Source: Phaeovibrio sulfidiphilus (lineage in GTDB: Bacteria; Pseudomonadota; Alphaproteobacteria; Rhodospirillales; Rhodospirillaceae). From it: a stretch of 64,000 nucleotides of DNA. The stretch lies in the NCBI RefSeq assembly GCF_014861485.1, contig NZ_JACZHT010000005.1, positions 124,001 to 188,000 on the forward strand, written 5' to 3'. The notes below the pieces were generated by a model. It had not been told where the DNA came from. It saw nothing but the letters and a program-made list of their open reading frames with translations, and did no database searches. Both the position numbers and the translations under genes were made by a program. The first letter of the stretch is position 1. The number at the start of each line of letters is the position of its first letter. Shown here piece after piece: positions 1-64,000 of this stretch.

Positions 1-313
1 CGCGCCGGTTCTGCCATCGCCTGCGGCGGCCCGGGCTCCGGCGGGAGCGGCTTCGGCGGGAGCGGATGCGGTCATGCCCGCGGGTCCGGGGTCCGGCGTG
101 CCGGAAACGGCGCCCGTTTCGACACCCGCCCCGGCATCTGCGGCGGTTTCGGCCGGCGGGACCGTGTCCGGTACCGTCGTGTCCGGCGGTGTCCCGGATG
201 CCGCCCAGCCAGCCGGGGCTCCTGCGGCGGCGTCGCCCGCCCGGCCGCGCCGTTCCCCGCGCAAGGGGGAGGCGGACCAGCGCCAGGCCTCGTTCCTGGA
301 CGATTTCGAGTAG
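1..313 (+). CDS. C-terminal tail of an unidentified protein (5' end outside window)
   Basis: An open frame runs from the first bases of the window (frame of position 2) to a TAG at 311-313. What remains is a low-complexity Ala/Pro/Gly/Val tail of about 80 residues, then a basic stretch (RPRRSPRKGE) and an acidic-hydrophobic end, QASFLDDFE. No domain is visible, so the product cannot be named. A basic tail ending in a Q-x-S-hydrophobic motif is seen on some DNA-metabolism proteins, either as a clamp-binding peptide or as the XseA C terminus. That is only a hint. A Met lies at 74, but translation clearly continues upstream of it. Confidence 0.5.
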   Translation, partial: APVLPSPAAARAPAGAASAGADAVMPAGPGSGVPETAPVSTPAPASAAVSAGGTVSGTVVSGGVPDAAQPAGAPAAASPARPRRSPRKGEADQRQASFLDDFE

Positions 314-561
314 AGCCGTCCGGCGGCTGTCCTGCGGGCTCGCGCGGGGCCGGTATCTCTGCGGGGGCCGTTCCGTGCCCTTTTATTCCGGGGGTGCCAC
401 TGCGCCGGGCCACGGTCGTGGGGACCGGTCCGCAGGGCCGTCCGGCGCCCGCCTTCCGGGCCCCTGTCAGCTCCGGGCTCCGGGGCCGGATTTCGTGGTC
501 GGGGGGCGGACCCGTGCCCGAAGGCCCCGCCCCCGCCCCCTTCTGCGGTTTTTCCCCGTCC

Positions 562-1578
562 CTAGGACGCGGGCTTGTCACCGATGTAGACCCGGCATCC
601 CTGCGGCAGGGTCAGGTCGAGGGCTCGCACGTTCTGTAGCCCCGCATCGTGGAAAAAGGCGCGGATCTCGTCGTCCGTGTAGCTCTGCCCGCCTTCGGTG
701 CCCACCAGCATGTTCAGGGCGAAGACCGCCGGGTGCAGGGGTTTGCCGGTGTGCCGGTTGTCGAGGGCGAACTCTTGGACACAGAGCATCCCGCCCGGTT
801 CCAGGGCCTCGGCGGCTTTCCGGACCAGGTAGCGGACGCGCCCCGGGGGCTCGCAGTGGAGCACCTGGGAAATCCAGATCACATCGCAGCCGCCGGGAAG
901 CGTGTCCTCGAAGAAGTCGCCCCCCTGGAACCCGATGCGCTCAGCCAGGCCCGCCTCCCGGACCAGGCCCGTGGCAAAGGGCTCGGTGGTGGGCAGGTCA
1001 AAGATCAGGGCGTCCAGATCCGGGTTCGTCTGGCAGAAGGTGATGGCGTAGGTTCCGGGGCCTCCGCCCAGGTCCATGAGCCTGCGCCGGCCCTCGAGGT
1101 CCAGGGCCTCGGCAACGGTCCGCGCCTGGGGGGCGGCGTTGTTGTGCATGCCCAGCAGGAAGGCTTCCCGTTCCTCGGGGTCGTCCGTGTGGGAGGCGTA
1201 GGAGGAGTTCACCCGCCGGCCGGTGCGGATGGCCTCGGTCAGGCCGGTCCAGTTGTCCACGGCGTCGGCCAGGTGGCGCACCAGATAGCCCACGTACTCG
1301 TCCGAGCGGCGGGAGAGAAAGCGCGCGGCCTCCGCGCTCAGGGTGACGGTGCCGCCGTCCCGCGACAGGAGCCCCATCCCCGAAAGGGTCGTGGCCAGCA
1401 TGCCCAGGGCCCGGCGGTCACAGGCCAGAGCCTCGGCCAGGGCATCGACCTCCGCCGTGCCGCCCAGGCTCTCCAGCGTGGTGAACAGGTCCAGCTCCAC
1501 CGCGCTGTGCAGCGCGAAGCCCACCCAGTACATTCCGGAAAGCCGGACGATCTTTTGTGCCGTCCATGTGTCTTTCAT
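562..1578 (-). CDS. SAM-dependent O-methyltransferase, ASMT/COMT-like family
   Basis: A 338-residue protein with the two-part layout of small-molecule O-methyltransferases: an N-terminal dimerisation/winged-helix region (about 10-100) and a C-terminal Rossmann SAM-binding domain. SAM motif I is DLGGGPG at 169-175. An acidic residue follows at the end of the next strand (FDLP near 193). The block QVLHCE at 238-243 sits where the family carries its catalytic-base His, and PGG at 261-263 is the usual post-motif turn. The family methylates hydroxyl groups of small aromatic or isoprenoid compounds; bacterial relatives act in carotenoid or secondary metabolism. The substrate cannot be read here. 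It is monocistronic or lies at the end of the minus-strand block, 43 bp after the FAD dehydrogenase stop. Confidence 0.85.
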   Translation of the reverse strand: MKDTWTAQKIVRLSGMYWVGFALHSAVELDLFTTLESLGGTAEVDALAEALACDRRALGMLATTLSGMGLLSRDGGTVTLSAEAARFLSRRSDEYVGYLVRHLADAVDNWTGLTEAIRTGRRVNSSYASHTDDPEEREAFLLGMHNNAAPQARTVAEALDLEGRRRLMDLGGGPGTYAITFCQTNPDLDALIFDLPTTEPFATGLVREAGLAERIGFQGGDFFEDTLPGGCDVIWISQVLHCEPPGRVRYLVRKAAEALEPGGMLCVQEFALDNRHTGKPLHPAVFALNMLVGTEGGQSYTDDEIRAFFHDAGLQNVRALDLTLPQGCRVYIGDKPAS

Positions 1579-1621
1579 TGGTCGTCTCCCTGTTCTTGTG
1601 TTGTGAGTTCTCAGCCTGCGC

Positions 1622-3031
1622 TCAAACGATAACTCCCGGGTTCATCAGGTTCGCGGGATCCAGAGCCCGCTTGAGGGTCCGCATGAGGTCCATTTCCTCG
1701 GGGGAGCGGTACTGCGCCAGCTCCCGGGTCTTGAGACGGCCGACGCCGTGCTCCGCGCTGAAGGTGCCGTTCATGTCCATGACGATATCATGGATGCGGG
1801 CGTTGAGCTCCTCGCGGCGGTCGAGAAACGCGCGGTCGCCCATGGCCTCGGGGCGGGTCAGGTTGAAGTGCAGGTTGCCGTCCCCCACGTGGCCGAAGGG
1901 GCAGGGGCGGATGCCGGGAACAAGGCGCTCCACCTCCGGCAGGGCCCGCTCCAGAAACGCGGGGATCCGGGAGACCGGCACGCCAATGTCATGCTTGATC
2001 GAGGCCCCTTCCTTTTTCTGCGCCTCCGGCAGGCCCTCGCGCAGGGTCCAGAGCATCTGGCGCTGGGCCTCCGAGCACGCCACGGCGGCGTCCGCGATCA
2101 GGCCGGAGTCAAAGGCGTCCTCCAGCAGGATGGCCAAGGTCTCGTCCAGGTTCGCGCGCGCCCGGGAGGTGGAAAGCTCCACAAGCACATACCAGGGGAA
2201 CGGGGTGTCCAGCACGTCGCGCACGCCGTCCAGGTGGCGCACGCCCAGGCCGTAGGCAAAGCGGCTCATGAGCTCGAAGGCCGAGACCTCGTCTCCGGTG
2301 ATGGCCCGGGCCCGGGACAGGAGCGGCACAACCGCGCGCACGTCCGTCAGGCCGCACAGCGCGGTGACGGTGGAGGTCTGGCGGGGAAACAGCTTCAGGA
2401 CCGCGCCGGTGATGATGCCCAAAGACCCCTCGGATCCGATGAACAGGTGTTTGAGGGCGTAGCCCGTGTTGTCCTTTTCCAGCACCCTGAGGCCGTCCCA
2501 GATCCGGCCGTCGGGAAGGACCACTTCCAGGCCCAGGCACAGGGACCGGGCCGGGCCGTAGCGCAGGACGTTGAGCCCGCCCGCGTTGGTGGCCAGGTTG
2601 CCGCCGATCCGGCAGGAGCCCTCGGCCCCCAGGGACAGGGGAAACAGGCGCCCGGCCTCGTCGGCGTGGCGCTGGACGTCGGCGAGGATGCAGCCCCCGT
2701 CCACGGCAATGCGGTAGCCCTCCGGGTCGATCCAGCGCACCGCGCCCATACGGTCCAGGGACAGGAGAACCTGGTCCCCGGTGGCGACGGCGCCCCCCAC
2801 AAGCCCGGTGTTGCCGCCCTGGGGCACGACGGACACGCCCGCCTCCCGGCACAGGCGCACCACGGCGGCGCATTCGGCGGTCGTGGCGGGTCGGGCCACC
2901 ACCCGGGCCTCGCCGTGGTAGTTGCGCCGCTGTTCCTCGTTGTAGGGGATGAGGGCCTTCGGGTCTGTCAAAAGACCTCGAGGCCCCAGGCATGCGCCCA
3001 GAGCCTCGATCAGTGCGGAGTGTATCGCCAT
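1622..3031 (-). CDS. FAD-linked 2-hydroxy acid dehydrogenase (GlcD/D-2-hydroxyglutarate dehydrogenase family)
   Basis: A 469-residue flavoprotein with the VAO-type FAD-binding half (FAD_binding_4) followed by the FAD-oxidase C-terminal half. The PP-loop region reads VVPQGGNTGLVGG near residue 70, a diagnostic FAD-contact motif. The C-terminal family motifs FGHVGDGNLH and SAEHGVGRLK carry the His residues that bind metal and substrate. Members oxidise D-lactate, glycolate or D-2-hydroxyglutarate and pass electrons to ETF or the quinone pool. Length and motifs fit the D-2-hydroxyglutarate/D-lactate group, but the exact substrate is not determinable. Its ATG lies only 8 bp beyond the infC stop, so it is probably cotranscribed at the end of thrS-infC. 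Confidence 0.88.
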   Translation of the reverse strand: MAIHSALIEALGACLGPRGLLTDPKALIPYNEEQRRNYHGEARVVARPATTAECAAVVRLCREAGVSVVPQGGNTGLVGGAVATGDQVLLSLDRMGAVRWIDPEGYRIAVDGGCILADVQRHADEAGRLFPLSLGAEGSCRIGGNLATNAGGLNVLRYGPARSLCLGLEVVLPDGRIWDGLRVLEKDNTGYALKHLFIGSEGSLGIITGAVLKLFPRQTSTVTALCGLTDVRAVVPLLSRARAITGDEVSAFELMSRFAYGLGVRHLDGVRDVLDTPFPWYVLVELSTSRARANLDETLAILLEDAFDSGLIADAAVACSEAQRQMLWTLREGLPEAQKKEGASIKHDIGVPVSRIPAFLERALPEVERLVPGIRPCPFGHVGDGNLHFNLTRPEAMGDRAFLDRREELNARIHDIVMDMNGTFSAEHGVGRLKTRELAQYRSPEEMDLMRTLKRALDPANLMNPGVIV

Positions 3032-3039
3032 GGGAGACC

Positions 3040-3576
3040 TTACCGGGGGGCCATGACCATGATCATCTGACGGCCTTCCAGCTTGGGATGCTGCTCGACC
3101 CGGATGAGCTCCCCCAGTTCCTCGCTGACGCGCCGGAGCACGTCGATACCGAGATCCTGGTGAGCCATCTCGCGACCGCGGAAGCGGAGCGTGACCTTGA
3201 CCTTGTCCCCCTCGATGAGGAACTTCTTCGCGGCGCGAAGCTTGACCTGATAGTCGTGCTCGTCGATGTTCGGGCGCATCTTGATCTCTTTGATCTCGAT
3301 GACCTTCTGCTTCTTCTTCGCCTCGTTCTTCTTTTTCTGGGCCTCGTACTTGAACTTGCCCAGATCCAGAATTTTACAGACCGGGGGGTCTGCGTTGGGC
3401 GAGATCTCGACCAGGTCGAGACCGGCGGCTTCCGCGCGGCTCAGGGCGTCACGGGTGGAAACCACGCCGACGTTTTCTCCGTGCTCGTCAATCAGGCGGA
3501 CTTCAGGAATTCTGATGTCCCTGTTGGCGCGCGGTCCATCCTTGGACGGCGGCGCCTGCATCGGTGGTCTGGCGAT
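3040..3576 (-). CDS. infC: Translation initiation factor IF-3, probable ATC start
   Basis: IF-3 binds the 30S subunit and checks start-codon/initiator-tRNA pairing. The protein has the IF3 N domain (RANRDIR...[10 protein letters not shown]), the Lys-rich linker helix ([11 protein letters not shown]) and the C domain ([29 protein letters not shown]). The first ATG is at 3561. Five in-frame codons upstream encode I-A-R-P-P beginning with ATC at 3576, preceded 8 nt upstream by a strong AGGAG in AAGGAGAAGG. The ATG itself has no ribosome site at normal distance. The ATC start gives 178 residues and the M/I-ARPP N terminus usual in alphaproteobacterial IF-3. Non-AUG infC starts are an established autoregulatory device. 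The start lies 20 nt after the thrS stop. Confidence 0.95.
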
Positions 3577-3596
3577 GTTACCTTCTCCTTGTATCG

Positions 3597-5546
3597 TTAA
3601 CGGGTCTTGTGCACGCGTGCGGCGTTCCGGTTTCGCAGGTCCGGCGGAACGGCCTCAGTCACAAATGTATCGATCGCCTGTTCAAGTGCAAGAATTTCTT
3701 GCTCCCTTCCGCCCGGACGGCGGACAGCGACGGTCCGTTCTGCGGCTTCCCGGGCCCCCACGACCAGCATGGCGGGAACTTTGGCCACGGTGTGCTCGCG
3801 GACTTTGTAGTTGATCTTCTCATTGCGGATGTCGAGCTCGACCCGGAGTCCCTGCTCCCGGAGCGCCTGCGCGACCTCTTCCGCCCAGGCATCCGCCTCG
3901 GAGGTGATGGTGGCCACCACGACCTGGGTCGGCGCCAGCCACATGGGGAAGCGTCCGGCCACGTGCTCGATCAGGATGCCCATGAAGCGCTCGAAGGTGC
4001 CCAGGACCGCGCGGTGGATCATGACCGGGCGCTGCTTGGTGCCGTCCTCGGCCACGTAGTGGGCGTCCAGGCGCTCGGGCAGGATGAAGTCGACCTGAAG
4101 CGTGCCGCACTGCCAGTCGCGGCCGATGGCGTCGCGCAGGACGAACTCGAGCTTGGGACCGTAGAAGGCGCCCTCGCCGGGGTTGAGGGTCGTTTCCAGG
4201 CCGGCCGCCTCGGTGGCGTTCTTGAGCGCGCCCTCGGCCCGGTCCCAGGTCTCGTCGGATCCGGCGCGGACCTCGGGGCGGTCCGAGAACTTGACCCGGA
4301 TGTCCGTGAAGCCCAGGTCGTCATAGACGCTCTTGAGCAGGTCGCAGAACGCCTTCGTTTCGGAAACGATCTGGTCCTCGGTGCAGAAGATGTGGGCGTC
4401 GTCCTGGACGAAGGCCCGCACGCGCATCAGGCCGTGCAGCGCGCCCGAGGGCTCGTTGCGGTGGCACGAGCCGAACTCGGCCATGCGCAGGGGCAGATCG
4501 CGGTAGCTCTTGATGCCCTGACGGAAGATCTGGACGTGACACGGGCAGTTCATGGGCTTGACGGCGAGAATCCGGTCCTCGGATTCGCTGATGAACATGT
4601 TCTCGCGGAACTTTTCCCAGTGGCCGGACTTTTCCCACAAGGTCCGGTCCACCAGAACCGGCGTGTTGACCTCGACGTAGCCCGCCTGCTGCTGGCGGCG
4701 GCGGATGTAGTCCTGAAGCGCGCGGTAGATGACCCAGCCCTTCGGGTGCCAGAACACGCCGCCCTGGGCCTCCTCCTGAAGGTGGAACAGGTCCAGCTCG
4801 GCGCCCAGACGGCGGTGGTCCCGGCGCTCGGCCTCCTCCAGGCGCTCCAGGTAGGCCTTCAGGGACTTGTCGTCCGGCCAGGCCGTGCCGTAGATGCGCT
4901 GGAGCTGCGGGTTGCGGTGGTCACCGCGCCAGTAGGCGCCCGCCAGCTTCATCAGCTTGAAGGCCTTGCCCAGCTTGCCCGTGGAGGGCAGGTGAGGCCC
5001 GCGGCACAGGTCCAGCCAGTCGCCCTGGCGGTAGACGGTGATGGGCTCGCTCTCGGGCAGATCCCGGATCAGCTCGGCCTTGAAGGTCTCGCCGCGCTCC
5101 TCGAACCAGCGGATGGCGTCGTTGCGGTCCCAGACCTCGCGCTCGATGGGCAGATCCCGGGCCACGATCTCGCGCATGCGCTCCTCGATCTTCTCGAAGT
5201 CGGTCGTGGAGAAGGGCTCGTCGCGGGCGAAGTCGTAGTAAAACCCGTTCTCGATGGACGGGCCGATGGTCACCTGCGTGCCGGGAAACAGCTCCTGCAC
5301 CGCCTGGGCCATCACGTGGGCCGCGTCGTGGCGGATCAGGTCAACGCCCGCGTCATCCTTCGCGGTGACGATGGACACCTGCGCGTCGGTCTCGATGGGT
5401 CGGGTGAGGTCGATCATGTCCCCGTTGACGGTAACGGCAAGGGCGGCTTTGGCAAGACCGGGGCCGATCGACTGCGCGATCTCCGCACCGGTCACAGGAC
5501 CGGGGAACTCGCGAACCTGACCATCGGGCAACGTAATGGCGACCAT
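3597..5546 (-). CDS. thrS: Threonyl-tRNA synthetase
   Basis: Class II synthetase of 649 residues (E. coli enzyme 642). It charges tRNA-Thr and edits Ser-tRNA-Thr. Domains in order: TGS (about 1-63), editing domain with HxxxH (H73, H77) and a CRGPH motif near 181-185, class II catalytic core (about 240-530) and the C-terminal anticodon-binding domain. Zinc ligands C334, H385 and H511 are all present. The ATG at 5546 was chosen because it gives the normal N terminus (MVAITLPDG); the frame stays open for another 57 codons upstream but that stretch is not TGS-like. A GAAGG lies 11 nt upstream. It is followed by infC, the same order as in many proteobacteria. Confidence 0.97.
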
Positions 5547-5835
5547 AACGCGGACAACCTTCTTTCTGGAAACGAGAGACAAAAGGATCCGGGAGAAAAC
5601 ACCCGAACCCTGTCCGGACGGGCGGACAGCAAACGAATGCCTGTCCGGGCGGCATCCGAAAGGGACAGCCGGCCCCTGTGTCCGGGGGCTGGGTTCGGAG
5701 GCCGCGCGAGACCACACGGCGTCCGGACAGAAGAAAACCGGCTCGGCGGACTTTAAGGCTCCGGGAGGGTGAATTCAAGAACAAGCGCAGGGCGCACGCA
5801 TATTGGAGCGCGCTCCGGCGGGTCTCCACCTTGCA

Positions 5836-5870
5836 AAACCGTAACCCCGCCATCCCGGGGGCGGTTTTTT
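5836..5870. terminator. Bidirectional terminator-like hairpin
   Basis: AAAACCG at 5836-5842 pairs with CGGTTTT at 5862-5868. An inner CCCCG/CGGGG pairing closes the hairpin, and runs of T follow on either strand. On the minus strand it would end dxs-tlyA readthrough before thrS. It could instead be an attenuator in the thrS leader, since it sits about 290 nt upstream of the thrS ATG. Confidence 0.5.
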
Positions 5871-5985
5871 CCTCCGGCCGAGGGCGTGTCCGGGCAGGAC
5901 ATTGATTCAAAACACGAACGCAGCCCGTTGTATCGGAATGGCATCCCCGGGTTGCTGTCCGGCGTATGACGTCAAGTTAAGTGGA

Positions 5986-6125
5986 GTCCGGGCGCGCGGA
6001 GGCGCACTATTGTCGGCATAGGGAATGGGTGACCCGACCTCCGGGTCTCCTGATCGTTTTCCTTCCTTCGACTACCTCCGGTAAAATCCACTTGCGGGGC
6101 CAGCCTTCTGGTCCCGCTTTTTTTT
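5986..6125 (+). ncRNA. Candidate small RNA with intrinsic terminator
   Basis: A plus-strand unit of about 140 nt lying wholly between minus-strand genes. The 3' end is a textbook terminator: a 10-bp stem (6094-6103 with 6108-6117, one G-T pair), a CCTT loop and eight T residues (6118-6125). Inside, GACCCG/CGGGTC (6031-6047) forms a hairpin whose loop exposes CCTC; CTTCC and CCTCC tracts also occur at 6061-6079. These resemble the ribosome-site-binding (anti-Shine-Dalgarno) motifs of known alphaproteobacterial sRNAs. A weak promoter (TTGCTG at 5952-5957, 17 nt, then AGTTAA) would start transcription near 5986. No known RNA family was recognised. The 5' end is inferred. Confidence 0.45.
6094..6125 (+). 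terminator. Rho-independent terminator of the candidate sRNA
   Basis: Stem GCGGGGCCAG/CTGGTCCCGC with CCTT loop followed by TTTTTTTT. It is oriented for plus-strand transcription, yet no plus-strand protein gene precedes it. Confidence 0.85.
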
Positions 6126-6194
6126 GTGCCGCCGTCCGGGCGCGAGCGCTCCCGGTGCCCGTGCCCGTGCACAAAGGGGCGACGGGCTCCGCTG

Positions 6195-7004
6195 TCAGTC
6201 TGCCGGGGACTCGGGACTGACGGGGGCGCCGGTGTGCGGAGCCTCCGGCGTGGGGCCGGTGAACCGGGCGCCGATCAGGAATTCCACGTTGCCGTTGGGG
6301 CCGGTGATGGGGCTGGGGACGATCCCGTCCACGATCCAGCCCGGCAGGCCGCTGACCCAGTCGCGAATTCGGGCGCAGACCTCGGCGTGCAGCTCCGGGT
6401 CGCGCACCACGCCGCCCTTGCCCACGTTTTCGCGGCCCACCTCGAACTGGGGCTTGATCAGCGCCACCAGGATGGCTCCGTTCGCGGCCAGGCCCAGGGG
6501 GGCCTCCAGCACGGTTCTCAGGCCGATGAAGCTCGCGTCGCAGACAATGGCGTCCACGGGGTCCGGGAGGAGGGTCCGGTCCAGATAGCGGGCGTTTGTG
6601 CGCTCCATGACCACGACCCGGGGGTCGGTCCGGAGCTTCTGGGCCAGCTGGCCGTAGCCCACGTCCACCGCATGGACCCGTCGGGCGCCCCGGGACAAAA
6701 GCACATCCGTGAAGCCTCCGGTGGAGGCCCCCACGTCCAGGGCGACCCGGTCCGTCACATCGTATCCGAAGTGGTCCAGTCCCGAGTCCAGCTTGATCCC
6801 GCCCCGGGAGACCCACGGGTGCGGCTGCCCCTTCAGGGACAGCTCGATATCCTGGGCGACCTGGGCCCCGGCCTTGTCCAGCCGGCGGTCTCCGCTGAAG
6901 ACCTGCCCGGCAAGCACAAGGGCCGCAGCGCGGGTGCGGGTGTCCGACAGCCCCCGGTCCACCAGGAGCTGGTCGAGGCGGATTTTTTTCGGCTTTGGTG
7001 TCAC
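6195..7004 (-). CDS. tlyA: TlyA family rRNA (cytidine-2'-O)-methyltransferase / hemolysin-like
   Basis: A 269-residue protein with an N-terminal S4 RNA-binding domain (about residues 7-65, RLDQLLVDRGL...) and an FtsJ/RrmJ-type methyltransferase domain. SAM motif I reads ALDVGASTGGFTD near 88-100, and a later VALIKPQFE block carries the catalytic Lys. TlyA enzymes 2'-O-methylate 16S and/or 23S rRNA; some are described as hemolysins. The start codon is GTG (7004), only 2 nt after the dxs stop, so the gene is coupled to dxs. This is the standard alphaproteobacterial position at the end of xseB-ispA-dxs. Confidence 0.92.
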   Translation of the reverse strand: MTPKPKKIRLDQLLVDRGLSDTRTRAAALVLAGQVFSGDRRLDKAGAQVAQDIELSLKGQPHPWVSRGGIKLDSGLDHFGYDVTDRVALDVGASTGGFTDVLLSRGARRVHAVDVGYGQLAQKLRTDPRVVVMERTNARYLDRTLLPDPVDAIVCDASFIGLRTVLEAPLGLAANGAILVALIKPQFEVGRENVGKGGVVRDPELHAEVCARIRDWVSGLPGWIVDGIVPSPITGPNGNVEFLIGARFTGPTPEAPHTGAPVSPESPAD

Positions 7005-7006
7005 CC

Positions 7007-8944
7007 TCAGCCCCGGGCCGCCTTCTTGTCCGACACGGCGGCGGCCGGTGCGATCATCTCGCGCACGGTGGCCACGATGGCGGTGTGGTCGATGCCGGCG
7101 GCGGCGCGCTGGCTGGCGGGGGTGCCGTGGGGGAAGAACTCGTCCGGAATGTAGAGGCCGCGGACCTTGAGCGCCCCGCTGTCCAGCAGGCCCCGGTTCA
7201 TCAGGCCCGTCGAGACGTGGGAGACAAAGCCGCCGATGGAGCCTTCCTCCACAAGGAGAAGGGCCTCGTGGGAGCGGGCCAGGGACTCGATCAGATCCCA
7301 GTCCAGGGGCTTCATGAAGCGGGCGTCCGCCACGGTGGGGGTGATACCCTCGCGGGCCAGGGTGTCGGCGGCCTCGAGACAGGTCTCAAGGCGGGTGCCG
7401 ATGGACAGGATGGCCACCCGGGAGCCCTCGCGGACAACGCGCCCCTTGCCGATTTCCAGGATTTGCGGAGGCTCGGGGAGTGTGACCCCCACGCCCTCGC
7501 CCCGGGGGTAGCGGATCACGAACGGGCCGTCGTTGAAGGCCGCCGCCGTGTGGACCATGTGGACCAGATCCGCCTCGTCGGCGGCGCAGGCGATTACCAG
7601 ATCCGGGATGCAGCCCATGAAGGCCATGTCAAAGACACCGCAGTGGGTGGCGCCGTCGGCCCCCACGAACCCGGCCCGGTCGATGCCGAAGCGCACCGGC
7701 AGCTTCTGCAGGGCCACGTCGTGGACCACCTGGTCAAAGCCCCGTTGCAGGAACGAGGAGTACAGGGCCACGAAGGGCTTCAGGCCCTCGCAGGCCAGCC
7801 CCGCGGCAAAGGTCACGGCGTGCTGTTCGGCAATGCCCACGTCGAAGTAGCGGTCCGGGCAGGCCTCGGCGAACATGTCGAGGCCGGTGCCCGAGGGCAT
7901 GGCCGCGGTAATGGCCACGATGGAGGGATCCCGGGTGGCCTCGTGCAGGAGGGTCCGGCCGAACACGCTGGTGTAGCTGGGCTTCTGGGACTTGGAGGTC
8001 TCCATCTCGCCGGTGCGGATGTCGAAGCGCGAGACGCCGTGGTAGCGGTCCGGGGCTTCCTCCGCCGGGCCGTAGCCCATGCCCTTGCGGGTGACGACGT
8101 GGATCAGCACCGGGCCCTCCCGGTCCGAATCCCGGACATTGCGCAGGACCGGAACCAGGTGCTCCATGCGGTGGCCGTCGATGGGGCCCACGTAGTAGAA
8201 GCCCAGCTCCTCGAACAGGGTTCCGGAGCCGGTGACGAAGGACCGGGCGTACTCCTCGGCCCGCCGGGCGGTGCGCTCCAGCGGCTTGGGCAGGTGGGAG
8301 GCCATGCCCCGGGCGAGCTCACGGAAGGACAGGAAGCTCTTGGAGCTCAGCAGGCGCGAGAGGTAGGCGCTCATGGCGCCGACCGGGGGCGCGATGGACA
8401 TGTCGTTGTCGTTCAGGATCACGATCAGGCGGGCCTGCATGGCGCCCGCGTTGTTCAGGGCCTCGTAGGCCATGCCCGCGCTCATGGAGCCGTCGCCGAT
8501 GACCGCAATCACGTGGCGCTTGTCGCCCAGGATCCGGGCGCCCGCGGCCATGCCCAGGCCGGCGGAGATGGACGTGGACGAGTGCCCCGCCCCGAACGGG
8601 TCGTAGGGGCTTTCGTGCCGGTGGGTGAAGCCCGAGGCTCCCCCCGCCTGGCGCAGGGTTTCCATGGCCTCGCGTCGTCCGGTCAGGATCTTGTGGGGGT
8701 AGCTCTGGTGACCGACGTCCCAGATCAGCCGGTCCTCGGGGGTGTTGAACACGTGATGGAGCGCGGTCGTCAGTTCCACCACCCCAAGGCTGGCACTGAG
8801 GTGGCCCCCATTGCGCGAGACAACCCGGATGATTTCCGAGCGGACCTCGGCCGACAACTGTTCAAGCTGGAGAAGCGTCAGGTCGCGCATGTCCTGGGGG
8901 TCGCGGATCTGGTCAAGCATGGGCGTTTCGGATTGCAATGTCAC
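7007..8944 (-). CDS. dxs: 1-deoxy-D-xylulose-5-phosphate synthase
   Basis: Condenses pyruvate and glyceraldehyde-3-phosphate into DXP with thiamine diphosphate, the entry step of the MEP isoprenoid pathway and a branch to thiamine and pyridoxal synthesis. It has 645 residues, the usual length. The ThDP/Mg motif [18 protein letters not shown] lies near 150-167, the N-terminal GHLSASLG motif is intact, and the transketolase pyrimidine-binding and C-terminal domains follow ([20 protein letters not shown]). The start is GTG at 8944 with GGAGG 8 nt upstream. It lies between ispA and tlyA in the same orientation. Confidence 0.97.
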
Positions 8945-9232
8945 GCGGTGGTCCTCCGGGGGTAACGGAACGTGTCTTGAAAGCGCGCCTCTGCCAGCAT
9001 CCGGGAACGAAAGGGGGGCGCTCCCGGGTGCCGGTCCGGAACAGATGTTCCGGGACGGTCACCGGATGGTCGGGCGCTCCGGAGCGGCGGAGACCCGTGC
9101 ATGGATCCGGAAGTCACTCCGGTACGGGGTCTCCGCCGGATCGCTTCTCCGTTCCTTCTGAAGAAACCGGAGCGGTCCGTCAATCAAAATCCGGCCCGTG
9201 CCGGGGGCCGGAGCGGTGGTGTCAGGTGCCGG
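8945..9232. other. ispA-dxs spacer with an inverted repeat
   Basis: A 288-bp gap in an otherwise tight operon. It contains an inverted repeat at 9034-9056: arms GGAACA/TGTTCC around GA, extended by GTCC/GGGAC with one bulged base. This could be an mRNA processing or stability hairpin between ispA and dxs, or an operator for an internal dxs promoter. There is no U-run, so it is not a classic terminator. No gene is seen. Confidence 0.4.
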
Positions 9233-10132
9233 TCAGTTCTGCCGCTCGACGACAAAACGGGCAACCGCACGCAGGAGATCGGCCTTTTCATCAAAGACTT
9301 CCAGATGCCGCACGGCCTGGTCGGCGAGCATGCGGGCCTGCTCGCGGGCGCGCTCAAGCCCCAGGAGGGACACGAAGGTCACCTTTCCGGCGGCCTGGTC
9401 CTTTCCGGCGGTCTTGCCCAGTTCCTCGGTGGAGCCCTCCACGTCCAGGATGTCGTCCGCAATCTGGAACGCAAGGCCCAGATCCCGCGAGAAGTTCCCC
9501 AGGGCCTGGCGCAGCGGGCGCGCGGCCTTTCCGAGGATCGCGCCGGACACGCAGCCGAACCCGATCAGGCGGCCCGTCTTCATCGCGTGCATGCGGGTGA
9601 TGGCGGCCATGTCCTGGTTCTGGTCCAGGAGACCGCGCTCGGCCATCAGGTCGATCATCTGCCCGCCGATCATGCCGCGGGCTCCCGAGGCAAGGGCCAG
9701 CTCGGTGACCAGCTCGCAGCGGACAGAGGGGTCCGAGTGGGTGCCGGTCAGGGCCAGAACCTCGAAGGCCTTCGTCAGCAGGCCGTCCCCGGCGAGAATG
9801 GCGGTGGCCTCGTCCCACTTCCGGTGAACGGTGGGGCGGCCGCGGCGCAGGTCGTCGTTGTCCATGGCCGGCAGGTCGTCGTGGACCAGCGAGTAGCAGT
9901 GGATCATCTCAAGAGCCGCCGCCACGTTGAGCGCGCAGGAGTTGGCAACCGTGAACAGGGACGCCGACTGCATGACAAGGAACGGCCGCAGTCTCTTGCC
10001 CCCGTCCAGGGAGGCATAGCGCATGGCCTGGATCACGCGGTCTTCCGGGTCTCCGGTCTCGGCCATCAGGGAATCGAGGTGATCGTTCACAGCCTGGGCG
10101 GCCAGGCGCATCTCTTCGTTCAAACGGGTCAC
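9233..10132 (-). CDS. ispA: Farnesyl diphosphate synthase (short-chain polyprenyl synthetase)
   Basis: A 299-residue trans-prenyltransferase that condenses DMAPP/GPP with IPP to farnesyl diphosphate. The first Asp-rich motif is DDLPAMDNDD, preceded by CYSLVH; the second is FQIADDILD. The GGKRLRPFL substrate-binding motif lies near residue 45. The start is GTG at 10132 with AAGGA 9 nt upstream. It follows xseB by 56 nt, the usual xseB-ispA-dxs arrangement, and supplies precursors for ubiquinone, undecaprenol and possibly carotenoids. Confidence 0.96.
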   Translation of the reverse strand: MTRLNEEMRLAAQAVNDHLDSLMAETGDPEDRVIQAMRYASLDGGKRLRPFLVMQSASLFTVANSCALNVAAALEMIHCYSLVHDDLPAMDNDDLRRGRPTVHRKWDEATAILAGDGLLTKAFEVLALTGTHSDPSVRCELVTELALASGARGMIGGQMIDLMAERGLLDQNQDMAAITRMHAMKTGRLIGFGCVSGAILGKAARPLRQALGNFSRDLGLAFQIADDILDVEGSTEELGKTAGKDQAAGKVTFVSLLGLERAREQARMLADQAVRHLEVFDEKADLLRAVARFVVERQN

Positions 10133-10188
10133 GGAAGCGGATCCTTGTTTTCAAGACTTGGGGGAAGCAGGGGCGGCAGTGAGGCCTG

Positions 10189-10491
10189 TCACTCGGTGCC
10201 GAAGGGCGCCAGACCGGTTTCCCCCTCGGGGGTGCGGGCGATGCTCTCGACGCTCATGCGGGCCTCGGCCAGGCGCGTCTCGCACCGCCGCCGCAGGGCG
10301 ACACCGCGCTCATAGAAGCGGACGGCGCTCTCCAGGTCGACGCTTCCCGCCTCCAACTGGCGCACGATGCTCTCCAGCTCGGCCAGGGCCTGCTCGAAGG
10401 TGAGAGTGTCGATTGCGGGCATGCCGTCGGTTCCGGCATCGGCGGAGGCCGTTTTCGCGGGGTCTTTTTTTGCGCTCATGACGTGGTGCAC
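10189..10491 (-). CDS. xseB: Exodeoxyribonuclease VII small subunit
   Basis: A 100-residue XseB protein. The core is the two-helix signature FEQALAELESIVRQLEAG followed by LESAVRFYERGVALRRRCE. It associates with XseA to degrade single-stranded DNA into oligonucleotides. Either the ATG at 10491 or the one at 10479 (giving MSAKK) could be the start. The outer one has an AGG about 9 nt upstream and is kept here. First gene of the xseB-ispA-dxs-tlyA run. Confidence 0.93.
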   Translation of the reverse strand: MHHVMSAKKDPAKTASADAGTDGMPAIDTLTFEQALAELESIVRQLEAGSVDLESAVRFYERGVALRRRCETRLAEARMSVESIARTPEGETGLAPFGTE

Positions 10492-10610
10492 TCGTGCCTG
10501 TTCCGGGAGGGCCGTCAGGCAAAAGGCCCAAACGGTCGCGAATTGTAGCCTTGCGCGGAGGCTCGCGCAACCCGTGCAGCAGAAAAGTTGAGGGGGCGCC
10601 CGGAGTCCCG

Positions 10611-10636
10611 GGGCCGGGTTTCAGGTGTCGGTGGTG
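10611..10636. repeat. 26-bp direct repeat, copy 1 (upstream of TPR gene)
   Basis: A 26-bp sequence (starts GGGCCGGGTTTC, ends GGTGGTG) recurs perfectly at 12692-12717. The second copy covers the last codons and stop of the DUF4272 gene, so this copy is a stray piece of that gene's 3' end. The two copies bracket the TPR gene like the ends of an inserted segment. Confidence 0.85.
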
Positions 10637-10749
10637 GTCTCCGGCAGGGCACGAGCCGGGAGAGCGGTTTGCCCCCCCCACCACCCCGCGCATCAGGGTC
10701 TGCGGGGGCAGGGACGGGGCCGGCCGGGAGCATTGATTGTAATAAATAT

Positions 10750-10788
10750 GAAATGCAATTCATTTCCACAGGGGTCTGTGGGATAATC
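10750..10788 (+). promoter_or_regulatory. AT-rich control region of the TPR gene with two inverted repeats
   Basis: GAAATG/CATTTC (10750-10766, 5-nt spacer) is followed directly by CCACAG-GGGT-CTGTGG (10766-10781). A GATAAT at 10782-10787 could serve as a -10 element. The block is AT-rich against its surroundings. It looks like an operator/promoter region, but the activity is inferred. Confidence 0.4.
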
Positions 10789-10866
10789 CGGGAGGTCTTT
10801 GCTGCGCGGACACGCCGCAGCGTCCAATGCGGGTCCGGTCAGGGCCGGTTCAAACGGAGGCGTGCT

Positions 10867-12672
10867 ATGGGGGATCCGAAACAGTCCACGACGGTGGCCA
10901 GAGCCCGCGCGGGGCTGGACACGTGTTTTCCGGACGGGAACCGAGTGTCCATCGGGGCGAAAATCGCTTGGGTCGCTGTGGTCGTGTGTCTTGGGGGAGG
11001 GATCGGAGCCGGCCCGGCGTCGGCGTCCCTGTCCTCCGAACATCCGGGGACAGGGGGTGCCGATGTCGAGGCGCCCATGGTCCCGGCCGACGCTCCTGTG
11101 GCCCCTGGGTCCGGGGCTCCCGCGTCCCGGGCTCACCCAAATCCCGTCGAGGAGTTCGCCCGCGGGCTCGGCATTCCGGTTGCGACCCTGACCGCGATCG
11201 TGGGGAGCATCAGGACCGGCGACACGGCGATGGACGGGGGCATGGACGGGTTGGCCCTCATCCCGTTTCTGAAGAGGAAAGCCGAAGAGTATCTGGATCT
11301 GAAAGCCCGCCTGAGCAGCGCTCAGGGGAAGGATCCCAAAGTGGCGCGGATGCGCCGGGACGCCCTCGCGGCGCTTGATGCCGGCCAGTTGGACAAGGCG
11401 CAGTGGCTGTTGTGCGAGGCAGCGGTCCACGTGTCCGATGCCCGCGATGCGAAGAAAAAAGCGGGGCAGAGTTCGGACCTCATCCGTTGGGACACTCTTC
11501 AGATGGCCCTTCTCCTGAGTGAGGCGGCGGACAGCTACCGGCTTCAGTCGGGGCGGGAGGCCTACCGCGCAGCGATCGGTTTGTACGACTACGCAGCAGA
11601 GCTGCTGGCCCCCATCGATGACGGGATCTCCCGTGGCTACCGTTTTCAGCAGGTCCGTGTTCTTGAGGATCTGGGGAACGAGTTCGGGGAGAGAAGGGCT
11701 CTGGAGGGCGCGGCCACACTCCTGCGGACGATCCTTTCGCAACTGGACAGGGCTCTGGCTCCGGAAGACTGGGTCCGGGCGCAAAATACCCTGGGCGCCG
11801 TGCTCCTGGAACTGGGCGGACAGGGCGGCCGGACGAAGCACCTGGAGGAGGCGGTCGCCGCCTTCCGCGCTGCGCTGGAGGGAACGCCCCGGGGTCGCCC
11901 CCTGGCGTGGGCCGGGACACAGGCCAGCCTGGGGGACGCGCTTGTGGCCCTGGGCAATCGGGAACGCGGTACGAGGCATCTGAACGAGGCGGTCGCTGCC
12001 TTCCGTGCCGCCCTGGAAGAAAAGACCCGCGACCGTGATCCGGCAGAGTGGGCCAGGATGCAGGCCAGTCTGGGTGGCGCCCTTGCGGCCTTGGGCAACC
12101 GGGAAAGCGGTACGGAACACCTGGAGGAGGCGGTGGTCGCCTTTCGCGCCGCACTGGAGGAGATCCACCGCGACCGCCCCATGGCCTGGATCAAGACACA
12201 GGTCAACCTGGGCTACGCCCTTGAGGATCTGGCCACGCGGGAAAGCGGTCCGGAGCGCCTGAAGGAGGCCGTCGCCGCCTTCCGCGCTGCGCTGGAAGAG
12301 ATCCGCCGCGACAGCAGTCCCGGGGAGTGGGCCACGATCCAGACCAATTTGGGCGTCGCGCTTGTGACTCTGAGCAAGCGGGAAAGTAGTGCGGAGCCCA
12401 TGAAGGAGGCGGTCGCCGCCTTCCGCGCTGCGCTGGACGCAAAACCCCGCGACCGCGATCCGGTGGAGTGGGCCCTGGCACACTACAATCTGGCTGGCAC
12501 CCTCCTGCAACTGGGTGCGCAAACCCGGGACCCCGAGCCAGTCCGGGAGGCGCTGGGGTCGCTGGCGGCTGCGTACCAGGTTCTGGCCGCATCCCATCCG
12601 CCTCACCGTGTTGCCCCCGCCTGTCATGAGCGTATTGATACGGCGCGGCGGGTCCTGGAGGCGCTTGAGTAA
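10867..12672 (+). CDS. Secreted or membrane-anchored TPR-repeat protein
   Basis: A 601-residue protein. A GGAGG 6 nt upstream fixes the ATG at 10867; longer upstream readings lack a ribosome site. A hydrophobic segment at about 32-52 (IAWVAVVVCLGGGIGAG) followed by ASAS looks like a signal peptide or anchor. After a Pro/Ala-rich linker and a helical region, five repeats of 46-47 residues run to near the C terminus. Each reads roughly LxEAVAAFRAALEExxRDRxPxxWAxxQxxLGxALxxLGxRESG, the extended TPR type often found beside CHAT or signalling domains. No such effector domain is present, so a protein-protein scaffold is the likely role. The repeats are also close at DNA level, suggesting recent expansion. 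The gene sits between 26-bp direct repeats. Confidence 0.75.
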   Translation: MGDPKQSTTVARARAGLDTCFPDGNRVSIGAKIAWVAVVVCLGGGIGAGPASASLSSEHPGTGGADVEAPMVPADAPVAPGSGAPASRAHPNPVEEFARGLGIPVATLTAIVGSIRTGDTAMDGGMDGLALIPFLKRKAEEYLDLKARLSSAQGKDPKVARMRRDALAALDAGQLDKAQWLLCEAAVHVSDARDAKKKAGQSSDLIRWDTLQMALLLSEAADSYRLQSGREAYRAAIGLYDYAAELLAPIDDGISRGYRFQQVRVLEDLGNEFGERRALEGAATLLRTILSQLDRALAPEDWVRAQNTLGAVLLELGGQGGRTKHLEEAVAAFRAALEGTPRGRPLAWAGTQASLGDALVALGNRERGTRHLNEAVAAFRAALEEKTRDRDPAEWARMQASLGGALAALGNRESGTEHLEEAVVAFRAALEEIHRDRPMAWIKTQVNLGYALEDLATRESGPERLKEAVAAFRAALEEIRRDSSPGEWATIQTNLGVALVTLSKRESSAEPMKEAVAAFRAALDAKPRDRDPVEWALAHYNLAGTLLQLGAQTRDPEPVREALGSLAAAYQVLAASHPPHRVAPACHERIDTARRVLEALE

Positions 12673-12691
12673 TTCCCGCTGATCGCCTCCC

Positions 12692-12717
12692 GGGCCGGGT
12701 TTCAGGTGTCGGTGGTG
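12692..12717. repeat. 26-bp direct repeat, copy 2 (3' end of DUF4272 gene)
   Basis: Perfect match to 10611-10636. It includes the TGA stop (12702-12704) and final codons (VTTDT) of the minus-strand DUF4272 gene plus ten bases beyond it. Confidence 0.85.
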
Positions 12718-13925
12718 ACGTCGTCCCAGTCCTGGTTCCGGTAGCAGGTCAGCCAGTTCAGCATGCGGTGGCGCTCGCGCACCACGCCGGGCTCCAGTCC
12801 CGCGGGGGGAGGGGTTCCGTGCAGCGTGGCCTCCACACAGGCCCAGTCATAGCGGTAGATGAGGTCGGCCTGGTCCAGGATTTCCCGGGGACTGCGCAGG
12901 CGGGCCTGCCGGGCGAAGGCGGCCAGGGATCCGGCATCCCTGAGGAACCCGAGCATGCCGGGCACGTCACAGATGTGGTCGGGGTAGTCCAGCCGGGGCA
13001 CGAAGCCCAGCGCCCACAGGGCGGTCCAGTAGCACTCGTAGCGCCAGACGTAGGTGGCCACATCCTGGTCGGTGACATCGTCGCGGGCGAGGAAGGCCAG
13101 TTCCCGCGGGGTCATGACCTCCCAGGCCGTTTTCAGGCCGAAGGGCGAGATCACATCCGGGTCGTGGTCCGGGTCGTCGGGGAAAATGGGGGTGAGGATC
13201 TGCTCACGGGCAATCTCGACGCACTCGTCGCGGACGAACTCCCCGTAGACCGAGGTGATCAGGATGCCCAGGGACCGCCGGACCACCTCCTCGCAGGTGC
13301 GCAGGCGGACCTGGTCGTCCCCCACGATTGGCGGCAGGGAGGGGCACACCGGAATGCCCCGGGCCGCGAGGGTCCGGTGGGAGCGGTCCCGGCGGGCCTC
13401 GTTCAGCTCCAGGACGTCCACCACGGTGGAGGGCCGCTGGCCCGGGGGGTCCGGAGGCCGGTAGACCTGCAGGTCACTCTCTCCCGCAAGGTTCAGGACC
13501 AGGGTTCCCTGTCCCGTGAGGAACTCGCCTTTGGGGGTCAGCAGGAGCCCGTCCGCCCGGGCGCCCATGTCCGTCAGGCGGCTGACCAGGGTTTCGTCCA
13601 GGGTGTCCCTCGGGGGCTCGGCGGTGGCCACGACCACGGTTGTCAGGGACCGCAGGTGGCCCAGAAGCCCGGCCCGGACCGGTTCGCGGGGTGTGGTCAC
13701 CGAGCCCACAAGGCGGACCAGGGTTGTGATCAGGCGGTGGAAGTGATCGGTCTCGCGCTTGATGTCGATCACCCGGAAAACGGCGCCGGGGCCGGTTTCC
13801 GCCGTGGCCAGGATCTGGCCGTCCTCGGGGTCAATGCTCAGGGTGTGGGCGGGCAGGGCGTCCTCGATCATGTCGAACAGGGCGCTGGGGGTCGGTACCG
13901 TCAGAAACAGCGTGCATTGCTCCAT
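12702..13925 (-). CDS. DUF4272 domain-containing protein
   Basis: A 407-residue cytoplasmic protein of unknown function. The C-terminal half fits the DUF4272 family: RTCEEVVRRSLGILITSVYGE near 215-235, a Trp-rich WRYECYWTALWALGF segment, and the closing RERHRMLNWLTCYRNQDWDDVTTDT-type ending in which the Asn-Trp and Trp-Asp-Asp are typical. The N-terminal half (residues 1-190) is a separate domain with no recognised family. No catalytic motif is evident. The start has GGAG 6 nt upstream. Downstream of its stop lies the TPR gene, convergent, with the 26-bp repeat overlapping the stop. Confidence 0.7.
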   Translation of the reverse strand: MEQCTLFLTVPTPSALFDMIEDALPAHTLSIDPEDGQILATAETGPGAVFRVIDIKRETDHFHRLITTLVRLVGSVTTPREPVRAGLLGHLRSLTTVVVATAEPPRDTLDETLVSRLTDMGARADGLLLTPKGEFLTGQGTLVLNLAGESDLQVYRPPDPPGQRPSTVVDVLELNEARRDRSHRTLAARGIPVCPSLPPIVGDDQVRLRTCEEVVRRSLGILITSVYGEFVRDECVEIAREQILTPIFPDDPDHDPDVISPFGLKTAWEVMTPRELAFLARDDVTDQDVATYVWRYECYWTALWALGFVPRLDYPDHICDVPGMLGFLRDAGSLAAFARQARLRSPREILDQADLIYRYDWACVEATLHGTPPPAGLEPGVVRERHRMLNWLTCYRNQDWDDVTTDT

Positions 13926-13955
13926 CGGACTCTCCGGAAAGGGCGGCAGGGGAGG

Positions 13956-15167
13956 CTACTCCGGACGGCTGTCCTGTTCGCTCTGCAGGCGCTCGCGCTC
14001 GCTTTGGGTCAGGCGCTCCCAGGCCCTCGAGGGGTGCTCCCTCTCCTTGCGCTCCATCCCCGAGCGCAGGGTGCCATTGAGAAACGCCGCCGCGTTCCGG
14101 TCGGCGCCGGAGGGAAGCGGAGCGTCCGGGTTCCCGACCCAGGACAGGATGTCCGCTGTCACCGCCGCGCCGCCGATATCCCGGGTGAGCATGTGCCAGC
14201 CCTCGGGGTAGATGGCCAGCCGGTTGCTTGGCGTGCGCAGGTCCAGCTTGGCCGCGCTGGTGCGCACCGGGCCCGCCGGCACGATCTCGTCGTTCAGGCC
14301 GTAGAGAACCAGAACCGGGCCCTCCAGCTCCGCAAAGCGGGCGTAGGCGATGTCCATCACGTCGGTCAGGCCGGCGATGGACTCCACCGTCGGAGCATGG
14401 ATCCACAGCGGATCCTTCGACAGGCGCTGCAGGAGAGGCACGTTGTTGGTGGCGTAGCGCTCGACCCCGCGGCCGCTGAGCCGCACGCCGGGAAGCAGCT
14501 TGCGGGCCACCCACATGGCGGCGGTCATGGGCCAGGACATGGTGGCTCTCGCCCACAGGGCGGGCCCCGAGAGGATCAGTCCCCGGATGGGCACCGTGCT
14601 GCGCTCCGGGCCCGTGGTGGCCGCCACCGCAAGGGAGGCCCCCATGCTCTCCCCCATCAGGTAGAGGGGGGTGTCGGGGTAGCGGTCATGCACCGCCCGG
14701 AGCGCGGCGCGCACATCGGCGATCAGGGTCTCGTGCCCCGGCCACTGTCCCCGGTCCGGGCTGTGGCCGAAGCCCCGCTGGTCCCACGAGAAGACCGCGA
14801 TGTTTCGCGCCGCAAGTGAGGGGCCGAACACATCCCAGGCGCCGGAGTGGTCGCAAAAGCCGTGCAGCGCGAGGAAGATGGCCTCTGGCGGCTTTCCGTC
14901 CGGAAGCCACGAGCGCAGGGGCATCTTCAGGCTGTCGGGCGCCTGGAACGACGTCTGGTCCATAAGCGGCGGTCCTTTCCAATCTGTCCGGGCGGCCGGT
15001 CGGGGCGGATCCCCGGGGGTGTGCGGTTCTCCGGTGTCGGGCGGTGCTCCGGTGGCGGGCATCCGGGCGCATCCTGCAACAAGGACAAGGGCGGCCACCA
15101 GACATGCGAGCCCCCGCATCATGCCAGCAACGGGCCGTTCGGACAAATCCTTCCCGGTGCCGGTCAT
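13956..15167 (-). CDS. Alpha/beta hydrolase, lysophospholipase-like lipoprotein
   Basis: A protein of about 403 residues with an alpha/beta-hydrolase fold of the monoacylglycerol lipase/lysophospholipase (Hydrolase_4) type. The oxyanion strand is LALHGFCDHSGAW, the nucleophile elbow YLMGESMGAS, the acid lies near LVLYGLNDEIVP and the base His in YPEGWHML. The N terminus carries a lipoprotein signal (MMRGLACLVAALVLVAGC), so the enzyme should be membrane-anchored in the periplasm. The start is uncertain: ATG 15167 gives 15 extra residues before the signal, and ATG 15122 starts directly at it. Neither has a good ribosome site. It begins just after the ABC ATPase stop (15175), suggesting a shared transcript. 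Confidence 0.82.
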   Translation of the reverse strand: MTGTGKDLSERPVAGMMRGLACLVAALVLVAGCARMPATGAPPDTGEPHTPGDPPRPAARTDWKGPPLMDQTSFQAPDSLKMPLRSWLPDGKPPEAIFLALHGFCDHSGAWDVFGPSLAARNIAVFSWDQRGFGHSPDRGQWPGHETLIADVRAALRAVHDRYPDTPLYLMGESMGASLAVAATTGPERSTVPIRGLILSGPALWARATMSWPMTAAMWVARKLLPGVRLSGRGVERYATNNVPLLQRLSKDPLWIHAPTVESIAGLTDVMDIAYARFAELEGPVLVLYGLNDEIVPAGPVRTSAAKLDLRTPSNRLAIYPEGWHMLTRDIGGAAVTADILSWVGNPDAPLPSGADRNAAAFLNGTLRSGMERKEREHPSRAWERLTQSERERLQSEQDSRPE

Positions 15168-15174
15168 GGAGGGG

Positions 15175-16167
15175 TCAGGCTCGCGCCGGGCCCGCGGCCC
15201 CCGAGCGGGTGAGCTGCAGGAAAACATCCTCGAGGTCCGCCTCGCGGATGGCCATGTCCTCGATCGACAGGCCGGAGTCGTGAAGGGCGCCCAGGATCGA
15301 ATCCATGGTCAGCGCCCGGGCGTGATAGCACAGGACCAGCGTGCGGCTGTCGCGCCGCTCCATGCCCAGGGCGGCCAGTCGCTCGGGGACCGTATCCACG
15401 GGGTCGCGCAGGGTCACGACCAGGCAGCGGGCGTCCACCCGGGCGAGAAGATCGCGGGTCGGCTCACACACCACCACCTGGCCATGGTTGATGATGGCGA
15501 TGGTGTCGCACAGTTCCTGCGCCTCCTCCAGATAGTGGGTGGTCAGCAAGATGGTGGTGCCCTCGTCGTTCAGGGCGCGGATCATGGACCACAGGTGCTG
15601 GCGCAGCTCCACGTCCACTCCGGCGGTGGGCTCGTCCAGGATCAGGATCGGAGGACGGTGCACCATGGCCTTGGCCACCAGAAGCCGACGCTTCATGCCT
15701 CCCGACAGGGCCCGGGCGTAGCTGTCCGCCTGGTCCGCGAGGCCCACGGCCTCCAGGAGCTCCATGGTGCGGCGCTCTTTGCGGGGGACGCCGTAAAGCC
15801 CGGCCTGCACCGAGAGGATCTCCCGGGGCGTGAAGAACGGGTCGAAGTTCAGCTCCTGGGGCACCACGCCGATGGCCAGGCGGGCGTTGCGCTCGTCCCG
15901 GTCCAGGTCCCGGTCCCAGATCCGCACCCGGCCCGAGGTCTTGCGCACCAGGCCGGCCATGATGTTGATCAGGGTGGACTTGCCGGCGCCGTTCGGTCCC
16001 AGAAGCCCGAAGAATGCGCCGCGGGGCACGTTCAGGGACACGGAATCGAGGGCGAGCTTGCCCCCGGCGTAGCGTTTCGAGAGCCCCTCGATGCTCAGGG
16101 CGGTGTCGGGGGCGGTCAAGGTGGCAGCATCGCGGGCGGTATCGGAGGCGGGCAGGGCGGGGTTCAT
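15175..16167 (-). CDS. ABC-2 type transporter ATP-binding protein
   Basis: A 330-residue ABC ATPase of the DrrA/CcmA/YadG type. Walker A is GPNGAGKST (57-65), the Q-loop PQELNF, the signature LSGGMKRR, Walker B ILILDEPTAGVD, and the H-loop LLTTHY. A C-terminal extension of about 80 residues follows, as in ABC-2 exporter ATPases. These drive export of lipids, polysaccharides or drugs with a separate membrane subunit. No permease gene lies on either side in this window, which is unusual because the pair normally sits together. The alpha/beta hydrolase follows directly. Confidence 0.9.
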   Translation of the reverse strand: MNPALPASDTARDAATLTAPDTALSIEGLSKRYAGGKLALDSVSLNVPRGAFFGLLGPNGAGKSTLINIMAGLVRKTSGRVRIWDRDLDRDERNARLAIGVVPQELNFDPFFTPREILSVQAGLYGVPRKERRTMELLEAVGLADQADSYARALSGGMKRRLLVAKAMVHRPPILILDEPTAGVDVELRQHLWSMIRALNDEGTTILLTTHYLEEAQELCDTIAIINHGQVVVCEPTRDLLARVDARCLVVTLRDPVDTVPERLAALGMERRDSRTLVLCYHARALTMDSILGALHDSGLSIEDMAIREADLEDVFLQLTRSGAAGPARA

Positions 16168-16885
16168 TGCGGTATAACCAAAAGTTTTTCCGGCCCAAAA
16201 CGGGCAGGCAGAAAGGACGGGGTGGGCGGGACATCAGTCCTGTATGTGGTGTGTTCCGGGGTCGTCGGGGAGACAAAGTCTCAGGAAAACGCCAGTCAGG
16301 ATAGGGTGCCAGAGAAAAGTAACAGAAAAAAGTGTGCACTATCTGTTTTTTTGAGGGTGCTCCGGCGCGTGTTTTCCTGGCCGGACGGGCGTCCTGTGTG
16401 TTGGCGAGCCCGGCGCCGTTGCTGGGGCGGCGTCACAGGTATCACGGATGCCGGTCGGGCTCCAGCCGGCCCGCGCTCTCTCCCGGCCGGTCCCGCAGGG
16501 GGGCTCCGCAGGGGGCTCCCGTCCCGGGTGACGGGCAGGCCACCCCGGAAGGACGGACCGTGGACCGCTGGCGTTGCCGCCGCCGAACCGGGACCGGGTG
16601 CCGTCCGGGACCAGGGTGGCGCTGTATTCCCGCGCGACAGCCTCCGCTGCCCTGGGGTATCGCGTGGGGGCCAGGTATCGGACCCGGGCCGGACTGTGCC
16701 GATGTCAGAATGTTGCTTTCGGAACCTTGCTCAAAGCTCCAACCCCGCCTCGGACCGGGTGACATCCGACATGCTGGCGTCGGCTCAGACCAGCCCGAAG
16801 GCGGCGCGGATCGGCACGCCCGGGCCGAGGCCCGGGATCCGTCGCCGGGTGCGCTGGCGTCAGGCCCGGGATTTCGCTGTGGATG
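16168..16885. other. Intergenic region between autotransporter 1 and the ABC ATPase
   Basis: About 720 bp without a supported gene. It contains the AT-rich upstream region of the ABC gene (16170-16200), an AACAGA/TCTGTT inverted repeat with a T-run at 16321-16352, and a GC-rich stretch of no recognised content to about 16810. A palindrome CCCGGGCC-GA-GGCCCGGG at 16819-16836 lies just downstream of the autotransporter stop. Confidence 0.55.
16819..16836 (-). terminator. Hairpin after autotransporter 1
   Basis: A perfect 8-bp stem with a 2-nt core (CCCGGGCC-GA-GGCCCGGG), about 50 bp past the stop of autotransporter 1. A matching palindrome (22056-22073) follows autotransporter 2, so the 3' flanks were duplicated too. 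There is no U-run, so termination by this hairpin alone is doubtful. Confidence 0.35.
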
Positions 16886-19800
16886 TTACCAGCGATACGT
16901 CACGCGGGCGCGGCCGCCGTGGGAGGTGGTGTGGGCCCCATACGCACCGTCGTACATCACGGTCAGGCCCCAGGTGTCGTCCAAGCGCACCTCGGCGCCC
17001 ACGCCCACCACCGCCGCATCCCGGTCCGCCGGCGTGCCCCGCACGAGGAAGTCATCCGACCCCGCAAGGAACGCCATCCGGCTGGTGGTGTCGATGTCGC
17101 CATAGACGTGCTCCCAGCCCAGGTCCAGCTTCAGGACCGCGTTCTCATGCACACGGGCATCCATACGCACACCCACCGTGGAGACCCCCGTATGGCTGGC
17201 CTGACTGTGTCCGCGCAGGCCCGCAACACCGCCGCTTTCCGAGAAGCCCTCGGTGTAGCCCATAGCCCACGAGCCTCCGGCAAAGGGCTCCACCATCAGG
17301 GCGTCCGTGGCCTGGATCCGCCAGGCGGCCTCGCCCACAACCTGGAACACGTTGGCCCCGTAGTCCGCCTTCAGGCGCTCTCCGAGAGCGGTGCGCCGGC
17401 TGTCGATGCCGTGGCGGGTGTAGACGCCCCCAAGGGTCGTGCGGAGCGAGCCCGTGCCCACGTCCCAGACCCGCCCGCCATAGGCCCCGCCCGAGAACGA
17501 GTGGATGTCGGCCTTGAACAGGCGGTCCGACACCCGGAAATCCCGGTAGCCGTAGCGGAACAGGTCGCCGGCGAACCAGCCGTCCTCGAAGCTGAAGGTC
17601 GCCCCGGCCCGGACGCCCACGCCGCTGGCGGTGGAGCGAGCCGCGTTGCCGTCCCCGTCCCAAGTGTTGTGCACGCCCGAGACCTGGGCCCAGACCCGGT
17701 GGTTCTTGCGCAGGCCCGTGGCGGGATCGACCTCAACCGGACCCCGCGACGCCACCTCGAGACGGCCCCCGCCCGGCATCCCGTCCACGGACGGGGCCAT
17801 GTCGGACAGGGTGTTCATCAGGGTGCGCGAGAGCTCCAGGGCGCCGTGGCGGATCATGTGGCCCACGTTGGCATGCCCGTCGCCGGAGAACAGGTCGAGA
17901 AGCCGGATCCCCTCGCTGCGCGAGGCGTTGATCATGGCGTTCTGGACCGGACCGGGGGCCATGGTGCCGATGGCTTCGGCTGTGGCGATCTCGTTCGGGG
18001 TCAGGCCCTCCCAGGGAGACGGCGGCACGGGGCCAGGGCCGGGCCCCGGACCGGGACCAGGGCCGGGACCAGGACCGGGCTTCGGCCCCTGGTAGGTGGC
18101 CCGCAGGCCGATGGCCGCGGCGTCCTCGCCGTCGGCAACCACCTTGCCATTGGCGTCAAGGCGCACCTGGTCCAGGCTCAGGAACGGCAGGTCCGCCGCC
18201 TTGTCCAGGATCGAGAACGTGCCCACGACTTTCCGGGTGTCCTCCCGGGCCACCAGGACCGTGTAGATCTTTTCCGACGCCCAGCCGCTTCCGATGGCCT
18301 TGACCACCTTCAGGGTGGAGCCGTCCGGGACGCTCACATCACCCATGCGGACCTCCAGCAGGTCGCTGCGATCCGCCGTGACCCGGACCTGGAGCGTGAA
18401 CGTCTTGTCGTTCGTATTGAACCCGTTGACCGAGAGGGTGCCGACCGTGTCCTCTGCGCCCGGAGCCACGGTGGTGCCGCTGTTGCCCAGGATCAGCCCG
18501 CCGCCCCATGTGAAGGCGCCGCCCAGCGTGCCCCCGTTCAGGGTGAAGGGGCCGGTTGCCCCGGTCTGGTCGCCTGAAAGGAGGACTTTGCCATCACCCT
18601 CCTTGAAGACCTTGCCGCCGCCGGACATCTTATCCGTGTAGGCAAGCTCCTTGCCCGCACCGATATCAAAAACGAAGGTGCCCGCGTTCGCAATGTCACC
18701 CTTAACGGACTGCCCCCGAACGATCATCGTTGCATCCGTGGCGATGCTATAGCCGTTGGCAAAGTCCAGATTCACATCAAACGTGGCGTTGGCGTTCCCC
18801 GTCAGCTCCATTTTCCGGGTGGCCGGGGTGTAGTTGGTCTCCTTGTCCGCCGCCGAGACGATCTCGCCGCCCTTGAACACAAACGTGCCGCCCTTGATCT
18901 CCATGCCGGCCACGACCACGCCACCGGCATTGATGTCGACGGTTCCCGTATGCTCCGGGATGAATTCCACCGCGTCGCCCGGGAGGAACACGGTCAGGGT
19001 TGTCCCGTCCGGCAGGCGCCACATGTCTGCAATGGTCGTGTTCCACTCATTGCTGCCCCCCACCCACGTCAGCTTTCGGTTTTGCACAGCCCGAGCCACT
19101 GTCAGCATCTGAACCGTATCGCCCTTTTCGAGCCAGCCCTGCAGAACCTGGCCGAGGCGCGTGTCGGCAAAGTTCTCGCCCCGATAGGTCAGCCTCACCT
19201 TCCCCGCCAGATCCACGCCCGCATCCAGAAGAGCGTATTCCGTCCCCTTGACGTTCGTGAACGACCGGATATCGAGCGTGACCGTCTCGCCCGCCGTCGT
19301 CGGCAGGACCACCTTTTCGGCCCGCAGGGTGAGAATCGCCTCTCCCGTTTTCGCCGCGTCCAGATCGAAGGTCAGGGTGGAGCCGGTCTTCAGCGTGATG
19401 GTTCCGCCGGTCTCCGCGGTGGGGTTTTCGCCACCATTTCCAGCATAAATTTTGTGGCCGCTCCCCTCAAGATGCAGAAGAGCGGAGGGCTCCAGGGTGA
19501 AGGAGGATTTCAGGCCCCGAAGATCGACGGTTGTGCCGCCGGACGCCCCGGCCGCGAAGGCAAGGGTTCCGTTCTTGACCAGAAACTCCGTCCGGCTGTT
19601 GTCTTTACCGTCAGTGGTGAAGCGGTTCTCACCTCCAAGCCACCAGATGCTGGCCGCGTCCTTGACGAGGGTGACGGCCCACCCCTCTGTTGCCTGCCCT
19701 CCCATGGGATCGGAGCGCATATCCACCGTGCCGCTTCCCGAGACACCGACCTGAAGCATCACATCATCATACCATGCGTCCATATACACGGAGTTGGCAC

Positions 19801-21628
19801 GTCCGTTGGCCATATTGCCACTGAAAAGGATGGCCTTGCCAGCGCCGGGATCGAGCGTAATTGTGCCACCTGCAGAGTATATGGCACCACCTTCGGTGGA
19901 CGCGGTGTTTCGAAGAAAATTCGCACTGCCGCTAACGACCATCGTCTTCAGATTGTATAAAGCGCCTCCGCGCCCGTTAGGCCCCAGAGCACTGTTTTCA
20001 ATAAAATCAACGGCACTATTGAAGTAAACGGACCCAATCGAGCTTGAAACCGCCCCACCGATAGCCCTGCTACCGATGTCGTCAGACGAAACCGTGTTCC
20101 CAAGAAACTCGGTAAAACCATCAAAGATAATTTTCCCGAAATTGTGCACAGCTCCCCCGCTAGCCAAACCCTTAATGGTTTTCGCGGAATTTCCAGAGAA
20201 TGACGTCGACCCGAGAAACTTGATCGATCCATATCGATTATTAATAGCACCACCATATGATGCATTTGAAACGTCAGTTTCAAAAATACTCTTATTTAAA
20301 GCCTCATTTTCATCAAATTTTACATCACCACTAAACTGAGTTTCTTTCTCATTAACAAAAGCACCACCAGAAACATGAGTGGCACCATTTAATTCGCTTC
20401 CAAATAAAACTGATCTATTTTCCTTGAAAGAGGCTGATCCAGAAAAATACATCTTTCCCGAATTGAAAACGGCCCCTCCAGACGCGCTCTTTCCCCCTTT
20501 AATCAATTCGGCGCTATTTTTTCTGAAAATAGAATCACCATAAAAGCTGACGATGCCACCGGACTGATTGTGGATCGCGCCACCGCGTGCCTCCGTAGCT
20601 GCATCAGAGGACGAGGAGACCGCCTTATTTTCCAGAAATTCGGCGTGCTTATGAAACGCAACAACCGATCCGCCGAAGAGGGCTCCGCCACTGGCAAACT
20701 GAGCATCCCCCGTGGTTTCTGCAGAATTGGAGTCAAAAAAAGCATCGTCGAGAAACGAAACAAATGCATACCCCTTACTGTAAACGGCGCCCCCATGAGA
20801 ATTTGCAGAAGATCCTGACGATGTTGATTTATTTGATAAAAATTTAGATGTTCCCGAAAAAGAAATCTCAGCCTGCTCATTATTGACCGCACCGCCACAG
20901 GCGTTACCCATATATCCGTTCGTTTGAGCCGTATTTTCGTTAAAAATAGCTTTTCCTTCAAATTTTATAGTTCCTGAAATTTTGTTAAAAACTGAACCAC
21001 CTCCAGCGAAAGCAGACTCGCCATCAGCAAACACTGAATTTCTCAAAAATTCAGAATCAGAAAGCACTAATCCTCTTGATTTGTTTGAAATTGCTCCCCC
21101 TCTTGCAATACCATCTTTTGAACTTGAATTTCTCGCTCCGTTATAACGGAACACAGAATGCCCCACGATTAAAACGCCTGATGTGGAGCTTTGTATGTCA
21201 ATCGCTCCGCCCTCAGCTAAACCGCTGGTCTGATCAAGAGTGTTTCCTTGGAACGTGAGCGTCTTTCCGTACGCCACCGAAAGGGTCAACAACACATCGC
21301 TTCCCACGACCAGCCGCTGATCCGCAGTGCCCGCGGTTGCGCTGAGCGTCGTGTCGCCGCCAAACGTCAGCTTTCCGGACGATCCGGAAAACGTCAGATC
21401 GGACAGCTTGCCGCTGAACTTCGGATCCAGAACCAGTTCGTCCCAGGCCACCTCATCGGTCACGATACATTTACCGTCGCCACTCGGGCAGTCATGGCCG
21501 GCAGCGAGCGCTTGACCAGCACCGGTAGCGGTCAGCGCCAGAACAAGGGCCAGACTGGAAAGAGCACAACTGCCCCTATAAACAGGCCTGTTGGCTGGGG
21601 ACGCGCAGCGACAGCTCAAAACGCACAT
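16886..21628 (-). CDS. Autotransporter 1: Pmp-like type V secreted protein
   Basis: A protein of about 1580 residues. The ATG at 21628 has GGAGG 7 nt upstream; a GTG two codons earlier is too close to it. Order: signal peptide (LALVLALTATGAGQALA, to about residue 43), a Cys pair (DCPSGDGKC), a passenger with about 14 GGA[ILVF]/GGS motifs each paired with FxxN (FNENTA, FLENKA, FSGNSA...), a second beta-helix region with PATRKMELTGN and GTTVAPGAEDT-type autotransporter repeats, a Pro-Gly linker, then a C-terminal beta-barrel ending in YRW, the usual aromatic terminus for outer-membrane assembly. GGA[ILV] plus FxxN is the hallmark of chlamydial Pmp adhesins. The passenger DNA at about 19.9-21.25 kb is markedly AT-richer than its surroundings. 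Confidence 0.9.
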   Translation of the reverse strand: MCVLSCRCASPANRPVYRGSCALSSLALVLALTATGAGQALAAGHDCPSGDGKCIVTDEVAWDELVLDPKFSGKLSDLTFSGSSGKLTFGGDTTLSATAGTADQRLVVGSDVLLTLSVAYGKTLTFQGNTLDQTSGLAEGGAIDIQSSTSGVLIVGHSVFRYNGARNSSSKDGIARGGAISNKSRGLVLSDSEFLRNSVFADGESAFAGGGSVFNKISGTIKFEGKAIFNENTAQTNGYMGNACGGAVNNEQAEISFSGTSKFLSNKSTSSGSSANSHGGAVYSKGYAFVSFLDDAFFDSNSAETTGDAQFASGGALFGGSVVAFHKHAEFLENKAVSSSSDAATEARGGAIHNQSGGIVSFYGDSIFRKNSAELIKGGKSASGGAVFNSGKMYFSGSASFKENRSVLFGSELNGATHVSGGAFVNEKETQFSGDVKFDENEALNKSIFETDVSNASYGGAINNRYGSIKFLGSTSFSGNSAKTIKGLASGGAVHNFGKIIFDGFTEFLGNTVSSDDIGSRAIGGAVSSSIGSVYFNSAVDFIENSALGPNGRGGALYNLKTMVVSGSANFLRNTASTEGGAIYSAGGTITLDPGAGKAILFSGNMANGRANSVYMDAWYDDVMLQVGVSGSGTVDMRSDPMGGQATEGWAVTLVKDAASIWWLGGENRFTTDGKDNSRTEFLVKNGTLAFAAGASGGTTVDLRGLKSSFTLEPSALLHLEGSGHKIYAGNGGENPTAETGGTITLKTGSTLTFDLDAAKTGEAILTLRAEKVVLPTTAGETVTLDIRSFTNVKGTEYALLDAGVDLAGKVRLTYRGENFADTRLGQVLQGWLEKGDTVQMLTVARAVQNRKLTWVGGSNEWNTTIADMWRLPDGTTLTVFLPGDAVEFIPEHTGTVDINAGGVVVAGMEIKGGTFVFKGGEIVSAADKETNYTPATRKMELTGNANATFDVNLDFANGYSIATDATMIVRGQSVKGDIANAGTFVFDIGAGKELAYTDKMSGGGKVFKEGDGKVLLSGDQTGATGPFTLNGGTLGGAFTWGGGLILGNSGTTVAPGAEDTVGTLSVNGFNTNDKTFTLQVRVTADRSDLLEVRMGDVSVPDGSTLKVVKAIGSGWASEKIYTVLVAREDTRKVVGTFSILDKAADLPFLSLDQVRLDANGKVVADGEDAAAIGLRATYQGPKPGPGPGPGPGPGPGPGPVPPSPWEGLTPNEIATAEAIGTMAPGPVQNAMINASRSEGIRLLDLFSGDGHANVGHMIRHGALELSRTLMNTLSDMAPSVDGMPGGGRLEVASRGPVEVDPATGLRKNHRVWAQVSGVHNTWDGDGNAARSTASGVGVRAGATFSFEDGWFAGDLFRYGYRDFRVSDRLFKADIHSFSGGAYGGRVWDVGTGSLRTTLGGVYTRHGIDSRRTALGERLKADYGANVFQVVGEAAWRIQATDALMVEPFAGGSWAMGYTEGFSESGGVAGLRGHSQASHTGVSTVGVRMDARVHENAVLKLDLGWEHVYGDIDTTSRMAFLAGSDDFLVRGTPADRDAAVVGVGAEVRLDDTWGLTVMYDGAYGAHTTSHGGRARVTYRW
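18022..18086. repeat. Pro-Gly dipeptide repeat tract in autotransporter 1
   Basis: A simple GGNCCN-type repeat encoding a run of Pro-Gly pairs between the passenger and the barrel. The matching tract in autotransporter 2 (about 23229-23268) is shorter and interrupted by Asp and Leu. Such tracts change length easily. Confidence 0.75.
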
Positions 21629-21990
21629 GATCACGCCTCCGGGTATTGGTGCTGAACCAACAAACGCAGCCAGAAGTCTAGTGTCCCGGTGAAAAAAACA
21701 TCAAGAATAAAAGGCCCAAAAAACTCACAATGAGTCACTATATTAATTTTTGTGACTTAAGGACAACCACTTGAAAAATGTAATTAATAGCCATATGCTC
21801 AGTTTTTCGTGTACAATCTTTTAATTAACATGTTATTTTTGCCCAATGAGATTTTTAAATCCCCCTCCGGTCTGGCCGATCCAAAAGTCCGGTCAGAAAT
21901 GTTCCTATCTTTGAATGACGTCTCGATGCTCCCGGATACATACCCTCATGCCGGACAAGCGGAGCGGACGTGCCCCAAAACGGGCTCAGT

Positions 21991-22022
21991 ACACAAAAAG
22001 CCCCGCCTTTGGGGCGGGGCTT
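21991..22022 (-). terminator. Rho-independent terminator of autotransporter 2
   Basis: On the minus strand, AAGCCCCGCC and GGCGGGGCTT (22013-22022 with 21998-22007) form a perfect 10-bp stem with a 5-nt loop followed by TTTGTG, about 70 bp past the stop of autotransporter 2. Confidence 0.85.
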
Positions 22023-22055
22023 GTGCCGGAGTGGTCCGGGGTAGGACGTCCCGGC

Positions 22056-22073
22056 CCCGGGCCGAAGCCCGGG
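22056..22073 (-). repeat. Post-stop palindrome shared with autotransporter 1
   Basis: CCCGGGC-CGAA-GCCCGGG, 15 bp past the stop. It is near-identical to the palindrome after autotransporter 1 (16819-16836), so the duplicated segment includes 3' flank. Confidence 0.6.
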
Positions 22074-22088
22074 CCCTCGCTACCGGTG

Positions 22089-25000
22089 TTACCAGCGATA
22101 CGTTACGCGGGCGCGGCCTCCGTGGGAGGTGGTGTGGGCACCATACGCACCGTCGTACATCACCGTCAGGCCCCAGGTGTCGTCCAGACGCACCTCGGCG
22201 CCCACACCCACCACCGCCGCATCCCGGTCCGCCGGCGTCCCCCGCACGAGGAAGTCATCCGACCCCGCAAGGAACGCCATCCGGCTGTTGGTGTCGATGT
22301 CGCCGTACACGTGCTCCCAGCCCAGGTCCAGCTTCAGGACCGCGTTCTCATGCACCCGGGCGTCCATACGGACCCCCACCGTGGAGACCCCCGTATGGCT
22401 GGCCTGGCTGTGCCCGCGCAGGCCCGCAACGCCCCCGCTTTCCGAGAAGCCTTCGGTATAACCCATGGCCCACGAGCCTCCGGCAAAGGGCTCCACCATC
22501 AGGGCGTCGGTGGCCTGGATCCGCCAGGCGGCCTCGCCCACAACCTGGAACACGTTCGCCCCGTAGTCCGCCTTCAGGCGCTCGCCCAGAGAGGTGCGCC
22601 GGCTGTCGATGCCGTGGCGGGTGTAGACCCCGCCCAGGGTCGTGCGCAGCGAGCCCGTGCCCACGTCCCAGACCTTGCCGCCGTAGGCCCCGGCCGAGAA
22701 CGAGTGGATGTCGGCCTTGAACAGGCGGTCCGACACCCGGAAATCCCGGTAGCCGTAGCGGAACAGGCCGCCCGCAAACCAGCCGTCCCCGAGGCCAAAC
22801 GAGGCCCCGGCCCGGACACCCACGCCGCTGGCGGTGGAGCGCGCCGCATTCCCGTCCCCGTCCCAGGTGTTGTGCACGCCCGAGACCTGGGCCCAGACCC
22901 GGTGGTTCTTGCGCAGGCCCGTGGCGGGGTCGACCTCAACCGGACCCCGGGAGGCCACCTCGAGGCGGCCCCCGCCCGGCATCCCGTCCACGGACGGCGC
23001 CATGTCGGACAGGGTGTTCATCAGGGTGCGCGAGAGCTCCAGGGCGCCGTGGCGGATCATATGCCCCACGTTGGCGTGACCGTCGCCGGAGAACAGGTCC
23101 AGAAGGCGCAAGCCCTCGCTGCGCGATGCGTTGATCATGGCGTTCTGGACCGGCCCCGGAGCCATGGTCCCGATGGCTTCGGCTGTTGCGATCTGGTTCG
23201 GGGTCATGCCCTCCCAGGGGGACGGCGGCAGCGGGCCAGGGTCCGGGCCGGGACCAGGCCCGGGCTTCGGTCCCTGGTAGGTGGCCCGCAGACCGATGGC
23301 CGAGGCGGGCCCCCGCCCGACAATCGGCTTCCCGTCCGCCCCCAGGCGTACCTGCTCGAGGATCAGGAACGGCAGGTCCGCCGCCTTGTCCAGGTGTTTG
23401 AAGGTGCCCACGACTTTCTGGCCCCTCTCCCGGGCCACCAGGACCGTGTAGATCTTTTCCGCAGCCCAGCCGCTTCCGATGGCCTCGACCACCTTCAGGG
23501 TGGAGCCGGACGGAACGATCACGGTCCCCGAGCGGACCTCCAGAAGGTCGCTGCGATCCGCCGTGACACGAACCTGGAGGGTGAACGCCTTGCCGTTCGT
23601 GTCGAACCTGTTGACGGAGAGGGTGCCGACCGTATCGGATGTGCCCGGCGCCACGGTGGTGCCCCTGTTGCCCAGCCTCAGCCCCCCGCCCCACGTGAAG
23701 GCGCCGCCCAGCGTGCCCCCGTTCAGGACGAGGCTGCCTGTGGCCCCGGTCTGGTCGCCGGAGAGGACCAGTGTACCCGCTCCGTCTTTCCCGAAGGTTC
23801 CGACACCGGTCAAAGGGTTGCCGTAGAGGAACGTCTTGTCTTTGCCGATGTCAAAAACGAACGTCCCGCTGTTGACTATTTTGCCCTCGATGGCGCCACC
23901 CCTGACGGTCATTTTGGCGCCGCTGGCGATGTCATAGCCGTTGGCAAAGTTCAGGTCCACGGTGTCCTCGAAGGTGGCGTCCGCGGTCCCGCTCAGCTCC
24001 ATTTTCCGGGTGGCCGGGGTGTAGTTGGTCTCGTCGCCTGTGGCCGAGACAATCTCGCCGCCCTTGAACAGGAACGTGCCGCCCTTGATCTCCATGCCGG
24101 CGACCACCACGCCACCGGCGTTGACGTTGACGGTTCCCGTATGCTCCGGGATGAACTCCACCGCGTCGCCCGGGACGAACACGGTCAGGGTTGTCCCGTC
24201 CGGCAGGCGCCATTTGTCTGCGATGGTCGTGTTCCAGTCATTGCTGTCCCCGACCCAGGTCAGTTTCCGGTTCCCACGCTGTTTGACAAGCAGCTTCTGA
24301 ATCTTCTTGTCGTCGCTCAGCTCCCCAACCAGACTCTCACCCAGTTGCGTGCTGGTGATGTCCTCGCCCCGGTAGGTCAGCTTCAGTTTTCCTGTCAGGT
24401 CCACGCCCGCGTCCAGGAGCCAGTACTCGGTGCCCGCAACATTCTTGAACGACCGGATATCGAGCGTGACTGTCTCGCCCGCAGCCGTCGGGAGGATCAC
24501 GTTTTCCGCCCGAAGAGTAAGGACCGAGGTTTTCTGCCCGGCCTTGTCCAGGTCGTACGTCAGGGTGGAGCCTGCGGCCAGGGTGATGGTCCCGCCCGTC
24601 CCTGTATCGGGGTTGAGGCCACCGTTCCCGACCAGAATTTTGTGGCTGTCGCCCACGAGCGAAAGGGTGGCCGGGGCCTCCAGGGTGAAGGCAGACTTCA
24701 GGCCCCGGAGATCGACGGTTGTGCCGCCTGCGGTGTCGGCCGCAAAGGCCAGCTCCCCGCGTTTGACCAGAAACTCCGTCCGGCTGTCCGCGTTGTCATC
24801 CGTGATGAAGACGTTCTCGCCCCCCAAGGCCCAGGTGCCGGTGCCATCCTTGACGAGAGTAACGGCCCGCCCGCCCGATGCCTGGCCTCCCATGGGATCG
24901 GACTTCATGTCCATCCTGCCCGCTCCCTCAACCTTCAGGACGGCATCCATGTTTGTGCTGCCCGATACCCCGCTCACGAGATAAATCGAGTTCGCTTTCC

Positions 25001-27086
25001 CCCCGGCCGTATTCCCGCTAAAGAGGATCGTCTTGTCAACGGTCTCGGGGGCCAGGGTTATCGTGCCGCCAAGGCTGCAAATGGCACCGCCGCCTGAGGT
25101 CGCCTTGTTCCCGGAAAACTCCACCTCACCAAGAATCTCGACCGTTCCCAACTCGTTGTAGAGAGCTCCGCCAAACCCGCTGTTGTTTTTGCTCTCTGCC
25201 TCGTTGTCCTTGAAGGAAACGGCACCCGAGATAACGGTCTTGCCCCTCTGGTTATAAATGGCGCCGCCACGCGTGCTGTCCCCGATGGCCTTATTATTCT
25301 TGAACTCTCCGCCATTTTTCAGAGTAAAAACACCGGAAAGGCCCATGTTTGATACGGCTCCTCCATTGGCGCGCCCGTTAGTTTCCTCGCTCTGGGCGAT
25401 ATTTTTGGAGAAAGAGGCAAACTGTTCAAGCGTGACGGAATCCTGATTGTTCATGATCGCACCACCAACAGCAGTCCGACCCAGGGCTTTGTTGTCGGTG
25501 AATGTCGAGGCCTGAGTCACAGTGACTTTACCGCCGGCGACGAGCGATGCAATTGCTCCCCCGTAGGCGACGCCCTGCTGTGCATTGGTGCTTTTGACCG
25601 TATTGGATTCGAAGGTCACGGCGTCGGAAATGGACACCTCACCGCCAAATGAGTTGAAAATCGCCCCACCGTACGCCATGGGACCGACGGCCACGTTATC
25701 GCGGAATTCTCCTCCAGCCGCCAGAGTCACCTTGCCCTTTACAGTCGTATTGAAAAGCGCGCCGCCCCGGGAATAACCGAGAGTCCCCGTATGTTCGGCC
25801 TTGTTCCCTGTGAACTGGGCGTACTTTTCAAGCGTCACCGTACCATTATTGGTATTCAGAACGGCTCCGCCCTCACTTCTTCCATTTTCACCCGAACCCA
25901 CAACTTTGTTGTCTGAAAACGATGATTTTTCATTAAGCGTCACCGCTCCTCCATAGTTATAAAGAGCACCGCCTCCGGCAAACCCAGTCTGCACAGTACT
26001 CGTGCCGGAGTTGCCCTCAAATTTAGCGACCCCGGCGATTTTCAATATTGACCCGGACCAATTACTGATTGCGCCACCAAGAGCATAAAAGCCAGACACC
26101 TCATTGCGAAAGAACTCTGCCGTCTTTTCAAGAGTGACGCCTGCCGGATTTCCGGTGCTGAAAATCGCACCGCCATGGGCTTTTCCAGACCCCGCAGCCG
26201 TTGCTGTGTTCCCGGTAAAGCGTGCCGCATCTTTCAAAATCACAGCACCGTCAAGGCTGGCGATCGCTCCACCCCGGCTCAAACCGTCCCGTTCCATGCT
26301 GTTGGCAGTATTGTTTTCAAAGGTCGCCGCACCCACAATATTGACGGAGCCAGTAGAGTTGTAAATTGCTCCGCCGTTGGCCTGAGACGCTTGCTTTACG
26401 GCTTGAGCGCTGTTGTTTCTGAAGACAGCGGACTCATTGAAAATCGCATCGCCATTACGGTTGGAAAAAGCCCCCCCGTATGCGGCACTGGAGCTTTCAA
26501 CAACGCGCGCGGTGTTTTCTATAAACTCTATACGTCCCACATAGACAGAACCACCATCGCTGGAGATGGATCCACCGTAGGACAACCCTCTTAGCTTCTG
26601 GCTTTCCGAGAGGTTCTTGGTGAAGACAGAGGCGCCGGAGAGGGTTAACGACCCTTTATTGTAAATCGCACCCCCCTCGACAAGAGCATCTGCCTTGCTC
26701 AGGCTGTTCTCCATGATTTTCAGGGTTTTGGTGTCTGCCACGGACAGGGTCGCCGTGACACCGCCATCGACAGCCAGACGCTGGTCCGCGCTGCCGGATG
26801 TGGCCTGGAGCGTCGTGTCCTCGGAAAAGGTGACCTTTCCTCCCGATCCGGAGAACGTCAGGTCGGACAGATCTCGACTGAACTGCGCGCCCACAAGCTC
26901 TTCCCAGGCCACCACGCCCGTGACGGTACAGGTGCCACTACCGCCCGAAGGGCAGTCATAGGCCTGTGCCGACGCCTGCCCGGCCCCGGTGACCGTGAGC
27001 GCCAGAGCGAGAGCTACACCATAACGGACACGCATTCGCATCCTATGGTTGTGACTTGAGGCAAAAAAATGCCGCGACTGAGGCAT
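22089..27086 (-). CDS. Autotransporter 2: Pmp-like type V secreted protein
   Basis: A protein of about 1665 residues. The ATG at 27086 has GGGAG 9 nt upstream; an inner ATG at 27041 also fits the signal peptide (VALALALTVTGAGQASA). Layout as in autotransporter 1: signal, Cys pair (DCPSGGSGTC), passenger with about 17 GGA[ILVF]/GGS motifs alternating with FxxN, a second helix region (NRKLTWVG, WRLPDGTTLTVF, GGVVVAGMEIKGGTF), a short Pro-Gly linker and a C-terminal barrel ending YRW. From PSPWEG to the C terminus it differs from autotransporter 1 at only 12 of 378 residues by eye, while the GGA/FxxN passengers are strongly diverged. Likely exposed on the cell surface as an adhesin; the target is unknown. 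Confidence 0.9.
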   Translation of the reverse strand: MPQSRHFFASSHNHRMRMRVRYGVALALALTVTGAGQASAQAYDCPSGGSGTCTVTGVVAWEELVGAQFSRDLSDLTFSGSGGKVTFSEDTTLQATSGSADQRLAVDGGVTATLSVADTKTLKIMENSLSKADALVEGGAIYNKGSLTLSGASVFTKNLSESQKLRGLSYGGSISSDGGSVYVGRIEFIENTARVVESSSAAYGGAFSNRNGDAIFNESAVFRNNSAQAVKQASQANGGAIYNSTGSVNIVGAATFENNTANSMERDGLSRGGAIASLDGAVILKDAARFTGNTATAAGSGKAHGGAIFSTGNPAGVTLEKTAEFFRNEVSGFYALGGAISNWSGSILKIAGVAKFEGNSGTSTVQTGFAGGGALYNYGGAVTLNEKSSFSDNKVVGSGENGRSEGGAVLNTNNGTVTLEKYAQFTGNKAEHTGTLGYSRGGALFNTTVKGKVTLAAGGEFRDNVAVGPMAYGGAIFNSFGGEVSISDAVTFESNTVKSTNAQQGVAYGGAIASLVAGGKVTVTQASTFTDNKALGRTAVGGAIMNNQDSVTLEQFASFSKNIAQSEETNGRANGGAVSNMGLSGVFTLKNGGEFKNNKAIGDSTRGGAIYNQRGKTVISGAVSFKDNEAESKNNSGFGGALYNELGTVEILGEVEFSGNKATSGGGAICSLGGTITLAPETVDKTILFSGNTAGGKANSIYLVSGVSGSTNMDAVLKVEGAGRMDMKSDPMGGQASGGRAVTLVKDGTGTWALGGENVFITDDNADSRTEFLVKRGELAFAADTAGGTTVDLRGLKSAFTLEAPATLSLVGDSHKILVGNGGLNPDTGTGGTITLAAGSTLTYDLDKAGQKTSVLTLRAENVILPTAAGETVTLDIRSFKNVAGTEYWLLDAGVDLTGKLKLTYRGEDITSTQLGESLVGELSDDKKIQKLLVKQRGNRKLTWVGDSNDWNTTIADKWRLPDGTTLTVFVPGDAVEFIPEHTGTVNVNAGGVVVAGMEIKGGTFLFKGGEIVSATGDETNYTPATRKMELSGTADATFEDTVDLNFANGYDIASGAKMTVRGGAIEGKIVNSGTFVFDIGKDKTFLYGNPLTGVGTFGKDGAGTLVLSGDQTGATGSLVLNGGTLGGAFTWGGGLRLGNRGTTVAPGTSDTVGTLSVNRFDTNGKAFTLQVRVTADRSDLLEVRSGTVIVPSGSTLKVVEAIGSGWAAEKIYTVLVARERGQKVVGTFKHLDKAADLPFLILEQVRLGADGKPIVGRGPASAIGLRATYQGPKPGPGPGPDPGPLPPSPWEGMTPNQIATAEAIGTMAPGPVQNAMINASRSEGLRLLDLFSGDGHANVGHMIRHGALELSRTLMNTLSDMAPSVDGMPGGGRLEVASRGPVEVDPATGLRKNHRVWAQVSGVHNTWDGDGNAARSTASGVGVRAGASFGLGDGWFAGGLFRYGYRDFRVSDRLFKADIHSFSAGAYGGKVWDVGTGSLRTTLGGVYTRHGIDSRRTSLGERLKADYGANVFQVVGEAAWRIQATDALMVEPFAGGSWAMGYTEGFSESGGVAGLRGHSQASHTGVSTVGVRMDARVHENAVLKLDLGWEHVYGDIDTNSRMAFLAGSDDFLVRGTPADRDAAVVGVGAEVRLDDTWGLTVMYDGAYGAHTTSHGGRARVTYRW

Positions 27087-27510
27087 AACAGGACACTCCC
27101 GACCGTCTGACTTTTCCGAAAAGATAGAGACCATTAGGTCAGATCGACCAGAAACATCAACACAACACGAACTATAAAAGGCATATTTATATTTACAGTT
27201 GCAATTAAACAACCACACAATGAATGTTGATTCTTTTATTTTTCCGTAAACTCGATAGATTTCACGCACTTATATTCAACATAAACATTTAGTTGTTAAT
27301 ATTTACACCAAAATCCGGCATATCAGCTACCTGGGGTTCCGGGGCCGCTGGTGCCGAAACGGCCGGGACTGGGATCCGACGCGCGGGCGATTACATGGCC
27401 CGGCCGGCCGCCCGTTCGGCAGAAGCCCGCCAGCGCCCCGCCTGCGCCCCACATGCCCCCATATGGCCGCCCTTGGGCCGCCCCTGTGCCGCGCTGCAGT
27501 AACCTCCGGT

Positions 27511-27526
27511 TTTTCTGGACAGAAAA
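27511..27526. promoter_or_regulatory. Palindrome A upstream of mmdA
   Basis: Perfect 7-bp arms TTTTCTG-GA-CAGAAAA. It lies 5 bp before palindrome B and about 155 bp upstream of the mmdA start. A dimeric regulator site is likely. Confidence 0.5.
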
Positions 27527-27531
27527 CTGGT

Positions 27532-27550
27532 GTTTATAAGCGTTATAAAC
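27532..27550. promoter_or_regulatory. Palindrome B upstream of mmdA
   Basis: Perfect 8-bp arms GTTTATAA-GCG-TTATAAAC, AT-rich inside a GC-rich stretch. Size and symmetry fit a TetR/GntR-type operator overlapping a promoter. Confidence 0.55.
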
Positions 27551-27681
27551 TCTGGTACGGTAACGGATCCTGCAGGCCTCAGCCCCGAACCGGACTGCCG
27601 CCCTGTCCTGCCGCGACAGCACCGCCCGGGAAGCACACCGGCTCCCGGCCCGCTGCGCCCCCTCACACCACGAGAGGTGCC

Positions 27682-29235
27682 ATGCCCATTGATCCAGACC
27701 AGGCTGCCCGGCTAGAGGAACGGCGCGAGCAGCTTCGCGAGGGGGGCGGGGTGGACGCGATCCGCAAGCGCCACGACCGGGGCCAGATGACCGCCCGGGA
27801 GCGGATCGACGCCCTGTTCGACAGCGGAACCTTCCAGGAAACCGGCCTTCATGTGCGCCACGCCACCCGGGCCTTTGGCGTTGACGAGCGCCGCACCCTG
27901 CCGGGAGACGGCGTGGTCTGCGGCACGGGCATGGTCTCGGGACGCCTGGTGTGCTCGTTCTCGCAGGATTTCACGGTCATGGCCGGGACGGTGGGGCGCA
28001 TGCATGCCCGCAAGGTCTGTGACGTCATGCACATGGCGGAAAAGACGGGCTCGCCGGTGGTGGCCTTCCAGGATTCGGGCGGCGCGCGCATCCAGGAGGG
28101 GGTCGAGGCCCTGGCCGGATACGGCGACATCTTCTATTCCAACGTTCTGCTGTCCGGGGTCGTGCCCCAGATTGCGGTCATTGCGGGCCCCTGCGCGGGC
28201 GGAGCGGCCTACTCCCCCGCCCTGATGGACTTCATCATCATGACCCGCACGAACGCCCACATGTTCATCACGGGCCCCGAGGTGATCCGGGCGGTGACCG
28301 GGCAGGACACCACCATGGACGCCATCGGCAGCGCCGCAATGCACGCGGGGGTCTCCGGCAACGTGCACTTCATCGCCGAGGACGACCGCCACGCGGTCGA
28401 GCTTGTGCACCGGCTCCTGTCCTTCCTGCCCGCGAACAACTCCGAGGATCCGCCCAACATCCCGATGGACCTGGCGGTGGAGCCGGACCCGGTCATGAAC
28501 ACCCTGCTGCCCGACGATCCCGCCATGGCCCTGGACGTGCGCACGATCGTGAGGCGCCTTGTGGACGCGGGGGACTTCCTCGAGGTCCATGCCGCCTTCG
28601 CGCGCAATCTGGTGGTGGGCTTCGGACGCCTCTACGGGACCGTGGTGGGCATCATCGCCAACCAGCCCATGGTGCTGGCCGGAGCCCTTGATATCGACTC
28701 CTCCGACAAGGGGGCGCGCTTCATCCGGTTTTGCAACGCCTTCAACATTCCGGTTGTGACACTGGTGGACGTCCCCGGCTTCATGCCCGGCGTGGACCAG
28801 GAACGGGGCGGCATCATCCGTCACGGCGCCAAGCTCCTGTTCGCCTATGGCTCGGCCACGGTTCCCAAGATCACCGTCATCCTGCGCAAGGCCTACGGCG
28901 GCGCCTACCTGGCCATGTGCGGCCAGGCCATGGGGGCGGACGTGGTCTATGCCTGGCCGTCGGCGGAAATCGCGGTCATGGGCGCCGAGGGGGCGGTCAA
29001 CCTGCTCTACCGCGCCGAGCTGGCCGAGGCGGATGACCGGCGGGAAAAAGCCGCGGAGCTGGCGGCCGAATACCGGAGCGAGTTTGCCTCGCCCTACCAT
29101 TCGGCGGCCCTGGACTTCGTGACCGACATCATCCTGCCGGAGGAAACCCGCTGGACCGTCGGCCTGGCCCTGCGCAAGCTCGCGGCCAAGCGCGAGCTGC
29201 GTCCGGCAAAAAAGCACGGGAACATTCCGCTATGA
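27682..29235 (+). CDS. mmdA: Methylmalonyl-CoA decarboxylase alpha subunit (biotin-dependent carboxyltransferase)
   Basis: A 517-residue acyl-CoA carboxyltransferase with two crotonase-like halves: N half GVVCGTGMVSGRLVCSFSQDFTVMAG and GGARIQEGVEAL, C half DVPGFMPGVDQERGGIIRHGAK and ILRKAYGGAYLAMCG. It ends in KHGNIPL, as typical for MmdA/PccB. It transfers the carboxyl group from the acyl-CoA to biotin. By itself it could be a propionyl-CoA carboxylase beta chain, but the genes that follow (OadG-like, biotin carrier, OadB-like) define the Na+-pumping decarboxylase. The ATG at 27682 follows AGAGG closely. Its stop overlaps the next start (ATGA at 29232). The acyl substrate (methylmalonyl-CoA versus glutaconyl-CoA or similar) is inferred from subunit size and order. 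Confidence 0.88.
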   Translation: MPIDPDQAARLEERREQLREGGGVDAIRKRHDRGQMTARERIDALFDSGTFQETGLHVRHATRAFGVDERRTLPGDGVVCGTGMVSGRLVCSFSQDFTVMAGTVGRMHARKVCDVMHMAEKTGSPVVAFQDSGGARIQEGVEALAGYGDIFYSNVLLSGVVPQIAVIAGPCAGGAAYSPALMDFIIMTRTNAHMFITGPEVIRAVTGQDTTMDAIGSAAMHAGVSGNVHFIAEDDRHAVELVHRLLSFLPANNSEDPPNIPMDLAVEPDPVMNTLLPDDPAMALDVRTIVRRLVDAGDFLEVHAAFARNLVVGFGRLYGTVVGIIANQPMVLAGALDIDSSDKGARFIRFCNAFNIPVVTLVDVPGFMPGVDQERGGIIRHGAKLLFAYGSATVPKITVILRKAYGGAYLAMCGQAMGADVVYAWPSAEIAVMGAEGAVNLLYRAELAEADDRREKAAELAAEYRSEFASPYHSAALDFVTDIILPEETRWTVGLALRKLAAKRELRPAKKHGNIPL

Positions 29236-29627
29236 CCCTGGAGCCGGTCCTTTTCTCCCTCAAGGTGTACGGCCTTGTCATTGTCATCTCTTTCTTCTGC
29301 GCGGCGGTGATCCGGCTGATCGTTCTGGTCCTGTCGTCCCAGGCCGAGCGCTCCCGGGCCCGGGAGGCGGCACGGGACGCGGCAGGGGCAGGAGCACGAG
29401 CAGGCGGCCCCGACGCACCCGGGCCCGCCGCGGCCCCGGCGGTGTGCTGCGCGGGCGGCGACATCCCGCCCGAGCACGTGGCCATCATCGCCGCTGCGGT
29501 CCATGCCCTGGGGTTTGACGGCCCCGTGGTCCAGATTTCCGAGCCGAGGCCGCGGGAGGGCTGGGTGTCCGCCGGGCGCTTCGCCCTCCACTCGTCGCAC
29601 AACGTCTTCAAGGGGCGCCAGAGATAG
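29232..29627 (+). CDS. mmdD: OadG-like delta subunit of the Na+-pump decarboxylase
   Basis: A 131-residue protein with one N-terminal membrane helix (VYGLVIVISFFCAAVIRLIVLVL, about 12-34), an Ala/Gly-rich flexible linker (40-75), and a C-terminal segment (IAAAVHALGF ... W.SAGRFALHSSHN) characteristic of the MmdD/OadG group. This subunit holds the soluble carboxyltransferase and biotin carrier to the membrane pump. It overlaps mmdA by 4 bp. The short, fast-diverging sequence means the call leans on context. Confidence 0.78.
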   Translation: MTLEPVLFSLKVYGLVIVISFFCAAVIRLIVLVLSSQAERSRAREAARDAAGAGARAGGPDAPGPAAAPAVCCAGGDIPPEHVAIIAAAVHALGFDGPVVQISEPRPREGWVSAGRFALHSSHNVFKGRQR

Positions 29628-29725
29628 GCCCCGCCGCCCTCCGGAACGGACCGGGAGCAGACACAGACCGGGCGCAAGCCGGTCACCAGCCCCCACGCCA
29701 CGCCACACCACTGCAAGGAACCGAC

Positions 29726-30130
29726 ATGAGGCAGGAACTGCGAATTACCATTGATGGCCGGACCTACAACGTGATTGTGGAGAACGTCACCGGATCCTCG
29801 TCCGAGACCTTCTACCCCTCCCCCGCCATGCGCTCCGACATCATCGAGCCCACCATTGCCGAGACCCCTGCCCCCCGCCCGGCCGAGAAGCTCACGCCCT
29901 TTGCCGCCAACGCCCGCCCGGGCGACGTGGTCAGCCCCATGAGCGGGGTTCTGGTGGAGTACACCGTCAGGGCCGGGGACCGGGTCGCCCTGGACCAGCA
30001 GGTTGCCACCATCGAGGCCATGAAGATGAAAACCGTCATCGTCTCCCACCTGGAGGGAACCGTGACCAAACTGCATCTGGAGCCCGGCGCCCCGGTGGAG
30101 GCCGGCCAGCCCCTGGTCAGCATCGGCTGA
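29726..30130 (+). CDS. mmdC: Biotin carrier (gamma) subunit of the decarboxylase
   Basis: A 134-residue biotinyl-domain protein. N-terminal beta region (RQELRITIDGRTYNVIVE), a Pro/Ala linker (about 45-60), then a biotinyl domain (67-134) with the EAMKM motif placing the biotinylated Lys at residue 100. It shuttles CO2 from MmdA to the membrane beta subunit. A clear AAGGA precedes the ATG. The gap of about 98 bp from mmdD has no other gene. Confidence 0.9.
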   Translation: MRQELRITIDGRTYNVIVENVTGSSSETFYPSPAMRSDIIEPTIAETPAPRPAEKLTPFAANARPGDVVSPMSGVLVEYTVRAGDRVALDQQVATIEAMKMKTVIVSHLEGTVTKLHLEPGAPVEAGQPLVSIG

Positions 30131-30209
30131 ACCGGCCCGCCCGCGCGCGGTCCGGCACCCGCCGGCTCCGCCACACGCTCCCGGACAACGGCTGTTAAGG
30201 ATAGCGCCC

Positions 30210-31418
30210 GTGGACACCTTGCTTGCGGATACTCTCGACTTCTTTCAGGGCATTGCCACGCTCGTGTACGCCGAGGATCTCTCCATCACGGCGATGCGGC
30301 TGTTTCTGATCTTCCTGGGCGGGCTGCTGATCTACCTGGGCCGCAAGGGCGTGCTCGAGGCCCTTCTGATGATGCCCATGGGCCTGGGCATGATGGCCGT
30401 GAACGCCGGAGTGTTCTTCGGGATCGACCGAAAGCCCACCAACCTGTTCATTGACCCGCTGGTGGCCCAGACCGACGACCTGGTCAGCATTCTCCAGGTG
30501 GACTGGCTCCAGCCCATCTACACCCTCAGCTTCTCCAACGGCCTGATCGCGTGTCTGGTGTTCATGGGCATCGGGGTGCTCCTGGACGTGGGCTTCATGA
30601 TGGCCCGCCCGTTCCAGAGCATGTTCGTGGCCCTGTTCGCCGAGCTGGGGACGGTCGCGGTCTATCCGCTGGCGGTCTGGCTGGGCCTGACGGAAGGCGA
30701 GTCCGCCGCGGTCGCCACCATCGGCGGCGCGGACGGGCCCATGGTGCTGTTTGCCTCGCTCCTGCTGGCGCCGGCCCTGTTTGTGCCGATCACCGTGGTC
30801 GCGTACCTGTACCTGGGCCTGACCTACGGAGGCTACCCCTACCTGATCCGGATCATGGTGCCGAAGAAGCTCCGGGCCATCCAGCCGCCGCCGCCCAAAA
30901 AGCCGGTGGTGATCACCTCGGGGCAGAAGATCGTCTTCGCGGTGGTCATGTGCACCCTTCTGTGCCTCCTGTTTCCCGTGGCCTCGCCCCTGTTCTTCTC
31001 CCTGTTCCTGGGGATCATCATCCGGGAAAGCGGGCTCGAGCACCTCAGCCAGCTTCTGGGCACCACCATCCTCTACGGCGCGACCCTGTTCCTGGGCATC
31101 CTTCTGGGCGTGCTGACCGAGGCCAACACCATCATGAACCCGCAGGTTCTGACGCTCCTGCTGCTGGGGATCCTTGCGCTTCTGATTTCGGGAATTGGCG
31201 GGCTTCTGGGGGGCTACGCCCTGTATGTCCTGACCCGGGGACGCTTCAACCCGGTGATCGGCATCGCGGGAGTGTCGTGCGTGCCCACCTGCGCCAAGGT
31301 GGCCCAGAAGTCCGTGGCGCCGGGAGTAATCGTCCTGCCCGAGGCCCTGGGCGTGTCCATCAGCGGCGTCATCACGTCGGCGATCTTTGCGGGTGTTTTC
31401 GTGACCCTGCTGCGCTAG
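30210..31418 (+). CDS. mmdB: Na+-translocating decarboxylase beta subunit
   Basis: A 402-residue polytopic membrane protein of the OadB/MmdB/GcdB family. It decarboxylates carboxybiotin and pumps Na+ outward. The diagnostic pore motif GGADGP lies at 172-177 (Asp175 corresponds to the essential Asp of OadB), and FNPVIGIAGVSCVPTCAKVAQK near the C terminus is the second re-entrant signature. About nine hydrophobic segments are visible. The start is GTG at 30210 with AAGG 9 nt upstream. Last gene of the four-gene operon; it converges on recR. Confidence 0.93.
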   Translation: MDTLLADTLDFFQGIATLVYAEDLSITAMRLFLIFLGGLLIYLGRKGVLEALLMMPMGLGMMAVNAGVFFGIDRKPTNLFIDPLVAQTDDLVSILQVDWLQPIYTLSFSNGLIACLVFMGIGVLLDVGFMMARPFQSMFVALFAELGTVAVYPLAVWLGLTEGESAAVATIGGADGPMVLFASLLLAPALFVPITVVAYLYLGLTYGGYPYLIRIMVPKKLRAIQPPPPKKPVVITSGQKIVFAVVMCTLLCLLFPVASPLFFSLFLGIIIRESGLEHLSQLLGTTILYGATLFLGILLGVLTEANTIMNPQVLTLLLLGILALLISGIGGLLGGYALYVLTRGRFNPVIGIAGVSCVPTCAKVAQKSVAPGVIVLPEALGVSISGVITSAIFAGVFVTLLR

Positions 31419-31500
31419 GGGCCGGGCCGATGGGCCGGAACCAATGGCCCCGGACCGGGCGGACCGGCGGGCGCCGGGCTGTGGATCCCCAACCGGGGCG

Positions 31501-32094
31501 CTAGACCGGGCGGCGGGCCCGCAGCGCGGCACTGAGGGTGCCGTCATCCAGGTAGTCGAGCTCGCCCCCCACGGGGACGCCCTGGGCCAGGCTGGTGACC
31601 GGGCGCCCCAGAGCCTCCAGATGGTCGGCAATGACGTGGGCCGTGGTCTGCCCCTCCACCGTCGCCGGGAGGGCAAGGATAACCTCCCGTACCGTCTCCT
31701 CGGCCGCGCGGGCGTACAGGCGCTCGAACCCCAGATCCTCGGGGCGCACTCCGTCAAGGGCGGACAGAAGCCCCCCCAGCACGAAATAGCGCCCGCGGAA
31801 CTCGCCGCCGCGCTCCAGCGCCCACAGGTCGGCCACGTCCCGCACAACGCACAGAAGGCCCGCGTCCCGGCGCTCGTCCGTGCACAGGCGACACGGGGTG
31901 CAGGTGTCCAGATTGCCGCACAGGGGGCACTCGACCACGCGCTCGCTGACCGCCGTCAGGGCGTCGCGCAGGGGATCAAGAAGCGTGGTGCGTCGGCGCA
32001 GCAGGGCAAGCGCGATCCGGCGACCGGACCGGGGCCCCAGACCGGGCAGCCGCCCGAGGACGGTGATCAGATGCTCGATTTCGTTCGTGCTCAC
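31501..32094 (-). CDS. recR: Recombination mediator RecR
   Basis: A 197-residue protein with the full RecR layout: N-terminal helix-hairpin-helix ([17 protein letters not shown]), a C4 zinc finger ([16 protein letters not shown], about 57-72) and a Toprim domain ([14 protein letters not shown]...). It acts with RecF/RecO to load RecA at gaps. The start is GTG at 32094. It is the last member of the ffs-dnaX-ybaB-recR cluster, separated from ybaB by 158 bp. Confidence 0.96.
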
Positions 32095-32252
32095 GAGTGG
32101 GTCTGCCTTTCAGCGCGGTCTGCATGGCCTGCGGGGGTCTGTCCCCGGGGGCCTTCCCCAAAACCCGTCCGCTCCAGTCGGAAACGCCGGAACCGGCCCC
32201 CGCATCAGCAGCAGAGGCCCGCCCCGGCGCAAAACTCAGGCTGGACGCGATC

Positions 32253-32576
32253 CTAGAACGGCAGGCCCATGCCGCCGGGCAGCGACAGGCCGCCGGTGAC
32301 CTCGGCCATCTTCTCCTTGGCGACCTCGTCAACCCGGACCTTCGCATCGGCAAAGGCGGCCACGATCAGGTCCTGGACCATTTCCGCATCCTCGGGCCGC
32401 AGAATGGACGGATCAAGACGAACGGACTTCAGCTCGAACTTGCCGCTGACGGCCACCTCGACCATGCCGGCGCCGGACACACCCCGAACCTCCAGAGCCT
32501 CCAGCTGCTTCTGGGCGTCCTCCATCCGGGTTTTCATCTCCTGGGCGGCTTTGAGCATCTGGCCGATATTTTTCAT
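32253..32576 (-). CDS. ybaB: YbaB/EbfC family nucleoid-associated protein
   Basis: A 107-residue protein with the family pattern MLKAAQEMKTRMEDAQKQLEALEVRG followed by GAGMVEVAVSGKFELKSVRLDPS. It binds DNA as a tweezers-like dimer. The ATG at 32576 overlaps the dnaX stop (ATGA), so the two are translationally coupled, as in many bacteria. Confidence 0.95.
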   Translation of the reverse strand: MKNIGQMLKAAQEMKTRMEDAQKQLEALEVRGVSGAGMVEVAVSGKFELKSVRLDPSILRPEDAEMVQDLIVAAFADAKVRVDEVAKEKMAEVTGGLSLPGGMGLPF

Positions 32577-34429
32577 GAGTCATCCTCTGTATCGAAGGGG
32601 TCGATGAGATTGTCTTCAAAGGTGGCCTCAAGAGCGTCGGAGGACGTGTCCTCCAGCTCGAGGGCTTTCAGGTTGACCCGAACCGCGCCCACCTCCGCGC
32701 CGGGGAACAGCTCCAGGATCGAGGCCACCACCGGGTCGGCATGAATATCCGCCTGGCGCTCGCTATGCAAGGGGACCGCTCCGGGCCGGTCGCTGACCGA
32801 GACCACCCAGCGCGCGCCGGTCCACCGGGAGAGAAGCTCGCCCACCTGCCCCGCCAGGCTGCGGGGCGCCTCCTCCAGCGGGTGGAACTCGAGAACCCGG
32901 GCCTTCGCATCAAAGCGCACCAGCTGGACCTGCCGCTCCAGCGACACAACAAGATCCATGCGCCGCTTCTCGCGAAACAGCTCCACCAGATGAACAAACG
33001 AGCGCGGAGAGGGCGCGAACGCCGCTGCCGCCTCGGGCATCGCGCCCCCCGTCTGGGGAATGGCCCCATTGGAAATGGCCATGGTCGGACCGGGCCCCGA
33101 GGCCCCCACGGCCATGGGAGCCGCATAGGCGTGGCCCATGGCCGAGCCTCCCGGCCCGCCGCCGGCTGACGGCGCGCCCCCGGCTCCGCCGTCCGCGGGA
33201 CCGCCGGGAAGCACCGGGATCTCGCCGCGCTGAAGACGGCGCAGAAGATCCTCGGGGAACGGCAGGTCGCCCGCATAGCCAAGGCGGATCAGGGTCATCT
33301 CCACCGCCTGGAGAGGCAACGGGGCCTCGCGGGTCTCGGACAGGCCCTTGATCAGGATCTGCCAGGCCCGGTTCAGCACCCTCATGGACAGGCGGGATGC
33401 CAGATCCCGCGCCCGCTCCCGGTCCGAATCCCCCACGGGGGCCTCGGCGTCCAGGCTGTCGGGCGCCACCTTGATGCGGGTCATCCAGTGAACCAGCCCC
33501 AGAAGATCCTGAAGCACCGTCAGCGGATCCGCCCCCAGGGCATACTGGGCGCCCAGCTCGTCGAGCGCGGCGGGAACCCGACCGGACAGGACGTGCTCCA
33601 GCAGGTCCAGAACCCGGCTGCGGTCCGCAAGGCCCAGCATGTCGGCCACCATGGCCGCGCCGACCTCGCCGCCCGCGTGGGCAATGGCCTGGTCCAGAAG
33701 GGACAGCCCGTCACGCACCGACCCGTCAGCGGCCCGGGCGATCAGGCGGATGGCCTCGGGCTCGACCGGAATGCCCTCGAGCCCGGCAATGCGGGTGAAG
33801 TGCTCCTCCAGAAGCCCCAGAGGCACCCGGCGCAGGTCGAACCGCTGGCAGCGCGACAGCACCGTCACCGGAACCTTGCGCAGCTCGGTGGTGGCAAAGA
33901 TGAATTTGACGTGGGGCGGCGGCTCCTCCAGCGTTTTCAGCAGGGCGTTGAACGCCTGGCTGGAGAGCATGTGCACTTCGTCGATGATATAGACCTTGGT
34001 CCGCGCCATGGCCGGGCGGTAGCGCACCGACTCCAGGATCTCGCGGATGTCGCCCACACCGGTGTGGGAGGCGGCGTCCATCTCCTGGACGTCCACGTGA
34101 CGGTCCTGGGCGATGGCGCGGCAGTGCTCACACACCCCGCAGGGGTCGATGGTCACGGAGCCGTTTCCGTCCGGGCCGACGCAGTTGAGCGCCCGGGCAA
34201 TCAGACGGGCCGTGGTGGTCTTGCCCACACCCCGGACACCGGTCAGCATCCAGGCCTGGGCAAGGCGCCCGGACTCGATGGCATGGCGAAGGGTCCGGAC
34301 CAGGACTTCCTGGCCGATCAGGGACTCGAAGGTGGAGGGGCGATATTTCCGGGCCAGCACCCGATAACCGGCCGCCCCGGTCGAGTCCGTATCCAGAAAC
34401 GTGTCGCTCGGGGGATGAGTGTCGGTCAT
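32573..34429 (-). CDS. dnaX: DNA polymerase III gamma/tau subunit
   Basis: A 618-residue clamp-loader ATPase. Walker A is GVRGVGKTTTARL (about 64-76), a zinc-binding CGVCEHC module follows near 98-104, then DEVHMLS (Walker B) and the SRC motif (LSRCQRFDLR). AAA+ domain III runs to about 370. A Gly/Ala/Pro-rich linker (about 410-470) precedes a C-terminal tau-like domain with FREKRRMDLVVSLERQV. I saw no slippery A-run that would produce a shorter gamma form. It lies between ffs and ybaB. Confidence 0.95.
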   Translation of the reverse strand: MTDTHPPSDTFLDTDSTGAAGYRVLARKYRPSTFESLIGQEVLVRTLRHAIESGRLAQAWMLTGVRGVGKTTTARLIARALNCVGPDGNGSVTIDPCGVCEHCRAIAQDRHVDVQEMDAASHTGVGDIREILESVRYRPAMARTKVYIIDEVHMLSSQAFNALLKTLEEPPPHVKFIFATTELRKVPVTVLSRCQRFDLRRVPLGLLEEHFTRIAGLEGIPVEPEAIRLIARAADGSVRDGLSLLDQAIAHAGGEVGAAMVADMLGLADRSRVLDLLEHVLSGRVPAALDELGAQYALGADPLTVLQDLLGLVHWMTRIKVAPDSLDAEAPVGDSDRERARDLASRLSMRVLNRAWQILIKGLSETREAPLPLQAVEMTLIRLGYAGDLPFPEDLLRRLQRGEIPVLPGGPADGGAGGAPSAGGGPGGSAMGHAYAAPMAVGASGPGPTMAISNGAIPQTGGAMPEAAAAFAPSPRSFVHLVELFREKRRMDLVVSLERQVQLVRFDAKARVLEFHPLEEAPRSLAGQVGELLSRWTGARWVVSVSDRPGAVPLHSERQADIHADPVVASILELFPGAEVGAVRVNLKALELEDTSSDALEATFEDNLIDPFDTEDDS

Positions 34430-34635
34430 TCCAGGTCAGTGGGGGGCAGCCCCCATATGGCAGGTGAGCCGAAAACGCGTCCGACGCTGGAGGATGTTGC
34501 CGCCCGGCACCGGAAACGATCGAAAGTCAGGGTTCCGGTCCGTTATTCCGCGCGGCCGTGCCACTCGCGAACGGTCCCGGACTCCCGGGAGGATGTTCCG
34601 GGAACCGCACCGGTGCCGTCAAGGCGCCTGCGCGA

Positions 34636-34738
34636 AAAAGGCGGAAGACTGAACGCGACCCGCGGTGCATCCGTTACGGCTGCTTCCTTCCGGACCTGAC
34701 CGGGTTGGCGGAGCCTCACGCCCGCGCCAGCCTTCCGC
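34636..34738 (-). ncRNA. ffs: Signal recognition particle RNA (4.5S, small bacterial type)
   Basis: The minus strand carries the near-invariant SRP apical loop: GGTCAGGTCCGGAAGGAAGC (around 34682-34701), flanked by CCAACCC and AGCCGTAACGG. The ends pair (GCGGAAG with CTTCCGC at about 34640-34646), giving an RNA of about 100 nt. A CCTTTTTC run follows the 3' end. It binds Ffh for co-translational targeting. Position upstream of dnaX-ybaB-recR is conserved. Exact ends are estimated to within a few bases. Confidence 0.93.
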
Positions 34739-34743
34739 GCTCT

Positions 34744-34772
34744 GTATAGCGTCCGGGGACGGGTTTGTGCAA
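34744..34772 (-). promoter_or_regulatory. Promoter of ffs
   Basis: On the minus strand TTGCAC (34772-34767) and CTATAC (34749-34744) are separated by exactly 17 nt. The start would fall near 34737, at the 5' end of the SRP RNA. Confidence 0.75.
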
Positions 34773-34851
34773 GCCCCCTCGCAGGGATTTTTTCACTCCC
34801 TGCACAAACGGCACCGGGGCTGCCTGCGAGAGGAGCCCCGGGTGGAAGTTT

Positions 34852-35223
34852 CTAGCGGCGGCCCGCGTCGCTGTCGTCGTGCACGGGCTTGATAAAGGTG
34901 ATGTTGTCCCCCGGCCAGGCCGAGACCTTCGCCGAGCGGACACCCTCGGTCAGGAACAGGGTCGACACCTCGACACCCAGGGCCCGGGCCGCGTAGGATA
35001 TGGTCGTGATTGTCGGGTTGCGCTTCCCGGCCTCGAGTTTTGAGACATAGGCCTGATCCACACCCATGCGGGTCGCCAGGACATCCTGGGCCAGCCCGGC
35101 CTCGAGGCGCAGGCTGCGAATATTGGTTCCCACGACCCTGCGGATATCGTAGCGCGGACGGGCGTCCTCCACGATTTCACCGTTCACGGACGTATAAGAC
35201 GCATGCTCTTCACGATTGACCAT
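34852..35223 (-). CDS. XRE-family HTH transcriptional regulator
   Basis: A protein of about 123 residues with a Cro/C1-type helix-turn-helix at about 28-90: IRSLRLEAGLAQDVLATRMGVDQAYVSKLEAGKRNPTITT, with the Q-x-x-x-x-x-x-G and S-K-L-E-x-G-K-R-N-P turns intact. The rest is short: an N tail of 26 residues and a C-terminal tail of about 30 with no sensor domain. ATG 35223 is preferred because a G-rich ribosome site (35232-35237) sits 8 nt upstream; ATG 35229 is too close to it. Targets are unknown. It is monocistronic. Confidence 0.85.
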   Translation of the reverse strand: MVNREEHASYTSVNGEIVEDARPRYDIRRVVGTNIRSLRLEAGLAQDVLATRMGVDQAYVSKLEAGKRNPTITTISYAARALGVEVSTLFLTEGVRSAKVSAWPGDNITFIKPVHDDSDAGRR

Positions 35224-35265
35224 AACCATCACCCCCCAATTGTAAAAACGGCTTGTTATCAATCC

Positions 35266-35294
35266 TAGATGGATCCAGTTTGCGTTTTCGTCAA
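35266..35294 (-). promoter_or_regulatory. Promoter of the XRE regulator
   Basis: TTGACG (35294-35289), 17 nt, CATCTA (35271-35266) on the minus strand. The start would be about 35 nt before the coding region. Confidence 0.55.
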
Positions 35295-35664
35295 GAACAT
35301 TTAGGCGCACCCCGCAGAAAAAGCAACTGATGCGTGCTAATCGGGGTGTGTTTTTTTTCCTTACACTTGAAGGGTTTGACCAACCGAGCTCCGCTACCTG
35401 AAAAATATGTAACCACTGGTTGCTGTGCAATAAACGCAACCTGAGGAGGAGTCGCGAAAAAGCCGCCAAGGGGGCAAAACAGCGCCGCCGGCCACGCGAA
35501 TCCAAGCAGACGCCCGGGAAGCCGTATGCTTTTGAAAATATTCCAAAAACATGTACCGCCCTTCCCCGGGCAGCGAATCGGGGATCTGACGCGGAAACCT
35601 CACCGACACCAACCCTGATGTGGGTAAAAAAGATGGAAAGACAAGGGATAAGGATAAAATGTCC

Positions 35665-35696
35665 AAAAAAAACGGGAGACGGGAACCGCAGTCCCG
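35665..35696 (-). terminator. Probable terminator of the metX-metW-orf operon
   Basis: On the minus strand CGGGA pairs with TCCCG around a GC-rich loop (35673-35696), followed by eight T residues (35672-35665). It is 295 bp past the last stop, so the 3' UTR would be long. Confidence 0.4.
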
Positions 35697-35835
35697 GACT
35701 CCGGCACCCGCCCGTGCCCGCCCCGCCTCCCCTGCCCCGCTCCGGCACCGGGACAGGGCCTGAAACGGGGCCCGGGCGGGGCCATGCCCGGGGCACACAC
35801 CGGAGGGCACACCAGGGGCGCGCAGGGGCCAAACG

Positions 35836-35865
35836 GGGACGCACCGGGACACACCGGGACACACC
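35836..35865. repeat. Three tandem 10-bp units
   Basis: GGGACGCACC then GGGACACACC twice, with imperfect copies on both sides (35791-35880). The 10-bp period does not preserve a reading frame, which argues that the stretch is non-coding. Confidence 0.7.
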
Positions 35866-35990
35866 GGAGGACGCACCAGGGAGCTGCGCCCGCGGCACGC
35901 ACGTACGGGACACGGGACGCACCCCGGGGGCGGGGCAGCCCGAACGGTGAGTGCCCCGCGGGGGCCATTCAGGACAGGTGAGGAAGGACG

Positions 35991-36695
35991 CTAGAGCGGG
36001 CCGTCCGAGGGGACAAAGGTCAGGGGCTGGCCGGTTCCGTAGCCGCCCGTCACCGCTCCCAGACGGTAGCGCCCGGGGTCCGTGTCGGACGGCAGGGCAA
36101 AGTCCGGCGGCGGTGCCAGCAGGGGCAGTCCGGCGGAGGCCGGCGTGCGCCCATGGGTGATGACGGCCGGCGCGCCCGGCAGCAGGGCGATCCCGGCAAC
36201 CGCCCGGTCCCCCGGAGCGGTGAGAAACGGACCGAACGGGGTCCGCACAAACCGGTGGACCCCGGGCAGCAGGTGCTCTGCCGGGAACCCGGAAACGGTC
36301 TGGGCGCCCTGCCGCAGATCCAAAACGAGCTCGACACCCGGCTCGCCCAGCAGGACAAAGGGCCCGCTTCCCGCCGATGCGAGGGGGAGGAAGAACACCT
36401 CGAGGGGGGCTTTTGCATCGCGCTGCGGGCAAATGCCCACCCAGGGGGAGCGCTGTCCGGCGCGCTCATAGGACAGGGCCCGACGGGGGAACCAGCCGAA
36501 GGGACGCAGCGCCGCGCGCTCCACCAGAATCCGGTCACCGGAGCCGGGCAGCGGGATCGACACCGTCTCCCGGATCTCCAGAACCAGGGCCACCGGATCC
36601 TCGACAAACCGCGAGAGGGCAAGGGCCGCCATGGCCGCCACGAACAGGACAAGCAGCACGAGGACGGGGAGGACGCGGCGGGCCCGAGCGATCAT
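35991..36695 (-). CDS. Uncharacterised membrane-anchored protein
   Basis: A 234-residue protein of no recognised family. One N-terminal hydrophobic helix (VLPVLVLLVLFVAAMAALALS, about 9-29) suggests a signal anchor, with the rest in the periplasm. The remainder is beta-rich and Pro/Gly-rich with no catalytic motif I can name. Its ATG overlaps the metW stop (ATGA at 36695-36692), so it is translated with metX-metW. That coupling is the best clue to its role, but it does not prove a link to methionine metabolism. Confidence 0.7.
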   Translation of the reverse strand: MIARARRVLPVLVLLVLFVAAMAALALSRFVEDPVALVLEIRETVSIPLPGSGDRILVERAALRPFGWFPRRALSYERAGQRSPWVGICPQRDAKAPLEVFFLPLASAGSGPFVLLGEPGVELVLDLRQGAQTVSGFPAEHLLPGVHRFVRTPFGPFLTAPGDRAVAGIALLPGAPAVITHGRTPASAGLPLLAPPPDFALPSDTDPGRYRLGAVTGGYGTGQPLTFVPSDGPL

Positions 36696-37330
36696 CGGCC
36701 GGCGTGCCGGGTCAGCACAAACACGCTCTGAACGCCAAACAGGTTGGCAAACCGCCCCTGCCCCGAGTACGAGCAGGCCTGGCCCCGGGCATCAAGGGCA
36801 ATGGCCTTCTCGACCACAATCCCCATGGTGCTGCACAGGTCCAGGAAGTCCCGGGTGGTGCACAGGTGGATGTTCGGGGTCTGCCACCACTCATGGGGCA
36901 TGCAGTCCCCCACGGGCATCCGCCCCCGGAACATGAGCTGGAACCGCGAGCGCCAGTTCCCGAAGTTCGGGAAGGACACAATGGACCGGCGCGAGATCCG
37001 CACCAGGTTTCCCAGAACCTCCCGGGGCCGCTCGGTGGCCTGAAGGGTCTGGCTGAGAATGGCGTAGTCGAAGGCGTCGTCCGGGTAGTCGTCCAGATCC
37101 GTGTCCGCGTCCCCCTGGATCACGGCCACGCCCCGGGCCACCGCCGCACGGACGCCCGCCATGGACAGCTCCACCCCCCGGCCGTCCACCTGTTTCTCGT
37201 GGGCCAGCCAGGCCAGCAGCTCGCCGTTGCCGCAGCCCACGTCAAGAACCCTGGCCCCGTGGGGGATCATGGACCCGATCAGCTGGAGGTCGTCACGGAT
37301 CGGCCCTTTCAGGCGCTTGGGAAAGATCAT
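36692..37330 (-). CDS. metW: Methionine biosynthesis protein MetW
   Basis: A 212-residue SAM-methyltransferase-fold protein. Motif I is [15 protein letters not shown] (28-42), followed by GRGVELS and the family-specific [21 protein letters not shown] and [11 protein letters not shown] blocks, which identify MetW. It works with MetX in homoserine acylation; MetW is reported to stimulate MetX in proteobacteria. The ATG overlaps the metX stop (ATGA) and its own stop overlaps the next gene, giving a three-gene coupled unit. Confidence 0.95.
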
Positions 37331-38568
37331 GGTCCGGTTCCCTCCGGCTGAGAATCACGAACGGGGGTCACCGCCAGCGGAGCCTGCGGATCGTCGCCCC
37401 TCGCATCGGACGGCCCCTTCAGCTTCGGGGGGAGACCGGCGCGCCGCGCGATGCTCTCCAGAAAGCCGGACAGGGTGTCGGAGAAGGCGGGCTCGTCCAG
37501 AAGGAAGGCGTCGTGCCCCTTGTCCGTGTCCACCTCGACAAAGCTGACGTTGGCCGCCGCCGCGTTCAGGGCCCGGACAATGGCCCGGGAGTCCGTGGTG
37601 GGGTAAAGCCAGTCCGACGAGAAGGACACAATGCAAAAGCGCGTCTTTGTCCGGGTGAAGGCGTTGGCCAGGACACCGCCGTACTCGTCGGACAGGTCGA
37701 AGTAGTCCATCGCCCGGGTGATGTAGAGCAGGCTGTTCGCATCAAAGCGACGCACGAACGAGGCCCCCTGGTGGCGCAGGTAGCTCTCGACCTGGAAGTC
37801 GGCCTCGAAGCCGTAGCTGAGCTGCTCCCGGTCCTGGAGCTTGCGCCCGAACTTCCGGTGCAGGGCCGGTTCGGACAGATACGTGATGTGGGCCGTCATC
37901 CGGGCCACCGCAAGACCGTGGGCGGGACGGGTTCCCTGGTTGAGGTAGTCGCCGCCGCGCCAGTCCGGGTCGGCCATGATGGCCTGCCGGGCGACCTCGT
38001 TGAAGGCGATGTTCTGGGCCGAGTGGCGCCACGAGCCCGCAATCACCACCGCGGCGCCCACCCGCTCGGGGTAGCTGACCGCCCACTGGAGCGCCTGCAT
38101 GGCCCCCATGGACCCGCCGATGACGCAGAAGATGTTCTCGATCCCCAGGTGGTCGAGCAGAAGGGCCTGCACCCGGATCATGTCCCGGATGGTGATCACC
38201 GGGAAATCAAGCCCCCAGGGCTTTCCGGTCGCCGGGTTGATGTCCTTCGGGCCCGAGGTGCCCATGCAGCCCCCCAGGACGTTCGCGCAGACGACAAAGA
38301 ACCGGGTGGTGTCGATCACCTTGCCCGGGCCGACCATGTCCTCCCACCAGCCGGGGCGCCCCGTGACGGGATGGGGGCCTCTCATGTACTGGTCAAGGGT
38401 CAGGGCGTGGCAGACCAGGACCACATTGCTCCGGGACGCATTGAGCGTCCCCTGGGTCTGGTAGGCCACGGTGACGGGCCCCATCTCCGCCCCGCTGTCC
38501 AGGCGCAGCGGCGCGTCGGTGCACAGCTCCACAACGGCGTTGACGGTTTTCGGGTCGGGAACGACCAT
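37327..38568 (-). CDS. metX: Homoserine O-acyltransferase MetX
   Basis: A 413-residue alpha/beta-hydrolase-fold enzyme that acylates homoserine (acetyl or succinyl donor; the choice cannot be settled by eye) at the start of methionine synthesis. The nucleophile is Ser153 in [11 protein letters not shown], the acid lies in FSSDWLYP and the base His in DKGHDAF near the C terminus; the family motif [21 protein letters not shown] is intact. ATG 38568 is supported by GGAG 10 nt upstream. The long upstream extension of the frame is not family-like. The 84-nt leader contains a hairpin with a T-run. Confidence 0.95.
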
Positions 38569-38586
38569 GGCTTTCGTTCTCCAGTC

Positions 38587-38614
38587 AAAAATGGCACCGG
38601 GAGGGGGCGCCGGT
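38587..38614 (-). promoter_or_regulatory. Terminator-like hairpin in the metX leader
   Basis: Minus-strand GGCGCC (38611-38606) pairs with GGTGCC (38598-38593), or alternatively ACCGG with CCGGT, and is followed by ATTTTT. It ends about 18 nt before the metX start. It may be an attenuator under methionine or SAM control, but none of the SAM riboswitch consensus patterns I know is present. Confidence 0.4.
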
Positions 38615-38658
38615 ACAGAACCTTGCGGGCACGAACCCGGACGGGGCCGGGAATCGCT

Positions 38659-38687
38659 TTGGTATGAAGGGGGGACTGCGGAGTCAA
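38659..38687 (-). promoter_or_regulatory. Promoter of metX
   Basis: TTGACT (38687-38682), 17-nt spacer, TACCAA (38664-38659) on the minus strand. It gives a leader of about 84 nt. The -10 element is weak. Confidence 0.45.
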
Positions 38688-38770
38688 TCTTTTCTTTTTG
38701 ATTCGCAGCGCGCATCAGCGTAAACCAAGGGACCACGCCCTGACGGCCATGCCCCTTTTCGGAGAGAGAG

Positions 38771-39682
38771 ATGAGCCAAGCGCATGACACCACCCGGGAG
38801 ACGGTCTCCCTGGGGGCCCTGCGGTCCGAGATTGACTCCATTGACGACGCCCTGCACGACCTGCTGATGCGCCGCGCCGAGCTGGCGGAGTTTGTCCGCC
38901 TCGCCAAGCGCGACGAGGACGGGAAGGACGCCACCTACCTGCGCCCGGGGCGCGAGGCCGCGGTCCTGCGCCGCCTGATGGCGCGCCACTCGGGACGGTT
39001 CCCGCGTCGGGTTCTGGTGCGCCTGTGGCGGGAGATCTTCTCGGTCTCCCTTGCCATGCAGAACCGCATGACCCTGGCGGTCTGGATGCCCGAGCGCGGC
39101 GCGGCCTTCCTGGAGATCGCCCACAACCAGTATGGATCGTTCACGACGGCCTCTTTGCACCAGTCCATGGAGCAGGTGATCCGGGAGGTCTCGGAGCGCC
39201 GGGCGACCCTGGGCATCCTCCCCCTCCCCGAGACCGGTGACCGCCTGGCCTGGTGGCCCCTCTTGGCCACCGCCGCCCCCGACACCCCCCGGGTGATCGC
39301 CCGGCTGCCCATGGCGGGCACCCAGGGCACGCCCGAGGCCCTGGTCATCGCCATCATGCCGCCCGAGGCCGACGACTGCACCGACCGCACCCTCCTTGCC
39401 CTGGAGCACGACCCGGCGCTCCACCCGGACCGGGTTCTGGAGCATGTGACCCGGGCCGGCGTCCCCGTGCGGGGCATTCTGGACGCCCGCACCGACCCGG
39501 CCGGATGCGCCCGAATTCTTCTGGAGGTGGACGGCGCTTTCCACAATACTGATGCCCGGCTTGAGGCTCTGGAGACGGTCTCCGCGTCCTCCGGCCCCTA
39601 TGCGGTCCGCCGCGTCTGCCTGATCGGCTCCTATGCGAGACCCTTCACGGACGCCGAGCTGGACCCGGACGGCCTCCCCTGA
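38771..39682 (+). CDS. Chorismate mutase with C-terminal prephenate-dehydratase-like region
   Basis: A 303-residue protein. The first 95 residues are an AroQ-type chorismate mutase: [26 protein letters not shown], then [14 protein letters not shown] and a final LWREIF helix, converting chorismate to prephenate. Residues about 100-300 resemble an altered periplasmic-binding/PDT fold with an ACT-like end ([20 protein letters not shown]...[10 protein letters not shown]), but the catalytic Thr-Arg-Phe motif of true prephenate dehydratase is not visible. The mutase part is probably active and the rest regulatory. GGAG precedes the ATG. It leads an aromatic amino acid operon with hisC and tyrC. Confidence 0.82.
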
Positions 39683-39797
39683 GCGGGGGAGGACGACCGC
39701 ACACTGTCCCCGGGGGAAACCCCGCGCCTGCGGCCCCGCCGCCAACCCAGCCCCTCAACAGCATGGGCTGACTTGCGAGTCCTCAAGGATCGTTACC

Positions 39798-40910
39798 ATG
39801 AACCTGTCGAACACTCCCCTGCCCCGCCCCGGAATTATGGATATCGTCCCCTATGCGGGTGGCGAGTCGAAAATCCCCGGTGTTTCCCGGATCATCAAGC
39901 TGGCCTCCAACGAGGGTGCCCTCGGGTGCAGCCCGCGCGCGCGCGACGCCATGATCCATGCGGCCGGGGACGTCTATCGATATCCGGACGGGGCCTGTGT
40001 GGAGCTGAGAGAGGCCATCGGACAGCAGTACGGCATCGATCCGGCCCGGATCGTCTGCGGCGCCGGCTCGGACGAGCTGATCGGCATGCTGATCCACTCC
40101 TACGCGGGACCGGGGGACACCCTGGTGCAGAGCCGCTACGGGTTTCTCATGTACTCGATCTACGGCAAGAGCGCGGGCGTCGAGACCCTCTTCGCGCCCG
40201 AGACGAACCTGACCGCGGACGTGGACGCCCTTCTTGCCACCGTGAAGGACACCACCCGGCTGGTCTTCCTTGCCAACCCGAACAACCCCACGGGCACGAT
40301 CCTGCCGCCGTCCGAGGTCCAGCGCCTGCGCGAGGGCCTGCGCGATGACATCATCCTGGCCCTGGACTCGGCCTACTGCGAGTTCGTCCAGAGCAACAGC
40401 TTTGACGGCGGCATCGGGCTTGTGAACTCCCACCCGAACACGGTGATGCTGCGCACCTTCTCCAAGATCCACGGCATGGGCGGCATCCGCCTGGGCTGGG
40501 CCTACGGTCCTGCCCACATTGTCGATGTCCTGAACCGGGTGCGCGGTCCGTTCAACGTCTCGGCCCTGGCCCAGGTGGCGGGCGTGGCGGCCATCAAGGA
40601 CACGGAGTTCCAGGACAGCGTGCGCGCCCACAACCGGCTCTGGCGCGAGTGGACCCGCGAGAAGATGGAGGCCCTGGGCCTTGTGGTGACCCCGTCCGAG
40701 GGCAACTTCCTTCTGGCCACGTTCCCCTCCGAGGGCCCGCGCACAGCCGAGCGCGCGGATGCGTTCCTGCGCTCCCGCGGGCTGATCTGCCGCCGGGTCG
40801 CGGGCTACGGCCTGCCGGACTCCCTCAGGGTGTCCATCGGCACCGGCGAGGAGATGGAGCTGTTCGTCCAGACCCTGACCGAATTCATGGAAGAAGGCGG
40901 AGGCTCATGA
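39798..40910 (+). CDS. hisC: Histidinol-phosphate / aromatic aminotransferase
   Basis: A 370-residue class I/II PLP aminotransferase of the HisC family. The internal aldimine Lys is K223 in TFSKIHGMGGIRLGW; LASNEGALGCSP, the PNNPTGT loop (161-167) and DSAYCEF are all in place. Placed between chorismate mutase and prephenate dehydrogenase, it probably serves Tyr/Phe synthesis as well as or instead of histidinol phosphate, as reported for similarly placed HisC paralogues. The ATG at 39798 has AAGGAT 8-13 nt upstream. Its stop overlaps tyrC (ATGA). Confidence 0.92.
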   Translation: MNLSNTPLPRPGIMDIVPYAGGESKIPGVSRIIKLASNEGALGCSPRARDAMIHAAGDVYRYPDGACVELREAIGQQYGIDPARIVCGAGSDELIGMLIHSYAGPGDTLVQSRYGFLMYSIYGKSAGVETLFAPETNLTADVDALLATVKDTTRLVFLANPNNPTGTILPPSEVQRLREGLRDDIILALDSAYCEFVQSNSFDGGIGLVNSHPNTVMLRTFSKIHGMGGIRLGWAYGPAHIVDVLNRVRGPFNVSALAQVAGVAAIKDTEFQDSVRAHNRLWREWTREKMEALGLVVTPSEGNFLLATFPSEGPRTAERADAFLRSRGLICRRVAGYGLPDSLRVSIGTGEEMELFVQTLTEFMEEGGGS

Positions 40911-41791
40911 CAGAACCGCTTTTTGACCGGGTCGCCATCCTTGGCATCGGCCTGATCGGCTCGTCCCTCGCGCGGGTCATCCGGCGCGAGGACATGGCCC
41001 GCACCGTGGTGGCCGGAGACACGGGCCCCGGCGTCGCCGAACGCGCCCTGGAGCTTGGCATCGTGGACGAGGCCACCACCGACCTGGCCCAGGCGGTCCG
41101 GGATGCGGACCTGGTGGTGCTGTGCGCGCCGGTGGGGGTCTCGGACCAGATCGCCCGGACCATCGCGCCCTCCCTGAAGCCCGGAGCCATCGTCACCGAC
41201 GTGGGCTCGGTCAAGCTGCGCGTGATCGAGATGGTCACGCCCGAGCTCCCGGACACGGTTCACTTCGTGCCCGGGCACCCGCTGGCGGGTACGGAAAAAT
41301 CCGGCCCTGACGCCGGTTTTGCCCAGGTGTTCCAGGGCCGCTGGTGCGTTCTCACGCCCCTGCCGGACACGAACCCCGATGCCCTGGAGAAGGTCTCCGA
41401 GATGTGGCGCCGGGCCGGAATGGCCATCGAGATCATGGATCCGGCCCATCACGACCGGGTGCTGGCCATCACCTCGCACCTGCCCCACCTGATCGCCTAC
41501 ACCATCGTGGGAACCGCCTCCAACATGGAGACCCAGATGTCCCGCGAGGTGGTGAGGTTCTCGGCCACCGGTTTCCGTGACTTCACCCGTATTGCGGGCT
41601 CGGACCCCATCATGTGGCGCGATATTTTTCTCAACAACCGCGATGCGGTGCTGGACGTGCTCCAGCGCTTCACCGAAGACCTGACCGCCCTTCAGCGGGC
41701 GATCCGCTGGGGCGAGGGCGAGGTGCTGGAGGAACTGTTCAGCCGCACCCGGGCCATCCGCAAGGCGGTGATCGACGCCAAGCAGGCCTGA
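40907..41791 (+). CDS. tyrC: Prephenate / arogenate dehydrogenase
   Basis: A 294-residue NAD(P)-dependent dehydrogenase. The Rossmann motif GIGLIGSS is at 13-20. The catalytic His region HFVPGHPLAGTEKSGPDAG and the helical dimerisation domain (LAITSHLPHLIAYTIVG, FRDFTRIAGSDPIMWRDIF) are intact. It makes hydroxyphenylpyruvate or tyrosine. The start ATG overlaps the hisC stop by 4 bp. Last gene of the aromatic operon, followed by an intrinsic terminator. Confidence 0.94.
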   Translation: MTEPLFDRVAILGIGLIGSSLARVIRREDMARTVVAGDTGPGVAERALELGIVDEATTDLAQAVRDADLVVLCAPVGVSDQIARTIAPSLKPGAIVTDVGSVKLRVIEMVTPELPDTVHFVPGHPLAGTEKSGPDAGFAQVFQGRWCVLTPLPDTNPDALEKVSEMWRRAGMAIEIMDPAHHDRVLAITSHLPHLIAYTIVGTASNMETQMSREVVRFSATGFRDFTRIAGSDPIMWRDIFLNNRDAVLDVLQRFTEDLTALQRAIRWGEGEVLEELFSRTRAIRKAVIDAKQA

Positions 41792-41828
41792 TCGCGCGCA
41801 ACAGCGACCACATCCGATGACCGACAGG

Positions 41829-41866
41829 CGGCCCGGGGGAACTCTCCTCCGGGCCGTTTGCGTGTC
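41829..41866 (+). terminator. Terminator after tyrC
   Basis: GGCCCGGGGGA / TCCTCCGGGCC stem with a short loop followed by GTTTGCGT. The same hairpin design recurs at 43161-43194 and, inverted, at 62391-62425. Confidence 0.7.
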
Positions 41867-41878
41867 CAGGGCCCTCAT

Positions 41879-42112
41879 ACCGGGGCCGGATCCCGGCGCG
41901 ACAGCCGCGCCACCGGACCCGGTCCCACCGCCACGCCATCTGACACGGTGAGATACCCCGGGACCGTCACCCCTTTTCTCCGACCCGTCAGCCTCACCGG
42001 GGCCGGATCCCGGCACGACAGCCGCACCACCGGACCCGATCCCGCCGCCACGCCATCTGACACGGTGAGATACCCCGGGACCGTCACCCCTTGTCTCCGA
42101 CCCGTCAGCCTC
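41879..42112. repeat. Two tandem 117-bp repeats
   Basis: Unit 1 41879-41995 and unit 2 41996-42112, differing at only a few positions; a truncated third unit starts at 42113. The period is a multiple of three. The minus strand of both units is open (39-residue repeat beginning RLTGRRxGVTVPGYLTVSDGV), so a duplicated peptide frame exists, but it has no visible ribosome site and is not annotated as a gene. Confidence 0.85.
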
Positions 42113-42380
42113 ACCGGGACCGCCGCTGCGGGCGCGCCCGGATCATTTGGTCCTCTTCTGAGGTTGCTCCCAGCCCCCTGAATTTGACTTGGTCCTTCTG
42201 CCCCATCCTGCTAGAGATAAACCCCATGGGGTCTCCCCGGCGTCCACACCCGGACGGGCCCTCCCCGGTACCCGTTCCCTCCGGTCCAACTGTGAGAGGA
42301 CCGAAATCCCGCAGGCTCCGAACCGGCCTGTCCCGTGATCCGCCCCGGGCCTGCAGCCCGCCCCCCGAAGGAGTCCCTGT

Positions 42381-43067
42381 ATGCTGAGCACGTTGCGTGG
42401 CGCCCTGAAAGACGGCCTGTCCAGAGTTCCGGTGGATTTTGTCGAACGCTGGCTGGCCCTTTCGATCTTGCGGAACCGGTTCCCGACCGTCCGGCAGACC
42501 CCCGCCTTCCCGCGGCGCGAGGATCTGTGGCGCAGTGTCTTCGCCCCGCTTGAAAACCGCGAGATCACCGTCCTTGAGTTCGGCGTGTTCCGGGGGGAGT
42601 CCATCCGGACGTTCAGCGAGCTCAACACCCACCCCCAGTCCCGGTTTTACGGGTTCGACAGCTTCGAGGGCCTTCCGGAAGACTGGACCCGGACCCTTCC
42701 CCGAAGCTCCTTCGATGTGGAGGGGCAAATCCCGCAGATCGCCGATCCGCGGGTTCAGTTCATCAAAGGATGGTTCCAGAATACACTTCCAGACTTTCTT
42801 TCTGGACGGAGCGAGCTCAAGAACCTGGTCGTCCACTACGACGCCGACATCTACAGCGCCACCGTGTTTGCCATGACCATGATCGATCGTTTCAAGGAGC
42901 CCTATCTGGCCATCTTCGACGAGTTCACAGGGCACGAAACCCGGGCTTTGTGGAACTACTGTCAGATGACCGGGGCCACGGTCGAGTTCTCAGGCTTTGC
43001 CGGGGACGCCCGGTTCCCCATGCAGGTGGCCTGCACGATCACGCCGGCGCGCACCTACGAGCCCTGA
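42381..43067 (+). CDS. TylF/MycF-like class I SAM methyltransferase
   Basis: A 228-residue protein with a TylF-type methyltransferase fold. Motif I is LEFGVFRGESI (65-75), followed by YGFDSFEGLPEDW (89-101) and YDADIYSATVFAM, where family members carry the metal-binding Asp pair. The family O-methylates sugars, often on polysaccharides or antibiotics; the substrate is unknown here. GAAGGAG lies 7 nt before the ATG. It stands alone between two strong terminators and no glycosyltransferase is adjacent. Confidence 0.82.
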   Translation: MLSTLRGALKDGLSRVPVDFVERWLALSILRNRFPTVRQTPAFPRREDLWRSVFAPLENREITVLEFGVFRGESIRTFSELNTHPQSRFYGFDSFEGLPEDWTRTLPRSSFDVEGQIPQIADPRVQFIKGWFQNTLPDFLSGRSELKNLVVHYDADIYSATVFAMTMIDRFKEPYLAIFDEFTGHETRALWNYCQMTGATVEFSGFAGDARFPMQVACTITPARTYEP

Positions 43068-43379
43068 GACCCGCGCCCCGGCGGCATCATCGGGCGCCAC
43101 CGGACGCCGGGCACCCGCCCGCTGTGCGGCCCCGGCAGCCTGGACCTGCACGACACAAAAAACGGCCCGGGGGAACCCTCCTCCGGGCCGTTTGCGTTTG
43201 GGCGCTCGCGACGCCCCGGAGTGCGCCACCCCTGTCCGGCGTTTGGGGCCGGCGTCCGGGTCCGGCGCAGGGGGGCCGATGTCCGGGGCTCATGTCCGGC
43301 GTCCGATGCGTCGGGCATCAGCCTTCCGCCATCAGCCTTCCACCGCCAGGCGTCCGTCACCACCCCGACCAGGCGGCCA
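43068..43379. other. Intergenic region between convergent methyltransferase and cysS
   Basis: 312 bp. It holds a bidirectional terminator (43155-43198), a GC-rich stretch with scattered GTCCGG words, and a near-perfect 14-bp tandem (ATCAGCCTTCCxCC) at 43317-43344. No gene is seen. Confidence 0.55.
43155..43198. terminator. Bidirectional terminator between methyltransferase and cysS
   Basis: The stem CGGCCCGGGGG / CCTCCGGGCCG is flanked by AAAAAA on the left and GTTTGCGTTT on the right, so it can stop transcripts from both converging genes. Confidence 0.75.
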
Positions 43380-44810
43380 TCAGGCGATCTTGCGCCACGC
43401 GGTCCCGGAGGGGCCGTCCTCAAGCTCGATCCCCCGGGCCTTCAGGTCGTCGCGGATCTCGTCCGCGCGTCCGTAGTTGCGCGCCTTGCGCGCGGCCAGG
43501 CGCTCCTCGATCAGGGCCTCGACCGCGGCCGCGTCCAGCTCGTCGACACCGCCCGCCGCCGGGGCGAACGCGCCCTGGCGCCAGGCCACCGGATCCTTGT
43601 CCAGAAGCCCCAGAAGCCCGCCCAGGCTCAGGATTGCGCCCTTCAGGGCCGCCTGCTCCCGCGGATCCTCCGAGCGGTTCAGGTCCGCCACCATCCGGTG
43701 CAGCTCGCCCAGGGCGCCCGGCGTGTTCAGATCGTCGCACAGCCGGTCCCAGGCCGCCTGGCCCAGTGCCGCCGCCTCCCTGTCGAAGGAGGGCTCCACC
43801 GCGCCGACCCGCTCCAGCGCCGCATAGAAGCGGTCCAGGGTCTTGCCCGCCCGGGCGACCCGCTCGCGGGTCCAGTCCAGAGGCTGGCGGTAGTGGGTGT
43901 CCAGAAGGGCCAGACGGATCACCTCACCCGGCGCATCCGCCAGAAGATCCTGAACCGTCAGGAAGTTGCCCAGGGACTTGGACATCTTCTCGCCGTCCAC
44001 CACCACGTGGCCGTTGTGCAGCCAGAAGCGGGCAAAGGTTCCATGACCGTGGCAGCCCACGCTCTGGGCAATCTCGTTCTCGTGGTGGGGGAAGATCAGG
44101 TCGTGGCCGCCGCCGTGGATGTCGAAGCTGGTCCCCAGGTACTGGCTGCTCATGGCCGAGCACTCGATATGCCAGCCCGGACGGCCGCGCCCCCAGGGGG
44201 ACTCCCAGCCCGGCAGGGTCTCGTCGGACGGCTTCCAGAGCACGAAGTCCGCCGGGTCACGCTTGTAGGGCGCCACCTCGACCCGGGCTCCGGCAATCAT
44301 GTCATCGCGGGAGCGGCGCGAAAGGCGGCCGTAATCGGGCATGCTGGAGACGGAAAACAGCACGTGCCCCTCGGCCTCGTAGGCATGGCCCCTGGCAATA
44401 AGCGTGCTGATCATGTCGATCATGGCCGGGATGTGGTGGGTCGCCCGCGGCTCCACATCCGGCGGCAGGGCGTTCAGAAGGCCCATGTCCTCGTGATACC
44501 AGCCGATGGTCCGGCCCGTGATGGCGTCGATGCTCTCGCCGGTTTCCCGGGAGCGGGCGTTGATCTTGTCGTCCACGTCCGTGATGTTGCGGACGTAGGT
44601 CACTTTGGGGAAGCGCCGGCGCAGGAGCCGCGCCAGAACGTCGAACACCACCACAGGGCGGGCGTTGCCGATGTGGGCCCGGTCGTACACCGTGGGGCCG
44701 CAGACGTACAGGCGCACGTTGTCCGGATCGAGGGGAACGAACGTTTCCTTCTCCCCGCTCATGGTGTTGTGGAGCGTCAGGGGCGTGGGGGCAAAAGGCG
44801 CGGTCATCAT
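43380..44810 (-). CDS. cysS: Cysteinyl-tRNA synthetase
   Basis: A 476-residue class I synthetase. The zinc/cysteine site begins YVCGPTVYD (35-43), HIGN is at 46-49, the [10 protein letters not shown] and [13 protein letters not shown] motifs that read cysteine are intact, and KMSKS lies in [12 protein letters not shown]. The C-terminal anticodon-binding region ends normally. The ATG at 44810 overlaps the gltX stop (ATGA). A second ATG follows directly. Confidence 0.97.
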
Positions 44811-46162
44811 GCAGTGTTTCCCTTCAGGCGGGCCTGTACACGCCCCGGATCCAGCAGGGGCAGAAGATCATTCATGTCCGGGCCGTGATCGGTGCCCGTC
44901 AGCGCACGGCGCAGTGGCAGAAAGAGCGGGCGCCCCTTGCGGCCCGAAAGGGCCTTCAGGGCGTCGGTCCAGGTTTTCCAGGTGGTCCGGTCCCAGGGAG
45001 AGGCCGGCAGGCAGGACACCGCCTGGTCCAGAAACTCCCGGTCCCCGTCCTCCGTCACCGGGTCCAGGGGCCCGTCGAGCACCCGTTCCCAGGCCCGGGC
45101 CTCGTCCAGACGCTCCAGGTTGGGGCGCACCACAGGCCAGGCCTGCTCGGTGAGGGTCACCCCCCGGGCACGGGCGGTCTCCCAGGGCAGGGTATGGATC
45201 ACACGGGCGCTGAGGCGCGGCAGATCCTCCGGATCCAGACGGGGCGGAGCGCGACCGAAGGCCTCCAGCCGGAAGTCCCGGGCCAGCTCATCGAGGGACA
45301 GGCCGGGCTCCGGCGCGCCCGAGCCCCCGAGAGCCGCCATCAGGGCCGTGATGGCCTCGGGCTGGATGCCCTCCGCCCGCAGGCCCGACAGGGACAGGGA
45401 ACCCTCGCGCTTGGACAGCGGTCCCCCGTCGGCGGACAGCACCAGGGGCAGATGGGCCCAGGCGGGAGCAACCCCGCCCAGGGCCTCGATCAGTTGCAAC
45501 TGGACGGCCGTGTTGACCACGTGGTCCTCGCCCCGGATCACATGGGTGATGCCCATCTCCAGGTCGTCCACCACCGACGGCAGCGTGTAGAGGAACAGGC
45601 CGTCGGCCCGCACGAGAACCGGGTCGGACAGGTGGGCCCCGTTGTAATGGCAGCGCCCCCGCACCAGGTCATCCCAGACGATGTCCCGTGGCTCCAGCGC
45701 AAAACGCCAGTGCGGCGCGTGGGTGCCGCTTTCGGCCCGGGCTTGGATCTCGTCCGTCAGGCGCCGGGTCTCGCGGTTGTAGACCGGCGGCTGCCCGCGG
45801 GCGCGCCGCCAGGTGCGGTGGGCCTCGAGCTCCTCGGGGGTCTCAAAGCAGGGATACAGGCGCCCGGCGGCCTCCAGCTGCGCCAGGGCCTCCCGGTAGA
45901 GAGGCTCCCGGTCGCTCTGGCGTTCCTCCCGGGACCAGGTCAGCCCCAGCCAGGCCAGGTCGTCGCGGATGCCGTGGGCGAACGCATCCGTCGAGCGCTC
46001 CGCATCCGTGTCATCCAGACGCAAAATGAACTCGCCCCCGTGCGCCCGGGAAAACAGGGCGTTGATGATGGCGATGCGGGCATTCCCAAGATGCAGCTCC
46101 CCCGTGGGGCTGGGCGCGAAGCGCACCCGCACTCCGGGGGTCGGCGTGGTCAGAGTGTTCAT
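44807..46162 (-). CDS. gltX: Glutamyl-tRNA synthetase
   Basis: A 451-residue class I synthetase. The HIGH-like motif is SPTGELHLGNARI (about 18-30) and the KMSKS-like motif PLSKREGSLSL. Discriminating between the two paralogous GluRS types found in alphaproteobacteria needs alignment, so charging of tRNA-Gln as well as tRNA-Glu cannot be excluded. ATG 46162 gives the family N terminus; no strong ribosome site is seen, and the gene probably depends on coupling with nadE, whose stop is 13 nt upstream. Confidence 0.94.
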   Translation of the reverse strand: MNTLTTPTPGVRVRFAPSPTGELHLGNARIAIINALFSRAHGGEFILRLDDTDAERSTDAFAHGIRDDLAWLGLTWSREERQSDREPLYREALAQLEAAGRLYPCFETPEELEAHRTWRRARGQPPVYNRETRRLTDEIQARAESGTHAPHWRFALEPRDIVWDDLVRGRCHYNGAHLSDPVLVRADGLFLYTLPSVVDDLEMGITHVIRGEDHVVNTAVQLQLIEALGGVAPAWAHLPLVLSADGGPLSKREGSLSLSGLRAEGIQPEAITALMAALGGSGAPEPGLSLDELARDFRLEAFGRAPPRLDPEDLPRLSARVIHTLPWETARARGVTLTEQAWPVVRPNLERLDEARAWERVLDGPLDPVTEDGDREFLDQAVSCLPASPWDRTTWKTWTDALKALSGRKGRPLFLPLRRALTGTDHGPDMNDLLPLLDPGRVQARLKGNTA

Positions 46163-46175
46163 CACATAAACCGGA

Positions 46176-47885
46176 TCAGCCGTTGTAGGCGTTCGTGATG
46201 GGGTAGCGGCGGTCCCGTCCGAAGGCAAGGCGCGTGACCTTCACTCCCGGAGGGGCCTGGCGACGCTTGTACTCCGCCCGGGCCAGCATCGTCCAGACCC
46301 GCCGGACAAGCTCGATGTCGAAACCGCCCTCCAGGGCCGCCTCGCGGATACCGAACTCACGCTCGATCAGCAGCTCGAGGATGGCGTCCAGGACCACGTA
46401 AGGCGGCAGGGTGTCCTCGTCCTTCTGGTTTTCCCGGAGCTCGGCCGAGGGCGCCTTGGAGATCACCCGCTCGGGCATGACCGGGCCGGGAGCCCCCAGA
46501 AAGGCATCCTCCCCCGGCGGGCCCATGTCCTCGAGCGCGTTGCGCCAGCGCGAGAGCGCAAACACCCGGGTCTTGTAGACGTCCTTCAGGACCGAGAAGC
46601 CGCCGCACATGTCACCGTACAGCGTGCTGTAGCCCACGCTGGTCTCGGACTTGTTGCTGGTGGCAATCAGCATGGGGTGGAACTTGTTCGACAGGGCCAT
46701 GAGAAGCAGGCCGCGCAGCCGGGCCTGGATATTCTCCTCGGTCAGGTCCGGGGCGACGCCCGCAAACAGGGGCTCCAGCATGTGGTTGACGGCCATGATC
46801 CCGGGCTGGATGTCCAGGTCATCGAGCCGGATGCCCAGAAGACGGGCCACACCGTAGGCGTCCTCGACGCTCTCGGCGCTGGTGTAGGGGCTGCGCAGCA
46901 GGACGCCGCGGACCCGGTCCGGGCCAAGGGCATCCACCGCGACCGCCGCGGCGAGGGCACTGTCGATGCCGCCGGAAAGTCCGATCAGAACCCCGGGGAA
47001 GCCGTTCTTGTTCACATAGTCCCCAAGCCCGGTCACCAGGGCCCGGTAGATGTGCTCGTTTTCCGAGAGCTCCTCATACGGGGGCAGACCGCTCACATCC
47101 ATGAGCTCGCCGCCCGCCGCGGTCATCAGAACCGAGGCCATCTCCTCCCGCCAGTGGGGCAGGTTCAGCACGCACGACGGCCCGAACTTGCCGCCCGGGG
47201 ACACCGCGAACGAGCCGCCGTCGAAGACGACCTCGTCCTGGCCGCCCACCTTGTTGACGTAGACCAGCCCCAGGCCCGTTTCCTCCACCCGCTTGCGGGC
47301 CACCTCAAGGCGCTGGGCGGGCTTGGCCGGAATGTCACCGCAGCCGATCTCGAAGGGCGAGGCATTGAGCGCGATCAGGATATCCGCCCCTCCCGAGACC
47401 AGGCCTGTAACGACGTCGTCGCTCCACAGATCCTCGCACAGGATCACCCCCAGGCGGTGCTGGCGGAACCGCAGGGGCTTGGGCATGGAACCGGGCACGA
47501 ACACCCGCTTCTCGTCGAACACGCCATCGTTGGGGAGGTTGACCTTGCTGGTCACCGCCAGCAGACGTCCCGTGTCGATCAGGAAGGCCGAGTTGGTGCA
47601 TCCGCTCCCGGACCGCCAGGGACCGCCCACCAGAAGGCCCGGACCACCGTCCGTCGTTGCCTCGGCCAGGATGTCCACCGCCCGGCGCACATCCTCGAGA
47701 AAGGAGGTCTGGAACACAAGATCCTCGGGGGGATAGCCCGGCAGGACCATCTCCGGGGCCACCACCAGGTCCGCCCCCTCGGCAAAGGCGCGGGCGCGGA
47801 ACTCCAGGATCCGCCGGGCGTTTCCAAAGACGTCCCCAAGGACCGCATCCATCTGAAGCAGGGAAATTCGCAAGGATGTCGTCAT
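46176..47885 (-). CDS. nadE: Glutamine-dependent NAD+ synthetase
   Basis: A 569-residue two-domain enzyme. The N-terminal nitrilase-like glutaminase has the E45-K114-C150 triad (VVAPEMVLPGYP, TSKVNLPN, VILCEDLW). The C-terminal ATP-pyrophosphatase synthetase domain has the P-loop IGLSGGIDSALAA near 300 and the family blocks TSNKSETSVGYSTLYGD. It amidates deamido-NAD using glutamine-derived ammonia. The ATG at 47885 overlaps the terC stop (ATGA). Downstream, gltX begins 13 nt after its stop. Confidence 0.96.
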   Translation of the reverse strand: MTTSLRISLLQMDAVLGDVFGNARRILEFRARAFAEGADLVVAPEMVLPGYPPEDLVFQTSFLEDVRRAVDILAEATTDGGPGLLVGGPWRSGSGCTNSAFLIDTGRLLAVTSKVNLPNDGVFDEKRVFVPGSMPKPLRFRQHRLGVILCEDLWSDDVVTGLVSGGADILIALNASPFEIGCGDIPAKPAQRLEVARKRVEETGLGLVYVNKVGGQDEVVFDGGSFAVSPGGKFGPSCVLNLPHWREEMASVLMTAAGGELMDVSGLPPYEELSENEHIYRALVTGLGDYVNKNGFPGVLIGLSGGIDSALAAAVAVDALGPDRVRGVLLRSPYTSAESVEDAYGVARLLGIRLDDLDIQPGIMAVNHMLEPLFAGVAPDLTEENIQARLRGLLLMALSNKFHPMLIATSNKSETSVGYSTLYGDMCGGFSVLKDVYKTRVFALSRWRNALEDMGPPGEDAFLGAPGPVMPERVISKAPSAELRENQKDEDTLPPYVVLDAILELLIEREFGIREAALEGGFDIELVRRVWTMLARAEYKRRQAPPGVKVTRLAFGRDRRYPITNAYNG

Positions 47886-48955
47886 GACTGCTCTTGTCCG
47901 CCATCTTTGGGGCCGGGCCACAGGAACGAGGCCACGCATCCGGCACCGAGAACACCAAGGATCACCAGAAGACTCATTGTGGGCGTAATTTCAAAAGGAT
48001 GCCAGCCCGATATCTGCTCGATCGCGTGGAAAACGAGTTTGAAGGCAATGAAGAACAGAAGGGCGATCACGGCCTTGTCCAGGTGCACCACGTAGCGGGT
48101 CGCCGCGGCCAGCACAAAGTACAGGGACCGCAGGCCCAGCATGGCGAAGATCATGGCCGCGTAGACAAGAAGCGGCTCGTGGGTCACAGCAATGATGGCC
48201 GGGACCGAATCAAAGGCGAACATGATGTCCGAGGCCTCGATGGCGATCAGGCACAGGAACATGGGGGTGACGTAGAACAGCGCCTTGCGGCCGGAGCCCA
48301 CCACGGCTGCGCCGGTGGCCGCCGCCAGAGAGGCCGCGCGCCTCGCCCCCACGAAAAAGGCATGGCCGTCCCGTTGGGGAAGAACGGGCACGAAGCGCCG
48401 GGCAATGCGCACAGACCAGTGATCGGAGTAGTCCTCGATCTCCTGGTGCTGCGAGCCCGCCGTCAGCATCTTCCAGGCCGTCCAGAGCACAATGGCCGCA
48501 AACACAAAGCCCACCCAGGGCGCCCAGAGGAACAGTCCGGCCCCGATCCCCACGAAAATCGCCCGAAAGACGATGGCCCCCAGAATGCCCCAGTAGAGCA
48601 CCCGGTGCTGGTCTGCGCCGCGCACGCCGAACGAGGCGAAAATCGCCATGAAAACCATTAGATTGTCCACGGAGAGCGCCTTTTCGAGGGCATAGCCCGC
48701 CAGGTACAGGTCCGCCCAGGACTTGTCGAAGCGCACCCAGAGGTAGCCGTAGAAGCTCAGGGCCAGGCTGACCCAGAACACGGACCAGCCCACCGCATCG
48801 CGCAGGCGGATCTCGGTGGAGTTCCGGTGGGCAAACAGGTCCATGAAGATGGACACGGCCACGACACAGACGAAAATCCCGAGGGTTTCAAGGGGAAAGC
48901 CGAAGTGGGACGTCATGGCGGACGCGGCAGTCTCGGCGGATACGCTCTGGACCAT
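47882..48955 (-). CDS. TerC/Alx family membrane protein
   Basis: A 357-residue integral membrane protein with about nine hydrophobic segments. Family motifs are LEKALSVDNLMVFMAIF (about 88-104) and IEASDIMFAFDSVPAI (about 223-238); both carry the intramembrane acidic residues thought to bind metal. Homologues (Alx, TerC) are linked to Mn2+ homeostasis, alkaline pH response and tellurite resistance. It has its own strong promoter and a leader of about 140 nt. I checked the leader for the yybP-ykoY Mn riboswitch consensus and did not find it. First gene of terC-nadE-gltX-cysS. Confidence 0.9.
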   Translation of the reverse strand: MVQSVSAETAASAMTSHFGFPLETLGIFVCVVAVSIFMDLFAHRNSTEIRLRDAVGWSVFWVSLALSFYGYLWVRFDKSWADLYLAGYALEKALSVDNLMVFMAIFASFGVRGADQHRVLYWGILGAIVFRAIFVGIGAGLFLWAPWVGFVFAAIVLWTAWKMLTAGSQHQEIEDYSDHWSVRIARRFVPVLPQRDGHAFFVGARRAASLAAATGAAVVGSGRKALFYVTPMFLCLIAIEASDIMFAFDSVPAIIAVTHEPLLVYAAMIFAMLGLRSLYFVLAAATRYVVHLDKAVIALLFFIAFKLVFHAIEQISGWHPFEITPTMSLLVILGVLGAGCVASFLWPGPKDGGQEQS

Positions 48956-49321
48956 GGGGAGGCCTTTTTCTCAGACAGGACAGGGGGCGGAGCGTCGTCC
49001 CGCCGGGGGCAGACCCCCGGACCCGGGCACCGGGCTCCTGCACAGTGTGGTCCGCCCGCGCCGCGCACAGAGCGACGGACGGAAACCGGAGATCGTGGGG
49101 GACAGATAAAGTCGTCCGGCACCCAGCGTCAAGCCGGGAGGTGGCGGCACCCCGCCCCCGCACGGAAACTAACAGAAATGCAACGTAAATCAGGTCTCGC
49201 AATCCCGGGAAACGCCCCGGCCCGTACCATCCTACCCGACCGACCTGACGGCCCGCCAGCAAACCGGATACATCCCGCACGACCGGCCACGCCCGGGCCG
49301 GGGCACCCCGGCGGCGGGAGC
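48956..49321. other. terC leader and promoter region
   Basis: 366 bp. Near holA, CCGGGG-CA-CCCCGG (about 49299-49312) is a palindrome just past the holA stop. 49104-49132 holds the terC promoter. 48956-49097 is a GC-rich transcribed leader with several possible stems (for example CCGGGGG...CCCCCGG near 49009-49021). No gene is seen. Confidence 0.55.
49104..49132 (-). promoter_or_regulatory. Promoter of terC-nadE-gltX-cysS
   Basis: TTGACG (49132-49127), 17-nt spacer, TTATCT (49109-49104) on the minus strand. It is one of the best sigma-70 matches in the window. The start would fall near 49097. Confidence 0.65.
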
Positions 49322-50356
49322 TCAGCCCGCGCGCCCCCGGGACGAGGCGCTGCCCGCAAGGCGCAGCACCAGCCGCTCGAGAACGGGAGCCTCGCGCACG
49401 CCGGTGGTCTTCAGTTCGCACTCCGCCTCCTGGATCAGGTCCAGGGCCTGCATCAGCCGGACCGCCGACCAGCTCTTCACCTGGGCGCGGAACGCCGCCC
49501 CCTGGGAGGGAAACACGGGGGGCCTCAGAAGCCCCATGGCCTGCTCGGGCGAGCGCCCCTCGGCGACCTGTCCGGCCACAAGCTGAAGCCGGGAGAAATG
49601 GCGCAGAAGCGACCGGGCCACGGCCACACCGGCCGTGCCCTCCCCCAGAAGGCGCAGCAGGGTCCGGATGGCGAGGGAGGGGTTACCGCCGGCGGTGGCG
49701 CTGCACAGGTCATCCAGCCCCAGGCGCGCCGTGTCGCCCACGCAGGCCCGGGCGTCCTCGAGGGTGACGGTCCGGGCGGAGCCTATATAGGTCAGGAGCT
49801 TGCCAATTTCCGAGCGGGTCAGGGCCCGGTCCGAGCCCAGGTGGTCACACAGGAAGGCCAGAACCTCGGCCTCAGTGCTGACCCCCTGGTCACGGAACAT
49901 CTCCTGGATGACGGCCTCCAGGGCCCGGCCCTCATCCGCGTAGCAGGCCAGGGCGGCGGCGGTCTTCGAGCCCTCGAACAGCTTGCGCAGGGACGACGCC
50001 TTGAGAAGCGAGCCTGCCTGGAACAGGACCAGCGCGTCCCCCACCGGGTTTTCAATGAAGTCCTTCAGAAGCCGCGTGTGCTGGTCGCTCAGATCCCGGA
50101 CCAGGACCAGGCGCCGCCCGCCCATCATGGACAAGGCCGAGGCCTCGTCCGGCAGAAGGGAGGGCTCCTTCACCAGATCCGGGCCGGTCAGGGTGGTCAC
50201 CCGGAAGGGGTCGGACAGGTCGTCCACCACGGTGTGGGCCAGCGCCTCGATGCGCTCGCGCACCAGGCCCACGTCCGCCCCATAAACGAGAACGGCCCGG
50301 ACCGCCGGGTCGGGCCGCTTCAGGAACGAAGCAACAGCTGCGCCTTTCAGCTCCAT
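49322..50356 (-). CDS. holA: DNA polymerase III delta subunit
   Basis: A 344-residue clamp-loader subunit. The N-terminal region has VLVYGADVGLVRERIEAL (21-38) in place of a Walker A, as usual for the non-ATPase delta. DPFRVTTLTG, the GGRRLVLVRDLSD strand and the C-terminal collar domain (LRHFSRLQLVAGQV...) follow. Delta opens the beta clamp. It starts 2 nt after the lptE stop, in the conserved leuS-lptE-holA order. Confidence 0.93.
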   Translation of the reverse strand: MELKGAAVASFLKRPDPAVRAVLVYGADVGLVRERIEALAHTVVDDLSDPFRVTTLTGPDLVKEPSLLPDEASALSMMGGRRLVLVRDLSDQHTRLLKDFIENPVGDALVLFQAGSLLKASSLRKLFEGSKTAAALACYADEGRALEAVIQEMFRDQGVSTEAEVLAFLCDHLGSDRALTRSEIGKLLTYIGSARTVTLEDARACVGDTARLGLDDLCSATAGGNPSLAIRTLLRLLGEGTAGVAVARSLLRHFSRLQLVAGQVAEGRSPEQAMGLLRPPVFPSQGAAFRAQVKSWSAVRLMQALDLIQEAECELKTTGVREAPVLERLVLRLAGSASSRGRAG

Positions 50357-50358
50357 GC

Positions 50359-50928
50359 TCAGCCCCGCCCCTCGTTCGCCCGGGCAATCCAGGCCACCAC
50401 GCGGTTGAAGACCTGATCGGCCAGCCGCAGGGCGATCTGGCGATCCATCTCCCGCTCGGCGATCCGGTCGGAGAAGGGCGAGTCCATACGGTCGAAGGAT
50501 GACCAGGAGACCTCCTGCCCCTGGAACAGGAGGCGCGGCGGAGCCTGCCCCTCCTGATTGAGGGCGAAGAGGGAGAACGCCAAAGTCCCCTGAACCGTCC
50601 AGCGGCTGGAGCGGTCGGTCATGCTCACACCCGAGGACCAGGACCGCCGCTCATAGGAACTGCGCAGCGAGAAGGCCGGACGCTCCGGCTCGCCAAAGCG
50701 GTCCACCAGAGCGTTGTAGAGGTCGTGGACGGTGCGCTCGGAGCCGCTGCCGTCCCGGTAGGTGATGTGATGGACGTAGACGTGCTCGACCAGGGTCAGG
50801 TTCGAGTCCGTCCCGCCCGCGCCGGGGCGCGTCGTCAGGGCCGAACGGAACCCGCAGCCCCCCAGAAGAAGGGGGGCTCCCGCCAGCAGGCCGAGCACGG
50901 CCCGTCGTTTCACATCAGACGATGACAT
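50359..50928 (-). CDS. lptE: LPS-assembly lipoprotein LptE
   Basis: A 189-residue protein with a lipoprotein signal ([19 protein letters not shown]; acylated Cys at 25), then the LptE-type sandwich domain ([21 protein letters not shown]...). It plugs the LptD barrel that delivers LPS to the outer leaflet. The sequence is poorly conserved in the family; the position between leuS and holA supports the name. ATG 50928 overlaps the leuS 3' end by 14 bp and has AGGA 6 nt upstream; a GTG at 50913 would also leave the signal intact. Confidence 0.88.
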
Positions 50929-53563
50929 TGATGATCCTGTCCGGCACGAGGATGACCTTGCGCAGGGGCTTGTCCCCCACCTGGGCCTGGACGGTGGGCA
51001 GGGCCAGAGCCGCGGCCAGAGCCGTGTCCTGATCCGATCCCGGGGGCACCCCGACCGTTCCGCGCATCTTTCCGTTCACCTGGACCGCCAGCTGGACGGT
51101 CTCCTCCTGGAGGTACGCCTCATCCCAGACGGGCCAGGGCGAGAACACCAGCGGCGTGTCGTGCCCCAGGGTCGCCCAGACCTCCTCCGCGATGTGGGGG
51201 ATCATGGGCGCAAACAGGCGCACCGCCGTTTCCAGGGCAAAGCGGGCCACCACACCCCCGTCGGGGGTGGCCGGATCCAGCGACGCGATGGCGTTGGTCA
51301 GCTCCCGGATCCGGGCAACCGCGCTGTTGAAGCGGAACTTCTCCAGATCCGCCGTCACGCCCGCCATGGTCCGGTGGGTCTGGCGCCGCAGGGCCTCGGC
51401 CGCGGGCGACAGGGTGTCGGGCACCGGCGTGCCCGGAGCCCCGAGGTCAAACGCCGGGTGGGAGGCCAGACGCCACAGGCGCCCCAGATAGCGCGAGGCC
51501 CCGTCGATGCCGGCGGCGGACCAGTCCATATCCCGCTCGGGAGGCACGTCCGAGAGCATGAACAGGCGGGCCGCATCCGCACCGTGGCTTTCCAGGATGC
51601 CGTTCGGATCCACCGTGTTGTTCTTGGACTTGGACATCTTGATGGAGCGCCCGCGGATCACGGGTTTCCCGTCCGTGCGGCGGATCAGGGAGCCGTCGGG
51701 ACGCTGCTCCACGTCCTCGGGGTAGACCCACTTGCTCGACCCCTCCGTGGCCGCCCCCTCCGTGGTCGCCGCCTCTGTGGCCGGCTCTTCCCCGTTGGTC
51801 TCCACCTCGTAGGTCTCGTGGCAGATCATGCCCTGGGTGAACAGGCCGTCGAAGGGCTCGGCAACGCCCAGGTAGCCGCAGTCCCTGAGGGCGCGGGTAA
51901 AGAAGCGCGAGTACAGAAGGTGCAGGACCGCGTGCTCCACACCGCCCACGTACTGGTCCACCGGGAGCCAGTAGTCCACCGCCGTCCGGTCAAAGGCCCG
52001 GTCCGAGGCGTGGGGCGAACAGAAGCGCGCAAAATACCACGAGCTCTCAAAGAACGTGTCGAGGGTGTCCGTCTCCCGAAGGGCGGGCTTGCCGCATTCC
52101 GGGCACGTGGTGTGCTTCCAGGTGGGGTGATGCTCCAGCGGGTTGCCGTGCACGCTGAAATCCACGTCCTCGGGCAGCTCCACCGGAAGCTGGTCCTCGG
52201 GAACGGGAACCATGCCGCAGCAGTCGCATTTGACGATGGGGATCGGGCAGCCCCAGTAGCGCTGGCGCGACACACCCCAGTCCCGCAGACGGTACTGGAC
52301 GACGCCGTCCCCGGCGCCCAGCTCCCGCAGGCGATCGATGGCGGCGGCCTTGGCCTCAGCCACGGGCAGCCCGTCCAGGAAGCCCGAGTTGATGGCCACG
52401 CCGTCCCCGGTATAGGCCTCGTCGGAGGCCTCCAGGGCGGCGGCGAACGCCTGCGCATCCTGGTCCTTCGGCGCCACAACCGCCTTCACAGGCAGGCCGT
52501 ACTTGCGAGCGAACTCCATGTCCCTCTGGTCGTGGGCCGGACAGCCGAACAGGGCGCCGGTGCCGTAATCCATCAGCACGAAGTTGGCGATGTAGACCGG
52601 AAGGGTCACCCCCTCCACAAACGGATGGAACACCCGCAGGCCCGTATCGAAGCCCTTCTTCTCGGCGCTCTCGATGTCCGCCTCGGACGTGCCCATGCGC
52701 CCGCACTCGGTGATGAACTCCCGCACAGAGGGGTTGGTCCGGGCCAGATCCTCGGCCAGGGGGTGGTTGGCCGAAATCGCACAGAACGAGGCCCCGAACA
52801 GGGTGTCCGGGCGGGTGGTGAAGACGTCGATGCCGTCCTCGCGGCCCTCGATGGCGAACCGGAACTGGGCGCCCACCGAACGGCCGATCCAGTTGGTCTG
52901 CATCAGGCGGACCTTGTCCGGCCAGCGCTCCAGCTCCTCAATGCCCTGGAGCAGATCCTCGGCGTACCGGGTGATGCGCAGGAACCACTGGTCCAGACGG
53001 CGCCGCTCCACCGGAGCGCCCGAACGCCAGCCCTTGCCGTCCACCACCTGCTCGTTGGCGAGGACGCACAGGTCCACCGGATCCCAGTTGACCCAGGACT
53101 CCTTGCGGTACGCAAGACCGGCCTTCAGGAAGTCCAGGAACATCTTCTGTTCGTGCTTGTAGTACTCGGGGTCGCAGGTGGCGAACTCGCGGCTCCAGTC
53201 GATGGACAGCCCCATGGGCCGGAACTGCTCGCGCATGTCCGCAACGTTCTTGCGGGTCCAGACCGCCGGATGGACGCCCCGCTCGATTGCCGCGTTTTCT
53301 GCCGGAAGGCCGAAGGCGTCCCACCCCATGGGATGGAGAACGTTGTAGCCCTGGGCGCGCCGGAAACGGGCCACCACGTCCCCGAGGGTGTAGTTGCGCA
53401 CGTGCCCCATGTGAATGCGTCCGGAGGGATAGGGGAACATCTCCAGGACATAGTACTTGGGACGCGACGTGTCCTCGCTGACCGCAAACGCGTTGCGATC
53501 GGCCCACAGAGCCTGCCACCTGGCCTCAACTTCCCGAAACGAATAGCTGTCTTCGGACGCCAT
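50915..53563 (-). CDS. leuS: Leucyl-tRNA synthetase
   Basis: An 882-residue class I synthetase. HMGH is at 51-54 ([14 protein letters not shown]), followed by [12 protein letters not shown] and the CP1 editing domain with the Thr-rich [10 protein letters not shown] motif and GVAINSG; zinc-type cysteines follow ([17 protein letters not shown]). KMSKS lies in [14 protein letters not shown]. The ATG at 53563 has GGAAGG 10 nt upstream. After EVETNGEEP there is an unusual insert of three five-residue repeats ([15 protein letters not shown]), encoded by 15-bp units at 51741-51785, in the loop just before the KMSKS region. Confidence 0.96.
51741..51785. repeat. Three tandem 15-bp units inside leuS
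   Basis: CCCTCCGTGGCCGCC, CCCTCCGTGGTCGCC and GCCTCTGTGGCCGGC. They keep the frame and encode an acidic Thr/Ala/Glu insert in LeuRS. Confidence 0.8.
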
Positions 53564-53783
53564 CAGAGCGAACCTTCCCGAACTTGACAGGAACGCGCAA
53601 GCGACCGCACCGGGCGGCCCGCAGGGGAAACCCGCGCGCACCACACACCATGAAAAACAGGAGCCGCCCGGCTCTCCCCGAAAAACCGGACACCCCCGAA
53701 AACAGGACCGCCGAGCGGCCCGCACATCCCGACGGGATGGACACCGGCCCCGGGAGCACGCTCCCGGAGCGGCCGGCCCGTCC
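53564..53783 (-). other. leuS leader and hairpin after the DUF3576 gene
   Basis: 220 bp. Immediately after the DUF3576 stop, the minus strand can form a long GC stem (CTCCGGGAGC / GCTCCCGGGG, extended by GGCCGG/CCGGCC arms; about 53737-53780) without a U-run. No gene is seen between it and leuS. Confidence 0.5.
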
Positions 53784-54368
53784 CTAGTCGGCGATCACCG
53801 CCAGGCGAAGCTGCCGGGCGCGGGTGAGAATGGTGTTCTCCATCTCGGTGGAGAGGGACTTGCTGACGTCCGCGTCCACCCAGGCCCCCTTGTCGTTCTG
53901 GACCTGGCGGAACACCGCAACCCGGACCCCGTCCGCCCGCAGCTGGCGGGACATGACGTAGACGTTGGCCTTGAAGCGCTCGTGCCGGGACTCGGGCGGC
54001 GAGTACCACTCGGTGATGATGACACCGCCGAACGGATCGGCCGAGCTGAGGGGCATGAAGCCCAGGGTGTCAAGCGAGGCGCGCCACAGGAAGCTGTTCA
54101 CGCCAATGGCGCTGCCGCCCTCGGCCTTCTTCTGGCCGCCGGAGCCGAACAGGTCCAGTCCGCCCTCGCCGAAGACGCTGTCCCGGGGCGGCGGATTGGC
54201 GGGATCGATCATCTCGCGGTCTTTTTTGTTTCCCGGGCCGCGGTCGGGATAGACAGCTTTCGAGCCCTCGCACGCCGACAGACCAAGCGCAAGGAGCCCG
54301 GCTGCGATCACGGCGACGGCCATGCGGCCTTTCGGGCGGCACGCCTTCTGGATCATCGGTTCGCTCAT
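53784..54368 (-). CDS. DUF3576 lipoprotein
   Basis: A 194-residue protein with a lipoprotein signal ([18 protein letters not shown]; Cys at 33). The DUF3576 core [33 protein letters not shown] occupies about 90-122, followed by [25 protein letters not shown]. Function unknown; it is an alphaproteobacterial family usually found next to leuS-lptE-holA, which hints at an envelope role. It is divergent from tyrS and lies 220 bp before leuS. Confidence 0.9.
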
Positions 54369-54710
54369 TTCGTATAAACCGCCTTTGTATCGTTTTCGCT
54401 GGAAACAGAGCCTTCAAGGCCCCAACCATACCGGGAGACACTCTGGTTTTCCACATCCGCGAGGCCCCTTCAACAGGTTTTTAGGAAAAAGGCGCCCGCC
54501 GGCCGCATCGAAAAAGCGAAGTGCGCCCCCCTCGCGCGTTGCCGTCGATCCCGGAGTATGGTAAGGCCAACGGCGGAACCGTGCGCGGTGCCGAGCCGCT
54601 CCGCATGCACGTCCTTTATCACATCACCGGTATCGCCTTGCCGATATCGTGTCACCACAGATATCGCCTCACCGATATCACATCACAGACCAGGGGTGGG
54701 TGTTCCTCCG
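54369..54710. other. Divergent region between the DUF3576 gene and tyrS
   Basis: 342 bp. The half next to tyrS carries imperfect direct repeats (54631-54655 and 54662-54686). The half next to DUF3576 has no feature I can name. Frames crossing it upstream of tyrS encode no synthetase-like sequence. Confidence 0.5.
54631..54686. repeat. Imperfect 25-bp direct repeats in the tyrS leader
   Basis: TATCGCCTTGCCGATATC... and TATCGCCTCACCGATATC... repeat with a 31-bp period, about 20 of 25 positions alike; a partial copy precedes them at 54618. Each unit contains GATATC. Confidence 0.65.
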
Positions 54711-55961
54711 ATGACGACACGGAAGTCCGAATTTCTGAACCTTGCGCAGGAGCGCGGCTATCTTCACCAGTGCACCGATCTGGAGGCCCTGGACGCCCTG
54801 ATGGCGTCCGAATCCGTCACGGCCTATATCGGCTTTGACGCGACCGCCCGGAGCCTCCACGTGGGATCCCTGGTCCAGATCATGCTGCTGCGCTGGCTCC
54901 AGAAGACGGGACACAAGCCGGTGGTGCTCATGGGCGGCGGCACGTCCCGCATCGGAGACCCCTCGTTCCGCGACGAGGCCCGCCCCCTCATGACCGACGA
55001 GATCATTGCGGACAACGTCCGGGGCATCTTCCAGGTCTTCGAGAAATTCCTGACCTTCGGCGAGGGCCCCACGGACGCCCGCATGGTCAACAACGCCGAC
55101 TGGCTTGACGAGCTGGCGTACATCCCGTTCCTGCGGGATATCGGGCGCTACTTCTCGGTCAACCGCATGCTCTCCATGGACTCGGTGAAGAGCCGCCTGG
55201 ATCGCGAGCAGAACCTGTCGTTCCTGGAATTCAACTACATGATCCTCCAGGCCTACGACTTCCTGGAGCTGAACCGGCGCGTGGGCATGCGGCTCCAGCT
55301 GGGCGGCTCGGACCAGTGGGGCAACATCGTCACCGGCGTGGAGCTGGCCCGCCGCGTGGACGGCACCCAGCTGTTCGGTATGACCAGCCCGCTGATCACC
55401 CTGTCCTCGGGGGCCAAGATGGGCAAGACCGCCCAGGGCGCCGTGTGGCTGAACGCCGAGCAGCGCTCCCCGTATGAGTACTGGCAGTTCTGGCGCAACA
55501 CCGAGGACGCGGACGTGGGCCGTTTCCTGCGCCTGTTCACCGAGCTGCCCATGGACGAAATCCGTCGCCTGGAGGCTCTGGGCGGATCGGAGATCAACGA
55601 GGCCAAGAAGATCCTGGCCCACGAGACCACCCGCCTTGCCCACGGCGAGGAGGCGGCTCTTGCGGCGGCGGACACGGCCCGCCGGGTCTTCGAGGAAGGC
55701 ACCACCGGCGAGGATCTGCCCACCGTGACGGTGGACGCGGGGGCTCTGGCCGCGGGCATCCCGCTGGCCGAGATCATGCGCCAGAGCGGCCTCGCCACCT
55801 CGGGCAAGGAGGTCAAGCGCCTCATCTCCGAGAACGGCCTGCGCATCAACGACGAGCTGGTGGACGATGCGGGGCGCACCCTCACCGCCGCCGACCTGCG
55901 CGACGGCGCCATCAAGCTGTCGGCGGGCAAGAAGCGTCACGCCCTCGTGCGGACCGCCTGA
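54711..55961 (+). CDS. tyrS: Tyrosyl-tRNA synthetase
   Basis: A 416-residue class I synthetase of the TyrS1 type. The HIGH equivalent is HVGS (50-53, in [15 protein letters not shown]), the tyrosine-binding block [15 protein letters not shown] is intact, the KMSKS equivalent is KMGKT, and the C-terminal S4 domain ([19 protein letters not shown]) is present. ATG 54711 is the start of family-like sequence. The GT9 gene follows 11 nt after the stop. Confidence 0.96.
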
Positions 55962-55972
55962 GGCCCCATCCG

Positions 55973-57025
55973 GTGGCCCTTTTCCGGAAAACCGGCCCGG
56001 ACAGGACGCCCGAAAGCGTCCTGTTCTACTCGAACGGCGAGGCCTTCGGGGACGGCGCCCTGCAGCTGCCCATGCTGCAGGGCCTGCGCTCGGTCTTCCC
56101 GCAGGCCCGCTTTGTCTGGCTTACGGAAACCCGTACCGCCTATGCCACCAGCCTGCGGTCCCTCACCAGCGGCCTGATCGACGATCTGTGGACGCTGGAG
56201 CCCGGGCTTCCCGGCCACACGCCTGCGCCCGCGGAGCTGTTCTCCACCCGCTTCGGTGCCATCCTTGACCTGCGCCGCTTCCTGAAGCGGACGCTGTGGC
56301 TGCGCCTGCGCCTGCACAGCGACCTGTTTGTGTCTCCGGCGCTTGGCTACCGGCTGTCCGCGCGGCGTCCGGCGGACGGGCGCAAGGATCCGCCCCTTCT
56401 GCGGGAGCGGATGATGCGCTGGGCCTCCCTGGTGGCCGGAACGCCCCTGGAGCCGGGCCCCTTCGTGCTGAAGGATCCGAAAACACTGGAGCTGGCCCGC
56501 CACCTGCTGCCTGACGAGGGCCGCTACATGGGATTTTTCCCGGGTGCGGGAACGCTCTACAAGCGCTGGCCCCTGGAGCGGGTGATTGCCGTCGCCCTGC
56601 ACGAGCGCACCCGCGGCTTCACGCCGGTGTTTGCCCTGGGCCCCGATGACCGGGATCTGGAGGCGCCCCTGCGCGCCGCCCTGCCCGATGCCCTCTACCC
56701 CCTGGGAGACCCGGCCGCGGCCGGGGCCGGTCCGGGCCTGAGCATTGCCCTCGCCCGGCGCATGACCGGGGTCGTGGCCAACGACGGCGGCGCGGCCCAT
56801 ATCGCGGCTCTGGGCGCCAGTGCGATGGTGTTCCTCACCCGGGGGCAGTTCGTGCGCAAGAAATATGCGCCGGTCCTGCCCTACGCTGTCTCCCTCGCCC
56901 CCGAGGATTTCGGGGTGGCCGCGGAAACCTTCGAGGGGCGCATCGACGCCATTCCGGTGCAGGCGGTTCTTGATGCCCTGGCAGCACTCCAGCCCGGCCA
57001 GCCGCTCCTGGCCTCACGGGCCTGA
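55973..57025 (+). CDS. Glycosyltransferase family 9 (heptosyltransferase-like)
   Basis: A 350-residue GT-B enzyme. The C-terminal donor domain carries FFPGAGTLYKRWPLERV (about 183-199) and VVANDGGAAHIAALG (about 265-279), the GT9 signature for ADP-heptose or related donors. The N-terminal domain starts VLFYSNGEAFGDGALQLPML, where true heptosyltransferases have a GDxxL motif. Likely adds a core sugar to LPS. The start is GTG at 55973, 11 nt after tyrS; no strong ribosome site was seen, so coupling with tyrS is probable. The direct repeat at 57011 begins inside its last codons. Confidence 0.83.
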   Translation: MALFRKTGPDRTPESVLFYSNGEAFGDGALQLPMLQGLRSVFPQARFVWLTETRTAYATSLRSLTSGLIDDLWTLEPGLPGHTPAPAELFSTRFGAILDLRRFLKRTLWLRLRLHSDLFVSPALGYRLSARRPADGRKDPPLLRERMMRWASLVAGTPLEPGPFVLKDPKTLELARHLLPDEGRYMGFFPGAGTLYKRWPLERVIAVALHERTRGFTPVFALGPDDRDLEAPLRAALPDALYPLGDPAAAGAGPGLSIALARRMTGVVANDGGAAHIAALGASAMVFLTRGQFVRKKYAPVLPYAVSLAPEDFGVAAETFEGRIDAIPVQAVLDALAALQPGQPLLASRA

Positions 57026-57092
57026 ACAAACCCGCCCCGGGGTACATCCGTGCCTCACGGGCCTGAACAAATCCGCCCCGGGGCACATGGGT
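57011..57092. repeat. Two 41-bp direct repeats spanning the GT9 stop
   Basis: Units start GCCTCACGGGCCTGAACAAA at 57011 and again (one change) at 57052. The first contains the last codons and stop of the GT9 gene, so the 3' end of that gene has been duplicated once. Confidence 0.75.
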
Positions 57093-57348
57093 GCATCCCG
57101 GGGCGGTGCAGCTGGCAGGGTTCCGGGACACGCCTTTGCACCCCTCCCGACGGGGAACACCGGGCGACAGGGTGCGGGCGCAAGACCCGCGCCAGCGCAG
57201 TCGGTGAACGCCAGGCGAACCAGTGCGGGGGCAAGACCCGCACCGGCGCAGACGGCATACACCCGGTGACGCTGTGCAGGGTCAAGGCCGGACGACACGG
57301 CCCCCGGGGAACATCCCGTGGCCGCAGGCTCCGGCACCTCCCCGAACC
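57026..57348. other. Repeat-rich gap between GT9 and the SDR gene
   Basis: 323 bp between convergent genes. It contains the second 41-bp unit (57052), and a further direct pair beginning GTGCGGG at 57172 and 57223 (period 51). On the minus strand these encode a repeated CAGAGLAPA peptide with no ribosome site. No gene is supported. Confidence 0.55.
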
Positions 57349-58092
57349 CTACCAGGGCTGGGTCGTCGGCCCGACCGTCAGCTCACTGACGGTGGTGTCT
57401 TCGGGCTGGCTGATCGCGAACGCCACGACGCTGGCGACCCGGTCCGGCGAGATGCCATACCGCTCATAGAGCGCGGTCATCTGCTTGAGGGTCTCCTTCC
57501 CGGTGATGGTTGTCAGGAGCTCGGTGTTGATGGCCGCCGGATAGATCGTGGAGGTGCGGATATTGCTGCCCTCCATGGCGGATTCCATGCGCAGAACCTC
57601 CATGAAGTCCCGCAGGAACCATTTCGTGCCCCCGTAGACCGCCCCTCCGGGATAGGCCTTGAGCCCCGCCACCGACGAGGTCGCAATGATGTGCCCGGAT
57701 TTCCGGGCAAGGAACACGGGCAGAACCGCGGCCACGCCGTTCAGCACTCCCTTGATGTTCACGTCAACCATGCGGTGCCAGTCGTCCGTCTTCAGCGCGG
57801 ACAGGGGCGAGAGCGGCATCAGCCCCGCATTCAGGAACAGGACATCCACGCCGCCAAACGCGGACCGGGCGAGCTGGACGATGCTCTCGCAGTCCTCGGG
57901 GCGGGTCACGTCCAGGGCCTGGAAGACGGCCTGCCCGCCGTTCTGGCGGATCTCCCGGGTGATGCGCTCCAGGTTCTCCTCCCGCCGCGCGCCCAGGACA
58001 ACCCGGGCACCGCGCTCCGCCAGCAGCCGGGCCGTGGCCTCGCCGATGCCCGACGAGGCTCCGGTAACGATAACAACCTTGTCCTTGATCAT
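57349..58092 (-). CDS. Short-chain dehydrogenase/reductase
   Basis: A 247-residue classical SDR. The cofactor motif is TGASSGIG (10-17), NAG lies at 88-90, and the catalytic set is Ser139/140, Tyr153 and Lys157 (YGGTK). The residue after the second strand (GARRE) suggests NADP(H). The C terminus (VSELTVGPTTQPW) matches the YdfG/serine-dehydrogenase-like group. The substrate is unknown. GGGGAG sits 7 nt before the ATG. It is the last of four reductase-type genes on this strand. Confidence 0.9.
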   Translation of the reverse strand: MIKDKVVIVTGASSGIGEATARLLAERGARVVLGARREENLERITREIRQNGGQAVFQALDVTRPEDCESIVQLARSAFGGVDVLFLNAGLMPLSPLSALKTDDWHRMVDVNIKGVLNGVAAVLPVFLARKSGHIIATSSVAGLKAYPGGAVYGGTKWFLRDFMEVLRMESAMEGSNIRTSTIYPAAINTELLTTITGKETLKQMTALYERYGISPDRVASVVAFAISQPEDTTVSELTVGPTTQPW

Positions 58093-58227
58093 GATGGGTC
58101 TCCCCTGTTGTGAAACTCTGTGATCCGCTGCCCCCCGTGAGCCCCCGTCCCGGGGGCGTTGGTCCCCCGGACCGGGTGGGGCCGCCGGTCGGAGGGCCGT
58201 GTTGCGCCCCCCCTGCCGGGCCAGGTG

Positions 58228-58959
58228 TCACGCGGCCGGCGCCGGATTGACCCGGTAGCGCAGCCAGAGCGAGCTGTCCTCCAGCGGGCGCGCCTCGATC
58301 AGGGTAAAGGACCGGGGGCCGACACTGCAGTAGGGCTCCCTCGCCTGAAACAGGCGCGGCGAGTCCGGCGATCCGTCTGCAATCGGCGCCAGAAGGACGC
58401 TGACCTCATCCACCAGGCCCGCCTGCAAGAACGACCAGTTCAGAACGCCGCCCCCGCCGATCATGACCCGGTCCATGCCAAAGAGGGTGTAGAGCTTGTG
58501 CAGGACCAGGGCGTTGTCCAGGCGCTCCTCCCCGGCGATGATGTACGAGATGCCGTGGCGCCGGAGCATGTCCCGGTAGGCGTTGCCGGCCTTTTCCGTC
58601 AGCACCGAAATCACGTGGGCCCGAACGCCCCCGTAGTCCACCACGGTGTCCTGCCAGCCCAGTCGCCCGTTCGGATCGATCGAGACGTAGTACATGGCCG
58701 CATCGGGCTCGGCGATGAAGTCACCCTCCGGAACCGGCGCGGCATCGAGCCTGAGATCCGGCGGCCGGTAGAAGGTGGTGTTGTCGTCGGTGGTGACCCG
58801 ACCGTTCAGATACCCCCGGATATTGAAGATCTGGGTGTCCGGATGAAGGGCCAGCTGCTCGTACTGCCGGGCCGCGGACCGGAACTCCGGCACGGCGATG
58901 GAGTTGATCTTGCCTTCCAGTGACGTCAGGGTGTGAATAATAACATAAGGTTTCTTCAT
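58228..58959 (-). CDS. RibD C-terminal / dihydrofolate-reductase-like oxidoreductase
   Basis: A 243-residue protein with the DHFR-like fold of the RibD reductase domain. It starts KPYVIIHTLTSLEGKI, has the cofactor-binding ISVLTEKAG and VMIGGGGVLNWSFLQAGLVDEV blocks, and ends in a normal beta hairpin. There is no deaminase domain and riboflavin genes are not adjacent, so a general NAD(P)H reductase of unknown substrate is the careful call. AAAAGG lies 8 nt before the ATG. It sits 135 bp upstream of the SDR, same strand. Confidence 0.85.
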   Translation of the reverse strand: MKKPYVIIHTLTSLEGKINSIAVPEFRSAARQYEQLALHPDTQIFNIRGYLNGRVTTDDNTTFYRPPDLRLDAAPVPEGDFIAEPDAAMYYVSIDPNGRLGWQDTVVDYGGVRAHVISVLTEKAGNAYRDMLRRHGISYIIAGEERLDNALVLHKLYTLFGMDRVMIGGGGVLNWSFLQAGLVDEVSVLLAPIADGSPDSPRLFQAREPYCSVGPRSFTLIEARPLEDSSLWLRYRVNPAPAA

Positions 58960-59057
58960 AGCCTTGACCTTTTATAACGTTGATCCCTGAACGGATCCGA
59001 CCGGTGGTCGTTGATCGTCCGGGGCTCCGGGAAAATGAAAAACGGAAGACACCCAGG

Positions 59058-59642
59058 TCACTTCCGCTGGAACTCGAGGCGCACAGCGCCGCCACCCAGA
59101 ACCTGCTCCAGGGCCGCGGGGTCATCCACGCGCCCCAGCCGGGTGTAGGGCCAGGTGGACTCAAAGGTCCGGTAGAAAAGCACCAGCGTGCCGCCGTCCC
59201 AGAGCATGAGATCACCCGTTTCGATCTGACCGGGCCGATGATCCGCCCGGGGCAGGGCCCGGGGCAGGTCACCGTATTTCTCGTTACGGTTCAGATCCCG
59301 GGTCTTCAGAACCAGGGGTACCAGCGCCTCGAACGCCCGGGCCGCATCCGTGTCCGCCAGAGTGACGGAAAACCGATGCCCGCCAACGGTCATCCACAGA
59401 CCGCCTGCCGGTGCGCCCGCCCCACGGGGGCCGTCGTGGGAGCCGTTGTGCGCCCTGGAGTGCGCCCCGGTACCGGACCCGCCCTCCGATCCGGTGCCCG
59501 CGGGAGCGTCACACCCCGACGCAAGCCCAAGGGCGCATAAAACCGCGCCCGCCAGCCGCATCCCGGACGCCACAGGGGCGCCTGCGGGACGGGCGGCAGG
59601 ATCACCCGGAAGAGCTCGGTTCAGGATGGTTTGGGCACTCAT
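59058..59642 (-). CDS. Cyclophilin-like fold lipoprotein
   Basis: About 194 residues from ATG 59642, or 167 from the inner ATG at 59561 that starts the lipoprotein signal (MRLAGAVLCALGLASGC). After a Gly/Ala/His-rich linker comes a cyclophilin-like domain: MTVGGHRFSVTLADTDAARAF, LNRNEKYGDLPRALP, PGQIETGDLMLWDGGTLVLFY, YTRLGRVDDP. Family members lack proven isomerase activity and often sit near redox genes, as here. Which start is used decides whether the signal has a 27-residue N extension. ATG 59642 has AAGG about 10 nt upstream; the inner ATG has no clear ribosome site. Confidence 0.8.
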   Translation of the reverse strand: MSAQTILNRALPGDPAARPAGAPVASGMRLAGAVLCALGLASGCDAPAGTGSEGGSGTGAHSRAHNGSHDGPRGAGAPAGGLWMTVGGHRFSVTLADTDAARAFEALVPLVLKTRDLNRNEKYGDLPRALPRADHRPGQIETGDLMLWDGGTLVLFYRTFESTWPYTRLGRVDDPAALEQVLGGGAVRLEFQRK

Positions 59643-59770
59643 TGGGAGGGGCCTTTCCTGCGGAGGGATAACGGGTTCGGGAGGACCGGCGCCCCGTGCG
59701 GGGGTGCGGGGGCCCGGCCTCCGCTCCGGTCCGGGCGCCTGCTGCACATGCACCGGGCAAACGTGGGTGA

Positions 59771-61435
<1,665 letters not shown>

Positions 61436-62389
61436 ATGGTGAAGAACAACCTGAAGGATCTTCTCTATTTCGTGACCGTGGCGCGGGAGCGGAGCTTCAC
61501 CCGGGCCGCATCCCTTCTGGGCGTCACCCAGTCCGCCCTCAGCCAGGCCATCCGGGGGCTGGAAGCCCGGCTCGAGATCCGGCTCCTGACCCGCACCACC
61601 CGGAGTGTCTCGCCCACCGCCGCCGGGGAGCGGCTCCTGAACGCCATCGGCCACCGCTTCGACGAGATCACTGCCGAGCTCGACCTGCTCACGGCCCTGC
61701 GCGACAAGCCCGCGGGCACGGTGCGGATCACGGCGGGAGAACAAGTGATACGCGGGATCCTTCTGCCCCGCCTGACCCCGCTCCTGAAGGACTATCCGGA
61801 CATCCGGGTGGAATTTGATATCAACTACGGGTTCCGGGACATCGTCGCCGACCGGTTCGATGCGGGCGTGCGCCTGGGCGACACCATCGACCGGGACATG
61901 ATTGCCCTGCCCATCGGCCCGCCGCTCCAGATGGTGGCGGCGGCCTCTCCGGCCTATTTCGCAGCACACCCCCCGCCCCGCACCCCGGCGGACCTGACGC
62001 ACCACACCTGCATCAACCTGCGTCTGCAAAGCGCGGGCGGCCTTTATGCCTGGGAGTTCGAGCGCGGCGACCGGAAACTGAACGTCCGGGTGGAGGGGCA
62101 GCTTGTCTTCAACACGCCCCCGGGAATGGTCGACGCGGCCGTCGCGGGGCTGGGCATCGCCTTCCTGCCGGAGGACGAGTTCGGGCCGCTTCTGGAGGAC
62201 GGACGCCTTGTCCGGGTGCTGGAGGACTGGTGCGCCCCCTTCCCGGGGTACTACCTGTACTACCCGAGCCGGCGCCAGCCCTCCCCCGCCTTCTCGCTGG
62301 TCGTGAACGCCCTGCGCCTGCCTGCGGGCGGGGCCGTGGGGCCTGCCGCCACCCCAGCCGATACAATCCCCGATCCACCACCCTCCTGA
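61436..62389 (+). CDS. LysR-family transcriptional regulator
   Basis: A 317-residue regulator. The N-terminal winged HTH is LLYFVTVARERSFTRAASLLGVTQSALSQAIRGLE-type (about 9-43), then RLLTRTTRSVSPTAAGERLL. The C-terminal co-inducer domain (about 90-300, VRITAGEQVIRGILLPRL...) belongs to the CrgA/AaeR-like group. A Pro-rich tail ends the protein. ATG 61436 has AGGA 8 nt upstream; the upstream open frame is Pro/Arg-rich noise. It probably controls the divergent aldo/keto reductase and perhaps the genes beyond it. Confidence 0.92.
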   Translation: MVKNNLKDLLYFVTVARERSFTRAASLLGVTQSALSQAIRGLEARLEIRLLTRTTRSVSPTAAGERLLNAIGHRFDEITAELDLLTALRDKPAGTVRITAGEQVIRGILLPRLTPLLKDYPDIRVEFDINYGFRDIVADRFDAGVRLGDTIDRDMIALPIGPPLQMVAAASPAYFAAHPPPRTPADLTHHTCINLRLQSAGGLYAWEFERGDRKLNVRVEGQLVFNTPPGMVDAAVAGLGIAFLPEDEFGPLLEDGRLVRVLEDWCAPFPGYYLYYPSRRQPSPAFSLVVNALRLPAGGAVGPAATPADTIPDPPPS

Positions 62390-62390
62390 A

Positions 62391-62425
62391 AACGCAAACA
62401 GGCCCGGAGATCGCCCCCGGGCCTG
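62391..62425 (-). terminator. Terminator of ilvE
   Basis: Minus-strand CAGGCCCGG / CCGGGCCTG stem with a 9-nt loop followed by TTTGCGTTTTC. It has the same tail as the terminators at 41829 and 43155. It lies between convergent LysR and ilvE and is placed to stop ilvE. Confidence 0.7.
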
Positions 62426-62497
62426 CATGCTGTGGATACCGTCTCATAGAGCCGTCTGCTGCCGGCCCCGAGGGGGCGGCCGGGCGGCTCCGGGGCG

Positions 62498-63391
62498 TCA
62501 GGCCGACGCCGGCGCGATGCTGCTTCCGACCTCTTTCTCGTAGTCGGCAATCAGGGTCGCGGTGATCTGGCCCGGCGTGAACATGTAGTCGTCGATGGAG
62601 CCCACCGGGGTGACCTCGGCGGCGGTGCCGGTGACGAACACCTCCTGGGCGTCCGCGAATTCCTGCGGCATGATGGCGCGCTCGATCACCTCGATACCGC
62701 GGCGCTTGGCCAGCGCGATCACCGTCTGGCGGGTGATGCCGTCCAGGAAACAATCCGGAGTCGGGGTGTGCAGACGGCCGTCGATCACCAGGAAGATGTT
62801 CGAGCCGGTGCTCTCCGCCACCTGACCGCGCCAGTCCAGCATCAGGGCATCGTCATAGCCCTTCTCGGTGGCCTCGGCCTTGGACAGGGTACAGATCATG
62901 TAAAGACCCGACGCCTTGGCCCGGTACGGAACCGTGTTCGGAGCCGGGCGGCGCCAGGACGACGTCACCAGGCGAAGACCCTTCATGCGGGCCTCCATGG
63001 AGAAGTACGTCGGCCACACCCAGGCGGCGATGGCCACGTGGGTCCGCGCACCCTGGGAGGACACGCCCATCACCTCGGAGCCCAGCCAGGCCACCGGGCG
63101 GATATAGCCGTCCGCAATGCCGTTGGCCTCCAGAAGCTGCAGGGTCGCCCGGTCCAGCTCCTCGGTGGTGTACGGCAGGTCCATGCCCAGAACCCGGCCG
63201 GACTGGCGAAGCCGCTCCGAGTGCTCGGTCAGGCGGAAAACCTTGTTGTTGTAGACCCGTACTCCCTCGAACACACAGCTGCCGTAGTGCAGTCCGTGGT
63301 TCAGAACATGAATTTTCGCATCGCGCCAGGGCATCAGCGCCCCGTTGAACCAGATGACACCATCGCGGTCGTCAAACGGGAGGAGAGACAT
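62498..63391 (-). CDS. ilvE: Branched-chain amino acid aminotransferase
   Basis: A 297-residue fold-type IV PLP enzyme. The Lys forming the aldimine is K159 (PYRAKASGLYM), GVRVYNNKVFRLTEH and SGSN-type ESTGSNIFLV (PLP phosphate site) are intact, and TPTPDCFLDGITRQTVI closes the active site. It transaminates Leu, Ile and Val. A TTGACA element precedes it. It diverges from a response regulator gene at the window end. Confidence 0.95.
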   Translation of the reverse strand: MSLLPFDDRDGVIWFNGALMPWRDAKIHVLNHGLHYGSCVFEGVRVYNNKVFRLTEHSERLRQSGRVLGMDLPYTTEELDRATLQLLEANGIADGYIRPVAWLGSEVMGVSSQGARTHVAIAAWVWPTYFSMEARMKGLRLVTSSWRRPAPNTVPYRAKASGLYMICTLSKAEATEKGYDDALMLDWRGQVAESTGSNIFLVIDGRLHTPTPDCFLDGITRQTVIALAKRRGIEVIERAIMPQEFADAQEVFVTGTAAEVTPVGSIDDYMFTPGQITATLIADYEKEVGSSIAPASA

Positions 63392-63489
63392 CGGAACGGA
63401 CCTTCATATGAGCGGTGAGGGAATGGGCGGGTCTGCAAAGCGGCGAGCCACGCCGACCAAAGCGTTTTTATTCCATTTTGGCACCCCAA

Positions 63490-63519
63490 GCCGTACCATT
63501 GCTGTTGTTTCATTGTCAA
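63490..63519 (-). promoter_or_regulatory. Possible ilvE promoter
   Basis: Consensus TTGACA (63519-63514) with an 18-nt spacer to TACGGC (63495-63490) on the minus strand. The -10 is poor, so the exact start is unsure. Confidence 0.4.
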
Positions 63520-63544
63520 GAATACGGGAAGGCCGTCGGGGACC

Positions 63545-63820
63545 ATGACAGAATTGAAAAACGGAACGGGATCTTTTTCCGGCTCCGGGGGCACTCGGGC
63601 CCCCGGGCCCGGTTTCCCGCGCCCCTGTGCCCCCGCAAGAGCCTCCGGCCCGCAAAAACACGACACCCCGGCGCCCGCCTCCGTCATGGGAAACAAACCC
63701 TGGCAGGGGGTTGGGGGCTCAGAACCGGGGGGAGAACAGGCCGACTCGAGACCCGCCCGACGCGCCGGACCCGGTAAACGGCACGTGGCGCGCCCCGTCC
63801 GCAGTGGAGGGACCGCATGA
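63545..63820 (+). CDS. Doubtful 91-residue ORF overlapping the response regulator start
   Basis: A frame from ATG 63545 to a TGA that overlaps the next ATG (ATGA at 63817-63820), the junction style of real coupled genes in this window. The product is Gly/Pro/Arg-rich with no domain (MTELKNGTGSFSGSGG...). GGAAGG lies 11-16 nt upstream. It may be a small coupled leader protein or chance; related genomes often have a MarR-type gene near such regulators, and this is not one. Confidence 0.25.
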   Translation: MTELKNGTGSFSGSGGTRAPGPGFPRPCAPARASGPQKHDTPAPASVMGNKPWQGVGGSEPGGEQADSRPARRAGPGKRHVARPVRSGGTA

Positions 63821-64000
63821 CCGACAGCCCCCTGCCTCCCCCGCCCCCCCGGGAGGACACCGCGCCGGAGCGGGCCGAACCGCCGGAGCCCCGGCCCCAC
63901 GTCCTGGTGATTGACGACGACGAGCGGATCTTGTCCCTGATCGGACGCTACCTGAAGGAACACGACTTCCTGGTCAGCACCGCCCCGGACGCCGCCACCG
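63817..64000 (+). CDS. Response regulator, N-terminal part (runs off the window)
   Basis: 61 codons are present. After a Pro/Glu-rich lead (about 27 residues) the receiver domain begins HVLVIDDDERILSLIGRYLKEHDF, with the acidic cluster that binds Mg2+. The phosphoacceptor Asp and the output domain lie outside the window, so the class cannot be confirmed; spacing suits an OmpR/PhoB type. GGAGG lies 6 nt before the ATG. Confidence 0.85.
   Translation, partial: MTDSPLPPPPPREDTAPERAEPPEPRPHVLVIDDDERILSLIGRYLKEHDFLVSTAPDAAT

Follow-up and report, generated by a model that had tools for sequence, protein, structure and literature searches.

A predicted four-gene decarboxylase pump of Phaeovibrio sulfidiphilus combines an MmdA-type alpha subunit with a beta subunit of the MadB branch

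The classical methylmalonyl-CoA decarboxylase, MmdADCB, is known from Veillonella and Propionigenium. In OadB, Asp203, Ser382, Tyr229, Asn373, Gly377 and Glu40 are essential, and Asn412 is likened to the Na+-coordinating Ser427 of a carrier, by citation SeCitS, according to the sections of PMC7274780 that treat these residues. The same sections describe MadB of Malonomonas rubra as a Na+ transporter. Methylmalonyl-CoA decarboxylase has been annotated in Ca. Propionivibrio aalborgensis (PMC4930944), A. phosphatis type II (PMC12604563) and Defluviicoccus (PMC9041414). In the relevant portions of these three papers the enzyme is an annotation, not an assay result, and a MadB affinity of the beta subunit is not mentioned. 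Literature searches at the level of listings turned up no description of a MadB-type beta within a methylmalonyl-CoA decarboxylase.

The locus described here is in a 64,000 nt stretch of the Phaeovibrio sulfidiphilus genome, referred to as the window, and all positions are those of the window. A four-gene decarboxylase pump is present at 27682–31418. As the initial annotation proposed, the set is complete, with the biotin lysine (Lys100 of the carrier) and the pump aspartate (Asp175 of beta) intact. All four genes are on one strand. The features are:

27682..29235, + strand, alpha subunit, carboxyltransferase of MmdA/PccB type (517 aa; PF01039, 599 bits)
29232..29627, + strand, delta subunit, membrane anchor resembling OAD gamma (131 aa; PF04277, 22.8 bits, cut-off 27)
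29726..30130, + strand, biotin carboxyl carrier (gamma) subunit (134 aa; PF00364, 62.9 bits; Lys100 in EAMKM)
30023..30025, + strand, AAG codon of the predicted biotinylated Lys100 of the carrier (from sequence)
30210..31418, + strand, beta subunit, carboxybiotin decarboxylase / cation pump, MadB branch (402 aa; PF03977, 325.6 bits)
30732..30734, + strand, codon of beta Asp175, the equivalent of OadB Asp203 (from sequence and alignment)

The ATG of the delta gene overlaps the alpha stop codon. The beta gene has a GTG start and encodes a GGADGP motif that contains Asp175. Matches of alpha, carrier and beta to PF01039, PF00364 and PF03977 are far above chance, with the PF04277 match of delta as the exception. 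Because that score is below the cut-off, the delta assignment rests on homologues in other loci (numbered with the prefix L). There are 55 such matches longer than 90 residues, the window copy counted, and the delta of L050 is 43% identical. By eye, delta has a hydrophobic N-terminal stretch, an Ala/Pro-rich linker and a conserved C-terminal block. The motif [AE]MKM is present in 93 of 101 carrier-like matches of the loci, a count that includes biotin domains of other enzymes. A scan for promoters found none, and a terminator scan gave one terminator-like site where 2.4 are expected. A carboxyltransferase, a biotin carrier with its lysine, a membrane beta subunit and a small anchor are thus encoded together, with no adjoining biotin carboxylase. 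Judged by sequence, the four genes are a biotin-dependent decarboxylase pump.

The beta subunit was initially annotated as MmdB, with a phylogeny suggested as a check. Neither the family scores nor the tree bear out that name. The best NCBIfam match is TIGR03136, the malonate pump MadB, at 461 bits, which misses the cut-off of 596.9; MadB from L038 and L039 score 808.2 and 769.1. Against TIGR01109, the general Na+ decarboxylase beta family, the score is 164.8 bits and again misses the cut-off (190.6), whereas three classical betas reach 449–510. In a beta tree of 60 rows, the clade of the window beta joins true MadB (L038, L039) against the classical betas with a support of 100. The tree holds the rows remaining from 107 after thinning at 88%, with L055, L059, L061 and L125 excluded. 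Each beta was first assigned to class M, Mad or C according to its identity with that of the window (>55%, >45% and lower), L032 being separated by hand, and the assignment was then checked against the tree. All eight betas scored from the window-type clade are under the MadB cut-off. Four of them, including that of the window, also fall short of the one for general betas. Automatic naming of this group is therefore unsteady.

Residues essential in OadB are conserved, those of the first cation site among them. Equivalents of OadB Asp203, Tyr229, Asn373, Gly377 and Glu40 are kept in the window beta and in all 106 beta rows, the Glu40 equivalent having been located through a sub-threshold alignment. 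The equivalent of Ser382 (Ser356) is kept in 84 of 84 M-type rows. At the second site, Asn412 is replaced by Ser383 in the window beta; the M rows have Asn in 53 of 84 and Ser in 31. The equivalents of R304, N311, N315 and R389 are also changed, with K for R389 and Y for N315. The beta is homologous to OadB by sequence (E 8.2e-37), and its predicted fold is closest to OadB 6iww (E 1.7e-13), the next match being CitS (E 3.1e-4).

Since the second cation site may differ, the ion or stoichiometry of the MadB branch may deviate from that of OadB. A pump for H+, or one with a Na+ count per cycle other than two, would agree with Ser383 and the four other changed positions. It would also agree with the energetics of the genome, where the single F-ATPase c subunit found is of the H+ type, without Na+ ligands, and single-family searches gave no match to NQR/RnfD. 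Such a pump is nevertheless unlikely, given that the first-site equivalents Asp175 and Ser356 are kept in all M rows, that the second-site Asn412 of OadB is itself compared with a Na+-coordinating serine and that M. rubra MadB is a Na+ transporter, the last two points as given in the part of PMC7274780 cited above.

The alpha subunit scores 729.8 bits on TIGR01117, below the cut-off of 998.8. Alphas adjoining classical betas score 723.4 and 742.9, and a PccB-like protein of the same genome scores 800.7. Because this protein outscores the alpha, TIGR01117 does not discriminate between MmdA and PccB, and it was dropped as proof of MmdA. In an alpha tree of 40 rows, the alpha is inside a decarboxylase clade of 37 rows, which includes alphas from operons with classical betas. 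The clade is split at 100/100 from the three PccB-like rows, among which is the PccB-like protein of the window's own genome. This final tree retains 40 of 81 rows after thinning at 82%, with L132 excluded. An earlier version excluded the duplicates L131, L143 and L145, plus L055, L059 and L061, which were taken to be the L033, L035 and L036 records. Two second alphas (L066 650–2272 and L072 2–1510) were first labelled M solely because a beta is present at another place on their loci. In the final tree that of L066 is classed as unknown and that of L072 was lost to thinning. For G057, where L043 has a classical beta and an alpha within the MadB-type group, a tree free of a beta swap is not rejected (AU p 0.317). 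With a pump subunit from the MadB branch and an alpha of the MmdA type, the set is a hybrid.

The initial annotation placed the operon in an otherwise ordinary alphaproteobacterial context. In a survey of the order, PF03977 genes are present in 70 of 297 genomes, and the idea of an operon uncommon or misplaced in its lineage was rejected on this basis. By score there are 38 classical matches in 36 genomes and 41 MadB-branch matches in 41 genomes; nine genomes have both classes, and two with short fragments only were left unclassed. The 41 genomes are an upper bound for the hybrid, since the MadB-branch score class includes MadB and GCD-type beta. The hybrid set is seen in Accumulibacter, Propionivibrio, Competibacter, Rhodoferax, Defluviicoccus and Magnetococcales. 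Within Propionivibrio it is present in P. soli (L101), a cultivable relative, and in a MAG named P. dicarboxylicus (L114), a species that ferments to propionate. Being so widespread, it is not odd for the lineage. What is noteworthy is the beta lineage together with an MmdA-type alpha, not the presence of the operon.

Window-type beta and MmdA-type alpha occur together in 59 of 80 named loci, these being the best 80 of 561 and skewed toward close relatives. Among the same 80, an OadA-type alpha accompanies the window-type beta in one locus, L054. A near relative of this beta is paired with GcdA in L032, where the alpha is GcdA-like (712.7 bits with 3gf3). The MadB branch is combined with MmdA-type, OadA-type, GcdA and, in L038 and L039, malonate-type carboxyltransferases. 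Five loci (L064, L088, L123, L124 and L126) have a classical beta close to one of the MadB branch.

The beta family by itself would suggest a malonate pump, and the alpha suggests methylmalonyl-CoA. That the window encodes a Na+-pumping malonate or malonyl-CoA decarboxylase is very improbable, even with TIGR03136 as the best beta family and a common clade with MadB. The beta is well short of the score reached by the two malonate-locus betas, the alpha is a single fused protein of the MmdA type and not the split MadC/MadD carboxyltransferase of L039, and the same beta clade is also paired with an OadA-type alpha, so the beta does not determine the substrate. On these grounds the beta tree alone was rejected as evidence for malonate as the substrate.

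Methylmalonyl-CoA is the likeliest substrate because of the alpha phylogeny, the neighbours of related sets and the pathway genes of the genome. Genes mutB and meaB adjoin window-type alpha, carrier and beta in L051, L088 and L126. Genes with 45% or more identity to this genome's MutB are seen in just 4 of the best 80 of 561 loci; one of the four, L124, has a PccB-like alpha adjoining the M-type beta. The initial annotation proposed a search for mutase and epimerase genes elsewhere in the genome, and these were found. Genes mutA-mutB-meaB are present, with MutB and MeaB above their cut-offs and MutA a best match under its own (468.5 vs 617.25). There is a methylmalonyl-CoA epimerase, a CoA transferase of the ScpC type (over two cut-offs), an SDH/FRD flavoprotein, cytochrome bd and, separately, the PccB-like protein adjoining a biotin carboxylase. 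Single-family searches of the genome gave no match to the haem-copper oxidase COX1 or to PHA synthase.

From these data we infer substrate, ion, direction and physiology as follows. The set is quite probably a methylmalonyl-CoA decarboxylase with an MmdA-type catalyst and a MadB-type pump, which would build a Na+ gradient under low oxygen. MutAB would convert succinyl-CoA to methylmalonyl-CoA, followed by the epimerase. Alpha would transfer CO2 from (S)-methylmalonyl-CoA onto the carrier biotin and leave propionyl-CoA, and the loaded carrier would swing to the membrane beta, where CO2 is released. Beta would take up a proton from outside and export Na+ by an elevator-like movement, with delta holding the pump parts together. 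The ScpC-type transferase could then form propionate and new succinyl-CoA. Reverse operation, a Na+-driven carboxylation of propionyl-CoA, is hardly likely: such pumps are reported to be reversible (in the part of PMC7274780 on this point) and MutAB with epimerase could also serve propionate consumption, but the PccB-like protein beside a biotin carboxylase would already carboxylate with ATP, and the ScpC-type transferase and absent COX1 match fit propionate formation.

Energy gain from this decarboxylation, perhaps in anaerobic or fermentative growth, as first proposed, stands in part. Low-oxygen life is plausible from the lack of a COX1 match and the cytochrome bd, although with the latter the cell need not be a strict anaerobe. 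The Na+ gradient is unlikely to drive ATP synthesis directly, since the sole c subunit found has no Na+ ligands; the gradient may rather feed Na+-coupled uptake or Na+/H+ exchange. A literature search, at the level of listings, for alphaproteobacteria that combine a sodium decarboxylase with cytochrome bd led no further.

Many environmental bacteria carry the set, among them organisms of wastewater plants that accumulate polyphosphate or glycogen, and the ion and stoichiometry of the pump bear directly on one proposed anaerobic ion-gradient source in these organisms. A tentative and somewhat doubtful extension treats the MadB-branch beta as an unnamed pump lineage of its own that works as a substrate-neutral module; in many proteobacteria it, and not classical MmdB, would then be the pump of methylmalonyl-CoA decarboxylase.

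Among the closest known sets are those of Ca. Propionivibrio aalborgensis (L072), Accumulibacter and Defluviicoccus (L120, where delta is not clearly detected), with beta 65–68% and full-length alpha 63–66% identical to those of the window. Classical MmdADCB has the same four parts, and the window alpha shares a clade with alphas of classical-beta operons, but the window beta is of the MadB branch and only 28–37% identical to the 19 classical betas in the loci. It is 51–53% identical to the betas of L038 and L039, relatives through which the malonate pump MadB of M. rubra was compared; the carboxyltransferase is split in malonate decarboxylase, whereas it is fused and MmdA-like in the window. 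OadABG (6iva/6iww) has a homologous beta with the nearest predicted fold, and the window delta is weakly OAD-gamma-like, but the window alpha is not OadA and its beta differs at R389 and N315.

The initial annotation had placed a complete methylmalonyl-CoA decarboxylase set, with its biotin lysine and pump aspartate, at positions 27682–31418, and all four genes are present there on the + strand:

27682–29235, + strand, alpha subunit, carboxyltransferase (Pfam Carboxyl_trans, 599 bits)
29232–29627, + strand, delta subunit (Pfam OAD_gamma, 22.8 bits, below the cut-off of 27)
29726–30130, + strand, biotin carrier (Pfam Biotin_lipoyl, 62.9 bits; biotin lysine Lys100 in EAMKM)
30210–31418, + strand, beta subunit, GTG start (Pfam OAD_beta, 325.6 bits; pump aspartate Asp175 in GGADGP)

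The alpha stop codon is overlapped by the ATG of delta. The weak Pfam score of delta is backed up by compared loci from other genomes: the delta of L050 is 43% identical to that of the window, and 55 delta-like matches of more than 90 residues are found, the window's own copy counted. The tested neighbours are two autotransporters, recR, dnaX and otherwise mostly housekeeping genes, with no pathway genes among those tested in the window. The autotransporters are very large, adjoin each other just before the operon (22089–27269 and 16886–21634, both − strand) and carry chlamydial PMP-type repeats; sequence resembling that at 22089–27269 recurs elsewhere in the genome (L144, L145). A bacterial small SRP RNA is located at 34640–34736 (− strand; 53.7 bits with Rfam RF00169).

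Contrary to the initial annotation, the beta subunit is no classical MmdB. It scores 461 bits with NCBIfam TIGR03136, the malonate pump MadB (cut-off 596.9), and 164.8 bits with TIGR01109, the general Na+ decarboxylase beta (cut-off 190.6), and reaches neither cut-off. Seven further betas of this hybrid kind score 463.1 to 540.0 with TIGR03136, all below the cut-off; with TIGR01109 four pass (199.5–202.5) and three fail (174.6–189.5). Thus all eight fall below the MadB cut-off and four of them also below the general one, and automatic naming of the clade is therefore unsteady. For comparison, the betas of L038 and L039, loci with malonate decarboxylase carboxyltransferase genes, score 808.2 and 769.1 with TIGR03136, the GCD-type beta of L032 scores 524.6, and three classical betas score 449–510 with TIGR01109. 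A quick tree of 60 of the 107 beta rows has the 42 hybrid rows together on one side of a branch with support of 83, adjoined by MadB and the GCD-type beta. These 45 rows are set against 15 classical rows with support of 100, although the branch joining the two halves is very long and depths there carry little meaning. The phylogeny thus places the window beta with MadB and the GCD-type beta and not with the classical betas. A search of mainly open-access literature listed no paper on a MadB-type beta in methylmalonyl-CoA decarboxylases.

A careful tree of 40 alpha rows separates 37 decarboxylase alphas from three PccB-like alphas at 100/100. One of the three is from the window's own genome, and is named PccB-like because a biotin carboxylase gene adjoins it. 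Alphas of MadB-type operons form a 26-row group (96/94) adjoining the alphas of classical operons (91/81). One alpha in the group, that of L043, is accompanied by a classical beta; a tree with L043 moved out is not rejected by the AU test (p 0.317). Locus L124 has a hybrid beta and a PccB-like alpha. TIGR01117 (cut-off 998.8) is no help as a guide to alpha identity: the window alpha scores 729.8, as against 723.4 and 742.9 for two alphas that adjoin classical betas, and is outscored by the genome's own PccB-like protein (800.7).

The type of beta leaves the substrate undecided, because the same clade is paired with an OadA-type protein in L054 and a near relative with GcdA in L032. In L054 (7516–10869, a Propionivibrio MAG) the hybrid beta has a biotin carrier on one side and on the other an OadA-type carboxyltransferase (TIGR01108, 705.7 bits, below the cut-off of 756.5), and no MmdA was detected on the locus; by this arrangement the pump has switched its catalytic partner. 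L032 (6753–11480), from a genome of the window's order, has a MadB-branch beta, a GcdA-like alpha (712.7 bits with 3gf3) and an adjoining gene with a best match to glutaryl-CoA dehydrogenase (441.3, below the cut-off of 470). The locus probably encodes a glutaconyl-CoA decarboxylase that uses a MadB-type pump.

Other betas are found in different settings. In L087 (5649–9194, Rhodoplanes tepidamans) a MadB-type beta adjoins an ActP-type cation/acetate symporter, and no alpha of the tested kinds is found within 8 kb. The betas of L103 (5748–9169) and L123, both Magnetococcales, come after a membrane-like protein that is conserved (84% identity across the two loci) and has no Pfam match at E 0.001; no alpha was detected for them.

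For the window operon, the alpha and the surroundings point to methylmalonyl-CoA as the predicted substrate. The loci L051, L088 and L126 have mutB (63–69% identity to the genome's own MutB) and meaB next to the genes for alpha, carrier and beta; meaB is truncated by the locus end in L088. Homologues of pccB and pccA follow this set in L051, and a classical beta also follows in L088 and L126. The methylmalonyl-CoA mutase and epimerase genes sought elsewhere in the genome were found: MutA (468.5, below the cut-off of 617.25, yet the best match), MutB (1309.5, cut-off 876) and MeaB (502.4, cut-off 329) are encoded in one row, and the epimerase scores 161.6 (cut-off 114.95). The genome also has a ScpC-type succinyl-CoA:acetate CoA transferase (749.7 and 713, cut-offs 658.7 and 500), an IcmF mutase and an SDH/FRD flavoprotein.

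Residues that PMC7274780 gives as essential in OadB were checked in the window and in a further 106 beta rows. The equivalents of Asp203, Tyr229, Asn373, Gly377 and Glu40 are identical in all of them and in the window. That of Ser382 is Ser in 84/84 hybrid rows, both MadB rows, the GCD-type row and 16/19 classical rows. A predicted model of the beta (pLDDT 75.3, pTM 0.75) has OadB 6iww as its best fold match (E 1.7e-13, TM 0.67). Na+ is the likely transported ion, since the residues essential in OadB are kept and OadB is the closest fold. The Asn412 equivalent is Ser383 in the window and Asn (53/84) or Ser (31/84) in the hybrid rows; Asn412 is likened in PMC7274780 to a Na+-coordinating serine of another carrier. 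The R389 and N315 equivalents are Lys and Tyr, respectively, in 84/84 hybrid rows, and those of R304 and N311 are variable. The second cation site may differ from that of OadB.

A PF03977 gene is present in 70 of 297 genomes of the order. With classes set by score, there are 38 classical matches in 36 genomes and 41 MadB-branch matches in 41 genomes; nine genomes have both classes and two have fragments only. A scan of named genomes gave at least 561 confirmed relatives, of which the best 80, many of them MAGs, were kept. These 80 include Accumulibacter, Propionivibrio, Rhodoferax, Dechloromonas, Competibacter, Contendobacter, Defluviicoccus and Magnetococcales, as well as a small number of records that carry the labels Actinomycetota, Verrucomicrobiota, Ignavibacteria, Bacteroidetes and cyanobacterium. 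The closest among them is L050 (beta 78%, alpha 71%). A full-length alpha of more than 55% identity is on the locus in 59 of the 80; the other 21 have contig ends, a partial or PccB-like alpha, or no alpha shown. MadB-type and classical beta genes are at most about 2 kb apart in L064, L088, L123, L124 and L126, and L064, L088 and L126 each show a single MmdA-type alpha on the locus. In L033 and L035, which belong to a single genus of the family, ybaB-dnaX is found ~4.2 kb from the set and on the opposite strand; the window operon is 0.8 kb from ybaB. These positions suggest that the site is old and shared.

The sole F-ATPase c subunit in the genome (draft assembly, 2.585 Mb, 97.6% complete) contains GAGIGVG and TEAIALF. 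Na+-type c subunits retain Gln/Glu32, Glu65 and Ser/Thr66 (PMC2359735); here Ala follows the Glu, and Val is at the Gln32 place by eye. The ATP synthase is thus probably H+-driven, so that a Na+ gradient would be used for uptake or exchange. Cytochrome bd is present, and one model each for COX1 (PF00115), NQR2/RnfD (PF03116) and PhaC_N (PF07167) gave no match in this one incomplete draft. Annotations of methylmalonyl-CoA decarboxylase are reported for most Defluviicoccus genomes (PMC9041414), for Ca. P. aalborgensis with four genes (PMC4930944) and for Accumulibacter phosphatis type II (PMC12604563), and a PHA-storage role is discussed for Defluviicoccus (PMC9041414) and Propionivibrio (PMC4930944). 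The PhaC result argues against such a role here, and propionate release would be more likely in this organism than the PHA storage discussed for those genera.
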